Positions 1-51,434 of a stretch of DNA of 51,434 nt are shown piece after piece. Made by a program: the position numbers and the translations under genes. Position 1 is the first letter of the stretch; the number at the start of each line of letters is the position of its first letter. The stretch is from Nitrosomonas sp. Lineage in GTDB: Bacteria; Pseudomonadota; Gammaproteobacteria; Burkholderiales; Nitrosomonadaceae. A model generated the notes under the pieces. The model had not been told where the DNA came from. It made no database searches and worked only from the letters and a program-made list of their open reading frames with translations. Location of the stretch: positions 1 to 51,434 of the forward strand of contig JAGRFM010000057.1 in NCBI GenBank assembly GCA_020446045.1, in the 5' to 3' direction.

Positions 1-126
1 GATGAAACAACGCAACAAAATGCAGCGCTGGTTGAAGAATCCGCCGCCGCAAGCGAGGCGATGTCGCAAAAAGTCAAACTGCTGGCTGGTCTGGCGTATC
101 AGTTCAAGCAGGAGGATGCGAATTAA
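1..126 (+). CDS. Methyl-accepting chemotaxis protein, C-terminal end (partial)
   Basis: The reading frame is open from the first base and ends at a TAA at 124-126, giving the last 41 residues. The run TQQNAALVEESAAASEAM is typical of the end of the cytoplasmic signalling domain of chemotaxis receptors (second methylation helix). The protein would relay ligand signals to CheA/CheW. Everything upstream, including ligand and membrane regions, lies outside the window, so the stimulus cannot be judged. A strong hairpin follows directly. Confidence 0.85.
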   Translation, partial: DETTQQNAALVEESAAASEAMSQKVKLLAGLAYQFKQEDAN

Positions 127-156
127 ACAAATTAAATCATAAAACCGACACCACCA

Positions 157-200
157 AAACAGGCGCTTGGCAAGTAACCAGTCTTGCCAAGCGCTTGTTT
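157..200 (+). terminator. Strong hairpin after the chemotaxis receptor gene
   Basis: Two arms of about 18 bases, around GCGCTTGGCAAG and CTTGCCAAGCGC, pair with one G-T type mismatch across an 8-base loop. The hairpin begins 30 bases after the receptor stop codon and ends in a short T run. It is probably the transcription terminator of that gene. Confidence 0.75.
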
Positions 201-367
201 GCATTGCTGATTTGTATTGAAGTGTTATGATCCTGACAATCGCAGTTGGCTGTTATAGAAAGCATCAATCACATAAACAAAAGGGAAATTTAAGAGAAAA
301 CACCTTAAAATGGTGAATTTTTTATGCTCCGAAATCCTGCCAATTGATTTTCCTGTTTTTTGGCGGT

Positions 368-1144
368 ATGAGCAGATACTTTTTTCTCATGAACGGTTTT
401 TTGACACTGCTTTATAAAGAATTGCTGCGTTTCTGGAAAGTCGGGTTTCAGACTGTTGTCGCACCTGTTGTTTCGACGTTGCTATACCTGCTGATTTTTT
501 TTCATGTACTGGAAGGGCGGATTGAAGTGTATCAAGGCATTTCTTATTCCGTGTTTCTGATTCCGGGGCTGGTAATGATGGCGATGATACAGAATGCATT
601 TGCCAATGCCTCGTCGAGCATGATTCAGTCCAAAATCAGTGGAAATATCGTTTTTCTTTTGCTGTCACCGTTGACCTACCTGGAGATTTTTCTGGCCTAT
701 ATCCTGGCTTCGGTTGCGCGCGGATTTCTGGTTGGCATGGGTGTTTATCTGGTGGCATGGTTGTTTTTCGATATTCCGTTTTTTCAAATGGTATGGATTG
801 TTTTGTTTGCAGTGACGGGTAGCGCACTCTTGGCCGCTCTGGGTATTATTGCAGGCATTTGGGCGGATAAATTCGACCAATTGGCCGCATTTCAGAATTT
901 CATTATTATGCCTCTGACGTTTTTGTCCGGTGTGTTTTATTCAATTCATTCACTGCCGGCAATCTGGGAATTTTTGTCTTATTTGAATCCGTTTTTCTAT
1001 CTGATAGACGGATTTCGTTATGGGTTTTTCGGTGTATCGGATATGCCGCCCTATGCAAGTCTGACGATTGTTCTGGTCTGCCTCGCTGCGATTTCATTGC
1101 TGGCGATTAATATGCTCAGAAGTGGTTATAAGTTGCGGCATTGA
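368..1144 (+). CDS. ABC-2 type transporter permease
   Basis: This is an integral membrane subunit of an ABC-2 exporter (YadH/NodJ-like group), a family that moves polysaccharides, lipids or drugs across the inner membrane. About six hydrophobic segments are visible. The N-terminus has the family pattern of a short amphipathic stretch (KELLRFWKVGFQTVVAPVV) before the first membrane span, and the later part carries LPAIWEFLSYLNPFFYLIDG, close to the family's C-terminal signature. The frame extends up to a TTG at 344, but ATG 368 or ATG 389 fits family length better; neither has a good ribosome site. No ATP-binding subunit gene lies next to it: upstream is a chemotaxis receptor and downstream is debris. 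The ATPase must be elsewhere or lost. Confidence 0.85.
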   Translation: MSRYFFLMNGFLTLLYKELLRFWKVGFQTVVAPVVSTLLYLLIFFHVLEGRIEVYQGISYSVFLIPGLVMMAMIQNAFANASSSMIQSKISGNIVFLLLSPLTYLEIFLAYILASVARGFLVGMGVYLVAWLFFDIPFFQMVWIVLFAVTGSALLAALGIIAGIWADKFDQLAAFQNFIIMPLTFLSGVFYSIHSLPAIWEFLSYLNPFFYLIDGFRYGFFGVSDMPPYASLTIVLVCLAAISLLAINMLRSGYKLRH

Positions 1145-1298
1145 TTTTGTGTTGTTCTCCATTCAGGTTAAGGAATTTTCCTGAAATTTATATTTTTATA
1201 CGCTATTGATACGGATCCTTCGATTCCGTCACTTGCAACGATATTGCGATCAGAAGCTGTAAATATTACAGCTAAAGCCCGGCTGTGGAGAGCGTACG

Positions 1299-1548
1299 AT
1301 TAACGGGCAGGTAGATGTTGTTGATGAGAATGGGGCGTCGAATAACGATGTCGCTATCTTCGTGACATGGACGTTTCCTGGCGGTTCGACAATAGACCAG
1401 GTATCTTCGTTATCTGGCGGCGGTGTGCAATTTTCGATACCTGATTGCAGACAGTGGAATTTACAAGCTTACCGTGACCAATATGAGCAAAGACAATTAC
1501 ACGTTTGACGCATGTGGCAGTATGCTGAGTCAGGGTGTTTATTTTTAA
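1299..1548 (+). pseudogene. Decayed Ig-like/PKD-type domain fragment of a secreted protein
   Basis: Translation from 1299 gives a run containing VAIFVTWTFPGGSTIDQVSS. After a frameshift near 1440-1455 it continues as DSGIYKLTVTNMSKDNYTFD and ends at a TAA at 1546-1548. Together these match the pattern of Ig-like domains found at the C-termini of secreted bacterial enzymes (TWTLPDGST...SGTYTLTVT...GYTFD). No start codon or ribosome site precedes it, and the frame is broken, so this is the tail of a lost gene. The 150 bases before it contain no other gene. Confidence 0.6.
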
Positions 1549-1608
1549 CTTTGGCGAGAGTGGTAGTGAAACAGTAAACATGCAATCGGTTTTAAATCGT
1601 TGGTATGT

Positions 1609-2595
1609 TTACTGATGATGGAATGTGTTTAGATGCTGAGAAATTTTTTGATCGAGATCTTTTTTCCAGCTTGATGGCATGATTTGTTCGACTTGTGCCA
1701 GCATTTGTTCAACTGTATTGATTTCATCTGAATCGTTTGATCGCTGTCGCGTGGCGGACAACCACATATAGGCTTTGGCCAGGTTTTCAGCGGTGGGCAA
1801 GTGTGTATTCTCAGTGACAGGAGCATTAAAATATAATTGAGCGGTTAAGAAATAAGCGGGCAAATAGCCTTGGCTTGCCGCTTTTTCAAACCAGTCTAAC
1901 GCATGAACAGGATCGTTCAGAAAATCCCTGTGAATCAAACCTAAATAATAAAATGCTTCGCGTGATTCTTTCTTGGCAGCTTGATAGAACCATTCTGCTG
2001 CTTGTTGTGGATTTTGGATGGATACATCGCCATTGAGATACAGTTTTCCCATGTGCAATTGTGCGGGAACTGATCCGGACAAGGCAGCCTGCTGGCACAG
2101 ATTTAGCGCTTTTTGCGGATCTTTCGGTGCGCCTTTCCCCATCATAATGAGGTCTGCCATTGAACAGAGCGAAACGCCGTGACCGAGACTGGCAGCCTGT
2201 TGAAACCAGTGTAAGGCTTGTACAAAATCAATTGGACCGTGGAATCCGTTTTGGAAACATTCTGCGAGAAGATGGCTGGCGGCAGGAACTGCGCTTTTTG
2301 CTGCTTTTTCAAACCAAAGACAAGCTTTTTTCATATCAACCGACATTCCCCAGCCTTGTTGATGAAATAAGCCTAATGTGAATTGGGCCAAGGCATTTTG
2401 TTGCGATTCTGCGTGAAAAAGAAAGGCTTGATATGCTTTCTGGTATTCGCCAGTGGTTAACCAATGCTGGGCTTCATCCAGTGTTATTGATTTTTCCGGT
2501 TGCGATTGATCTGACAATGCAGCAGTCTGGGCGGGAATAGAAAAAAATATGGCCATTGCGATGATGGCGCAATATTTTATCCACAGAATCTGCAT
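1609..2595 (-). CDS. Exported Sel1-repeat (TPR-like) protein
   Basis: The 328-residue protein starts with a signal peptide (positive and hydrophobic residues 1-26, ending near PAQTAA). It then carries about six Sel1-type repeats of roughly 36 residues between residues 65 and 290, recognisable by AxxxLGxxxxxGxG...A..WF..AA patterns such as KKACLWFEKAAKSA and VQALHWFQQAASLGHG. Sel1 proteins are helical solenoids that scaffold protein-protein contacts, often in the periplasm. The partner is unknown. It lies downstream of the tail-collar protein on the same strand, separated by a hairpin, so it may have its own promoter. Confidence 0.85.
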   Translation of the reverse strand: MQILWIKYCAIIAMAIFFSIPAQTAALSDQSQPEKSITLDEAQHWLTTGEYQKAYQAFLFHAESQQNALAQFTLGLFHQQGWGMSVDMKKACLWFEKAAKSAVPAASHLLAECFQNGFHGPIDFVQALHWFQQAASLGHGVSLCSMADLIMMGKGAPKDPQKALNLCQQAALSGSVPAQLHMGKLYLNGDVSIQNPQQAAEWFYQAAKKESREAFYYLGLIHRDFLNDPVHALDWFEKAASQGYLPAYFLTAQLYFNAPVTENTHLPTAENLAKAYMWLSATRQRSNDSDEINTVEQMLAQVEQIMPSSWKKDLDQKISQHLNTFHHQ

Positions 2596-2610
2596 GATGG
2601 GCTGCTGGCA

Positions 2611-2656
2611 TCATTAAAGCAGGTTGTTACCGCTAAAAAGCAGCCTGCTTTAATGA
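2611..2656 (-). terminator. 13-bp-stem hairpin between tail-collar and Sel1 genes
   Basis: TCATTAAAGCAGG and CCTGCTTTAATGA pair perfectly across a 20-base loop. The hairpin sits 20 bases past the tail-collar stop codon and upstream of the Sel1 gene on the same strand. No long T run follows on the minus strand, so it could attenuate transcription or protect a 3' end rather than be a classical terminator. Confidence 0.6.
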
Positions 2657-2675
2657 AGAAAGAATAAATCGGAAG

Positions 2676-3302
2676 TTAATTACGGGATGGATAAATACCC
2701 TGAAGGGCGATAATCCAGTTCATGGCAATAAACGGTGACCGGTTCTCATGACTTTGACCGCCGCCAAAAGAACTTACCGTTACCGATGCCGGGTTCATGT
2801 CGACATCCGGGGCGGCGCTGGAATAAATATTCTGGCGACTGAGGACTGCCCAAGTATTATTGCCTGGGTCGGTACTGTTTCCGGCTCCGCTTTGTGCATG
2901 GATTGTAGCGGTGGGTGTGATGACCGGCAATTCTGCCGGTGTCAATGTCACAGTTTCAACGCCTCCTTTTTGGCCGATCGGATAATTGGATAAACCGGGG
3001 CCATGTCCCGCACCAATCACAGAGCGTCCCCTGGTATCAGGTAAAGCAAATGTGGTTCTCCCATCTCCCCCGTAAGTGGTGCCGAGTATGGAGAATAATG
3101 CCGTATTTTCAGAGATAGGCAGTATTTGACCATTTGCCAGCGCCCATCCACGAGGCGCAAAATTCCCGGCAAATACACACATGCCACCTATCATGGGACT
3201 ATCGCCACTACAAGCATAAACGTTGCTGCTGGCTAGAATCCCGGAAAATAATGAAGTTGCAAGTGCCACGGATAAAGCAGTACGACGGACAGGATAACCC
3301 AT
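2676..3302 (-). CDS. Exported phage tail-collar domain protein (microcystin-dependent-protein-like)
   Basis: The start is set at 3302 because AAGGAG lies 7 bases upstream; a longer frame to 3347 lacks such a site. The 208-residue product has a clear signal peptide (residues 1-30, ending near SSNVYA). A tail-collar fold follows, with the hallmark runs FAGNFAPRGWALANGQ, LFSILGTTYGGDGRTTFALP and, at the end, MNWIIALQGIYPS. In phages this fold forms short-tail fibre collars. Free-standing bacterial copies are usually cytoplasmic and come in sets of two or three, whereas this one is single and secreted. It sits 95 bases downstream of a PEP-CTERM gene on the same strand and may be co-transcribed with it. 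Function unknown. Confidence 0.85.
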   Translation of the reverse strand: MGYPVRRTALSVALATSLFSGILASSNVYACSGDSPMIGGMCVFAGNFAPRGWALANGQILPISENTALFSILGTTYGGDGRTTFALPDTRGRSVIGAGHGPGLSNYPIGQKGGVETVTLTPAELPVITPTATIHAQSGAGNSTDPGNNTWAVLSRQNIYSSAAPDVDMNPASVTVSSFGGGQSHENRSPFIAMNWIIALQGIYPSRN

Positions 3303-3396
3303 AATCGCTCCTTTTAGTTGTTCACAAAAATGGTTCAGAGCGATCATAGGATATTTACGGCCATCTTTTACAAGCCATGCCTATACGATATGATGC

Positions 3397-4299
3397 TCAG
3401 CCCCATATTCTGCGCCCAAATAACATTCCAAGCAACCCGAACCCCATCAATGCGAGCAATCCCGGTTCCGCCACTTGATTTGTAGGTATCGTTGCATCAA
3501 ATGATACGATGGCATCAAAAGAACCAGAGTAACTGGATCCGGAAGCATATGCACCTCCTTCAATACTATGAAAGACGTGAAAGTCCAGTAACTCGCCGGG
3601 GGTCAATGTCAAAATAAGCTGGTGAATGCCTGTATCATCGAGTGTGCCTCCAAAAGCACCCGTTGAATTGCCATTGACTGCATTGCCAAAAAGTGTGTCG
3701 GATGTCAGATCGGAAAAGAACAATTCGGTGCCGGAGCCGTCAAAAAGCTGAAATTCTGAGGCGGCAAAAGCATCGGGTCCGCTGGAGTGGACGTGATTAT
3801 CATAATCCAGCGAGATGGTCACTTGTATGCTATCGGTTGCAGACAGATTCTGAATATTGAAAAACAGATCATAAAAATTGCCATTGTTTGTTGCTGCTCC
3901 AGAAGTGCCGGAGAAACTTCCGCTGATATCCGAATGGATTTCCCATCCATCTCCAACATCGGTTAACGTGCCGCTGAGTGGGTTTGAACCCGAAGTGATC
4001 GAAATATCATTAATCGTTGTCGTACTCGATGCGCCACCTATTGTTTGAACGAGGCTGCCGGTATGTGTGGCGTTGCCGGTAGCCGGGCTGGAATCATCTT
4101 CATCAAAACTGAGAAAATCATCCGCAGCAATATCAGTCGATACGCTGGTTGAAATTTGCAAGTCGGCTGGTAATGGCGCTGCATTAACGATTCCAGCCGT
4201 TGTTAGAAGTATGCAACCGGCTAACATGCCAAACCATCTTAACAAAACCGATTGTCTTTGTTGGTTGGTAACATGCTTATTATTCGTTTTTGTCGTCAT
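3397..4299 (-). CDS. PEP-CTERM sorting domain protein
   Basis: ATG 4299 is chosen because AGGAG lies 9 bases upstream. The 300-residue protein has a signal peptide (residues about 20-41, LLRWFGMLAGCILLTTAGIV). A Ser/Thr/Asp-rich beta-strand domain without enzyme motifs follows. The C-terminus is a sorting signal: AEPG, then the hydrophobic span LLALMGFGLLGMLFG, then RRIWG. Exosortase would cleave at this signal and place the protein in the surface or exopolysaccharide layer. The usual PEP triplet is AEP here, within the tolerated range. The gene has an unusual promoter region: a sigma-54 site, a Fur-like box and an AT-rich upstream motif, listed separately. Confidence 0.88.
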   Translation of the reverse strand: MTTKTNNKHVTNQQRQSVLLRWFGMLAGCILLTTAGIVNAAPLPADLQISTSVSTDIAADDFLSFDEDDSSPATGNATHTGSLVQTIGGASSTTTINDISITSGSNPLSGTLTDVGDGWEIHSDISGSFSGTSGAATNNGNFYDLFFNIQNLSATDSIQVTISLDYDNHVHSSGPDAFAASEFQLFDGSGTELFFSDLTSDTLFGNAVNGNSTGAFGGTLDDTGIHQLILTLTPGELLDFHVFHSIEGGAYASGSSYSGSFDAIVSFDATIPTNQVAEPGLLALMGFGLLGMLFGRRIWG

Positions 4300-4343
4300 A
4301 TTTATACTCCTAAAAAATCTCTCAATACTGATTGGTAGCAAAA

Positions 4344-4361
4344 GATAATGATAATTATCAA
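4344..4361. promoter_or_regulatory. Fur-like box upstream of the PEP-CTERM gene
   Basis: GATAATGATAATTATCAA closely follows the Fur consensus of three GATAAT-type hexamers. It lies 45-62 bases upstream of the start codon at 4299. It overlaps the transcription start (about 4360) predicted from the neighbouring sigma-54 site, a good place for a repressor. Short AT-rich palindromes arise by chance, so this is a prediction. Confidence 0.5.
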
Positions 4362-4370
4362 TATAAATAA

Positions 4371-4386
4371 AGCAAGATCTATGCCT
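4371..4386 (-). promoter_or_regulatory. Predicted sigma-54 (-24/-12) promoter
   Basis: On the minus strand AGGCATAGATCTTGCT matches TGGCACGNNNNTTGCW, with invariant GG and GC separated by exactly 10 bases and an intact TTGCT. The predicted start is about 4360, some 60 bases before the PEP-CTERM start codon. PEP-CTERM genes in related bacteria are known to depend on RpoN with the PrsK/PrsR two-component system, which fits. Confidence 0.6.
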
Positions 4387-4459
4387 GTTGTTTCAATTCA
4401 TTGATTATTATAGGATTTTAGAAATCAAAGGAACTGATTGGCTGGCTATATGTTTGATG

Positions 4460-4475
4460 TGTAAAAATTTCTGAC
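4460..4475 (-). promoter_or_regulatory. AT-rich motif, candidate activator site for sigma-54 promoter
   Basis: Read on the minus strand this is GTCAGAAATTTTTACA. It agrees at 12 of 16 positions with GTCGAAATATTTTACA, found at 39446-39461 near another PEP-CTERM gene. It lies about 100-115 bases upstream of the predicted start, a usual distance for an enhancer-binding activator. The activator (PrsR-like) is an inference. Confidence 0.4.
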
Positions 4476-4647
4476 TATATCAGATTGACAAAGTACTGAT
4501 TTTATCTTTTGTATGAACTGATGAAAATGACTGACAGATTACATTCCTGCAGCATGTTTGTCGAATTATAATTTAAAATTTACCAACGAGTGGAATATGC
4601 CGTTTTCTTCAGAATATGTTTATGGATGTACCTTTTGTGGGCGCGAT

Positions 4648-5157
4648 ATGAAGAAAGTAATTAATATTCTGGCTGTTCTAAGTATGGTATGGATTTTTTT
4701 CTCGATTTTAGAAAAAGCTGATTCATCACCAGCGTATACAGGGGGTGAAACGACTTTAAATTCCTATGTAACAGCAACAGGGCGCACGGTTTCATTAAAT
4801 GAATTTCATGGCAGCTATTTGTGGGTGGATTATGCGGCGGAATGGTGTGGTTACTGCGTTTCACAAACACATACAATCAAGTCTCTGGAGAAACGTTTTG
4901 GAGATAACCTGCTGTTTATTACGGTGGTGACGGGTACCGGCAAAATCATGGAATCACCCACGGCGGATACGGCCCGGCAATGGGCTGATCGCTTTGATCT
5001 GGACCCTGAGCATGTATTGGCCCGTTTTTTTACCGATACGTTGCCTCATCATGTGCTGTATTCTCCACAAGGTAAAGAGCTGTTCCGGGGCAGCGGGCTT
5101 TTCAGCGCCGAAAAAATTGAAGCTATAATTGAGACAAAAACGGGACTGGTGAATTAA
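4648..5157 (+). CDS. Thioredoxin-fold protein, membrane-anchored or exported
   Basis: ATG 4648 is chosen because the product then starts MKKVINILAVLSMVWIFFSI, a signal anchor or signal peptide; the open frame runs back to a TTG at 4558 without a ribosome site. The 169-residue protein has a thioredoxin fold. The redox motif is WCGYC, within VDYAAEWCGYCVSQ at about residues 64-77, and the family cis-Pro region appears as TLPHHVLYSP. It should act as a periplasmic thiol-disulfide reductase or oxidase. It lies between PEP-CTERM system genes, but no partner is evident. The divergent PEP-CTERM gene shares the 350-base upstream region. Confidence 0.8.
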   Translation: MKKVINILAVLSMVWIFFSILEKADSSPAYTGGETTLNSYVTATGRTVSLNEFHGSYLWVDYAAEWCGYCVSQTHTIKSLEKRFGDNLLFITVVTGTGKIMESPTADTARQWADRFDLDPEHVLARFFTDTLPHHVLYSPQGKELFRGSGLFSAEKIEAIIETKTGLVN

Positions 5158-5318
5158 TTTGCAAAATTCAATGAATGAAAAAATGCAAGAAAATTCTTTT
5201 TTATGGGAATCGTGCCGTTACTTAAAAATTGTCAGTTAGTGTCTGTACAGGTACACTGCAATCAATATTTTTTATTGGTAAACGGAACGGTAATTAATTG
5301 ATGGTAAAGGAGCTTTAG

Positions 5319-5675
5319 ATGAGAAAAATGACCCAATTGATTCTGATGTTGTTTGTCCTGATGTTTGCATCGTCGCATGCGATGGCTACGGAGCGTTATG
5401 GCTATAACTATATCAGCGCATCCAGCGAGAAACTGCTGATTGGTTTGGCTAATACGGCAACCGGACTTGGAGAGCTGCCGAAGAATATTATTTTGACGAC
5501 TCAGCGTGATACTATTGCTCATGGTATGACTTTTGGCGTGGTATCTGGCGTGATGCACAGTGTCGCCCGTACTGTGATAGGTGTTTTTGATGTGGTGACA
5601 TTCTGGATTCCAACGCCACCATCAGTGCAACCGACCTATGTGTGGGAAGATTTCTCGGTTGAAACATCGTATTAA
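5319..5675 (+). CDS. Exosortase-system-associated protein, TIGR04073 family
   Basis: This small exported protein (118 residues) has a signal peptide (residues 1-24, ending SSHAMA). The body carries GLANTATGLGELPKNI and later VARTVIGVFDVVTFWIP, which match my memory of the TIGR04073 family, a group that co-occurs with exosortase/PEP-CTERM systems. Its molecular role is not known. AAAGGAG lies 7 bases before the ATG. A strong bidirectional terminator follows. Its presence supports a functional exosortase system elsewhere in the genome. Confidence 0.8.
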   Translation: MRKMTQLILMLFVLMFASSHAMATERYGYNYISASSEKLLIGLANTATGLGELPKNIILTTQRDTIAHGMTFGVVSGVMHSVARTVIGVFDVVTFWIPTPPSVQPTYVWEDFSVETSY

Positions 5676-5687
5676 TCTTATGAATTG

Positions 5688-5723
5688 AAAAAAGCCGCAT
5701 CATTGATTTGATGCGGCTTTTTT
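5688..5723. terminator. Bidirectional terminator between TIGR04073 gene and htpX
   Basis: AAAAAAGCCGCATCA and TGATGCGGCTTTTTTA form a GC-rich stem with A and T tracts on the two sides, so it can end transcription from both convergent genes. Confidence 0.9.
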
Positions 5724-5750
5724 ATTGTCTTTTGTTTTCGTTTTCGGATT

Positions 5751-6638
5751 TCAGTAACGCGCTTCACGCAGTGCCGCTATTCTTTCTTCCAGCGGCGGGT
5801 GCGACATGAACAGGCTTTTAAGTCCAGAGCTGATACCGCCGGAGATGCCAAATGCCGATAACTGATCCGGCAGGTGTGGTTGATTGACCGACATCTGTAA
5901 GCGCTGCAAAGCGGCAATCATTTTATCTCTTCCTGCCAGACTGGCGCCGCCCGCATCTGCTCTGAATTCACGTTGACGGCTGAACCACATGACGATAATG
6001 CTGGCCAGAATGCCGAGTACCAGTTCAGCGACGATAGCAGTAATCCAGAATGCCGGACCATGACCATGTTCGTTTTTGAAAATAACACGATCAACCATAT
6101 GGCCTATAACACGAGACAGGAAAATCACAAACGTGTTGACGACACCCTGAATCAAAGCCAGCGTCACCATATCGCCGTTGGCAATATGACTGACTTCATG
6201 CGCAAGTACAGCTTCCGCTTCATCTTCGGTCATGGCGTTGAGCAGGCCGGTGCTGACAGCGACCAATGCATCGTTTTTCGACATGCCGGTAGCAAAAGCG
6301 TTAACATCCGGCGCATGGTAAATGGCGACTTCCGGCATGCCAATTCCTGCTTGTTGGGCCTGGCGCTGTACCGTGGTTACCAGCCAGTGCTCTTGCGCAT
6401 TGCGTGGCATTTCGATAACTTGAGCCCCGGTAAACCGTTTTGCGGTCCATTTGGACATGGCCAGCGACATCAACGAGCCGCCAAAGCCAAAAACAGCTGC
6501 AAACAGCAATAGCGAGTTCATGTTGAGTCCTGTGCCTTGTTCATCCAGTATGCGTTCGAATCCCAGCAACCGCAATGTAATACTCAGTACAACAATAATG
6601 GCCAGGTTTGTCGCCAGAAAAAGAAAAACTCTTTTCAT
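5751..6638 (-). CDS. htpX: Protease HtpX
   Basis: HtpX is an inner-membrane zinc metalloprotease that degrades damaged membrane proteins alongside FtsH. The 295-residue product has two N-terminal membrane spans (residues 4-22 and about 38-58). The zinc motif HEVSH lies at about residues 147-151, within [15 protein letters not shown]. Two later hydrophobic stretches follow, and the third zinc ligand region is [18 protein letters not shown]. Length and motif order match the family. It is the last gene of the minus-strand run and is followed by a strong terminator. Heat or envelope-stress control is usual but no operator is visible. Confidence 0.97.
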
Positions 6639-6761
6639 TTGATTACTCCATAGGAAAATTAAAATTGCTGCTTAACCCGATAAGATATACGGCTTGTTTG
6701 CTTGTTTTCAAGTAGTCTTGGGAAACAGAAAACGATTACTAACAGCAATTACTGGCTGAAG

Positions 6762-7088
6762 TTATCTGGCTGGGTTGACGTGGGCAAAATTTGCGGGAGG
6801 TTTGGTATGCGTTGGACTGGTTTCAACGATCTGGAAGAAAATCTCATTTTTCTTGATCATGCCGATATCGTTCCGGGCGCGCTCTTCAATGGCATCGGTT
6901 CCCTGTTTCAAATCATTGATTTCCGCATGAAAGATCAGGTTGCGGTTTTGAAGCTTGAGGTTTTCTTCCTGCATTTTTGCAATACGTTGTTCAGTGATAC
7001 GGACTTGCTGCCAACCACCTTTTCCAAACCATAGAGGGTATTGGATCAGCGCAATAAGTGTGATCAGCGCAGCAGCAAGTAATTTCAT
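6762..7088 (-). CDS. ftsB: Cell division protein FtsB
   Basis: FtsB is a small bitopic divisome protein that forms the FtsQ-FtsB-FtsL complex. This 108-residue product has one N-terminal membrane span (residues 3-20). A coiled coil follows (about residues 28-62, RITEQRIAKMQEENLKLQNR), then the conserved IEERARNDIGMIKKNEIFFQ at residues 67-86. It begins 7 bases after the enolase stop codon, the usual eno-ftsB arrangement in betaproteobacteria, and is probably translated from the eno message. The final 20 residues are Pro/Asn-rich and variable. Confidence 0.95.
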   Translation of the reverse strand: MKLLAAALITLIALIQYPLWFGKGGWQQVRITEQRIAKMQEENLKLQNRNLIFHAEINDLKQGTDAIEERARNDIGMIKKNEIFFQIVETSPTHTKPPANFAHVNPAR

Positions 7089-7095
7089 AGCCCGG

Positions 7096-8418
<1,323 letters not shown>

Positions 8419-8557
8419 TTAGAATTTGAAAGCTTTAATATACTTCAAATTCAATTGACTATTTAATCTTTTTATGTGGTTTGCACACTAAATCGTTTGT
8501 AGCGGGCCGGTCTGTTGTATTTGTCACACAGCATGATTACAACCAGCCTTGACGATG

Positions 8558-10288
<1,731 letters not shown>

Positions 10289-10350
10289 CTAGTGAACATG
10301 TATCGTATTCAGTTTTTTGAAGTATTTATGTTTGCCGGTATAACCAATTA

Positions 10351-11235
10351 TTAGCGAACTTCCGCAAGTAAAACATTTATCATTTGTTCAGCCTGCTGGC
10401 GATAACTGCCACCGAACAGATTCAGATGATTCAGGATGTGATAAAGGTTATATAAAACCTTGCGTGTATTATACCCTGAATCCAATGGATATTCATGTTG
10501 ATAAGCGGAATAAAAACGCTCGGGAAATCCGCCGAATAATTCTGTCATGGCAAGATCCGCCTCGCGGTCGCCGTAGTAAACAGCCGGATCAAATAAAACC
10601 GGTTCACCAGTGTCGGTAAAAGCATAATTGCCACTCCATAAATCGCCGTGCAGTAACGATGGGACAGGGGTATACGTGGTAAAGAAACAATCGAGTTCTT
10701 CGATCAATCGTTCCCCGGATTGCTGTAATTTACCGTGGTGGCCGTTTTTTTGGGTCAGATCCAGTTGAAAACCGAGCCGGTGTTTGCGCCAGAAAGCGAC
10801 CCAGTTTGACGATTGCGTATTGATCTGGGGCGTGCTGCCGATGGTATTGTCTTGCGACCAGCCAAATTGTGTTGCGGTTGTTCGGTGCATGGCCGCCAAT
10901 CCAGCGCCCAGTTCATCGGGATTGCTGCCGGAACGTGCGCCAAGATCAAGCTGTTCCAGCACCAGCCAGGCATTGTTTCTCTTTTGTCCCCAACATATCG
11001 GTTGTGGTGCGCGCAGCGTTTTGGAATGGTTGATTTCCTGAAGCCCTGCCGCTTCTGCGGCAAACATATCCAGCTTGTCGGCTGAATTAATTTTGACAAA
11101 AAACTGTTGTCGCGAATTTGCAACAGAATACGTTTGGTTAATGCAACCGCCGCCGACCGCCTTGACTGTTTCGGGTTCGAAAGACTGACCAGTCGTTTCA
11201 GTGATTTGTGTGGCTATTTCAGACCAGTCATGCAT
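10351..11235 (-). CDS. Fructosamine/ketosamine kinase family protein
   Basis: This 294-residue protein has the aminoglycoside-phosphotransferase-like kinase fold. The N-terminal lobe holds GGGCINQTYSV and the ATP-binding lysine region FVKIN. The catalytic loop is LLHGDLWSGNYAF at about residues 197-209, and the metal motif lies in LFDPAVYYGDREADLAMTE at about 217-235. Family members phosphorylate sugars attached to protein or free amines, allowing deglycation. It lies 37 bases downstream of argH and upstream of pyrG on the same strand and may share the argH transcript, although no functional link to arginine synthesis is known. Confidence 0.93.
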   Translation of the reverse strand: MHDWSEIATQITETTGQSFEPETVKAVGGGCINQTYSVANSRQQFFVKINSADKLDMFAAEAAGLQEINHSKTLRAPQPICWGQKRNNAWLVLEQLDLGARSGSNPDELGAGLAAMHRTTATQFGWSQDNTIGSTPQINTQSSNWVAFWRKHRLGFQLDLTQKNGHHGKLQQSGERLIEELDCFFTTYTPVPSLLHGDLWSGNYAFTDTGEPVLFDPAVYYGDREADLAMTELFGGFPERFYSAYQHEYPLDSGYNTRKVLYNLYHILNHLNLFGGSYRQQAEQMINVLLAEVR

Positions 11236-11271
11236 TTTTCAATGATTGAATATGTTTTTATAAAGGGTGTC

Positions 11272-12663
11272 CTAAGGGTTTTTCGATAACCCGTTTCTGG
11301 CGCGCGCTATGGCGTCACGGACTTGTTGCGGAGCGGTGCCGCCGAGATGATTGCGACTTTCCAGCGAACCTTTCAAGGTTAACACCGAGAAAATATCATT
11401 GTCGATATATTCCGAGAATTGCTGTAATTCGTTCAGTTCTAGATCAGCCAAGTCACATCCTTTTTGTTCTGCATATTGTACGGAACGGGCGACGATTTCA
11501 TGGGCGTCACGAAACGGAACGCCTTTCTTGACGAGATAGTCGGCCAGATCGGTCGCTGTGGAAAACCCCTGTAGCGCTGCCCGCTGCATTTTTTCGGCAT
11601 TGACCTGTACGCCGGTCATCATATCCGCATAAATGCGCAACGTATCGGTCAACGTGTCAACCGTGTCAAACAACGGTTCCTTGTCTTCCTGGTTATCCTT
11701 GTTGTAAGCGAGCGGTTGAGCCTTCATCAGTGTGAGCAATGCGACCAGGTGACCATTGATGCGCCCGGTTTTGCCGCGCACCAGTTCGGGAACGTCGGGA
11801 TTCTTTTTTTGCGGCATAATAGATGAACCGGTGCAAAAGCGGTCTGCAAGCGTGATAAAACCAACGGACGGACTCATCCACAAAATGAGCTCTTCAGATA
11901 AACGGGATAAATGCGTCATGATCAGCGACGCGCAAGCGCAAAATTCGATAGCAAAATCCCTGTCGGAAACGGCATCCAGCGAATTTTCACAGATGCCGTC
12001 AAATGCAAGATCCTGAGCGACCATTTCCCGATTGATAGGGTAGCTGGTGCCGGCCAGGGCCGCAGCGCCTAACGGCGACTGATTAACCCGTTTTCTACAG
12101 TCATGCATCCGTTCTACATCACGTTTAAGCATTTCAAAATACGCCATCAAATGATGTGCGAATGACACCGGTTGCGCGACCTGCAGATGCGTGAACCCCG
12201 GCATCACCGTTTCGGTGTGGTTCTCGGCCAAATCAATCAGTGCTTTTTGCAGCGATTGAATCAGGGAAGTGATTTCATCAATGGCTGCACGGAGATACAA
12301 TCGGATATCGGTTGCGACCTGGTCATTACGTGATCGGCCGGTATGTAATCGTTTACCGGCATCGCCGACTATGGCGGTCAAGCGTTTTTCAATGTTCAGG
12401 TGTACATCTTCCAGTTGAAGAGACCATTCGAACCGGCCGTTGCGAATTTCTTCTCGAATCTGACTGAGGCCTTTTTCAATGGCGGTGAAGTCTTCCTGTG
12501 AAATGATATGTTGAGCTGCCAGCATCCTGGCATGAGCCAGTGATCCCTGGATATCATATTCAGCGAGATGATAATCAAAACCGACCGACGCGGTATAGCG
12601 TTCTACAAGTTCAGAGACGGGTTCGTTAAATCTACCGGACCATTTGGTTTTATGATTATCCAC
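11272..12663 (-). CDS. argH: Argininosuccinate lyase
   Basis: ArgH cleaves argininosuccinate into arginine and fumarate, the last step of arginine synthesis. The 463-residue product has the superfamily signature [12 protein letters not shown], with the catalytic serine loop, at about residues 280-291. It also has [15 protein letters not shown]-like residues around 105-118 and [15 protein letters not shown]. Length is normal. No other arg gene is nearby. The gene starts a minus-strand run leading to the fructosamine kinase and pyrG. Confidence 0.99.
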
Positions 12664-13038
12664 TGAAGCAGGTTTTCCTTTCTAATTGGTATTTAAATTG
12701 TTTTGAAATGCCATTTTGGCGCTAATTCCGTGATGAAAAACCGCGATCAGTGTGTTTCTCAAGTAGCATATATTATAAAACAAAATGACTATTCGTTTCG
12801 TGGTAAACCACTACTGTTAGTGTGTCTGAGCAATCGAATTGCGGATGTAAATCCAATGTGCTTGTGAAGAATCGGATACCAGGTAAAATATCTAAAATAA
12901 TTATAAAAAGGAATCATGCCAACTGTTGCGTATCTTACAACGCAATACCAAATTTTGCAGCGCGCTGCTTTAACTTCTATTTGGTTTAGTGGATAATTAT
13001 GATTTTTTACCTGTCACCTAAAATTCAAGGAGCTATTC
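12664..13038. other. Intergenic region between divergent argH and the 201-residue protein
   Basis: No gene is seen. It must hold the promoters of both neighbours. Visible features are an AT-rich stretch around 12760-12785, a perfect 12-bp palindrome GCAGCGCGCTGC at 12957-12968, and a short inverted repeat around TTGCGT/ACGCAA at about 12924-12943. None can be assigned to a known regulator. Confidence 0.5.
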
Positions 13039-13644
13039 ATGACGAATCAGAACAAGGATAACGAAACATTGCAATCCAAAGCGACATCGTTTTATGCCAT
13101 GCTGACCAATAAGTTTGCAATGCTTGAAGATCTTCCTCAAAAACAATTGCCCATGAAATATGCATTTATAATGGCGGGCATTATTGTCTTTGTTTTTGCC
13201 TGGAAAGTCATCGCTGTCAACAAAGTCGAATCCGATATGCAAAAACAGCTTGACAGCGAACGCGCCTTGGTTACCCAGCAGGCTCGAGAGCAAGCTGACA
13301 AGCAATATAAAGCAGAAGAAGAACGTTTTGCACAGGTTTTGTCATGGGCAGTGCGCAGTGAGCTTATTCGCAACAATATTGACCAGATCGGAATCTATTT
13401 GAACGACGTTGTGAAACAAATCAATGCTAATCGTATCGTGCTGATCAGTGAAAAAGGCGATTTGCTGGTATCGACCGACAAACGTCTGGAAGATGTTAAA
13501 GGCAGTGATGTTTATTCTAAAGATGTCACTAATGAGCATAAAATCACTATTAAATCCGATGTAGACGGTAAAAAACTGGTAGTTGCTCCAATTTCCGATT
13601 TCAACAAGCGTATTGCCGTACTTGTGATTAGTTACAATCGGTAA
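13039..13644 (+). CDS. Single-pass membrane protein with coiled coil and small sensor-like domain; function unknown
   Basis: I do not recognise a named family. AAGGAG lies 8 bases before the ATG. A 40-residue cytoplasmic segment precedes one membrane span (about residues 42-60, YAFIMAGIIVFVFAWKVIAV). A charged helix rich in Gln/Glu/Lys follows (about 65-105, coiled-coil-like). A mixed alpha/beta domain (about 110-200) ends in the alternating pattern RIVLISEKGDLLVSTDKR...LVVAPI...IAVLVISY, which resembles half of a Cache/PAS-type extracellular sensor domain. No output domain is attached, so it may be a lone periplasmic sensor-like subunit. It is a single-gene unit, closed by a good terminator. 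Confidence 0.75.
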   Translation: MTNQNKDNETLQSKATSFYAMLTNKFAMLEDLPQKQLPMKYAFIMAGIIVFVFAWKVIAVNKVESDMQKQLDSERALVTQQAREQADKQYKAEEERFAQVLSWAVRSELIRNNIDQIGIYLNDVVKQINANRIVLISEKGDLLVSTDKRLEDVKGSDVYSKDVTNEHKITIKSDVDGKKLVVAPISDFNKRIAVLVISYNR

Positions 13645-13689
13645 TCGAGGACAAACAGCCCTTGAACGATAGTTCAGGGGATACGAAAT

Positions 13690-13714
13690 AACCCCCTGCA
13701 TAGTCAGGGGGTTT

Positions 13715-13717
<3 letters not shown>
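13690..13717 (+). terminator. Rho-independent terminator
   Basis: ACCCCCTG and CAGGGGGT pair across a 6-base loop and are followed by TTTTTA. It ends the 13039 transcript. Its T run overlaps the 3' end of convergent murA. Confidence 0.9.
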
Positions 13718-15052
<1,335 letters not shown>

Positions 15053-15245
15053 TTATATAAGAGTTGGCAACACCGGCGACGGGAACTTTCAGTATGGTGT
15101 TGCATGCTGAATAAAGTCAATAACGGTTGTTGCTGTTCTGTTTTTTGGTAAAGTGTGCTGGAAATCACATGGTTTTTTTTGAATCCGGGTCATCATACTG
15201 ATCTATATTAATCGACTATATGTATTATTTTCCAGGAGTCTGGCT

Positions 15246-17261
15246 ATGACGAATTATCCTAAAGCACCCAAAGAAGATACGCCGGAAGCACTCGGTTTTG
15301 AGAAGCAAGAGATGGTAGCCTGGTTTGACCTAAAGGTTTTGCAACGATCGGCAAAACAGACCCTGCTGGCAACCACATTCGGTCAGTACGCTGATAATCG
15401 TGAAGTTCAGGTAGCCTCAGAACTGGACAACCCGAGTCCGTCATGTAAGCCATATACAGATTTATCCGATAAAAAAGAAATCTGGTTTGATTATATTGCA
15501 GATCTGGGCGATGGATGGAACTCAACCTATACCATGGCGCGTTTGTTGGCTGAACAGCGAGTCACTTTTGCCGATCCTGCCAGCAATCAGCCCTATGCAA
15601 CGCAACGTGGGAATTTTTTGATCATGGGAGGCGATCAGGTTTATCCGACGCCCAGCAGGGAAGAATACAATAACCGGTTGGTTGGGCCTTATCGCTGCGC
15701 ATTACCTTGGGCGCCTGAGGGCAAGCATCCGTTATTGTTCGCCATACCGGGAAATCATGACTGGTACGATGGGCTGGTCAGTTTCTCGCGTCTGTTTCGT
15801 CAGAAACGCTGGATTGGCGGCTGGAAAACCGAACAAACGCGCAGCTATTTCGCCATCAAACTACCGTACGACTGGTGGGTGTGGGGAATCGATATTCAGC
15901 TCGGCTCGGAAGTAGATGCAGCACAAATCAATTTTTTTATGTATAAAATTGCACCATGCATGAAACCAGGCTCCAAAATCATACTGTGTACTGCTGAACC
16001 GAGTTGGGTCTACGCAGAACTGAAAGGTCACAAAGCCTACGACAATATGGCTTATTTTGAAAATCGCGTGATCAAAAGCTTAAAGGAAAAGTATCAACAT
16101 GATTTTATGGTGGGCCTTTCAGGTGACTTGCATACTTATGCGCGTTATGAGGATGACAACGGTTCGGGTAGGCAACGGTTTATTGCAGGGGGTGGTGGTG
16201 CATACCTGTACCCGACGCATGACTTGCCCGAAACATTGAGTATCCCTCAAATGACTGATAGTCCCCCTGCAGTAGACATTGAAAAATTCAGTATTGGGAA
16301 AAAAACAAACCGGCAGGATAAGCAGTCAAAACCACAGGATAGTGAAAAGGCTTTTTTCCCCAGTCGCAGTGAGTCGCGTGCCATTGTTAATAACAGCCTG
16401 CTGTTTCCTTTCAAAAATCAAAAATCTTGGCTGCTAACAGGTGCGTTCTTTCCCTTGATTGCCTGGATTCTAAATAGTATTTCAGGGGCAGTGGATGAAG
16501 GTTTGTTTGAGACAATTAAAACGGAAGGATTAATTAATTCAACAGACATCATGTCGTTTAGTACTATTTTCTGGGCTATTGGTTGGGCATTTGAAATGTG
16601 TTTTAGCAATCCGGGAAGTGCCTTGTTGTTTATCCTGATCATCGGGGGATTGTATCTGTTCGCCGCACAGGGGATAACCGTGTTTAAACGTAAAGAATTG
16701 CCATCGCTATCGGAACAGAATGACAAAACTCAGAACATGGTTAATGAAGAGAATAAGCTTCTGTCGGGAGTGTTACGGTCTTTATTTACTCTAGTACATT
16801 TTGCCATGTTATTTACCACGTTTGTTTTTATATTGTTGGTGACAATGGGAATTATTGAATGCCTCAATATCGAAAATGATATTGCTTATGCCATCGTTTT
16901 CTTTTTGTGCATGGCAGTTCTCGGCGGAATCTTCGGTAGCGCGGTCATGGGAGTTTATTTATGGCTCAGTAATAGTTTATTTGGTGCACACAGCAACGAA
17001 GTGTTTTCTTGCCAGAGTAATCCTGATTACAAAAACTTTTTGCGGTTGCATATCGATAAAACAGGCAAGCTGACCATTTATCCGGTAGGTGTTGAGAAAG
17101 TCTGCAAGGATTGGGAATTGAATTCGGAGGCGCGCGATGGCGCGGCATGGTTTGAACCTAAAAACAAAAATATCGGCCAGTTTGCGCAGTTGATCGAATC
17201 GCCGGTTACAGTGCAACGCAAAAAATCTTCGTCATGGTTTGACTGGTTGTCAATGAAATGA
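15246..17261 (+). CDS. Membrane-anchored calcineurin-like metallophosphoesterase
   Basis: The 671-residue protein has an N-terminal metallophosphoesterase domain. Its metal motifs are IADLGDGWNST (about residue 88), MGGDQVYP (about 127), the catalytic PGNHDWYDG (about 168), and SGDLHTYARY followed by GGGGAYLYPTH (about 291-325). A linker and then four or five membrane spans follow (about 395-415, 440-480, 520-550, 555-590), with a 70-residue C-terminal tail after them. It would hydrolyse a phosphomonoester or phosphodiester at the inner membrane; the substrate is unknown. CAGGAG lies 8 bases before the ATG. The mix of a full MPE domain with a C-terminal multi-span anchor is uncommon. Confidence 0.85.
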   Translation: MTNYPKAPKEDTPEALGFEKQEMVAWFDLKVLQRSAKQTLLATTFGQYADNREVQVASELDNPSPSCKPYTDLSDKKEIWFDYIADLGDGWNSTYTMARLLAEQRVTFADPASNQPYATQRGNFLIMGGDQVYPTPSREEYNNRLVGPYRCALPWAPEGKHPLLFAIPGNHDWYDGLVSFSRLFRQKRWIGGWKTEQTRSYFAIKLPYDWWVWGIDIQLGSEVDAAQINFFMYKIAPCMKPGSKIILCTAEPSWVYAELKGHKAYDNMAYFENRVIKSLKEKYQHDFMVGLSGDLHTYARYEDDNGSGRQRFIAGGGGAYLYPTHDLPETLSIPQMTDSPPAVDIEKFSIGKKTNRQDKQSKPQDSEKAFFPSRSESRAIVNNSLLFPFKNQKSWLLTGAFFPLIAWILNSISGAVDEGLFETIKTEGLINSTDIMSFSTIFWAIGWAFEMCFSNPGSALLFILIIGGLYLFAAQGITVFKRKELPSLSEQNDKTQNMVNEENKLLSGVLRSLFTLVHFAMLFTTFVFILLVTMGIIECLNIENDIAYAIVFFLCMAVLGGIFGSAVMGVYLWLSNSLFGAHSNEVFSCQSNPDYKNFLRLHIDKTGKLTIYPVGVEKVCKDWELNSEARDGAAWFEPKNKNIGQFAQLIESPVTVQRKKSSSWFDWLSMK

Positions 17262-17359
17262 TGAATCTTGTTTGAAACACGATGGCTGGATGACGATGGT
17301 GGCTCAATGGTGGTAAGCTGCCTCATTTTAAATGCATACCATTCATAACAGGAGCTAAA

Positions 17360-17749
17360 ATGAGCAAACAAATTATCCAGACGCCGAATGCCCCGGCAGC
17401 TATCGGCACGTATTCACAGGCAATTAAGGTCAGCGGTGGCGAGACGGTGTATCTCTCGGGGCAGATTGGTCTTGATGCCGTGACCATGCAAATGGTCAAC
17501 GGCATTGATGCGCAGATTCAGCAGGTGTTTCTGAATCTGAAGGCGGTGGCGGAAGCAAGTGGCGGCAGCCTGAAAGATGTCGTAAAACTGAATATTTTCC
17601 TGACCGATTTGTCGCATTTCGCATTGGTCAATGAAATCATGGCGACCTATTTTGCACAACCATACCCGGCGCGTGCGGCGATTGGCGTCAAGGAATTGCC
17701 GCGAGGCGCACTGGTCGAGATGGATGCGGTGATGGTGATACAGGGTTAG
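17360..17749 (+). CDS. ridA: RidA family enamine/imine deaminase
   Basis: RidA hydrolyses reactive enamine/imine intermediates (such as 2-aminoacrylate) made by PLP enzymes, forming ammonia and a 2-keto acid. The 129-residue protein has the YjgF/RidA pattern: [44 protein letters not shown], the substrate arginine in [21 protein letters not shown], and a final MVIQG. An ACAGGAG ribosome site precedes the ATG. Gene order ridA-recG is common in betaproteobacteria, with recG starting 60 bases downstream. Confidence 0.95.
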
Positions 17750-17782
17750 GGCCAAAATTTTTCATATATTTTTCATTTCAGG

Positions 17783-17801
17783 TTGCCCGCTTGACGGGCA
17801 A
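17783..17801 (+). other. Short hairpin just before the recG start codon
   Basis: TTGCCCG and CGGGCAA pair across a 5-base loop and end 8 bases before the recG ATG. It would cover the place of the ribosome site, and no clear ribosome site is otherwise visible. It has no T run, so it is unlikely to be a terminator. It may tune recG translation. Confidence 0.4.
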
Positions 17802-17809
17802 AACTGATT

Positions 17810-19933
17810 ATGTCCGATGTAACCGATATTTCTGGTGATGTACCCGGAAAAGCCTCAGTTGCGCTGACAGGCAACAAAAAAATCCAGGAAAAATTACAAC
17901 GCCTTGGCATTCGTACCGAAATGGACTTGGTGCTGCATTTGCCGTTGCGTTATGAAGATGAAACGCACTTGTTTCCGATCAGCAATGCGCCGCAAGGCAA
18001 GGCCGTACAGGTCGAGGGGGTCATCGTGCATAATGAAGTATTGCTGAAACCCCGCCGCCAACTGGTTTGCCGGGTTGAGGACAGCAGTGGCATGTTGTGC
18101 ATGCGTTTTCTGAATTTTTACGGTAGCCAGATCAAAGCATATGCCGTCGGTAAGCGCGTCAGGTTGTTTGGTGAGATCCGGCATGGTTTTTTCGGTTCGG
18201 AAATGGTGCATCCGAAGTGCCGCATCATTAACCGGAACGAACCGTTGGCCGATGCGATGACGCCGGTTTATCCGGTTACAGGCGGATTGACACAGAAGAC
18301 GTTGAGCAGCTTGATTGGTCGGGTGCTGAAGTATCCCCATGACAAATCCTTGCTGGCCGAAACCGTGCCGCCTGAGATCGTTCAACAAAACCGGCTGCCC
18401 GGTTTCAGGGAAAGTGTGTTGACGTTGCATCATCCGCCGCCGGATGTGTCGGTCGTGACTTTGCAGAATCAAACGCATCCTGCCTGGCAGCGGATCAAAT
18501 TCGACGAACTACTGGCGCAGCAGTTGTCGATGCGGCTGCATTACCGCCAGCGGCGTAGCCGGAAAGCGCCGCGATTGAATTACAAAGCAGTTTTGCACGA
18601 TTTGTTCATGACGCGGCTTTCATTTAGTCTGACTGCTGCGCAGATGCGTGTGGTGAAGGAAATCAGCGGCGATCTGGGTTCGAATCATCCCATGCAACGC
18701 TTGTTGCAAGGTGATGTCGGTAGCGGCAAGACGATTGTGGCGGCACTTGCCGCATTACAGGCTATCGATAATGGTTATCAGGCCGCCATCATGGCGCCGA
18801 CCGAGATTCTAGCCGAACAGCATTATCAGAAGTTATCCGCCTGGTTCGAACCACTCGGTATTCAGGTCGCCTGGTTGTCCGGCAGTCAGAAGAAAAAAGA
18901 ACGGCAAACCGTTTTGACTGTTATTGAGTCGGGTGAGACCATGCTTGCTGTCGGTACGCATGCATTATTTCAGGATCAGGTAAATTTTCATCAGCTGGGG
19001 CTCGCGATTATCGACGAGCAGCACCGCTTTGGCGTGCATCAGCGTCTGGCATTGCGGATGAAAGGAATGAAGGGTATGAAAGGCGTGCAGGTACCCGATA
19101 AATCAGAACAGGTGCCGCACCAACTGATGATGAGTGCTACACCGATACCACGCACCTTGTCGATGAGCTATTTCGCTGACCTGGATGTTTCCGTGATTGA
19201 CGAATTACCGCCCGGCAGGTCGCCGGTGGTGACCAAATTATTGTCCGATAGCCGCCGTGATGAAGTCATTGACCGTATTCAACAGGCCTGCAGGAAGGGC
19301 AAACAGGTGTACTGGGTGTGTCCGTTGATTGAAGAATCGGAAACATTGCAATTGCAAACGGCAATGGATACTTATGAAACGCTATGCAGTACATTTGCCG
19401 ATTTACATGTCGGTCTGGTGCACGGGCGTCTGTCGGCGCAGGAAAAGACCGATATCATGGCGCAGTTTAAACAGGGTGAAGTTCAGCTTTTAGTGGCAAC
19501 CACCGTGATTGAAGTTGGTGTCGATGTGCCGAATGCCTCGTTGATGGTGATTGAGAATGCGGAACGCATGGGACTGTCGCAGTTGCATCAGTTGCGTGGG
19601 CGTGTGGGGCGCGGCTCGGATGCAAGTGTATGTATTTTAATGTATCAGAAACCATTGTCAGAAATTGCCCGTAAACGCCTGAAAATCATTTTCGAACACA
19701 GCGACGGTTTTGAAATTGCGCGGCAGGATTTGCATTTGCGTGGTCCCGGTGAGTTTCTCGGTGCACGCCAGAGCGGCGTTCCGATGCTGCGTTTTGCCGA
19801 TCTCGAATTGGATGGCGGATTGCTCACGGCGGCACAGGCCGCCGCCGATGAAATGCTTAATCACTATCCCGACCAGACGCAACACCATATCAAACGATGG
19901 CTGGGCGATAAAACCGAGTACCTGCGCGTTTGA
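17810..19933 (+). CDS. recG: ATP-dependent DNA helicase RecG
   Basis: RecG remodels stalled forks and branched DNA. The 707-residue product has an N-terminal wedge/OB region (about residues 1-250, with VQVEGVIVHNEV). Superfamily 2 helicase motifs follow: RLLQGDVGSGKT (Walker A, about 305), AIMAPTEILAEQHYQKL, IIDEQHRFGVHQR (motif II as DEQH), MMSATPIPRTLSMSYF, LVATTVIEVGVDVPNA and QLRGRVGRG. The short repeat KGMKGMKGV near residue 425 is unusual and may come from slippage, but it keeps the frame. Confidence 0.98.
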   Translation: MSDVTDISGDVPGKASVALTGNKKIQEKLQRLGIRTEMDLVLHLPLRYEDETHLFPISNAPQGKAVQVEGVIVHNEVLLKPRRQLVCRVEDSSGMLCMRFLNFYGSQIKAYAVGKRVRLFGEIRHGFFGSEMVHPKCRIINRNEPLADAMTPVYPVTGGLTQKTLSSLIGRVLKYPHDKSLLAETVPPEIVQQNRLPGFRESVLTLHHPPPDVSVVTLQNQTHPAWQRIKFDELLAQQLSMRLHYRQRRSRKAPRLNYKAVLHDLFMTRLSFSLTAAQMRVVKEISGDLGSNHPMQRLLQGDVGSGKTIVAALAALQAIDNGYQAAIMAPTEILAEQHYQKLSAWFEPLGIQVAWLSGSQKKKERQTVLTVIESGETMLAVGTHALFQDQVNFHQLGLAIIDEQHRFGVHQRLALRMKGMKGMKGVQVPDKSEQVPHQLMMSATPIPRTLSMSYFADLDVSVIDELPPGRSPVVTKLLSDSRRDEVIDRIQQACRKGKQVYWVCPLIEESETLQLQTAMDTYETLCSTFADLHVGLVHGRLSAQEKTDIMAQFKQGEVQLLVATTVIEVGVDVPNASLMVIENAERMGLSQLHQLRGRVGRGSDASVCILMYQKPLSEIARKRLKIIFEHSDGFEIARQDLHLRGPGEFLGARQSGVPMLRFADLELDGGLLTAAQAAADEMLNHYPDQTQHHIKRWLGDKTEYLRV

Positions 19934-20062
19934 ATTAGCTGACTTATTGTATAATGCACGCTTTTGTTTGCTGCCATTTTGCGGCTTTTCTTAGAACAAT
20001 TTCCAGAATGATTTTTCTTGCCTTGATGCGGAAGCAGGACATTAATTTCTATCATCGATGAC

Positions 20063-20605
20063 ATGAACACAACACATCCGCAAGCATGGCTTCCGGCAGT
20101 CAGTTCCGTTTCTCCTCAAATCCGCTTCTGGCTGCAGGACCGCGGTTCGCTGACACGCCGCATTCAGGAGCGTTGCGAGCAGTTTTACGTGGAACCCGTA
20201 TTTCAGCAACTCACGCGCATTTATGGCGATGAATGGATTAAAATGAAGGTGCGTTCAGATGAATTGGCGATGGTGCGTGAGGTGTATCTGTATTGTTGTG
20301 ATAAACCGGTCGTGTTTGCGCATTCAGTCATTCCGCGCCCTGGGTTGAGAGGAGCATGGCGTGCATTGAGCGGATTGGGCAACCGCTCACTCGGCAGTAT
20401 GTTGTTTAGAAATCCAAGAATAAAACGCACACCGCTCGAATTTAAAAAAATCGGCAGCGGCCATTTTCTATACGACCGTGCCGTGACGCGGTTAACAACA
20501 CTGCCTGCGCATTTATGGGCAAGGCGCTCGCTGTTTACCCTGCAGGGTCAATCCATTCTGGTGACCGAAGTTTTTTTACCTGATATTCTGGATTTAAAAT
20601 TGTGA
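20063..20605 (+). CDS. ubiC: Chorismate lyase
   Basis: UbiC removes pyruvate from chorismate to give 4-hydroxybenzoate, the first dedicated step of ubiquinone synthesis. The 180-residue protein shows the family features: an early SPQIRFWLQDRGSLTRRI, then REVYLYCCDKPVVFAHSVIP, LGNRSLGSMLF, the active-site arginine region, and ARRSLFTLQGQSILVTEVFLP near the end. Its stop codon overlaps the GTG start of ubiA, so the two are translationally coupled. Confidence 0.95.
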   Translation: MNTTHPQAWLPAVSSVSPQIRFWLQDRGSLTRRIQERCEQFYVEPVFQQLTRIYGDEWIKMKVRSDELAMVREVYLYCCDKPVVFAHSVIPRPGLRGAWRALSGLGNRSLGSMLFRNPRIKRTPLEFKKIGSGHFLYDRAVTRLTTLPAHLWARRSLFTLQGQSILVTEVFLPDILDLKL

Positions 20606-21501
20606 TAGTTTCAGACAAATCGAATCATTCGAATCAATCCAACCAACCCAATAAACTTGTGCTGTATGCGCGATTGATGCGCCTCGACAAACCCATTGGC
20701 ATTTTGTTGTTGTTGTGGCCGATGCTGTGGGGGTTGTGGTTTGCTGCACAGGGTTTTCCCGATTGGCATGTGCTGTTCATTTTTGTTATGGGTACTATCC
20801 TCATGCGTTCCGCCGGGTGTGTGATGAACGATTTTGCCGACCGCAATATCGACCCGCATGTCGAACGCACCAAAGCCCGGCCGATGGCGGCAGGGCAGGT
20901 TGGTTCAAAAGAAGCATTGCTGCTTGCAGCGGGCCTGAGCTTGGTCGCATTCATTTTGATCTTGCCACTTAATTTGTTAACCATAGCGCTTTCCGTACCC
21001 GCATTGTTTCTGGCCGCGTCGTATCCGTTCACCAAACGGTTTTTCGCCATGCCGCAGGCATATCTCGGCATTGCATTCAGTTTCGGTATTCCGATGGCAT
21101 TCGCCGCGCAGACGAATACACTGCCTTCGATCATCTGGATCTTGATGTTGGCCAACCTGTTCTGGGTCATTGCGTATGACACCGCTTACGCCATTGTCGA
21201 CAAACCGGATGATTTAAAAATCGGCATCAAGACTTCGGCGATTACTTTCGGGCGGTTTGACGTGGCTGGTGTGATGATTTGCCATGCCCTGTTTATCGCC
21301 ATCATGATCTATATCGGGCAACTGCAAGCCATGGGCATGGCGTATTACGCCGGATTACTGGTGGTTGTGGGCTTGATGGGTTATCAATATACACTGATTC
21401 GTAACCGCGACCGGGCGCTGTGCTTTAAGGCATTCCTGCACAACAATTATGTCGGCATGGTGGTGTTTGTTGGTATCGCGCTTGATTTTCTGATTCGGTA
21501 A
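20602..21501 (+). CDS. ubiA: 4-hydroxybenzoate octaprenyltransferase
   Basis: UbiA attaches the polyprenyl tail to 4-hydroxybenzoate in the inner membrane. The 299-residue protein starts at a GTG that overlaps the ubiC stop. The two Asp-rich metal/diphosphate motifs are [19 protein letters not shown] (about residues 73-91) and [20 protein letters not shown] (about 192-211). Seven to nine membrane spans are visible. The first 17 residues are polar ([11 protein letters not shown]), and the family core starts at [15 protein letters not shown]. ubiD follows 8 bases later. Confidence 0.97.
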
Positions 21502-21509
21502 AAGAGACC

Positions 21510-22973
21510 ATGAAATATAAAGACCTTCGCGATTTTATCGTGCAACTCGAAGCCATCGGCGAACTCAAACGCATTGCGGTAGCAGTCGATCCGAAACTGG
21601 AAATGACCGAAATCTGCGATCGCATTCTGAAAGCCGAAGGCCCTGCAGTGTTGTTTGAAAAACCCAATGGTCACGACATGCCGGTACTCGGCAACCTGTT
21701 TGGCACACCGAAACGGGTTGCGATGGGTATGGGGCAAACATCGGTCGAAGCTTTGCGCGAAGTCGGCAAGTTGTTGGCTTACCTGAAAGAGCCCGATCCG
21801 CCAAAAGGATTGAAAGACGCGTGGGACAAACTGCCGGTGCTTAAGCAGGTTTTGAACATGGCGCCCAAAGTGTTGAGTAGCGCGCCGTGTCAGGAAATTG
21901 TCTGGGAAGGCAATGATGTCGATCTCGGTAAAATACCGATTCAAACCTGTTGGCCGGGTGATGTTGCGCCGCTGATTACCTGGGGATTGACCGTTACGCG
22001 TGGGCCGAACAAAACTCGCCAGAATCTCGGCATTTACCGCCAGCAGGTGATCGCGCCAAATAAAGTGATCATGCGCTGGCTCGCGCATCGCGGCGGCGCG
22101 CTCGATTATCGCGAATTCTGCCTGAAAAATCCCGGTCAGCCGTATCCTATCGCTGTAGCCTTGGGTGCCGATCCGGCAACCATACTTGGTGCGGTAACGC
22201 CGGTACCCGATACGCTGAGCGAATACCAGTTTGCCGGATTGCTGCGCGGTTCCAAAACAGAAGTGATCAAATGCATCGGCAACGACCTGCAAGTACCCGC
22301 AAGCGCTGAAATTGTGCTCGAAGGTGCCATTTATCCTGATGAGACTGCGCTCGAAGGGCCATATGGCGACCATACCGGCTACTACAATGAACAGGAAACC
22401 TTTCCGGTGTTCACCATCGAACGTATTACCATGCGCTGCGATCCGATTTATCATTCCACTTACACCGGCAAACCGCCCGACGAACCTGCGATTCTCGGCG
22501 TAGCATTGAACGAAGTATTCGTGCCGCTGTTGCAAAAACAATTCCCCGAAATTATCGACTTCTACCTGCCGCCCGAAGGCTGCTCGTACCGCATGGCGGT
22601 GGTCAGCATGAAAAAACAATACGCAGGGCACAGCAAGCGCGTCATGTTCGGCATCTGGAGCTTCCTGCGCCAGTTCATGTACACCAAATTCATTATCGTC
22701 ACCGACGACGATGTCGATATCCGTGACTGGAAAGAAGTTATCTGGGCGATCACCACCCGCGTCGACCCGGCCAGAGACACGCTTATCGTCGAAAATACTC
22801 CGATTGACTATCTCGACTTCGCCAGTCCGATTTCCGGTCTTGGTGGGAAAATGGGGCTCGACGCCACCAATAAATGGCCGGGCGAGACGAACCGCGAATG
22901 GGGAACGCCGATTGTGATGGATGATGCGGTTAAGCAGAAGGTTGATGCGATGTGGGGGGAGTTGGGACTGTAA
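21510..22973 (+). CDS. ubiD: 4-hydroxy-3-polyprenylbenzoate decarboxylase
   Basis: UbiD is a prenylated-FMN-dependent decarboxylase acting after UbiA in ubiquinone synthesis. The 487-residue product matches the family: [22 protein letters not shown] at the start, [51 protein letters not shown] (holding the Glu-Arg-Glu catalytic region), and a C-terminal IPIVMDD-like end. The cofactor-making partner UbiX is not in the window. The gene closes the ubiC-ubiA-ubiD operon. Confidence 0.97.
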
Positions 22974-22983
22974 TCAGTCTGGC

Positions 22984-23161
22984 TTAGTCACTATAGACAT
23001 TGGATCGGCGCCCAATTTTAATGATGATAACGGTTAATGTTTCATCTTAGATTTCGTAAATAATTCGATACCTTCCTTGCCGGATACGGTAAAGTTCTTT
23101 TCCTGTCAATTTAATGCAACCGACAGCTCTGGGATCATCAGACAAGCAGGCTACTCGCTAT
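22984..23161 (-). pseudogene. RelE/ParE-family toxin remnant with internal stop codon
   Basis: Minus-strand translation reads LSDDPRAVGCIKLTGKELYR, then IRQGRYRIIYEI, a TAA stop, DETLTVIIIKIGRRSNVYSD and a final TAA at 22984-22986. This is the RelE/ParE core (DPRP.G..KL.G...YRIR.G.YRIIYEI...V.V..IGHR..VY) with a stop replacing one codon. The N-terminal 30-40 residues are degraded, with another stop at about 23166. No antitoxin gene is recognisable upstream. The toxin is therefore inactive. Confidence 0.8.
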
Positions 23162-23528
23162 GGATTGGCTATTGAGGCGCCGCCAAACGAAAGAGGCGGA
23201 AAACAGATAGGTTGCTCCTAATGATGACCGGAACCAGTCCTTTACTCTACCCAATGCCCATGACCCCAATGCCGCTTTTCACATGCATTTCCTTTCACAC
23301 GATATCTTGGTAACATAAAGACAGTCCATCAGGATTTTTAATTGAATATTGAAGAATAAAGCAACTCAAGTTGCATGTTGCATGTTTGGTAGCCAATACA
23401 GTAGATATTCACCACCATCAGCATCTTTCTTTGGAATTGCCAGAATATTATTTGCTATAAATCTAGTCTCATCTAGCTGTGATTATGCCCGGACGCCAGC
23501 CTGAATCTTGGAAAGAGATAAAATAACA
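23162..23528. other. Gene-free stretch between toxin remnant and hemerythrin gene
   Basis: No intact gene is visible. The first 100 bases probably contain decayed coding sequence from the toxin locus. The remainder is AT-rich and should hold the promoter of the hemerythrin gene; no sequence there can be assigned with confidence. Confidence 0.5.
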
Positions 23529-23996
23529 ATGTATATCCAATGGAAAAAAACATACGAAACAGGTCACCCATTGATTGATGCAGAACATCGCCTCCTTGTC
23601 ATGTTCTTTCGCAAGCTTGACGTTGCCATTAAGACGCGTGAATCCAGGGAAACGGTATTACGTATAGTTCAAGAAGTTTCGTGCTACGTTAAATTTCATT
23701 TTACAAGCGAAGAAAATCTCATGCACGAAACAAACTATCCTGGAATAAAGGAGCACATGGCTGTCCATACCCACTTATTGATGGAACTAAACAAGATGAT
23801 AAATAAACTGACTACTTGCCGGGAATTTCCTGAAGACGTACTCGATTTTCTCTCTGATTGGTTAACCAAACATATTGCGCACCATGACAAGCTGTTAGCC
23901 AGTCATATTGACAGTGCGCCAGATCGGCCTGTAGCGGAGTTGATTTACCCTGAGTACCTCCAGGCGACAGTTTCTCAAAATTCCCGTACCGATTAA
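23529..23996 (+). CDS. Bacteriohemerythrin
   Basis: ATG 23529 gives MYIQWKKTYETGHPLIDAEH, the typical family N-terminus; GAAAGAGA lies upstream. Bacteriohemerythrins bind oxygen at a di-iron centre in a four-helix bundle and serve in oxygen storage, delivery or sensing. The ligand set is visible: His in DAEH (about residue 18), HFTSEENLMH (about 58-67, with the bridging Glu), HMAVHTH (about 77-83), and HIAHHDK (about 117-123, with the final Asp). At 155 residues it is a little longer than usual because of a 25-residue tail. It stands alone among remnants, so it may have arrived with the mobile segment. Confidence 0.93.
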   Translation: MYIQWKKTYETGHPLIDAEHRLLVMFFRKLDVAIKTRESRETVLRIVQEVSCYVKFHFTSEENLMHETNYPGIKEHMAVHTHLLMELNKMINKLTTCREFPEDVLDFLSDWLTKHIAHHDKLLASHIDSAPDRPVAELIYPEYLQATVSQNSRTD

Positions 23997-24012
23997 ATAC
24001 GTTTAATCGGTA
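23987..24012 (+). terminator. Perfect hairpin over the hemerythrin stop codon
   Basis: TACCGATTAAA and TTTAATCGGTA pair perfectly across the tetraloop TACG, and the stop codon lies in the first arm. It lacks a T tract, so termination is uncertain; it may stabilise the 3' end. Confidence 0.45.
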
Positions 24013-24015
24013 TGT

Positions 24016-24060
24016 AACAAGAAGGGTCATAACAAGAAGGATCATAACAAGAAGGGTCTT
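24016..24060. repeat. Three tandem 15-bp repeats
   Basis: The unit AACAAGAAGGGTCAT occurs three times in a row, with one change in the second copy (ggatcat) and two in the third (ggtctt). It lies just after the hemerythrin hairpin, outside any gene. Confidence 0.85.
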
Positions 24061-24127
24061 TCATTGCGGCATCAGAGTGAGAGTTCATAATCATAAATGA
24101 CTTTGTTGCAATGACCATTAGCCAAGT

Positions 24128-24786
24128 TTGTCCGCGTTAAAATATTGCCATCCACGGCGGGTGATCGTATTGCGACGGCAGGTGAAAGGCGATCTGGCGG
24201 TTGAAGAGAAATCCGGCGCGGAACCGACGCTGAACTTTATCGACCATTCAGAAAAAATCAAACTTTGGGAATATACCGTGCTGATAAACAATACCGACTA
24301 TTCTCTGGAAGCCCTAGGACAATTGTATCGGGATCGGGCGGATTGTGAGAACGGCTTTGATGAATTGAAAAACCAGTGGGGATGGGGTGGCTACACTACG
24401 CATGACCTGGAGCGCTGCGATTTCTCAGCAAGAGCCGTGGCGCGCATCTACAACTGGTGGAGGGCACACCCCAGAACGCGCCTGGAAGCAATTACCAGAA
24501 GTCGTCCAATGTTGCTCAATGGCGTTTTGCCCGCATGACTCAACACGCCGGACAATCCAGGCTTCTACTGACACTGGCTCATGAAGCAGAGGATAAAATC
24601 AAATCGATGATCGCCAATATCCGTGCGGGTCTCGATGCTATTTTATTAAATGCGCTTCCGTTGCCTAAAGCTGGTCGTTGGCCAGCCTTAGTACGTTATA
24701 TCATTAGCAAAATAATCGCCAGCAAACCCCAAAAATCACAATTTCTCGATTTATTTCCCGCTGCGTTGGTTTTTGGTTCCAGCTAA
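24128..24786 (+). pseudogene. DDE transposase remnant (5'-truncated, frameshifted)
   Basis: The first frame gives the C-terminal part of a DDE transposase, with LYRDRADCENGFDELKNQWG and ARIYNWW. It shifts near 24530, and the next frame supplies RMTQHAGQSRLLLTLAHEA and the C-terminus to TAA 24784-24786. The YRDRxDxEN-DELK pattern is the third catalytic (Glu) region of the IS4/IS1380 clan; I cannot assign the family further. The N-terminal half with the first catalytic residues is missing. The stop codon abuts a terminal repeat, so the right end of the element survives. Confidence 0.85.
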
Positions 24787-24805
24787 CTGAGGAATTTAGG
24801 TTTAA
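24785..24805 (-). repeat. Terminal repeat of the broken insertion sequence
   Basis: AACTGAGGAATTTAGGTTTA overlaps the transposase stop codon. It is the reverse complement of the left end of the element at 39561-39582 and resembles the one at 31047-31068, so it is the right terminal inverted repeat of this insertion-sequence family. Confidence 0.75.
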
Positions 24806-25131
24806 TTGTCAAGAAAACCTATATTATACCCTCTCTGAGCGCACTTATCATTATTAATCAATCGGCTGCTCGCGTTTTCTTGAACTCCGAAACTTTAGTA
24901 AGTTACAGATGTAGAACAAATTTGTTCTGAATGTGTTCCTGGAACTTTTGACTGATCATGCCCGGAGTTCTACAATTCAGTTCGCATGAGATACTACAGT
25001 AATCTTTTGAAAATCTCATGGTAATGTAACAATCAATCTTGATTTAACCCGGCAAGTCTGCTTATCAGTATAAGGGCCGCTGTGGTTTGGTTGGCTTTCT
25101 CAAAACCAGTCTATTTAGAGGTGATAAGTCT
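24806..25131. other. Upstream region of the PEP-CTERM metalloprotease gene
   Basis: No gene is visible. The stretch is AT-rich with a few short palindromes, for example AGAACAAATTTGTTCT at about 24912-24927, a perfect 16-bp dyad that could be an operator. Unlike the other two PEP-CTERM genes, no GG-N10-GC sigma-54 match is found here. Confidence 0.5.
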
Positions 25132-26202
25132 ATGCAAAAAAAAATAATTCCAGCGTTGTTATGGCTGAACATTCTCTGCCTAAATCCAGTGTATGCGTTG
25201 ACCATAAACTTAAATGATATCGGTGGCGTAACCAATTCCCAGGCAAATGAGGGATTTCAAAAAGCCGTAACATTCTGGGAATCCGTTTTATTCGATAATG
25301 TAACTGTGAATCTTAACGTGGGATTTAATCCACTGGCATCGAATGTTCTCGGACAAACCAACACCGCTTTGCTGAGTACCAGTTACACTGTGACACGAAA
25401 TGCGATGATTCTGGACGTGACATCAAATTTCGACTTAACTGCCGTTAATAATCTGCCTGCAGGCATAGCTTTTGATACCTTTATCAATCAAACATCAGAC
25501 AATCCCAACGGGGCTTTCAGCACGACGCCTTATCTGGATAACGATAATGGCATAAATAACACCAATACTTTTATGACATTAGCCAATGCGCGCGCTCTAG
25601 GGATTTTTTCTTCGCAGGATGCAAATGTCGACGGTTTGATTAACTTCAACAGCAATCAGGCGTGGGATTTCGATGACGGAGATGGTGTAAGCAGCAGCGC
25701 ATTTGATTTTGTCGGGGTAGCAATTCACGAAATTGGTCATGCCCTTGGCTTTGTCAGCGGTGTCGATCAACTGGATTCAGGCACTTCGATTTTTTTGGGC
25801 GGCGATACCGACAACGATTATCTATTCAGTACGCTGGACCTGTTTCGTTATTCTGATTTAAGCGCTGTTTCTGGTGTGACAGATATGTCTGCAGACAACA
25901 GGGACAAATATTTTTCAATTGACAACGGTTCAACAAATCTGGCTTTTTTTTCGACTGGTGTGAATTCAGGCGATGGATACCAGGCAAGTCATTGGCGGGA
26001 TAACCTGGGTCTGGGTATCATGGACCCAACCTTGGCAATGGGTGAGTTTGGCCTGATAACGCCCGAAGATGTCATTGCCTTCGATGTGATCGGATGGGAT
26101 GTATTGCCTGCGGTTCCCGAGCCTGCACCGTTTGGACTCCTGGTAATGGGGCTGGTTGTAATAGCGTGCAAACAGCGCCTTAATATTCAACGGACAGAGT
26201 AA
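25132..26202 (+). CDS. PEP-CTERM sorted metalloprotease-like protein (NF038122-type)
   Basis: ATG 25132 is preceded by AGAGGTGA. The 356-residue protein has a signal peptide (residues 1-23, ending NPVYA). A beta-rich domain with NSQANEGFQKAVTFWESVLF follows, then a zinc-protease motif in FVGVAIHEIGHALGFVSGVD (about residues 198-217; HEIGHALG lacks the third His of matrixins in immediate spacing). A later ASHWRDNLGLGIMDPTLAMG resembles the Met-turn region. The C-terminus is the sorting signal VPEPAPFGLLVMGLVVIACKQR. It is probably a surface-located metalloprotease of the metzincin group; activity is not proven. Confidence 0.87.
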   Translation: MQKKIIPALLWLNILCLNPVYALTINLNDIGGVTNSQANEGFQKAVTFWESVLFDNVTVNLNVGFNPLASNVLGQTNTALLSTSYTVTRNAMILDVTSNFDLTAVNNLPAGIAFDTFINQTSDNPNGAFSTTPYLDNDNGINNTNTFMTLANARALGIFSSQDANVDGLINFNSNQAWDFDDGDGVSSSAFDFVGVAIHEIGHALGFVSGVDQLDSGTSIFLGGDTDNDYLFSTLDLFRYSDLSAVSGVTDMSADNRDKYFSIDNGSTNLAFFSTGVNSGDGYQASHWRDNLGLGIMDPTLAMGEFGLITPEDVIAFDVIGWDVLPAVPEPAPFGLLVMGLVVIACKQRLNIQRTE

Positions 26203-26287
26203 CTACACCGAAAAGAGAAAACGAGGCGTCAGGTCGCGCGCCGTTACCGGCAATTTATCTAGCGGGTTAAAGTCCCGTCCGAATAGA

Positions 26288-26524
26288 ATGCCTGTTCCAG
26301 CCAAAGGCATTATTGCAATCGGGCAGTTTGCCACCGGCGTTTTCACCATTGCCCAGTTTGGCGTGGGTGTTTTCAGCGTCAGTCAATTTACCATAGTAGC
26401 TTATGCGCTGGCACAGTTTGCAATTGCTTACTCATTGATTGCGCAAATTGGTTTGTACTTTAAGGAAGGCTATGGACAGTTTGTCTGGCAACTTGCCGAA
26501 CTGATATCAGTTATTCCAGGCTGA
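26288..26524 (+). CDS. Small decapeptide-repeat membrane protein, function unknown
   Basis: The 78-residue protein is almost wholly built of five consecutive ten-residue units from residue 11 to about 60. A Gln recurs every ten residues and is mostly followed by Phe: IGQFATGVFT, IAQFGVGVFS, VSQFTIVAYA, LAQFAIAYSL, IAQIGLYFKE. The units are hydrophobic and Gly/Ala-rich, so the protein probably sits in the membrane or forms a small solenoid. No ribosome site is clear before the ATG, and the frame is open upstream to the end of the previous gene, so translation is not certain. It runs to within 14 bases of convergent nadE. Confidence 0.6.
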   Translation: MPVPAKGIIAIGQFATGVFTIAQFGVGVFSVSQFTIVAYALAQFAIAYSLIAQIGLYFKEGYGQFVWQLAELISVIPG

Positions 26525-26537
26525 GCACTCAGTCGTG

Positions 26538-28154
26538 TTATTCCTCGAATCCGTTCGTAATCGGATGTCGCCAGGTTGTACCGAAATCACATTGCGTGAC
26601 GCGAATGCCGGGTGGGGATTGGCGGCGTTTGTATTCGTTGATTTTGATCAGGTGGATGACGCGATGAACGTCGGTTTCACTGTAACCTCTTTCGATGATT
26701 TCAGTTGGCGACAGGTTTTGCTCAACGTAAGCCTCCATGACGGCATCGAGTACTTCGTAGGGCGGAAGACTATCCTGGTCGGTTTGGTTGAAGCGCAGTT
26801 CTGCTGAGGGTGCGCGCTCGATGATACGTTGCGGTATGATTTCTGAAATTTGATTACGGTAATTGCATAATTGATAAACCATTGTTTTACTGATGTCTTT
26901 GAGTGCGGCAAAACCGCCGACCATATCACCGTACAATGTGCAGTAGCCGACGGCTACTTCGGATTTGTTGCCGGTTGTCAGGACAATTGAACCGGTATGA
27001 TTCGACAACGCCATCAAGAGAGTGCCGCGAATACGCGCCTGCAGATTTTCCGGTACGGTGCTGGTATAGGTGCTGTCAGGGGAAATTTGAAAATCATTTT
27101 CCAGTGTCAACAAAAAATGATCCAGCATGGGTTTGATCAGACTCCGGTTATATTCAACACCAAGCGTTTTTGTCATTGTGGCGGCATCTTCAAGACTGAT
27201 GCTTGAAGTGTATTGCGTTGGCATCATAACCGTGCGCACCCTATCGGCACCCAGTGCATCAACGGCAATCGCCAGTGTCAGCGCTGAATCGATACCGCCA
27301 GACAGGCCAATGATTACACCGGGAAAATGATTCTTCTCGATATAATCTCTCACGCCCATACACAATGCCTGATAAATACAGGCCGTTGTCGGCAGGTGTT
27401 GTTCGATATGCCCGTTAACCGGTTCTTTATGGTCTATTTCAATGCAATCCAGTGCTTCCTTGAATTCGGCGAATTGGTGCGTCAGTATACCTTGTCTGTT
27501 CATGACAAAAGATGCGCCATCGAAAATCAGCTCATCCTGACCGCCGACCTGGTTGGCGTGAATCACGTTGACCTGTGTGCGTTGAATGAATTGCTGGGTC
27601 ATCTGATAACGCGAAACCTGTTTGTCAATGTGATAGGCGGAAGCACTCAGCACGAGCAAGTGATCAATATCTGGAGCGATCAGTGTCTCATCCGTGGCCG
27701 TGTGTGCCTGCCAGAAATCGGCGCAGATCAGAATGCCGAATTTTTCCCCGGCCAGCTCAAACTCACAAGGCTCGGCGCCTTTGTCGAAATAATAATGTTC
27801 GTTGAAAAAAGGCGCTCTGTTCAGAATATGCTTATGATAAGTCGCAACGATTTGTCCATCTTGAATGACCGAGGCTGAATTGTAAAGTTTGCCGTTCTGA
27901 AACTCTGGATGACCGACAACCAGCGTAATTCCGGAAATGCTTTGGATTAATTGATTCAATGCATCGGCGCAGGCCTGGAAGAACGTTTCCCGCAGCAGCA
28001 AATCGACCGGGGGATAACCGGATATAGCTAATTCCGGCGTTACAAGCAGATCGGCGCCAGCGTTCTTCGCCGTTTCGGCTGAGTCGATTATCTTGTCAAC
28101 ATTACCGGCAATATCGCCAACGGTAAAATTGACTTGAGCAATGGCAACTTTCAT
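26538..28154 (-). CDS. nadE: Glutamine-dependent NAD+ synthase
   Basis: NadE converts deamido-NAD to NAD using glutamine-derived ammonia. The 538-residue protein has an N-terminal nitrilase-type glutaminase domain: catalytic Glu in TPELAISGYPP, Lys in the HKHILN region, and Cys in GILICADFWQ at about residue 148. The C-terminal synthetase domain has the ATP loop GVIIGLSGGIDSALTLAIA (about 270-290) and TTGNKSEVAVGYCTLYGDM. Length suits the two-domain form. With pncA and pncB in this window it forms part of the NAD salvage and synthesis set. Confidence 0.97.
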   Translation of the reverse strand: MKVAIAQVNFTVGDIAGNVDKIIDSAETAKNAGADLLVTPELAISGYPPVDLLLRETFFQACADALNQLIQSISGITLVVGHPEFQNGKLYNSASVIQDGQIVATYHKHILNRAPFFNEHYYFDKGAEPCEFELAGEKFGILICADFWQAHTATDETLIAPDIDHLLVLSASAYHIDKQVSRYQMTQQFIQRTQVNVIHANQVGGQDELIFDGASFVMNRQGILTHQFAEFKEALDCIEIDHKEPVNGHIEQHLPTTACIYQALCMGVRDYIEKNHFPGVIIGLSGGIDSALTLAIAVDALGADRVRTVMMPTQYTSSISLEDAATMTKTLGVEYNRSLIKPMLDHFLLTLENDFQISPDSTYTSTVPENLQARIRGTLLMALSNHTGSIVLTTGNKSEVAVGYCTLYGDMVGGFAALKDISKTMVYQLCNYRNQISEIIPQRIIERAPSAELRFNQTDQDSLPPYEVLDAVMEAYVEQNLSPTEIIERGYSETDVHRVIHLIKINEYKRRQSPPGIRVTQCDFGTTWRHPITNGFEE

Positions 28155-28178
28155 GAATGCGTGACCATCAGTGTGGCA

Positions 28179-29567
28179 CTAAAAAGGGAGTGCGGCATCC
28201 GGTTTTACCCGCAGAATATTGTTACGAAAGTCCTGTTTAATACTTTCAAGTGACTGTTCATTATCCGCTTCAAAACGCAGCACGATCACCGGTGTGGTGT
28301 TGGATGCGCGCGCCAGGCCGAATCCGTCAGCGTATTCAACCCGCAAACCATCAATGGTAACAATCTGTTGCGCCCGGCTAAAATCCGCATTCTGCTGCAG
28401 CGCCGCAATCAGCGCATGATTTTCACCTTCTTCGACCTTGATTTGCAATTCGGGTGTATTAACCGAATCGGGCAAACTGTTTAATACGCCATCGATGTCT
28501 TCAACATGGCTCAGCAACTCCAGCAGCCGCGCACCGGCATACAGTGCGTCATCGAAACCGTACCAGCGCTCTTTGATAAAAAAATGGCCGCTCATTTCAC
28601 CTGCAAGCAGGGCATTGGTTTCTTTGAGTTTGGATTTGATCAGTGAGTGGCCTGTTTTCCACATAATCGGTACACCGTTATGCCGTTCTATCCAGGGCGC
28701 CAGATTTCGCGTGCATTTCACATCGTAAATAATCTTGCCGCCGGGATTTCTTGATAACACATCGGCCGCAAACAGCATTAACTGCCGGTCGGGATAAATA
28801 ATATTGCCTTGTTTGGTAACGATGCCGAGCCGGTCGCCGTCGCCATCAAAAGCCAATCCGATTTCTGCATCTGAATTGGCCAGTGTATTAATGACATCGT
28901 TCAAGTTATCGGGAGCAGACGGGTCAGGATGATGATTCGGAAATGTGCCGTCCACTTCGCTGAATAATTCGATAACTTCACAACCCAGTTTTCGATACAG
29001 TTCTGGTGCAAATGCTCCCGCCACGCCGTTGCCGCAATCGACAACAATTTTCATTGGCCGATCAAGTTTGATATCGTCAACGATGCGTTTCAGATAGTTG
29101 CCGGAACAATCCAGTTTTGCATACTTCCCTTCGCCATGGGTTAGATCATTGTTTTCAATTCGTTTGCATAAAGATTGAATCGAGTCAGCCGCGAGAGTTT
29201 CTCCGCCCAGTACGATTTTAAACCCGTTGTATTCAGGCGGATTATGACTGCCAGTCACCATTACACCGGAATAACCGCAGTGCTCATGCGCGGCAAAATA
29301 AAGCATGGGTGTGGCAACCATTTCAACATCTACGACATTGACGCCGCTGTTCAGGATGCCTTTGATGAGCGCGGCAGAAAGTGATAATCCCGATAATCGA
29401 CCATCGCGCCCGATTGCGATTGACTCCAGCCCACGTGCATGAGCTTCCGAACCGATAGCCCGGCCGATCGCTTCGACATTGGCGGCCGTTAATGTTTTAT
29501 CAACAATGCCTCGAATATCGTAGGCCTTGAAAATTTCACGCGGAATTGTTGTTTTGGCATCATTCAT
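28179..29567 (-). CDS. Phosphomannomutase/phosphoglucomutase
   Basis: This enzyme interconverts hexose 1- and 6-phosphates (AlgC type) for nucleotide-sugar and exopolysaccharide synthesis. ATG 29567 is preferred over an upstream TTG at 29573. The roughly 460-residue protein has IPREIFKAYDIRGIVD at the start, the phosphoserine loop VTGSHNPPEYNGFK (about residues 103-116), the metal loop AFDGDGDRLG (about 240-249), the sugar loop GEMSGHFF (about 320-327), and phosphate-binding RASNTTPVIVLRFE. It could supply sugars for the exopolysaccharide matrix in which PEP-CTERM proteins are thought to be held. Confidence 0.95.
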   Translation of the reverse strand: MNDAKTTIPREIFKAYDIRGIVDKTLTAANVEAIGRAIGSEAHARGLESIAIGRDGRLSGLSLSAALIKGILNSGVNVVDVEMVATPMLYFAAHEHCGYSGVMVTGSHNPPEYNGFKIVLGGETLAADSIQSLCKRIENNDLTHGEGKYAKLDCSGNYLKRIVDDIKLDRPMKIVVDCGNGVAGAFAPELYRKLGCEVIELFSEVDGTFPNHHPDPSAPDNLNDVINTLANSDAEIGLAFDGDGDRLGIVTKQGNIIYPDRQLMLFAADVLSRNPGGKIIYDVKCTRNLAPWIERHNGVPIMWKTGHSLIKSKLKETNALLAGEMSGHFFIKERWYGFDDALYAGARLLELLSHVEDIDGVLNSLPDSVNTPELQIKVEEGENHALIAALQQNADFSRAQQIVTIDGLRVEYADGFGLARASNTTPVIVLRFEADNEQSLESIKQDFRNNILRVKPDAALPF

Positions 29568-29619
29568 TAACAATATCCAATGTCATTATTTATTTGTGTA
29601 ACACTTTGTCAAAGCGAGG

Positions 29620-29823
29620 TTAATGATGACCGGCTACTGCACCACCCTTGAGGGTATAATGTGTTCCACAATACGGGCACAATGCCTCGCCTGTTTTTTC
29701 AATAGGGAGATAAACCCTTGGATGTGTATTCCACAGTTTCATCTCGGGTGTGGGACAATGCAATGGCAGATCGTCCGTTGTGATTTCTATCTCGCGTTCT
29801 TTGTTGTCGGTTTGTTGATTCAT
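29620..29823 (-). CDS. Small zinc-finger protein (zf-CHCC type)
   Basis: The 67-residue protein has the zinc-binding pattern of the CHCC family: Cys in PLHCPTPEMKLWNTHPRVYL and then CPYCGTHYTL. The family is homologous to a subunit of mitochondrial complex I (NDUFS6), though in bacteria it is found as a free small protein of unknown role. It lies between ilvE and the phosphohexomutase on the same strand; ilvE with this small gene next to it is common in betaproteobacteria. Confidence 0.9.
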   Translation of the reverse strand: MNQQTDNKEREIEITTDDLPLHCPTPEMKLWNTHPRVYLPIEKTGEALCPYCGTHYTLKGGAVAGHH

Positions 29824-29848
29824 AATATTTCAGCTTGCTCCAAAAGAC

Positions 29849-30772
29849 TTATTTTACAAAAGTAAGCCAATCTTGATGTTTTTCGTTTTTACCCTTTACA
29901 CAGTCGAAGAACAGGGTTTGTAATTGCGTCGTAATCGGCCCACGTTTCCCACTGCCTATCATGCGGTTATCCAGCTCTCGAATAGGCGTAACTTCTGCAG
30001 CCGTTCCAGTAAAAAAAGCTTCATCCGCACAATAAATCTCGTCACGCGTAATGCGTTTTTCTATCACCGGAATACCCAGTTCTGAGGCCAGTTCGATGAC
30101 TGACGCACGGGTTATCCCTTCCAGACAGGATGTCAGGTCAGGAGTATAAATTTTGCCTTGCTTGATAACAAATATGTTTTCGCCGGAACCTTCTGCGACA
30201 TAACCATCTACGTCAAGCAATAACGCTTCGTGATAACCGTCGAGTGCAACTTCCTGGTGGGCCAGTATGGAATTGGCATAGGTAGTTACCGATTTGGCGC
30301 GGCACATATTGATATTGACGTGATGACGTGTAAATGAAGAAGTTTTGACGCGTATGCCGGTTTCCAGACTGTCCGCACCCAGATAAGTGCCCCATGACCA
30401 TGCTGCGATGGCAACATGAACCGATAATGTTGTAGCGGAGAGCCCCATTGCTTCCGAGCCATAGAACACAATCGGTCGAATATAGCCTGAAGCCAATTGG
30501 TTTTGCTTAACGACATCACACTGTGCTTGCTTGATTGTAGCCTTGTCATAAGGCATTTTCATCATGAAGATATGCGCCGAATTGAAAAGCCGGTCGGTAT
30601 GCTCTTGCAATCTAAAAATAGCCGCACCTTGCTCAGTTTCATATGCACGCAACCCTTCAAATACCCCCAATCCATAGTGAAGCGTATGCGTCAGTATATG
30701 CGTATTGGCATCCCGCCACGGAACCATTTCGCCATCATACCAGATAACGCCATCACGATCAGCCATTGACAT
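29849..30772 (-). CDS. ilvE: Branched-chain amino acid aminotransferase
   Basis: IlvE is a PLP enzyme of fold type IV that performs the last transamination to valine, leucine and isoleucine. The first ATG (30772) has GGGAG 7 bases upstream. The 307-residue protein shows HTLHYGLGVFEGLRAYE, RPIVFYGSEAMG, and the PLP lysine within RAKSVTTYANSILAHQEV (about residue 159). It also shows YVAEGSGENIFVIKQG, then LEGITRASVIELA, then ADEAFFTGTAAEVTPI. Length and motifs are normal. Confidence 0.97.
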   Translation of the reverse strand: MSMADRDGVIWYDGEMVPWRDANTHILTHTLHYGLGVFEGLRAYETEQGAAIFRLQEHTDRLFNSAHIFMMKMPYDKATIKQAQCDVVKQNQLASGYIRPIVFYGSEAMGLSATTLSVHVAIAAWSWGTYLGADSLETGIRVKTSSFTRHHVNINMCRAKSVTTYANSILAHQEVALDGYHEALLLDVDGYVAEGSGENIFVIKQGKIYTPDLTSCLEGITRASVIELASELGIPVIEKRITRDEIYCADEAFFTGTAAEVTPIRELDNRMIGSGKRGPITTQLQTLFFDCVKGKNEKHQDWLTFVK

Positions 30773-31175
30773 CCAGAGACTCCCGAAAAAAACAGTAAAA
30801 GAATCGTATTCTAACTGATTTTTTATCCGGCGTTGAACTCCATATCAGAGGGTGTTAACAATTTATGGATTATTGCTGCCGGCATTCTTTTTTGGGTTTC
30901 AGTAAGGCAGAAGAAATGCGGCATAGTCATTGTACATAAGCGAATGGTGACGCAGCGAAGGCCCAAAATGTGCATGCTGTTTGACTAATGCAATCGATAA
31001 TCAATAGAAATATTTTTTTGCTTTCTTGTCTAATCATTTAAGATGGTTAAACCTAAAAACCTCAGTTGGATAAAACAGTGTATAAAAATTATGGAGTTAG
31101 GTTTTTGAGATTAATAAGGAGTCTGTCGAACTAAACGACATAAGAATATTAAGCATCTGGCTTGGGCGTCACATC
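30773..31175. other. Gene-free region between ilvE and GGDEF gene
   Basis: No gene is seen. It contains one solitary insertion-sequence end at 31047-31068 and a short related inverted sequence (GGAGTTAGGTTTTTGAG) at about 31093-31109. The rest is AT-rich and should hold the ilvE promoter and the start region for the GGDEF gene. Confidence 0.5.
31047..31068 (+). repeat. Solitary insertion-sequence terminal repeat
   Basis: TTAAACCTAAAAACCTCAGT followed by TG matches the left end at 39561 except for two bases in the middle. No transposase lies nearby, so it is a solo end or a decayed short element. Confidence 0.65.
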
Positions 31176-32543
31176 ATGAACAATTTTATTGAGCGACAAC
31201 TTTATCAATCGCATTCAAAGTACTCCAGTCTGTTTCTGGCACAGAAAATTTGCATGCTCCTGGCCGGAAGCCTTTCCTTGATTACGCTTAGTGTGTGGTT
31301 TGTGCCTGCACTCAATCAAGCGTTTAGTGACTGGCTGTTGATGCACCCCGCTACAGCGGTCTGTGTCCTGTTAAGCGCAATAGCGATCCTGCTCATTCAA
31401 AAGAATCAGAGCATTCTTATAATCGGTTTTCTCAGTTTATCCATTTTTATAATTTCAACAATCACATTATTCGATTTTACCGGTGGAGAAATTTATCCAT
31501 TTAAAATTTTTCAGCTACAAGATAACGAAACAGAATTAAACGACAGCATGTCGGCGCACACAGCAACTTTCTTTTGTATCTTGGCGGTTTCATTTATCGT
31601 ATCTCCGCAAAATAATAACAATGGAAAAAATATCAGGGACGTTTTAACGCTAATATTAATCAGTATCGTTCTGGTTGATTTTTCAAGCTATTTCTTTAAT
31701 TTAACAAGCCTGGATGATCGCTTGATAAAAATACATATTGATCCGGTAACTTTTTTTTCGAATTGCCTGCTGACATTCGGTAATTTTGTTCGCGGTATTC
31801 ATAACGGAATTTTTTCACCGTTCATCGGCTATGGCATCAGTAGTTATGCCGCTAGAATTACATTGCCATGGGCGCTACTGGGTCCTTTTGCAATCATCAG
31901 CGCCATGGATTATTTGGCAAAAATTTTTGGAATGTCATCCCAAGATCAAATTGCTATTTCAGCAGTCCTGTTGTCTCTGATGTTGTTCTCCATCATTTTA
32001 TGGGCTTCTACGAGAATACGTTATCTGGAAAACGATTTGCATAAATTGGCATTGACCGATGAAATGACCGGTCTGTACAATCATCGCGCTTTTTGCATGC
32101 TAGGAAAACATGCGTTTCTGGAAAGCATGCGCAATGATTCCATATTGGTGTTACTGTATTTTGATCTCGACGGATTAAAGAAAATTAATGACTCATTAGG
32201 TCATCAAATCGGATCGGAAATGATTGTCGAATTTACCAATCTTTTAAAAGCGAATTTTCGTCGTAATGAAACAATAGCCCGTGTAGGAGGAGATGAATTT
32301 GTCGTGTTGAGCAAGCAAGATGAAATAGGCAATGCTCTCAAACGGTTAGCCAATGCTGCCGAAGCGGCAAATAAGTCAGGAAAAAATCCTTATACCATCA
32401 GTTACAGTCACGGCATGGTTTCGGGTAAAGCTAAAGATTATGCTTCGCTTGATGAATTACTCAAAAAAGCGGATGCATTAATGTATGAAAACAAAAGTAA
32501 AAAGAAACAACAGGAAAGACTTGATTTAAAAGCCGAGGTATAA
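31176..32543 (+). CDS. Membrane-bound diguanylate cyclase (GGDEF)
   Basis: The 455-residue protein has about seven N-terminal membrane spans (residues 25-285) without a recognised sensor motif, followed by a GGDEF domain (about 290-450). That domain starts at LALTDEMTGLYNHRAF and has YFDLDGLKKINDSLGHQIG. The intact active site is ARVGGDEFVVL (about 369-379). The inhibitory I-site, normally RxxD five residues before GGDEF, reads RRNE here, so product inhibition may be weak or lost. It would make cyclic-di-GMP in response to an unknown membrane signal. No clear ribosome site precedes the ATG. Confidence 0.92.
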   Translation: MNNFIERQLYQSHSKYSSLFLAQKICMLLAGSLSLITLSVWFVPALNQAFSDWLLMHPATAVCVLLSAIAILLIQKNQSILIIGFLSLSIFIISTITLFDFTGGEIYPFKIFQLQDNETELNDSMSAHTATFFCILAVSFIVSPQNNNNGKNIRDVLTLILISIVLVDFSSYFFNLTSLDDRLIKIHIDPVTFFSNCLLTFGNFVRGIHNGIFSPFIGYGISSYAARITLPWALLGPFAIISAMDYLAKIFGMSSQDQIAISAVLLSLMLFSIILWASTRIRYLENDLHKLALTDEMTGLYNHRAFCMLGKHAFLESMRNDSILVLLYFDLDGLKKINDSLGHQIGSEMIVEFTNLLKANFRRNETIARVGGDEFVVLSKQDEIGNALKRLANAAEAANKSGKNPYTISYSHGMVSGKAKDYASLDELLKKADALMYENKSKKKQQERLDLKAEV

Positions 32544-32690
32544 TCGAAAAAGAAATCGGATCCTTCATTTTATCATCTACCATCAAAATGGATTCTCTGT
32601 ATCAATGAAGATTATTCTTTTTTGATTAACCTGATGCCAAACACTGTAGAGTCCTGTCATTTCAAATGCATACTATGCAACTAATGAATC

Positions 32691-32861
32691 TTACAGTGAT
32701 TCGGCTAAACTCTTGTCGTCTACGGGGAGTTCCAAATGTTTTTCTTGATCTTTGACTGACACAATCATATCCAGTATTTTTACAATCTGACTATCTGGAA
32801 TCATGCCATCAGCAACTTCGTCTGCTTCTTTTAATTCGTCAGAAAAATTTTCCGTATTCAT
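32691..32861 (-). CDS. Small acidic protein, function unknown
   Basis: The start at 32861 is chosen for the strong GGGAGG about 10 bases upstream, rather than the longer frame to 32924. The 56-residue product is acidic and helical: MNTENFSDELKEADEVADGM, then IPDSQIVKILDMIVSV and a charged end. It has no membrane span or known motif. It sits alone between the GGDEF gene and pncB. I do not recognise a family. Confidence 0.6.
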   Translation of the reverse strand: MNTENFSDELKEADEVADGMIPDSQIVKILDMIVSVKDQEKHLELPVDDKSLAESL

Positions 32862-32981
32862 TGCAGTAGTCCTCCCGCAAGTTTTGAATTCATTGGAGTT
32901 GCTATTAAATACCATAATATACAATGACTAAAAGTGAGACAGTCCCAGATTTACCCCACAATTCCGGCATTTAAAAACTTT

Positions 32982-34328
32982 TCATTTGTCCATTTGCTCT
33001 GCATCCAGCTGCGTTGCCAATGCTTGTAAAGCGGCCGAAATTTCAACCGGATAATCCGGCACTTCTCCAAGATCGGTTAGCGTTTTGGGTAACCGTGCAT
33101 AGCCCGATAACGACCGCTGCCTGATGTCATGCAGTGACATTTTTTCATGAATACGTTTTCCGTCCCGCATATACGGTGCGATCAAAGGTTCGCCTTCTTG
33201 TGGGTCACCAGCTTCCAGCGCCACCACGTCGCCAATCAGATAGTTATCATCAAAATGCCGGTAGACTTGTTTCCTGCCAGGCCAGGTTGTTTTACCTTCA
33301 GAACGTTTCCGACGGGCTTTACCTGCGTATTCCTGGAGCTTGTAAGCACAATCAAGTGTCGGTGCATCGGTTGAAATATCCAATGCGGTTCCAATACCAA
33401 ATCCGTCGATCGGTGCATCGGAAGACAGCAAAGCTTGCAAGCGGTATTCATCCATATTGCCACTGACGAAGATGGTAGTGTCTTTTAACCCACCCTGATC
33501 CAGAATTTGCCGTACATTACAGGAATGAAGGGCCAGATCACCACTATCCAGACGCACGCCTTTAATGGCGATATTTTTCTGGCGCAGCTTTACCGCCAAC
33601 TCAACTACCTTCTCCGCCGCTGCTTCGGTGTCGTAAGTGTCGATTAACAGCACCGTATTTTCCGGGTGGGATTGTGCAAAATGTTCGAAAGCAGCCATTT
33701 CATCTCCATGCGCCTGGATAAAAGAATGCGCCATAGTGCCAAATAGCGGCACATCAAATGCTGCACCAGCCAAAATGGTAGCGCTGCCGGAAAATCCGGC
33801 CAGATAACTTGCCCGTGCTGCGAGTAATCCGGCTTCGGCGCCGTGCGCGCGCCGCATTCCGAAATCCACCAGCAGTTTGTCCGGAGCAACAAGTACCGAG
33901 CGTGCGGCTTTGGATGCAATTAATGTTTCGAAATGCAGCAGATTCATGATGCGTGATTCAACCAGTTGAGCCTGCGGCATCGGTGCGGTAATCCGAATAA
34001 CCGGTTCATTCGGGAAAAAAATGGTGCCCTCCGGCATCGCGTGGACATCGCCTGTAAAACGGAACTGCTCAAGATAATCAATCATCTGGGCAGGGAAACG
34101 TTGAGACAGCCAATCCAGTTCGTCTGGCAGGAAGCGCAAATTCTCGAGAAAATCCAGCACCTGCTCCAACCCCGCTGCAACCATGAAATTGCGTCCTGAT
34201 GGTAATCTGCGTACAAACAGTTCGAAAACAGCAGTGTCGACCATTTCATACTCAAGGTATGTCTGTAACATGGTTAATTGATAGAGATCGGTCAGTAACG
34301 GACTACACCGGCCGGTAAACGAATTCAT
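32982..34328 (-). CDS. pncB: Nicotinate phosphoribosyltransferase
   Basis: PncB makes nicotinate mononucleotide from nicotinate and PRPP in NAD salvage. The 448-residue product has family features: LLTDLYQLTMLQTYLEYEM at the start, SGRNFMVAAGLEQVLDFLEN, the active-site region GTMAHSFIQAHGDEMAAFEH (about residues 197-216), LLIDTYDTEAAAEKVV, KGVRLDSGDLA and the phosphate-binding FGIGTALDIS. Its ATG overlaps the pncA stop codon by four bases (ATGA), so nicotinamidase and phosphoribosyltransferase are made together: consecutive steps of one pathway. Confidence 0.97.
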   Translation of the reverse strand: MNSFTGRCSPLLTDLYQLTMLQTYLEYEMVDTAVFELFVRRLPSGRNFMVAAGLEQVLDFLENLRFLPDELDWLSQRFPAQMIDYLEQFRFTGDVHAMPEGTIFFPNEPVIRITAPMPQAQLVESRIMNLLHFETLIASKAARSVLVAPDKLLVDFGMRRAHGAEAGLLAARASYLAGFSGSATILAGAAFDVPLFGTMAHSFIQAHGDEMAAFEHFAQSHPENTVLLIDTYDTEAAAEKVVELAVKLRQKNIAIKGVRLDSGDLALHSCNVRQILDQGGLKDTTIFVSGNMDEYRLQALLSSDAPIDGFGIGTALDISTDAPTLDCAYKLQEYAGKARRKRSEGKTTWPGRKQVYRHFDDNYLIGDVVALEAGDPQEGEPLIAPYMRDGKRIHEKMSLHDIRQRSLSGYARLPKTLTDLGEVPDYPVEISAALQALATQLDAEQMDK

Positions 34329-34909
34329 ATGACAATCTCCTTAAAACAAATAAACCTGGCGCCGTGATGTTTCATATCAGCAATAGCTTGCAGACCATCT
34401 CCGGGCTGCTGATTGATTGCACAAATGGCGTCTTCAAGAACAAATGCTGTAAATCGGTTTTGAATGGCATCTTTCACGGTATTCAAAACACAAAATTCTG
34501 TGGCAAGACCACCCAGAAAGACCCGCTCAACATGAAATGCTTGTAACAAGGGATACAGCTGCGTTTCAGAAAAAGCGGAATAAGCTTCTTTATCCGGTAA
34601 CGTCGCTTTGGAGATAATATGCACATCAGGCGGCAGTTCCAGATTTTTTGGAAACCGAGCCCCGGACGAACCGGCCACGCAATGTACAGGCCAGCGGCCA
34701 CCATACGGGATAAAAGAACAATGATTGACCGGGTGCCAATCCCGCGATACACAGATAAGAAGCCGTTTCGCTGAGAAAACACCAATGTATTGATTGAGTG
34801 CCGGAATGATCTGATCGCCACCCGATACAGCTAAACGCCCGCCCGGCAGGAAGTCATTTTGTACATCAACGATTATCAGCACATCCTTATCAGTCAGCTT
34901 TATTTGCAT
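34325..34909 (-). CDS. pncA: Nicotinamidase
   Basis: PncA deamidates nicotinamide to nicotinate. The start at ATG 34909 (MQIKLTDKDVLIIVDVQNDF) gives 194 residues; the longer frame to 34987 adds 26 unlikely residues. The catalytic triad is Asp in IVDVQNDFLPGG (about residue 14), Lys in ISKATLPDKEAYSAF, and Cys in GGLATEFCVLNTVKDA. The metal ligands are in SRDWHPVNHCSF. It feeds nicotinate to PncB, whose gene overlaps it by four bases. Confidence 0.96.
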   Translation of the reverse strand: MQIKLTDKDVLIIVDVQNDFLPGGRLAVSGGDQIIPALNQYIGVFSAKRLLICVSRDWHPVNHCSFIPYGGRWPVHCVAGSSGARFPKNLELPPDVHIISKATLPDKEAYSAFSETQLYPLLQAFHVERVFLGGLATEFCVLNTVKDAIQNRFTAFVLEDAICAINQQPGDGLQAIADMKHHGARFICFKEIVI

Positions 34910-35207
34910 TTGACAAACCACTGCATGGATTAAAATGCCGATCAGACTACCACTGATAAACGGTAAATGGCTAATCGGTACAAACAAAGTTTTTGTACTT
35001 CATGCCGGACTAAGTGGTTTAGGCCTGAAAATCCCAGTTGGCCGTTATAAAAGGAACAAATTGCATGAATAACAAGAAAAATCCATACCTTCGTCCAGAA
35101 AAGAAGATATGGATGAGGGGGTGTGAAAAAAACGAATGTTGAAATACGGCCGATAGCGATAAGAAAGATAATTGCTGACGGAATAAATACTTTGTCAGAA
35201 TCAACAG

Positions 35208-35227
35208 GAAAGGGGATTCCCCCTTTC
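35208..35227 (-). terminator. Hairpin at the end of the acidic repeat protein gene
   Basis: GAAAGGGG and CCCCTTTC pair around a short loop, 7 bases after the stop codon of the minus-strand gene at 35234. No long T run follows, so efficiency may be modest. The 300 bases between here and pncA carry no convincing gene; a 25-codon open frame at about 35065 has no support. Confidence 0.6.
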
Positions 35228-35233
35228 TCGTGT

Positions 35234-36157
35234 TTAACTCAAAATACTGACATCATCCCAACTGATATCACTCGGTTGTACACCGACCAGTGTGATCGAC
35301 ACGTGGGCGCCGAATTCAAAAAACAAGTCATGACCGTCATGATGGATGTCCGTAATAAAACTGGTCAGTTGTTCTTTTGACGTCAAGCCCCGCCCTGTAT
35401 CAAATATCAGAAAATCGTCATCCGACGATTTAAAATCTTCAATACGCAAATGGGCCGCTTCACGAATGACAAAACTGTCGGCGCCTAAACCGCCTTGGCT
35501 ATTATCGCCACCACGTACGGCAATGAAATCGTCACCATCGGTCGGCGAGTATCTCAATGCTTCTGTTAATTGCGGCATAGTGCTGCCGGCCGGCGCATCG
35601 GAGGAGGGTAGCCATTGTTCAGATACACGAAAATAAATCCCATCGCCATCTTCATCGGCATAACGGGTGATTTCGGTGCCGAATGCTTCCAAATCGGTAC
35701 GAACGACTTCAGTGCCTTCAATGGTGTAGATTTCACTACCATCGTCGTCGATCGGTTCAGGTTCAAATACACCGTCGTCCAACTCGAAAACAGCGACGAC
35801 TTCACCATTCGCAATGTCAAATTTGTAGGCTTTGTGACCGCCGCCAGACGAGTCGTCATCACCGCTGTCATCGTTGGAAACGGAATCGTCATTCGAATCA
35901 AATACTATCGTATAAAAGCCATCTCCGTCAGAATCGGAAAAAACAGTCACCTCGGGGCCGTTTGAAGTCTGCTCTGTCAATGTGATTTGATCACCGTCGA
36001 TCACGAATAAATCGTTACGGTCGATTGATTCCTGTTCGACTATGCCATTCTCAACTTCAAAGTAAGCGACCACTTCACCATTCTCAATGGTAAACGTAAA
36101 TTGCTTGTTGCTGCCACTTGATGAATCATCAAACAAATCATCGCTCCCTGAATCCAT
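35234..36157 (-). CDS. Acidic tandem-domain protein, probable type I secretion substrate; function unknown
   Basis: The 307-residue protein is very acidic and has no signal peptide. Two homologous units of about 70 residues can be aligned: residues about 19-88 (QFTFTIENGEVVAYFEVENG ... VFSDSDGDGFYTIVF) and about 112-182 (AYKFDIANGEVVAVFELDDG ... RYADEDGDGIYFRV). Each ends in a DxDGDG calcium-binding-like motif. The C-terminal 110 residues resemble an RTX-type end (TDGDDFIAVRGGDNSQGGLG, then GADSFVIRE and IEDFKSSDDDFLIF), as in proteins exported by type I secretion. AAAGGAA precedes the ATG. No ABC exporter is adjacent. I do not recognise the repeated unit. Confidence 0.8.
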   Translation of the reverse strand: MDSGSDDLFDDSSSGSNKQFTFTIENGEVVAYFEVENGIVEQESIDRNDLFVIDGDQITLTEQTSNGPEVTVFSDSDGDGFYTIVFDSNDDSVSNDDSGDDDSSGGGHKAYKFDIANGEVVAVFELDDGVFEPEPIDDDGSEIYTIEGTEVVRTDLEAFGTEITRYADEDGDGIYFRVSEQWLPSSDAPAGSTMPQLTEALRYSPTDGDDFIAVRGGDNSQGGLGADSFVIREAAHLRIEDFKSSDDDFLIFDTGRGLTSKEQLTSFITDIHHDGHDLFFEFGAHVSITLVGVQPSDISWDDVSILS

Positions 36158-36455
36158 AATGAATTTCCTTTAAATAAGTTTAAAACATGAGTCAACAAAA
36201 TAGTTATACGCCCATCATTCTGAGGAAAATGTGAGTATTCTCACATGCTGGCGTTTAAAACAATAACTTTGATACAAAACTTTATTGTGTTGCGTTTATT
36301 CCGCCGAAACAGGAAAAGGTTCATCGATGTAAACAACCATTAGCCCAAGTATTATAATCATTTTGGTTTGATTGGTACAAATATCTATAATGCTTGCTAA
36401 GTAATCGCTGATAACGGAAAATTTAATCCATATCAACTAAAACAGGATCACAACG

Positions 36456-37046
36456 TTGAACACCACAAAATTAGATGTCAGTTCACCCATCTGGGAACGT
36501 TTTTTCAGTGTTTTCCCACTGGTCTTGATCGGCAGCCGGGATGCTGAAAACAGTTATGATTTGGCGCCTAAACATATGGCGATGCCGTTTAGCTGGAACA
36601 ATCACTTTGGTTTTGTTTGCGCGCCGCATCACCGGACTTATCAGAATATCCGCGACAGGCATGAATTTACCGTCAGCTATCCCCGGCCTTCACAAATCGT
36701 CATCACCAGCCTCGCGGCAGATCCCAGATCAGTTGACGACACCAAACCCGCGCTTAAAGCCTTGCCCATCTTTAAAGCAGAAAAAATTGACGGAGTATTT
36801 GTCCAGGATGCCTATTTGTTTCTTGAGTGTCGTCTGGAAAAAATCATTGACGACATTGGCGGCAATAGCCTGATTATCGGTGAAGTTGCCGCTGCGCAGG
36901 TGGATAACGAATTCTTGCGGATTGCCGAGCGCGATGATCAGGAATTGATTCATGCCTCACCGTTGCTGGCTTATCTGTATCCCGGCCGGTTTGGCAAAAT
37001 AACGCAAAGTTACTCGTTTCCATTTCCGAAAGGCTTTAGCCGCTGA
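36456..37046 (+). CDS. Flavin reductase-like domain protein
   Basis: The 196-residue protein belongs to the FMN-binding flavin-reductase split-barrel group. It has a characteristic LAPKHMAMPFSWNNHFGFVC, CAPHHRTYQNI and later FVQDAYLFLECRLEKIIDDI. It would reduce or bind FMN/FAD for an oxygenase or act on an aldehyde or thioester; the partner is unknown. The start appears to be TTG 36456 with AGGA upstream; the next ATG would cut into the domain. The M20 peptidase gene begins 6 bases downstream, so the two are probably one transcript. Confidence 0.85.
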   Translation: MNTTKLDVSSPIWERFFSVFPLVLIGSRDAENSYDLAPKHMAMPFSWNNHFGFVCAPHHRTYQNIRDRHEFTVSYPRPSQIVITSLAADPRSVDDTKPALKALPIFKAEKIDGVFVQDAYLFLECRLEKIIDDIGGNSLIIGEVAAAQVDNEFLRIAERDDQELIHASPLLAYLYPGRFGKITQSYSFPFPKGFSR

Positions 37047-37052
37047 AATAAT

Positions 37053-38213
37053 ATGCCGCAATCCACCGCTCGTGAAATGCTCGCCTGGTTTCAGCAACAC
37101 CAGGAAGAAATGGTCGATTTTATCCGTCACCTGGTCAATCTGGAATCGCCCTCGGATGTTCCGGCTTCTCAACAAGCCGTTTTTGATTGCTTGAATCAGG
37201 AGTTGGTAAAACTCAATTACCGGGTAATACGATTATCAGGTAAACAATCTGGCGGACACTTATTCGCCAGCCCTGTGAAACGGTTTAAAAACAGGCCTAT
37301 ACAGCTGTTGCTCGGTCACTGCGATACCGTCTGGCCGCTCGGAACGATCGATAACATGCCGCTCGAGTATAAAGACGGCATGCTGCATGGGCCTGGGATT
37401 TACGACATGAAAACCGGGCTCGCACAAATCATTTTCGTGCTCAAAGCGTTGCAAGCCATTCAGCAGGAACCTGAAGTAACTCCAATACTCTTTATCAATT
37501 CGGATGAAGAAGTCGGCAGCAAAGAATCATCCCGCCATATTCACCGACTCGCCCGATTGGTCAACCGCAGTTTTGTTTTAGAACCTTCGCTAGGTCCTGC
37601 AGGGCAGATAAAAACCGCGCGTAAAGGGATAGGCCGGTTTACCGTAACCATCAAAGGCAAAGCGGCGCATGCGGGTTTGGATCCGGGAGGCGGCGCCAGC
37701 GCGATTTTGGAATTGTCTCATGTGATCCAAAAACTGTTTGAATTAAACGACGTTGAGAAAGGAATTACCGTCAACGTCGGCATGATCGATGGCGGTTTGC
37801 GCCCCAACGTTGTCGCGCCAAACAGTACTGCGGTCAGCGATGTGCGCGTGTTGACGCAACGTGATGCCGAATATATTGAACAGGCCATTCACAGCATCAA
37901 ACCGACCACGCCTGGCGTGATACTTGAAATAGAAGGGAAAATCGGTCGTCCGCCGCTGGAAAAAACACCGGCCAACCGCAAACTGTGGGAAATGGCCGTT
38001 CAGCTTGCGCAGCAACTGGATTTGAAACTGGAAGAAGGAACTGCAGGTGGCGGATCGGATGGCAACACGACCAGTCTGTACAGCGCCACTTTGGATGGAC
38101 TGGGTGCGGTGGGTGATGGTGCGCATGCCATCCATGAACATATCGATCCCGACAAACTGCCTGAGCGCAGCGCGTTGCTGGCATTATTGTTGCTTTCTCC
38201 CACTTTAACCTGA
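37053..38213 (+). CDS. M20 family metallopeptidase (carboxypeptidase G2-like)
   Basis: The 386-residue protein is a di-zinc M20 hydrolase. Ligands and catalytic residues are in GHCDTVWPLGT (about residues 88-98), GPGIYDMKTGLAQ (about 112-124), NSDEEVGSKES (about 150-160, with the catalytic Glu pair), FVLEPS (about 176) and the last His in GDGAHAIHEH near the C-terminus. A dimerisation domain with KAAHAGLDPGGGAS lies between. Carboxypeptidase G2 relatives remove C-terminal glutamate from folates and peptides, and other relatives deacylate N-acyl amino acids. It lies between a flavin reductase and a DUF1611 gene; the latter may hint at a glutamate derivative as substrate. Confidence 0.92.
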   Translation: MPQSTAREMLAWFQQHQEEMVDFIRHLVNLESPSDVPASQQAVFDCLNQELVKLNYRVIRLSGKQSGGHLFASPVKRFKNRPIQLLLGHCDTVWPLGTIDNMPLEYKDGMLHGPGIYDMKTGLAQIIFVLKALQAIQQEPEVTPILFINSDEEVGSKESSRHIHRLARLVNRSFVLEPSLGPAGQIKTARKGIGRFTVTIKGKAAHAGLDPGGGASAILELSHVIQKLFELNDVEKGITVNVGMIDGGLRPNVVAPNSTAVSDVRVLTQRDAEYIEQAIHSIKPTTPGVILEIEGKIGRPPLEKTPANRKLWEMAVQLAQQLDLKLEEGTAGGGSDGNTTSLYSATLDGLGAVGDGAHAIHEHIDPDKLPERSALLALLLLSPTLT

Positions 38214-38280
38214 TCAAAGCCGTACAATAAACCAATCTTTTGAAATATTCTGAATCACATCAACCAGGAAAATCCAGCAG

Positions 38281-39303
38281 ATGAAACACCGGTATATTTT
38301 CAGTTCGCTAACCCGGATCAGCGATCTCGAACAAAGCGATTTTGAGGTAAAGCATTTACCCAGAGAACAATGGGAAACCGGTGATTATATTGCCGGGCAG
38401 GTTCTGGATACCAGCGGTTGCCTGCATCATATCGAATTGCCCAATGGCCGCATGGCGGAAGTGTCGGAAGGCGACTACGTCATCGGCGTTTTTGGTCAGC
38501 GTGCTGCGACATTGGAAGCCGTTGGCGACTGGCGCGCTATGGCATCCGATAACCGCTTCGATATGATGACTTCCGCCGGGCTGTTTGGAAAAATCACCTC
38601 GCGTTCCAATTACTTGCCGAACGTCATGTCATTAACATATCAGGGTCATGTCGTTTCTGGTGCCAGTACAAAGCGCCGCATGGCTGATTACGTCCTTCCT
38701 GCAAAATCCAATACTTTTAATATACCTGTCGTACTGATGATCGGCACCTCGATGTCCGCCGGCAAAACCACTTCGGCGCGCGTAATCATCCGTCTGCTCA
38801 AACAGGCCGGTTTGAAGGTTGCCGGGGCCAAACTGACTGGTGCGGGGCGCTATCGGGACGCTTTGTCGCTTGCCGATGCCGGTGCCGATCATATTTTTGA
38901 TTTTATGGACATCGGGCTACCTTCAACGGTATGCGATCCAGAGCAATTCCGTCCGCTGCTGCGCCAGTTGTTAAACCGTATTGCCGATACTCAGGTTGAT
39001 GTACTCGTCGCCGAGGCGGGTGCTTCTCCATTGGAACCCTACAACGGTTCGATCGCGGTTGAAGAACTCGCGCCGTGGGTGCGCTGTACAGTATTATGCG
39101 CCTCCGACCCCTATGCCGTAGCAGGCGTAATCACCGCTTTTGAAACCCAGCCCGATATTATCGCCGGTGGTGCAGCAAATACCTCGGCAGGAATCGAGTT
39201 GGTGGAAAAATTAACTCAACTGAAAGCGCTAAATCTGCAAGATAAAAATACCATTCCTGATCTCAAACAAATATTATCGCGGCGCTTGAGATTTGATATA
39301 TAA
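38281..39303 (+). CDS. DUF1611 family protein (possible D-glutamate N-acetyltransferase, DgcN type)
   Basis: The 340-residue protein has an N-terminal alpha/beta domain (about 1-135) and a C-terminal P-loop domain. The nucleotide loop is MIGTSMSAGKTTSARVI at about residues 151-167, followed by AGAKLTGAGRYRDALSLADA and VLVAEAGASPLEPYNG. This is DUF1611. Established work on one family member (DgcN) reports D-glutamate N-acetylation; I infer this only by family. The gene starts 67 bases after the M20 peptidase gene and may be co-transcribed. No racemase partner (DgcA) is in the window, which weakens the idea. Confidence 0.85.
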   Translation: MKHRYIFSSLTRISDLEQSDFEVKHLPREQWETGDYIAGQVLDTSGCLHHIELPNGRMAEVSEGDYVIGVFGQRAATLEAVGDWRAMASDNRFDMMTSAGLFGKITSRSNYLPNVMSLTYQGHVVSGASTKRRMADYVLPAKSNTFNIPVVLMIGTSMSAGKTTSARVIIRLLKQAGLKVAGAKLTGAGRYRDALSLADAGADHIFDFMDIGLPSTVCDPEQFRPLLRQLLNRIADTQVDVLVAEAGASPLEPYNGSIAVEELAPWVRCTVLCASDPYAVAGVITAFETQPDIIAGGAANTSAGIELVEKLTQLKALNLQDKNTIPDLKQILSRRLRFDI

Positions 39304-39426
39304 AAGAAACGCTGTAAACCGGAGGATAAGTTCAAATAGGGATGGGCTTGTTACTACTGATATGCTCCGTTTTGTGCGATTTAGTCCCGCTCCGCATTGC
39401 TTGATTGAGATCTTAATAGATTCAAA

Positions 39427-39461
39427 AAAGTTATCAAGAGTGACTGTCGAAATATTTTACA
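39427..39461 (+). repeat. First copy of 35-bp PEP-CTERM-promoter motif
   Basis: AAGTTATCAAGAGTGACTGT continues into CGAAATATTTTACA. The last 31 bases match the second copy at 39920-39950 at 27 of 31 positions, and sequence after each copy is also loosely alike. No sigma-54 site follows this copy, so it is an orphan. Confidence 0.7.
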
Positions 39462-39560
39462 CATAACTTGAGATTCTTATCCGACGCGAGTGTTCAGCCA
39501 TACCTCAAGAATTCATAATTATTCAGTACGTTAGACGTAAAGTAACGTGTTGCTGGAATT

Positions 39561-39810
39561 TTAAACCTAAATTCCTCAGTTGATCGCTACCAGAACAACT
39601 AAGGCCATGAAACAAAAGAAATACACTGTCATATCTTATGCACCTTAAGGGTGAGCTACACTTACACTATGATGTTTATAGCACGCTATTCTTTCATTTT
39701 TGCTGTGTTGCAATTCGTTGTAATAACTCGTTATTACGCCTCATCGCGCCTTGCCAAAATGAAACAATATCGCACTCTAAACACCATCCAACTGAGGATT
39801 TTAGGTTAAA
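39561..39810. mobile_element. 250-bp MITE-like element with 22-bp inverted ends
   Basis: The left end is TTAAACCTAAATTCCTCAGT then TG. The right end, 39789-39810, is its reverse complement at 20 of 22 positions. The interior holds only a 66-codon frame without ribosome site or similarity, and no transposase. The ends match the terminal repeats at 24785-24805 and 31047-31068. It is a short non-autonomous element or internally deleted insertion sequence, mobilised in trans. Target duplications are not obvious. Confidence 0.75.
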
Positions 39811-39915
39811 TGCTAGCGAAATGGATAGTTGTTTGTAGTAATACAAGATGTTGTCAGACCTTTTTGATGATGTGGCTCTTCTGATGCTATCAAGTTTCCT
39901 GTCATTTTTCAGAAA

Positions 39916-39950
39916 GAAGTTATCAGGAGCAACTGTCGGAATATTTTACA
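39916..39950 (+). promoter_or_regulatory. Second copy of the motif, candidate activator site of the PEP-CTERM gene
   Basis: GAAGTTATCAGGAGCAACTG continues into TCGGAATATTTTACA. It lies about 120-140 bases upstream of the transcription start predicted from the sigma-54 site at 40047, an enhancer-like distance. A related motif sits in the same relation to the PEP-CTERM gene at 4299. The binding protein is unknown; PrsR is a guess from the literature on this system. Confidence 0.45.
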
Positions 39951-40046
39951 ATTAAATTGGAATGCTTTTTGACACTAAAAGCACGACAGCAATATACGTG
40001 TTTTTATCATTTTAATTACAATTGATTACGGAGATATTGGAAAATA

Positions 40047-40062
40047 TGGCATGAATCATGCT
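40047..40062 (+). promoter_or_regulatory. Predicted sigma-54 (-24/-12) promoter
   Basis: TGGCATGAATCATGCT matches TGGCACGNNNNTTGCW with the GG and GC at the exact required spacing and two mismatches (T for C and A for T). The predicted start is about 40073, leaving a 93-base leader before the ATG at 40166. Confidence 0.65.
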
Positions 40063-40165
40063 TCATTACTAAGTGAGTGGCGTTACGTTAAAATTGATAA
40101 TGTGGCGGACTTGCTAGTAAATCTTAAGAAGTACGTTCAATTTTAAAAAAGGGGAGATTTTATTT

Positions 40166-41110
40166 ATGCCATTTAAAAAAGTTGCACCAACCTATTTTTT
40201 TCTATTTGCCATATTGATCTTTTTATTCAACAGTAAGATTGTGGCTGCGCCATTTACGCAAGGTAATGTATTTGTTTCGACTGGCGTTGGCACTGTTCTT
40301 GAATATACACCAACAGGCACGCTCGTTCAGACATTAAATGTAGGAACTAGTTTTATTACAGGATCAACTTTTGATTCTTCTGGTAATTTTTATGTCACGC
40401 GTTTCAGCAACAATCAGGTACAGAAATTTGATAATCTGGGTGTCAATCAAGGTACGTTTGGTGGTGGTTACAGTACACCCGAAAGTGTAGTCATCAACGC
40501 ATCCGGTGATGTTTTTGTTGGAAGTGTTGGTGGTGGTATCAGGCAATTCGATAGTACAGGTATTTTGCAATCATCATTTATAACCGGTACGCGTATCGAT
40601 TTTATGGATCTGGCTGCGGATCAAAAGACTATGTACTACACACAAGAAGGTGGCGAGGTACATCGGGTTGATTTAAGTACCAATACTATCCTGAGTGATT
40701 TCTCGACAGCGGTTGAGAATGCTTTTGCATTGCGGATACTGGCAAATGGTTCAGTCCTGGTTGCCGATGGTAGCGATATCGAACTCCTTGATTCTAGCGG
40801 TAATCAGATAATGACGTATGATTCTGCTGGACACAATAGCTGGTTTGGTCTGAATCTGGATCCTGACGGCACTACTTTCTGGAGTGCTGATTTTAGTGGC
40901 CATGTTTCACATTTTGATCTAGCCACCGGTGCGGTTATAGATAGCTGGGATGTGGCAGGTGTTAATGGAACTTGGGGACTGGCTATATATGGAGAAATTA
41001 CCCAAGGTGGAGGTGGCGGTGGCGGTACCGTTCCTGAACCCATTACGCTTGCTTTATTCGGAATCGGTTTGCTGGGTATGAGCATAATGAGAAGATTCCG
41101 CTCAATCTGA
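40166..41110 (+). CDS. PEP-CTERM beta-propeller (NHL/SMP-30-like) protein
   Basis: AAAAGGGGAGA precedes the ATG by about 8 bases. The 314-residue protein has a signal peptide (residues 10-29, FFLFAILIFLFNSKIVAA). A repeat domain of about six blades follows, with patterns such as GSTFDSSGNFYVTRFSNNQV, SVVINASGDVFVGSVGGGIR and LRILANGSVLVADGSDIELL, typical of NHL or SMP-30-like beta propellers. A Gly-rich linker GGGGGGTVPEP leads into the sorting span ITLALFGIGLLGMSIMRRF. Exosortase would place it at the surface or matrix; the ligand is unknown. Its promoter region carries a sigma-54 site and upstream motif. Confidence 0.9.
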   Translation: MPFKKVAPTYFFLFAILIFLFNSKIVAAPFTQGNVFVSTGVGTVLEYTPTGTLVQTLNVGTSFITGSTFDSSGNFYVTRFSNNQVQKFDNLGVNQGTFGGGYSTPESVVINASGDVFVGSVGGGIRQFDSTGILQSSFITGTRIDFMDLAADQKTMYYTQEGGEVHRVDLSTNTILSDFSTAVENAFALRILANGSVLVADGSDIELLDSSGNQIMTYDSAGHNSWFGLNLDPDGTTFWSADFSGHVSHFDLATGAVIDSWDVAGVNGTWGLAIYGEITQGGGGGGGTVPEPITLALFGIGLLGMSIMRRFRSI

Positions 41111-41798
41111 GTATTTGGAAACGAGCCCGGATAAGCATTGTGCCATCCGGAATGTATAGTATTGGTGAATACGCCATTGGCTTTTAGTCGGTGGTGTATT
41201 CAAAGGATTTGTCGATCCCCAAGCGGGGGGGCTTTTAACGTTTCAGTGCTTCGATCACATATTCTTTAGGTGTTCTGTTCATCTTGAAAAAGATGATTCT
41301 TGATCAAGAAAGCTTGCCAAAGAGGCTTTAGTTGCGTGCCGGCTTGATTATTTTCGTATTATCGGACAACAGATAGTAGCTGTATGGCAAGCGCAACAGA
41401 TCACAGCCGAAATCAACCAACCGAAACAGCGGTTGAACAAGATCTCGCGTTACTGCGAGAAAAGTAGCCTGAATACAACGCTTCCGCTCAACGATTTATC
41501 CAGCAGTTTTTATCGCGGGAATCTGGAGAAAGGTTTTTGAACTGCTCTCAACGGTAAAGGTGGTATCTTGTTTACGATGTTGCGTCCGCACTTTTTCAGC
41601 TTTTACTTTCCCAATAGGCAGCATCGATTTTCTTCACGCAACACCATGGTCTGCAACAGTTCAGGAAATCAATGTTATTGACTGCTTTGAAACGGATAGA
41701 GTACCAGGAAGGAAGAAAAAATAGTTATGGCATTCAAATAATAAGCTATAGTGCGTTGTAGGAAAAACGGTAAAAAATAAAATAAAAAGGGAGAGAAT
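41111..41798. other. 688-bp gene-poor region between PEP-CTERM and RTX genes
   Basis: No intact gene is seen. A 55-codon open frame around 41370-41540 without start codon (it reads VWQAQQITAEINQPKQRLNK) looks like a gene remnant. A further minus-strand stretch near 41240-41290 reads MNRTPKEYVIEALKR before a stop and may be a fragment too. The last 100 bases hold the RTX gene's promoter and the site AAAAGGGAGAG. Confidence 0.45.
41214..41238 (+). terminator. Likely terminator after the PEP-CTERM gene
   Basis: CCCC-AAGC-GGGG with flanking bases forms a short GC stem followed by GCTTTTA. It is 105 bases after the stop codon, so it could serve the PEP-CTERM transcript. Confidence 0.5.
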
Positions 41799-44700
41799 AT
41801 GTCTGCGGGGCCGGAATTACGATCCTATGGAAGCAATCTGACACAAACGAATAATAATGTTCATGAGCTTAGAGGGCTAATCGCGAATATCGATGACAAA
41901 ATCGATAAGGTCGAAATGGCCATTGACGCGATAGACGCCGTTCAAGAAAAAGCGGACGAATTCAGCAATACCATCAGCAAACAAAAGCTTGTGCTCAAGC
42001 TGATGGATAAGGCGGGGCCGTTAAAAGTCCTGGCTAAAGTGGCGGATAAAATACTTGATGCTGTCCAGAATGTATCCAACAAAGTCAGAGACAAGGCCAA
42101 ACAACTGGCCAAGAAAATCGACGATAGTAAGCTGGAAGAGAAGCTCGATGCGGCACAGGAAAAACTGGAGTCTTTTGATATAAAACTTGCCGGCACAGAA
42201 CAGGTACTGCTTAAAAATATCGTTGCCGTCAATCAATTGATTACCGCACTGGATAAAGCCGATGAATTTGATCCAAATGGCGATCCGGCTGCGCCTGCCG
42301 CTGCAGGCGCCGATGCACTTGTTACTCCGCCGAATGCGGTGATTTCTGCTATTAACGATACTTTCGCGGAAATCAAAGAAAAAACACAAATACTCGATGG
42401 CGCAGTACCTAGCGCAACTTTCCTTCCGGTACTGAGCGTCAGAATTGCCTTTGACGATATTTCCTCATCGCTCGGTTTCCTGCGGGGGCCGCTTAATGCT
42501 GTCTCTAAAGTACTCAAACCGATTGAAGGCGTACTGGATGCAATTGGGTTTGTGTTTAAACTGACTGTGGAGCCTGTGATCAACTACATTATGGATACGC
42601 TCGGTATTAACCGTGTGATCAATACAGTTTCCGATAAAATCAGCAAGCTGTTACCTAACCCCGGTATTTTTGACAATATTCTGGAAGATTTCGATACTGC
42701 ATTTCTTGAAATTGACCCGTTAGGACAGTTTGAAGACTATCTGGGCATATCCGACTGGCTGGATGATCTGAACCAACAGGTGGTCAATCCGGTTGGCAAT
42801 GCACAAACCGGCTCCATTGGAATTGGTACACCATTGGATGATCCGTTAACAGGTACTGGCGACCATAACCTGCTGTATGGGGGGAACGGCAATGATACGT
42901 TAATTGGTGGAAACGGCATTGATATCCTGGTAGGCAGTGCGGGTAACGATTTTCTGGATGGTGGTGGCGATGCCGATATTGCCATTTTCCGCGGCAGTTT
43001 CCTGGAATACGGTTATTCTCAGTCAGCCGATGGTGAATCCATCACATTCAACCACTTATATCCATCAGACAAAAGAGTTGTCGACGGTGTGGATGAAACC
43101 AAAGATATTGATTTATTCGTTTTTTCTGATTTTAGTCTGACGCCCTCATTACTACTAAACAGCGTGTTCAGGGCGCTCGTAGGACAAAATGTACTGGACG
43201 GCACGGAGAACAGAGATTTCCTTTTTGGCGGTTCCACCGCTATTACGATTAACGCTTTTGGTGGCAATGATATGTTGTCCGGCAGTCCTGCCGCCGATTT
43301 TCTCAATGGTGGCAATGGTGATGACATGCTCGTCTTCAGCGGTGGCGAAGACATTTTTTCCGGTGGTGCTGGCAACGATACTTGGCGGTTCCCCATTAAT
43401 AATGAGAGCGGAAACCCGACTATCGATGCCGACATGGAACGTGGCACTATCTTCGCCGGCGGTGGCAACACTACCACGCTGGATTCAATTGAAAATGCTG
43501 TTGTCGAAGATGACCGTCAGGCTTTCCTGTTTGGTGATGCCGCGGACAATCGTCTGGTTGCTTCCGCTGACCGGGATGTGCTTGATGGTCGTTCCGGTAA
43601 CGACTTGCTTGATGGTGGCCCCAGTCAGGATATTCTGATCGGCGGGCCGGGTAACGACACATTATATGGTGGTGAAGGAAATGATACGCTGGTTTCCGGT
43701 GATCAAACCATAGCAGGCGTCAGCAATTTTTATGATGGCGGTGAAGGCAACTTTGATGCCCTGACTTATGCGTCTGATCTTTTCGATGTTTTGCAGCGCG
43801 AATATATCAATGATGGCATCCGGTCAAAAGCCCGTTCCCAGGATGCATCCGGCCCGGTACGGATTTTTGCTGAAACGGGCCAGATCGAACGCATGTCTGC
43901 AGACGGCAACACTGTGATAGCTACTGATACCGCCGTGAATATCGAGCGTTTTGTCGGCTCAGACTTTAATGACACCTTATACGGTGGACCCGGTACGTAT
44001 ATCGAAATTGACGGCGGAGCTGGCAATGACACACTTTATGGACAACTTGCAGGAAGGTTTGTCGGCGGTGGCAGTGGTGATGATATTGTTTACGCTGGAA
44101 CTGGCGGTGCCAACTACGATGGTGGCGGTGGTTTTGATGTGCTCTATTTAACAGAAACACCCGATGTGCGCTGGCTGGTGCGGCTGGATGGTTCTATCGG
44201 CTCCACGCTCAGAGCATTTAATGCACTTGAAGGTGAAGAACTGGCTACACCAGAAGGCAGCTTGCAGAATGAATCCGGGCCTTCTGTCATCGCGTCAGGT
44301 AATGTAACGGATTTTGACGTTTATTTCGCGGGTGATCAAGACGATCATTTTGAATTACGTGACAAGGGAGAGATTACGGTTTATGGTGCGGGGGGTAATG
44401 ATTTCATTCGAGGCAATAATGGCGGTGACAACAATCCTTCATTTAATCTTTATGGCGAACAAGGTGATGACACCATCATCATAAAAGAAGAGGGCCTTGC
44501 TGACGGCGGTGAAGGAGATGACCGTATCGAAATCGATTCTGGTTCAAGCCAGTTTGTCCAGGCGCTGGGTCATCAAGGCAATGATTTTTTTGTTATCCGA
44601 AGTGGAGAAGTCAGAATTGAAGGTGGTGAGGATCGGGATACACTTTCAGCCAATCAAAGCAGTATTTTTGCCGGTCTTGATGTCGATCTGTTAGCCGGAA

Positions 44701-46280
44701 CCATCGATACATTCGATGGCAGTGACTGGTTTTCTGGCACAGTTACCGGTATTGAAGAACTCATCGGATCAAATGAGCATAGTGATATTCTGCTTGGCGG
44801 CCATATCGGCGAACGGTTTATCGGTGGCGGTGGTAATGATGACATTCATGGACGGGATGGGCAGGATGCGCTTTATGGCGGCCCCGGAAATGATAATCTG
44901 TTCGGTGACGATGGTGACGATTTGTTGCATGGTGGCTCAGGAAATGATGTCATCGACGGCGGTGACGGTATTGATACGGCCACCTGGGCTTTTGCCGCAC
45001 CGGGCGCCAATCAGGGTGAAGTCGAAAGTACCAGCTTCGGTCATCTTGAGGCCGACCTGGTCAGCGGTAACGCCTTTTTCAGATTATTTGCCGGTGGGCA
45101 GGAAAACAGCGTGTTGATCGGAATTGAGAACATTATCGGTGGTGACGGTGACGATACGATTCGCGGTGATGATTTTGATAACATGTTGTCTGGTGGTGCC
45201 GGGGACGACCTGCTAGAAGGGCGAGGCGGTAACGATGTACTGGTGCTTGACGGTAATGACAGCGCTAACGGCGGTGACGGTGATGACCAGTTTGTCATCG
45301 GACTGGGCAATATGGACATTGACGGTGGTGACGGTATCGATACATTGGACTTCGGCGCCTTAGGCGGCATTATACGTATAGATACGGTCGCTGGTACCTA
45401 TACCGCAGAACTTGAATTTGATCAGCCTGTCTGGAAGGATAATTCAGGCTCGGAATCAAGAATTTCGGGAGGCATACAACTTACACCGCAGGATGTGCTG
45501 GAAGCAGATGCAACTTTCTCCAATTCAACCGATGATCTGGCGCTGAATTCAATTTTCGATAATGCAACGACAGATTTGGAGATTGATTTTATTACGGAAA
45601 CTGAATTTGTATCGGGAACATTTACCAATGTCGAGCTGTTTGTTGCAGGTGCCGCTCACTTGATTGGTTCTGCTGCAGATGATCACTTTAATGGGGATGG
45701 TGGTGTAAATATATTTGAGGGATCACAGGGTGACGATACTTTTGACGGTGATGCGGATACGGATACAGTCATATTTGCCGGTCCAATTTCCAATTACTCC
45801 GTGATAAAAACAACAAACGGTTTTGAGGTTGAAGATAATATCAGTAATGACGGATTTGACACACTGATTAATATCGAACGCTTGCAATTCTCAGATATCG
45901 GTATCGCGTACGATTTGGATACCAGCGCTGGAGAAGTTGCAAAACTATTGGGTGCTGTTTTCGGGCGGGCGGCAGTTACAAATAAAAAAGCAGTGGGTAT
46001 TGGGCTGGATTTTAAAAATGATGGTATGTCATATGAAGATTTGGCTGAATTGGCTATTGCTGCGAGAGGAGCAAACACACCTCAGGAAATTGTAACGCTG
46101 CTTTGGATTAATGTTGTCGGAACTTCGCCAACAACACAGCAGGCACAAAAGTTTATAGATATTCTGAATAATAACGAAATGACAATCGGTGAATTAAGCG
46201 TATTCGCAGCTGAAACTGGCCTGAATGCAGCAAATATCAACCTGGTTGGTTTGTCCAATACGGGAATTGAGTTTATTTGA
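41799..46280 (+). CDS. Very large RTX-type calcium-binding repeat protein, type I secretion substrate
   Basis: The 1493-residue protein has no signal peptide. Residues 1-340 are helical and rich in Lys/Asp/Ala, with coiled-coil segments (KLEEKLDAAQEKLESFD). From about residue 355 to 1350 it carries many RTX nonapeptides in clusters (GGNGNDTLIGGNGIDILVG, GGPGNDTLYGGEGNDTL, GDDGDDLLHGGSGNDVIDGG), which fold into calcium-filled beta rolls. Spacer domains with VRWLVRLDGSIG or FDGSDWFSGTV lie between. The last 110 residues form a conserved C-terminal domain (AKLLGAVFGRAAVTNKKAVG ... LVGLSNTGIEFI) typical of such exported proteins. Its function may be adhesion or surface layer. GGGAGAG precedes the ATG. 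No type I exporter is in the window. Confidence 0.93.
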   Translation: MSAGPELRSYGSNLTQTNNNVHELRGLIANIDDKIDKVEMAIDAIDAVQEKADEFSNTISKQKLVLKLMDKAGPLKVLAKVADKILDAVQNVSNKVRDKAKQLAKKIDDSKLEEKLDAAQEKLESFDIKLAGTEQVLLKNIVAVNQLITALDKADEFDPNGDPAAPAAAGADALVTPPNAVISAINDTFAEIKEKTQILDGAVPSATFLPVLSVRIAFDDISSSLGFLRGPLNAVSKVLKPIEGVLDAIGFVFKLTVEPVINYIMDTLGINRVINTVSDKISKLLPNPGIFDNILEDFDTAFLEIDPLGQFEDYLGISDWLDDLNQQVVNPVGNAQTGSIGIGTPLDDPLTGTGDHNLLYGGNGNDTLIGGNGIDILVGSAGNDFLDGGGDADIAIFRGSFLEYGYSQSADGESITFNHLYPSDKRVVDGVDETKDIDLFVFSDFSLTPSLLLNSVFRALVGQNVLDGTENRDFLFGGSTAITINAFGGNDMLSGSPAADFLNGGNGDDMLVFSGGEDIFSGGAGNDTWRFPINNESGNPTIDADMERGTIFAGGGNTTTLDSIENAVVEDDRQAFLFGDAADNRLVASADRDVLDGRSGNDLLDGGPSQDILIGGPGNDTLYGGEGNDTLVSGDQTIAGVSNFYDGGEGNFDALTYASDLFDVLQREYINDGIRSKARSQDASGPVRIFAETGQIERMSADGNTVIATDTAVNIERFVGSDFNDTLYGGPGTYIEIDGGAGNDTLYGQLAGRFVGGGSGDDIVYAGTGGANYDGGGGFDVLYLTETPDVRWLVRLDGSIGSTLRAFNALEGEELATPEGSLQNESGPSVIASGNVTDFDVYFAGDQDDHFELRDKGEITVYGAGGNDFIRGNNGGDNNPSFNLYGEQGDDTIIIKEEGLADGGEGDDRIEIDSGSSQFVQALGHQGNDFFVIRSGEVRIEGGEDRDTLSANQSSIFAGLDVDLLAGTIDTFDGSDWFSGTVTGIEELIGSNEHSDILLGGHIGERFIGGGGNDDIHGRDGQDALYGGPGNDNLFGDDGDDLLHGGSGNDVIDGGDGIDTATWAFAAPGANQGEVESTSFGHLEADLVSGNAFFRLFAGGQENSVLIGIENIIGGDGDDTIRGDDFDNMLSGGAGDDLLEGRGGNDVLVLDGNDSANGGDGDDQFVIGLGNMDIDGGDGIDTLDFGALGGIIRIDTVAGTYTAELEFDQPVWKDNSGSESRISGGIQLTPQDVLEADATFSNSTDDLALNSIFDNATTDLEIDFITETEFVSGTFTNVELFVAGAAHLIGSAADDHFNGDGGVNIFEGSQGDDTFDGDADTDTVIFAGPISNYSVIKTTNGFEVEDNISNDGFDTLINIERLQFSDIGIAYDLDTSAGEVAKLLGAVFGRAAVTNKKAVGIGLDFKNDGMSYEDLAELAIAARGANTPQEIVTLLWINVVGTSPTTQQAQKFIDILNNNEMTIGELSVFAAETGLNAANINLVGLSNTGIEFI

Positions 46281-46324
46281 TTTTTACAACTGCATAATGC
46301 AATCTAATAATTCTGGAAGCTAAT

Positions 46325-46365
46325 CCTGGATTCCCCAATATCTTAATGGGAAACCAGGGTTTATT
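46325..46365. terminator. Terminator between RTX gene and mutL
   Basis: CCTGGATTCCC and GGGAAACCAGG pair with one mismatch and are followed by GTTTATTTT on the plus strand. It separates convergent genes; the T tract covers the mutL 3' end. Confidence 0.75.
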
Positions 46366-48214
46366 TTCCACGCATGAATAATTTATCTAAGCTGACCATG
46401 CTCATTTCATACCAGGTTGGCCGGCCATGGTTGCATTGGTCGGCGCGTTCGGTTGCTTCCATGTCGCGCAATAATGCATTCATTTCTTCAATCGTTAGAT
46501 ATCGGTTTGCACGAACTGCACCGTGGCAGGCCATTGTCGCCAGAACCTCGTTACGTTTAGCCGTTAAAAGCTGACTGGTACCGAAGTTTTGCATTTCTGT
46601 GAGTAGATTCAGTAACAATTTTATCCAGTCAGCTTGATCAAGTATGGCTGGTACGGCACGAATTGCCAGCGTCGTTGGTGAAAGCGCAGCCAAATCGAAG
46701 CCAAGTTGTCCGAATACTTCTTGATTTTCCTCAACAAAAACAATGTCGGTACGATCTGTGTTTATGGTTAACGGAATTAGCAATTGCTGCATTGCTAAAG
46801 CCTGATTAGCCATGGCAGTTTTTAATTTTTCATACATGATACGTTCATGCGCCGCATGCATATCGACGATAATCAACCCGTTAGCATTCTGTGCCAAAAT
46901 ATAAACACCGTGTAATTGACCTACTGCAAAACCCAGTGGCGGGAAATTTTGTTGTTTTTCTGGGGTAAATGGTTGCTGTGCGGTGATTTCATGGGTTTGT
47001 TCGTGTGGCGCTTTATTTGAACCGTATGCGATATTATCAGTGGAATCTGTCTGTGGTGTATATTCAGTTTCCGTTTGAGTAATATTCCGATCATCTTCCG
47101 CAGAGAACAGCGACTGATAATACTCCATTGACTGTGCAATTTTGCCTGGTTTAACGGGGCGATGTTGAGGGTAAGACGGGATCGTTTTGGTGACAATGGT
47201 ATCTGTCATGTCAGCCTGTATTGTTTTTGAAGGTTTGGCCAAGGATTTATTGACAGTATGAAAAATGAATTGATGCATTGCACGTGGATCACGGAAACGA
47301 ATTTCCATTTTTGTCGGATGAACATTGACATCAACATCAGCAGGATTAATTTCCAAGAAAAGCACAAAACCTGGAAAACGGTCCAAATGCAATACATCAC
47401 GATAGGCTTCCCGTATTGCATGTGTTATTAGCTTGTCACGTACAAAACGGTTGTTGACGAAAAAATACTGCATATCGCGTGATGAACGTGAATATGCAGG
47501 CAAAGCAACGACACCTTTAAGCTTTATTCCAGCTGCCTCCTCTTCAATAAACGAAACTGACTTTATAAATTCATTGCCCAAAACCGACTTGATTCGTTCT
47601 GAAACATCACTGGAACGATAGTGATGGCGAAGTTTTTCGTTATGCTGTAGTGTGAATTCTATATTTGGTTGTACCAGCGCCATGCGTTTGAATACTTCTT
47701 CGCAATGCGCGTATTCTGTATTATCTGTTTTAAGAAATTTTCGTCTTGCAGGAATATTGGCATACAAATCGCGCGCATCAACTACTGTTCCCGTGATCGG
47801 TGAAGCTGGTAGGGGAGGGGTAATGGATTTACCGTTAACCTGAACTTGCCAAGCATGATGCTGATCTGCTGTCTGGCTAATCAGTGTCAAAGTAGAAATG
47901 GCTGAAATACTGGCTAGCGCTTCACCACGGAAACCCAGACTTATGATATTTTGCAAATCCTCCAGTGTGTTGATTTTACTTGTACTATGCCGCGTTAATG
48001 CGGGAATCAAATCATCTTTTGAAATGCCAACACCATTATCCGTTATACGCATCTGCTTGATGCCACCGTTTAAAAGTTGTACGTTGATTTTAGATGCTTT
48101 GGCATCGATACAGTTTTCGAGGATTTCTTTGAGAGCAGATGCTGGGCGTTCTACGACTTCACCAGCGGCAATCTGATTGATTAATAACTCAGGTAGAGGC
48201 TTAATTGTTGCCAT
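46361..48214 (-). CDS. mutL: DNA mismatch repair protein MutL
   Basis: MutL links mismatch recognition by MutS to strand removal. ATG 48214 gives the normal MATIKPLPELLINQIAAGEV; the frame runs further upstream without support. The 617-residue protein has an N-terminal ATPase domain with DNGVGISKDDL and LGFRGEALASISAIS. A disordered linker follows (about 330-430). The C-terminal domain has the endonuclease-type motif DMHAAHERIMYE (pattern D-x-H-A-x2-E-x4-E, about 480-491), plus ACHGAVRANRYL and CNHGRPTW. This suggests an endonuclease-active MutL, as in bacteria without MutH. It is divergent from rpiA, sharing an 80-base promoter region. Confidence 0.97.
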   Translation of the reverse strand: MATIKPLPELLINQIAAGEVVERPASALKEILENCIDAKASKINVQLLNGGIKQMRITDNGVGISKDDLIPALTRHSTSKINTLEDLQNIISLGFRGEALASISAISTLTLISQTADQHHAWQVQVNGKSITPPLPASPITGTVVDARDLYANIPARRKFLKTDNTEYAHCEEVFKRMALVQPNIEFTLQHNEKLRHHYRSSDVSERIKSVLGNEFIKSVSFIEEEAAGIKLKGVVALPAYSRSSRDMQYFFVNNRFVRDKLITHAIREAYRDVLHLDRFPGFVLFLEINPADVDVNVHPTKMEIRFRDPRAMHQFIFHTVNKSLAKPSKTIQADMTDTIVTKTIPSYPQHRPVKPGKIAQSMEYYQSLFSAEDDRNITQTETEYTPQTDSTDNIAYGSNKAPHEQTHEITAQQPFTPEKQQNFPPLGFAVGQLHGVYILAQNANGLIIVDMHAAHERIMYEKLKTAMANQALAMQQLLIPLTINTDRTDIVFVEENQEVFGQLGFDLAALSPTTLAIRAVPAILDQADWIKLLLNLLTEMQNFGTSQLLTAKRNEVLATMACHGAVRANRYLTIEEMNALLRDMEATERADQCNHGRPTWYEMSMVSLDKLFMRGK

Positions 48215-48294
48215 AAAATTGTACAATTGCAAAACATAAACATTATAATGATTCCAGTGTATTATTTTTAATTTTAGTTGGTAATAATAAACAA

Positions 48295-48954
48295 ATGACA
48301 CAAGATGAACAAAAGAAAGCCGTTGCTATTGCTGCGATCGATTATGTGCCGGTGGGTCGCATTATTGGTGTAGGAACCGGATCAACTGCAAATTATTTTA
48401 TTGATGAATTAGCCAAAATCAAACATAAAATAGATGGCGCTGTAGCCAGTTCGGATACTACCGCAAAACGGCTTCAATCGCATGGAATAGAAGTCATTGA
48501 TCTCAACGAAGTTGACGATCTTCCTGTTTATGTTGATGGTGCGGATGAAATCACTGAACATATGCACATGACCAAAGGTGGTGGTGGAGCGCTGACGAGA
48601 GAAAAAATTGTCGCTGCGGTTGCGAAAAAATTTATTTGCATTACAGATCAATCAAAACTTGTCAATATCTTGGGCAATTTCCCTTTACCAATTGAAGTAA
48701 TTCCAATGGCTCGCAGTTATGTTGCGCGTGAAATTACGTTGTTAGGTGGCCAGCCTGCATTACGTCAGGGTTTCATTACAGACAATGGGAATGTTATTTT
48801 GGATGTACACGGGCTACAGATTTTAAATCCGGTAGAGCTGGAAACAACTTTAAATCAAATTACGGGTGTTGTAACGAATGGACTTTTTGCGCGCCGTGCG
48901 GCTGATATTTTGTTATTAGGAACCGATGAAGGTGTAAAAACCTTTTCGAATTAA
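48295..48954 (+). CDS. rpiA: Ribose-5-phosphate isomerase A
   Basis: RpiA interconverts ribulose 5-phosphate and ribose 5-phosphate in the pentose phosphate pathway (and the Calvin cycle of autotrophs). The 219-residue protein has family length. Motifs are [13 protein letters not shown] (phosphate loop, about 26-38), [32 protein letters not shown] (about 79-100, with the catalytic Asp and Lys), and [19 protein letters not shown]. phoU follows 54 bases downstream on the same strand. Confidence 0.98.
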
Positions 48955-49008
48955 ATATCGAACTTGTGAAAATGACTACCTTATTTTTTGAATCTAACAA
49001 GGTATCCT

Positions 49009-49716
49009 ATGGTAAATAAAGAACACATTTCCAAGCAATTTGACGCTGATCTTGAAGAAGCACGCACACGTGTTTTACAAATGGGTGGCTTTGTCGAAGA
49101 GCAAATCGAACGCGCTATGGAAGCATTGACCACTGGAAATGAAGAATTAATTGATCAGGTGATTGAATATGATCATCGTGTCAATGCAATGGAAGTATCC
49201 ATTGATGAAATCTGTAGCCAAATTATCGTTCGAAGGCAACCGACAGCGAGTGATTTGCGGTTGATCATTATGATCATCAAGACAATCACGGATTTAGAAC
49301 GTATTGGTGATGAGGCGCAAAAAATAGCACGGATGTCTAAATTGATTTATGCAAAAGACAGATTGCAAACGCCACGTTTCAAGGAAATTAAACATGTGGC
49401 CAGTATTGCAATGGATATGGTTAAAAAAGCACTCGATTCCTTTGCGCGACTTGATCCAAATTCAGCCGCACAAATTGTACGCCAGGATGAATTTGTTGAC
49501 GAAGAATTTAAGTCTATTATGCGTCAATTGATAACATTTATGATGGAAGATCCACGTAAGATATCCACTTCACTGGAGATTCTATTCGTTGCAAAGGCAA
49601 TTGAACGTATCGGTGATCACGCTAAAAACATGTCTGAATACGTTGTTTATATGGTTAAAGGGAAGGACGTTAGACATGTCAGCGCTGAAGAAATTGAACA
49701 AGAGGTTAGAGATTAA
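49009..49716 (+). CDS. phoU: Phosphate-specific transport regulator PhoU
   Basis: PhoU restrains phosphate uptake by acting between the Pst transporter and the PhoR kinase. ATG 49009 (MVNKEHISKQFDADLEE) is preceded by AAGGT; a TTG start at 48988 is less likely. The 235-residue protein has two PhoU helical repeats, with the metal-binding type motifs DLERIGDEAQKIAR (about 98-111) and KAIERIGDHAKNMSEYVVYM (about 197-216). No pstSCAB or phoBR genes are adjacent, so here it is separated from its usual operon or lies at its far end. Confidence 0.96.
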   Translation: MVNKEHISKQFDADLEEARTRVLQMGGFVEEQIERAMEALTTGNEELIDQVIEYDHRVNAMEVSIDEICSQIIVRRQPTASDLRLIIMIIKTITDLERIGDEAQKIARMSKLIYAKDRLQTPRFKEIKHVASIAMDMVKKALDSFARLDPNSAAQIVRQDEFVDEEFKSIMRQLITFMMEDPRKISTSLEILFVAKAIERIGDHAKNMSEYVVYMVKGKDVRHVSAEEIEQEVRD

Positions 49717-49761
49717 CACTCAAAGTATATAGTCGGTCAGGAGTTGTTATCCCAGCCGGGG

Positions 49762-50310
49762 TTATGAGCATGAGGTGATTTTTTCTATTCTTGCCCTGCC
49801 GCTGCTGCTCAAAATCAATTGCCGTCCCATACCTCCTGCAGCAGGCGCTGCAGGACAAAGTACAATTGTACCGGATTGCATGGCGCCACTAGTAAGTATT
49901 GTCATGCCTTGCGAATCAAAAGAAATGTAGTTGCTGACATTTGCATTGCCAGAGAAACTGTATCCGGTCTGTAATGAAGGCATGGCATGTATGAGATCTT
50001 CTCCGCCATCTCTGCTGGCGTCATTATCAAGATCGGAGAAAATAATCCAACCCTGGTTCCAATTACCCGAATTAGTACAGCTTGATCCATCCGAACTTGT
50101 GCAGACTACCACTCTACCATTTCTTTTGATCGCCTCGGAACGTGCCAGAGAAAAGTTTGATAGCATTTAAATGACATAACTGTTTAAGCGATTGCTTGTC
50201 ATAATTGTTGAATGATGGCACGCCAACCGCTAATAAAATTCCCAATATGGATATTGTTACCATCAATTCATCAACGTCAGGCCTCTGCTTATTCTAAAAT
50301 TCGCATTCAT
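49762..50310 (-). pseudogene. GspH/FimT-type pseudopilin, broken by two frameshifts
   Basis: The sequence starts MNANFRISRGLTL, then needs one inserted base near 50272 to give ELMVTISILGILLAVGVPSF, a type IV pilin leader and stalk. A second frame change near 50170 leads into SNFSLARSEAIKRNGRVVVC and the C-terminal body ending ARIEKITSCS. The leader, SLARSEAIKRN and Cys-rich body are typical of minor pilin FimT/GspH. Its first codon overlaps the stop of the preceding fragment (TGATG), so they were once an operon. It is unlikely to make a working pilin. Confidence 0.75.
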
Positions 50311-50609
50311 CATTGCTGTAAATACCAATAAGCACGTGCTTTTACGTTAGCTGCAGTTGGTGTCGGTGCTTTGGCTTCAAGTGCCGAATCGGTTTCAGCA
50401 CCGATCACAAAAGCTACTGTTATATCAGTGCCTGTTGCAGGATTGGTGACGATCACATTTCCAGATACAGGAGATGGTGGCAAACCACCACCAGTAATAA
50501 TTCCATAACGGGATCCATCAATAGGGCTGGCATCCAAATACAGGGCAATCGGGCTTAAAAATACTTGAAAATAGAAATTAGTTGAGGAGTTGGGTTTGTC
50601 ATTTTGATT
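50310..50609 (-). pseudogene. C-terminal fragment of a probable PilY1-like pilus tip protein
   Basis: The open frame reads SPIALYLDASPIDGSRYGI, then GGGLPPSPVSGNVIV and ends AYWYLQQ at 50310. It has no start codon, and a stop lies directly upstream, so only the end of a larger protein remains. The pattern GGG-PPSPV-G is seen in PilY1 C-termini, and a pilin-like gene follows, which suits a pilY1-type operon. The identification is tentative. Confidence 0.45.
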
Positions 50610-50704
50610 TCAAATGATAGACAAACAAACCAACGCCTTCAATCATTCATCATTTTTTAAGTATAAAAGACCCAAGAGTGGACAGGCAAAAGAAACATCA
50701 CTGC

Positions 50705-50720
50705 TGAGAATATATTCTCA
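50705..50720. repeat. Perfect 16-bp palindrome
   Basis: TGAGAATATATTCTCA overlaps the stop codon of the RHS remnant. It could fold into a short hairpin at the 3' end. Function unknown. Confidence 0.5.
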
Positions 50721-51210
50721 ACAGTGTCGGTCAGATTCTGGGTCGCTTCTTCCAGACAGGCATTCCCTAAAATCTTTGCGGTATTCTGTGCCATTTGACC
50801 CATAACTGCGAGGCAGAAGTCTGGATTCGCTACACAATGGCATCAACCGATGTAAAGACAGTCCTAAAGGATCGGTATAACTCAGTGGATTTTCATTTGC
50901 ATACCCATAAGTATTCAACCCACCCGCCAGATCAATTGGGTAGGATGACAAATACCGCCCACTTTGCGGATCGTAATCTCTGAAATAATTGTAATGCAGC
51001 CCTGTTTCGGTATCAAAATACTGCCTGGCAAAACGGAGATTGTAGGTGAATGTTTTAGGTTGCCGTCTGGGCCTTAACTGGACTGACTATCGCCGAACGC
51101 ATTCTGATTTTGCAGCTCCAAACCACCGTGTTGGCTGAATCGACGATCACGCGCGGCGCGTTCAGGTGATCGGCATGGATCATATAGACTTGTACCGGAT
51201 CGCCTAACCC
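50718..51210 (-). pseudogene. RHS-repeat core remnant (frameshifts and stop codon)
   Basis: Minus-strand translation shows MIHADHLNAPRVIVDSANTV, then after a frame change LQNQNAFGDSQSS with a stop, then in another frame FARQYFDTETGLHYNYFRDY, DPQSGRYLSSYPIDLAGG and ENPLSYTDPLGL. These are the successive motifs of the RHS core (polymorphic toxin or YD-repeat shell). A degenerate tail after DPLGL would once have been the variable toxic tip; here it reads into noise (SLHRLMPLCSESRLLPRSYG). The locus is dead. Confidence 0.9.
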
Positions 51211-51295
51211 GAATATTGCATGAAATGAGGAGGCAATTCCTGTTAAATCTTTTATAATTCAGTTATCTACACCGAATAAAAGAAAGGAATTGCCA

Positions 51296-51434
51296 GTGAC
51301 AGATTGTACCCAAAGATCGTTTAATTTTCCAGCTGTAAAAAAGCGTGTGGTTGAAGTGAATTTTGAAGGTGGGGACATCACCTCTGATGGAGGCGTCATG
51401 CTGTTGCGTCAGGCAGATCGGTTGATTGGACTGA
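51296..51434 (+). CDS. IS1380-family transposase, N-terminal part (cut by window edge)
   Basis: GTG 51296 with AGAAAGGAA upstream starts VTDCTQRSFNFPAVKKRVVE, followed by FEGGDITSDGGVMLLRQADR. The F-x-GG-x-x-SDGG-x-LLL pattern is the IS1380-family N-terminus, with the first catalytic region beyond. The frame is open to the end of the window. Sequence from about 51238 (CCTGTTAAATC) is probably the element's left terminal repeat. The intact start suggests an active copy inserted next to the RHS remnant. Confidence 0.85.
   Translation, partial: MTDCTQRSFNFPAVKKRVVEVNFEGGDITSDGGVMLLRQADRLIGL

What the first reader, a model, noticed from the sequence alone, without database searches (positions are those of the whole stretch)
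4299..4475. Layered promoter of a PEP-CTERM gene: sigma-54 site, upstream motif and a Fur-like box on the start site
The minus-strand site AGGCATAGATCTTGCT has the exact GG-N10-GC spacing of sigma-54. Its predicted start (about 4360) falls in GATAATGATAATTATCAA, a near-consensus Fur box, and an AT-rich motif lies 100-115 bases upstream where an enhancer-binding activator would sit. RpoN/PrsK-PrsR control of PEP-CTERM genes is known in relatives; an added iron-repression layer on a matrix protein would be new to me.
Basis: partly seen in the sequence, partly recalled or inferred. Interest (0 to 1): 0.72.

Follow-up and report, generated by a model that had tools for sequence, protein, structure and literature searches.

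The report
PEP-CTERM promoter with Fur-like site
A Nitrosomonas surface-protein gene carries the known PEP-CTERM enhancer and sigma-54 promoter, and its start site also holds a sequence closely resembling the genus's iron-repressor operator, which may or may not work.

Summary
The window lies in a Nitrosomonas genome. The minus-strand site 4386-4371 is a sigma-54 promoter. The "AT-rich motif" 4475-4459 is motif 1 of the PEP-CTERM regulon of Haft et al. 2006, the presumed PrsR enhancer. Matrices built without this gene rank both among the top three sites of the 51-kb window. Nine of 18 PEP-CTERM hits in the genome carry the pair, at spacings that follow the DNA helix. IHF-like sites lie between them in 23 of 45 such promoters, here included. 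That part is an ordinary member of a known regulon.

The Fur-like box (4344-4362) covers the predicted start (4360). It matches the Fur consensus at 15 of 19 positions and aligns 22/23 with the tonB-operon operator of the genus, but with 3 extra bases at the dyad centre. Shuffles and background rarely reach this. However, none of the 44 other promoters has it, four orthologues lack box, enhancer and sigma-54 site, and the altered spacing is hardly above background. Fur control is possible and testable, but not shown: about 0.4.

The parts
4459..4475 (-). Motif 1 of the PEP-CTERM regulon (presumed PrsR enhancer), GTCAGAAATTTTTACAC
   Evidence: 18.1 bits with a matrix from 38 other promoters; third-best in the window; fits the description in PMC1569441 (passages)
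4394..4406 (-). IHF-like site AATCAATGAATTG (9 of 9 to the recalled consensus WATCAAN4TTR)
   Evidence: 23 of 45 promoters have 8 of 9 or better, shuffles mean 9.3, maximum 18 in 200
4371..4386 (-). Sigma-54 promoter AGGCATAGATCTTGCT, GG-N10-GC
   Evidence: 21.5 bits, second-best in the window
4344..4362 (+). Fur-operator-like box GATAATGATAATTATCAAT covering the predicted start at about 4360
   Evidence: 15/19 to the consensus; 22/23 to the genus tonB operator with a 3-base insertion
3397..4299 (-). Protein of 300 aa with a signal-like N terminus and a PEP-CTERM-like tail (VAEPG), beta-rich in a low-confidence model
2676..3347 (-). Collar-domain protein with a signal-like start, next gene on the same strand; a like gene follows in relatives (by eye)
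   Evidence: PF07484 91.9 bits; L128 and L129
1609..2595 (-). Repeat protein, Sel1-like by eye, third gene of the cluster
   Evidence: 68.1 bits to AlgK, far below its cut-off of 700; like genes in L128 and L129 by eye

Best explanation
This is an enhancer-dependent sigma-54 promoter of the PEP-CTERM (Prs) regulon. Phosphorylated PrsR would bind motif 1 about 107 bases upstream. IHF would bend the spacer. PrsR would then remodel sigma-54 polymerase at the -24/-12 site, so that transcription starts at about 4360 and runs through the PEP-CTERM-like gene and probably the Collar and Sel1-like genes. The motif anatomy is shown; the bound proteins, the start and the operon are inferred. On the start site sits a sequence derived from, or convergent with, the genus's tonB-operon Fur operator. 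Fur-Fe may weakly repress there by blocking melting or escape of the polymerase; I give that step about 0.4. The confidence below is for the sigma-54/PrsR core.
For: Matrices without this gene rank its enhancer third and its sigma-54 site second in the window. Nine of 18 PEP-CTERM hits in the genome (15 of the 18 over the cut-off) carry the pair. In the genus, 54 strict pairs were found against 5 for the reversed pattern, in 35 of 85 genomes; 15 of the 53 that I read failed a motif filter and are probably chance. The nine own-genome spacings keep helical phase, P 0.001 at 10.5 and 0.009 at 10.0 bases. PrsR scores 736 bits against a cut-off of 502.6. RpoN, two exosortases and two Fur-family proteins are present. 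The spacer of 72 lies within the published 32-92. pepA of Aquincola was shown to depend on rpoN1 (PMC9850573, passages). Fur resemblance: 0 of 3000 shuffles and 0 of 3521 background chunks reach the alignment score.
Against: Motif 1 here is weaker than nearly all members (18.1 bits; 37 of 38 members score 20.1-29.4 and one 8.1), with A for the usual T at its second position and A for G at its sixth. Four orthologues lack the whole arrangement. No start site has been mapped. prsK was not searched, and no open frame of 150 aa or more lies upstream of prsR in L049. The Fur dyad has spacing 4 instead of 1; spacing 4 makes 17 of 150 listed half-site pairs, against 56 for spacing 1 and 5-14 for the others.
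Confidence: 0.85

Rival explanations
1. One reading: Fur-Fe binds 4344-4362 and represses the PrsR/sigma-54 promoter, so that the surface protein is made only when PrsK-PrsR is active and iron is scarce.
For: Box position on the predicted start; 22/23 alignment to the tonB operator; exact half-sites TTGATAAT and ATTATC within 8 bases, one of three such places found in the genome, another being the tonB operator; Fur-family proteins present.
Against: Three extra bases in the dyad; unique among 45 promoters; missing in four orthologues; no expression data. The six PEP-CTERM papers listed with 'ferric uptake regulator' or 'iron limitation' do not show such a case in their listings; one of the six was opened, as passages.
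Confidence: 0.38
2. The Fur-like box is a chance pattern in an AT-rich start region and does nothing.
For: Uniqueness and lack of conservation; spacing 4 is only slightly above the other off-spacings in the genus; another 15/19 match lies inside an open frame of the window; the finding was picked out of many possible motifs.
Against: Only 17 of 5000 local shuffles reach 15/19; 0 of 3000 reach the tonB-operator alignment.
Confidence: 0.42
3. The palindrome TTGAT-AATT-ATCAT is a site for an FNR/CRP-type regulator rather than Fur.
For: 9 of 10 to the recalled FNR consensus TTGATN4ATCAA.
Against: 64 of 5000 local shuffles do as well, and some promoter of 45 does in 28% of 300 shuffle rounds. No search for FNR in the genome was made.
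Confidence: 0.1
4. A Zur-type Fur homologue binds it, as proposed for zinc-related PEP-CTERM zepA genes of other bacteria.
For: A second Fur-family protein (53.7 bits) stands before a TonB receptor on C177; PMC10957091 (passages) reports Zur-like sites before zepA genes.
Against: In the C177 stretch the only intergenic match of 13/19 or better lies at 17855, not before the Fur-family or receptor gene. The protein was not compared with ZepA; by eye it lacks the H-X2-9-H-F/Y-H motif given in that paper.
Confidence: 0.07

Closest known systems
PEP-CTERM/Prs regulon promoters (Haft et al. 2006, PMC1569441, passages read)
   Same: 17-nt motif 1 ending in TTTACA, spacer, -24/-12 sigma-54 motif 2, PEP-CTERM gene, PrsR in the genome
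   Different: A Fur-operator-like box lies on the start site; the terms IHF and integration host factor do not occur in that paper's main text
pepA of Aquincola tertiaricarbonis (PMC9850573, passages read)
   Same: rpoN1-dependent PEP-CTERM gene with a mapped start, a -24/-12 promoter and an upstream enhancer sequence
   Different: No Fur site appears in the passages read, which were not searched for Fur
Operator of the tonB-exbB-exbD operon in Nitrosomonas (a Fur operator by inference)
   Same: 22 of 23 aligned bases, including flanks outside the consensus
   Different: Three extra bases at the dyad centre; sits at a sigma-54 start
BosR at the RpoN-dependent rpoS promoter of Borrelia (PMC3037356, passages read)
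   Same: A Fur-family protein binding at a sigma-54 promoter
   Different: BosR activates and binds a direct repeat, not a Fur box

Membership tests
PEP-CTERM/Prs sigma-54 regulon | Motif 1 with TTTACA at its 3' end | tested here: met
   18.1 bits, third-best in the window
PEP-CTERM/Prs sigma-54 regulon | -24/-12 motif 2 after a spacer of 32-92 | tested here: met
   21.5 bits; spacer 72 by my measure, which may differ by a base or two from the paper's
PEP-CTERM/Prs sigma-54 regulon | PrsR and RpoN in the genome | tested here: met
PEP-CTERM/Prs sigma-54 regulon | PrsK in the genome | not tested
PEP-CTERM/Prs sigma-54 regulon | Transcript depends on rpoN and prsR | not testable with these tools
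   needs mutants
PEP-CTERM protein (TIGR02595 / PF07589) | Score over the curated cut-off | tested here: not met
   14.7 against 16; 17.5 against 20.7; the closest orthologue reads IPEPG
Fur operator | 7-1-7 dyad TGATAAT-N-ATTATCA | tested here: inconclusive
   12 of 14 bases in register; exact half-sites only at spacing 4
Fur operator | Conserved before orthologues | tested here: not met
   best 10 to 12 of 19 in four orthologues, within 330 bases upstream
Fur operator | Binds Fur and responds to iron | not testable with these tools
   needs binding and expression assays

The most novel reading that the evidence does not exclude
A single Nitrosomonas gene cluster has combined a Prs-type sigma-54 promoter with a widened copy of the tonB Fur operator on its start site, making an AND gate in which a surface-matrix protein is made only on the PrsK-PrsR signal and under iron scarcity, with Fur working through a 7-4-7 dyad.
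Probability: 0.3. Interest if true: 0.6.

Novelty: new member of a known kind. Interest (0 to 1): 0.38.

Why it matters
If Fur does act here, it would join iron status to the PrsK-PrsR/exosortase matrix programme in an ammonia oxidiser, and it would test whether Fur can repress a sigma-54 promoter from the start site through a widened dyad. If not, the site remains a clear example of a known regulon, with two added regularities (helical phasing of the enhancer and an IHF-like site).

Tried and rejected
Sigma-70 promoter: the scan of 4250-4700 gave one site (minus 4527-4499) against 3.0 expected by chance, not at 4360. By eye, orthologues L045 and L047 show TTGCAY-N17-TATAAT before the gene; this was not scored.

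Fur boxes before TonB-receptor genes: none scored above 13/19 in the 14 loci, so the tonB operon was used as reference instead.

C118:1516 looked like a Fur box but reads as a long hairpin of terminator-like shape (by eye).

Composite promoters: one search gave 54 strict hits; 53 were read (one place in G070 was not fetched). A heuristic motif filter dropped 15 and kept 38. Seven own-genome promoters that the strict pattern misses were added, giving 45. The dropped 15 exceed the 5 of the reversed-pattern control, so that control understates chance hits; four of them are one orthologous coding site. One of the 38 scores only 8.1 bits and may be false.

The first scan of genome contigs with the single protein found nothing; the alignment scan found four relatives. 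Viral contigs gave nothing.

Structure: low confidence (mean pLDDT 57.5), beta-rich at about 112-270; the PDB matches (best Bd1399, TM 0.33 by query) were not used.

Full report
What the window is. It is contig C204 of a genome of 3.57 Mb in 242 contigs. Four relatives of the gene found in named records are all Nitrosomonas. Their contig lengths equal those of four genomes of the window's own genus group, so the organism is a Nitrosomonas. The gene runs minus 4299-3397. It encodes 300 residues with a signal-like N terminus, a beta-rich part (low confidence) and a PEP-CTERM-like tail. The tail scores below the curated cut-offs, but the aligned tails of four relatives carry EP at the same place and the closest reads IPEPG.

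The core promoter. The genome has 18 TIGR02595 hits at E up to 1, 15 of them over the cut-off. Good sigma-54-like sites stood out before nine, and by eye the same nine carry a shared motif further upstream, TGTCG-N4-TTTTTACAC in outline. This is motif 1 plus motif 2 of Haft et al. 2006: a 17-nt motif ending in TTTACA, a spacer of mean 62.8 (32-92) and a -24/-12 site, found before 99 of 167 proteobacterial PEP-CTERM genes (PMC1569441, passages). A strict pair pattern gave 54 hits in 35 of 85 genomes of the genus, against 5 for the reversed pattern. Of 53 read, 38 passed a motif filter and 15 did not. Matrices from those 38, which do not include this gene, rank its enhancer third and its sigma-54 site second in the window. 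The sites above are the second composite promoter (39933/40045) and an orphan enhancer at 39444; the next score 10.2 and 14.5 bits. With these matrices 9 of 18 own PEP-CTERM hits have the pair; two of the nine (L007, L009, read as L070 and L068) were also among the sequences that made the matrices.

Two regularities. First, the nine spacers are 61, 62, 63, 72, 73, 74, 81, 94 and 95. They keep helical phase: P 0.001 at 10.5, 0.0015 at 11.0 and 0.009 at 10.0 bases; without this gene 0.003 at 10.5. This gene, at 72, is about one turn longer than the usual 61-63 (30 of 38 genus promoters), though the search pattern itself stopped just short of 72. Second, 23 of 45 promoters have an IHF-like site of 8 of 9 or better in the spacer, against a mean of 9.3 and a maximum of 18 in 200 rounds of shuffles. 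This gene has 9 of 9. The IHF consensus is recalled. The promoters come from related genomes, so the counts are not independent.

The machinery. PrsR is over the family cut-off (736 against 502.6 bits). RpoN, two exosortases and two Fur-family proteins are present. PrsK was not searched.

The Fur-like box. The 19-mer has 15 of 19 matches to GATAATGATAATCATTATC; one other place in the window, inside an open frame, also has 15. In the genome the pattern at up to 3 mismatches gives 25 hits against 4 for the reversed pattern; some overlap and several lie inside open frames. In its own region 17 of 5000 shuffles do as well. Among 45 promoters it is the only one above 13, and any of 45 reaches 15 in 8 of 300 shuffle rounds. 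To get an operator of this genus, the tonB-exbB-exbD operon was used. All 85 genomes have a match to the TonB-like protein; 30 loci were fetched. Of these 28 hold GTTATTGATAATTATTATCGTTTGC or a near copy somewhere in the locus, 26 of them within 420 bases upstream of the gene. Taking it as a Fur operator is inference from the gene and the consensus. The window aligns with it over 23 bases with one mismatch and three inserted bases at the dyad centre; no shuffle of 3000 reached that score. Among 3521 chunks from 106 loci not chosen for Fur-like sequence none reached it either. The best of them, 31, is the box on C51 beside a TonB receptor, with a bacterioferritin-like gene (by eye) further on. 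When loci fetched by the half-site pattern were left in, 28 chunks of 5135 reached it, from 14 loci picked by that pattern and holding the tonB-type operator. I chose this comparison after seeing the site, so the figures overstate the case somewhat.

Against Fur. The inserted bases change the half-site spacing from 1 to 4. Of 150 listed genus matches with exact half-sites, 56 have spacing 1, 17 have spacing 4 and the others 5 to 14 each, so spacing 4 is hardly above background; the tool cut the list. In register with spacing 1 the site has 12 of 14 bases. None of the 44 other promoters has a comparable box. The same palindrome reads as an FNR-type site at 9 of 10, with weaker statistics.

Evolution. 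Five of 84 other genomes have a match; four are clear orthologues at 54-63% identity. None of the four has the enhancer, the sigma-54 site or the box before the gene. In the two relatives whose neighbourhood I read in full, Collar-like and Sel1-like genes follow as here, by eye, while the gene upstream differs. So the cluster seems to have met a new upstream region in this lineage; that is inference.

Literature. Searches of the held library: PEP-CTERM with PrsR and RpoN (4 papers), with sigma-54, upstream, motif and exosortase (1), with ferric uptake regulator (4), with iron limitation (2), Nitrosomonas with PEP-CTERM and exosortase (3), and Fur with sigma-54 terms (16, of which 10 listed). 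None of the listings shows Fur control of a Prs promoter. Of these papers only PMC1569441, PMC9850573, PMC10957091 and PMC3037356 were opened, as passages. A Fur-family activator at a sigma-54 promoter is known in Borrelia (PMC3037356). N. europaea has three Fur homologues, one of which complements an E. coli fur mutant (PMC3050691, passages).

Verdict. The promoter is a good but ordinary member of the Prs/sigma-54 regulon. The Fur layer is a real resemblance of uncertain function, and a single binding assay would settle whether Fur binds.

Noticed in passing
window 39444-39462, + strand: An orphan copy of motif 1 (28.7 bits) about 490 bases upstream of the second enhancer (39933) of the PEP-CTERM gene 40166-41110, with no sigma-54 site at the usual distance.
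   Followed up: partly
L083, L106, L109, L116; window 41799-46280: In relatives a composite promoter with a near-perfect palindromic motif 1 precedes a gene beginning MSAGPELR; the window's copy of that gene shows no such pair in the 420 bases upstream.
   Followed up: partly
L074/L112 (own genome C226), L104, L110, L111: Composite promoters also stand before genes whose products, as far as read, look like lytic transglycosylases by eye and not like PEP-CTERM proteins, so the regulon seems wider than PEP-CTERM proteins.
   Followed up: no
window 5319-5675: A TIGR04073 exosortase-system-associated protein (88.3 bits) lies close by, after a weakly thioredoxin-like gene (4558-5157, below cut-offs).
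   Followed up: no
window 2676-3347: A protein with a phage tail Collar domain and a signal-like start follows the PEP-CTERM-like gene here and, by eye, in relatives.
   Followed up: partly
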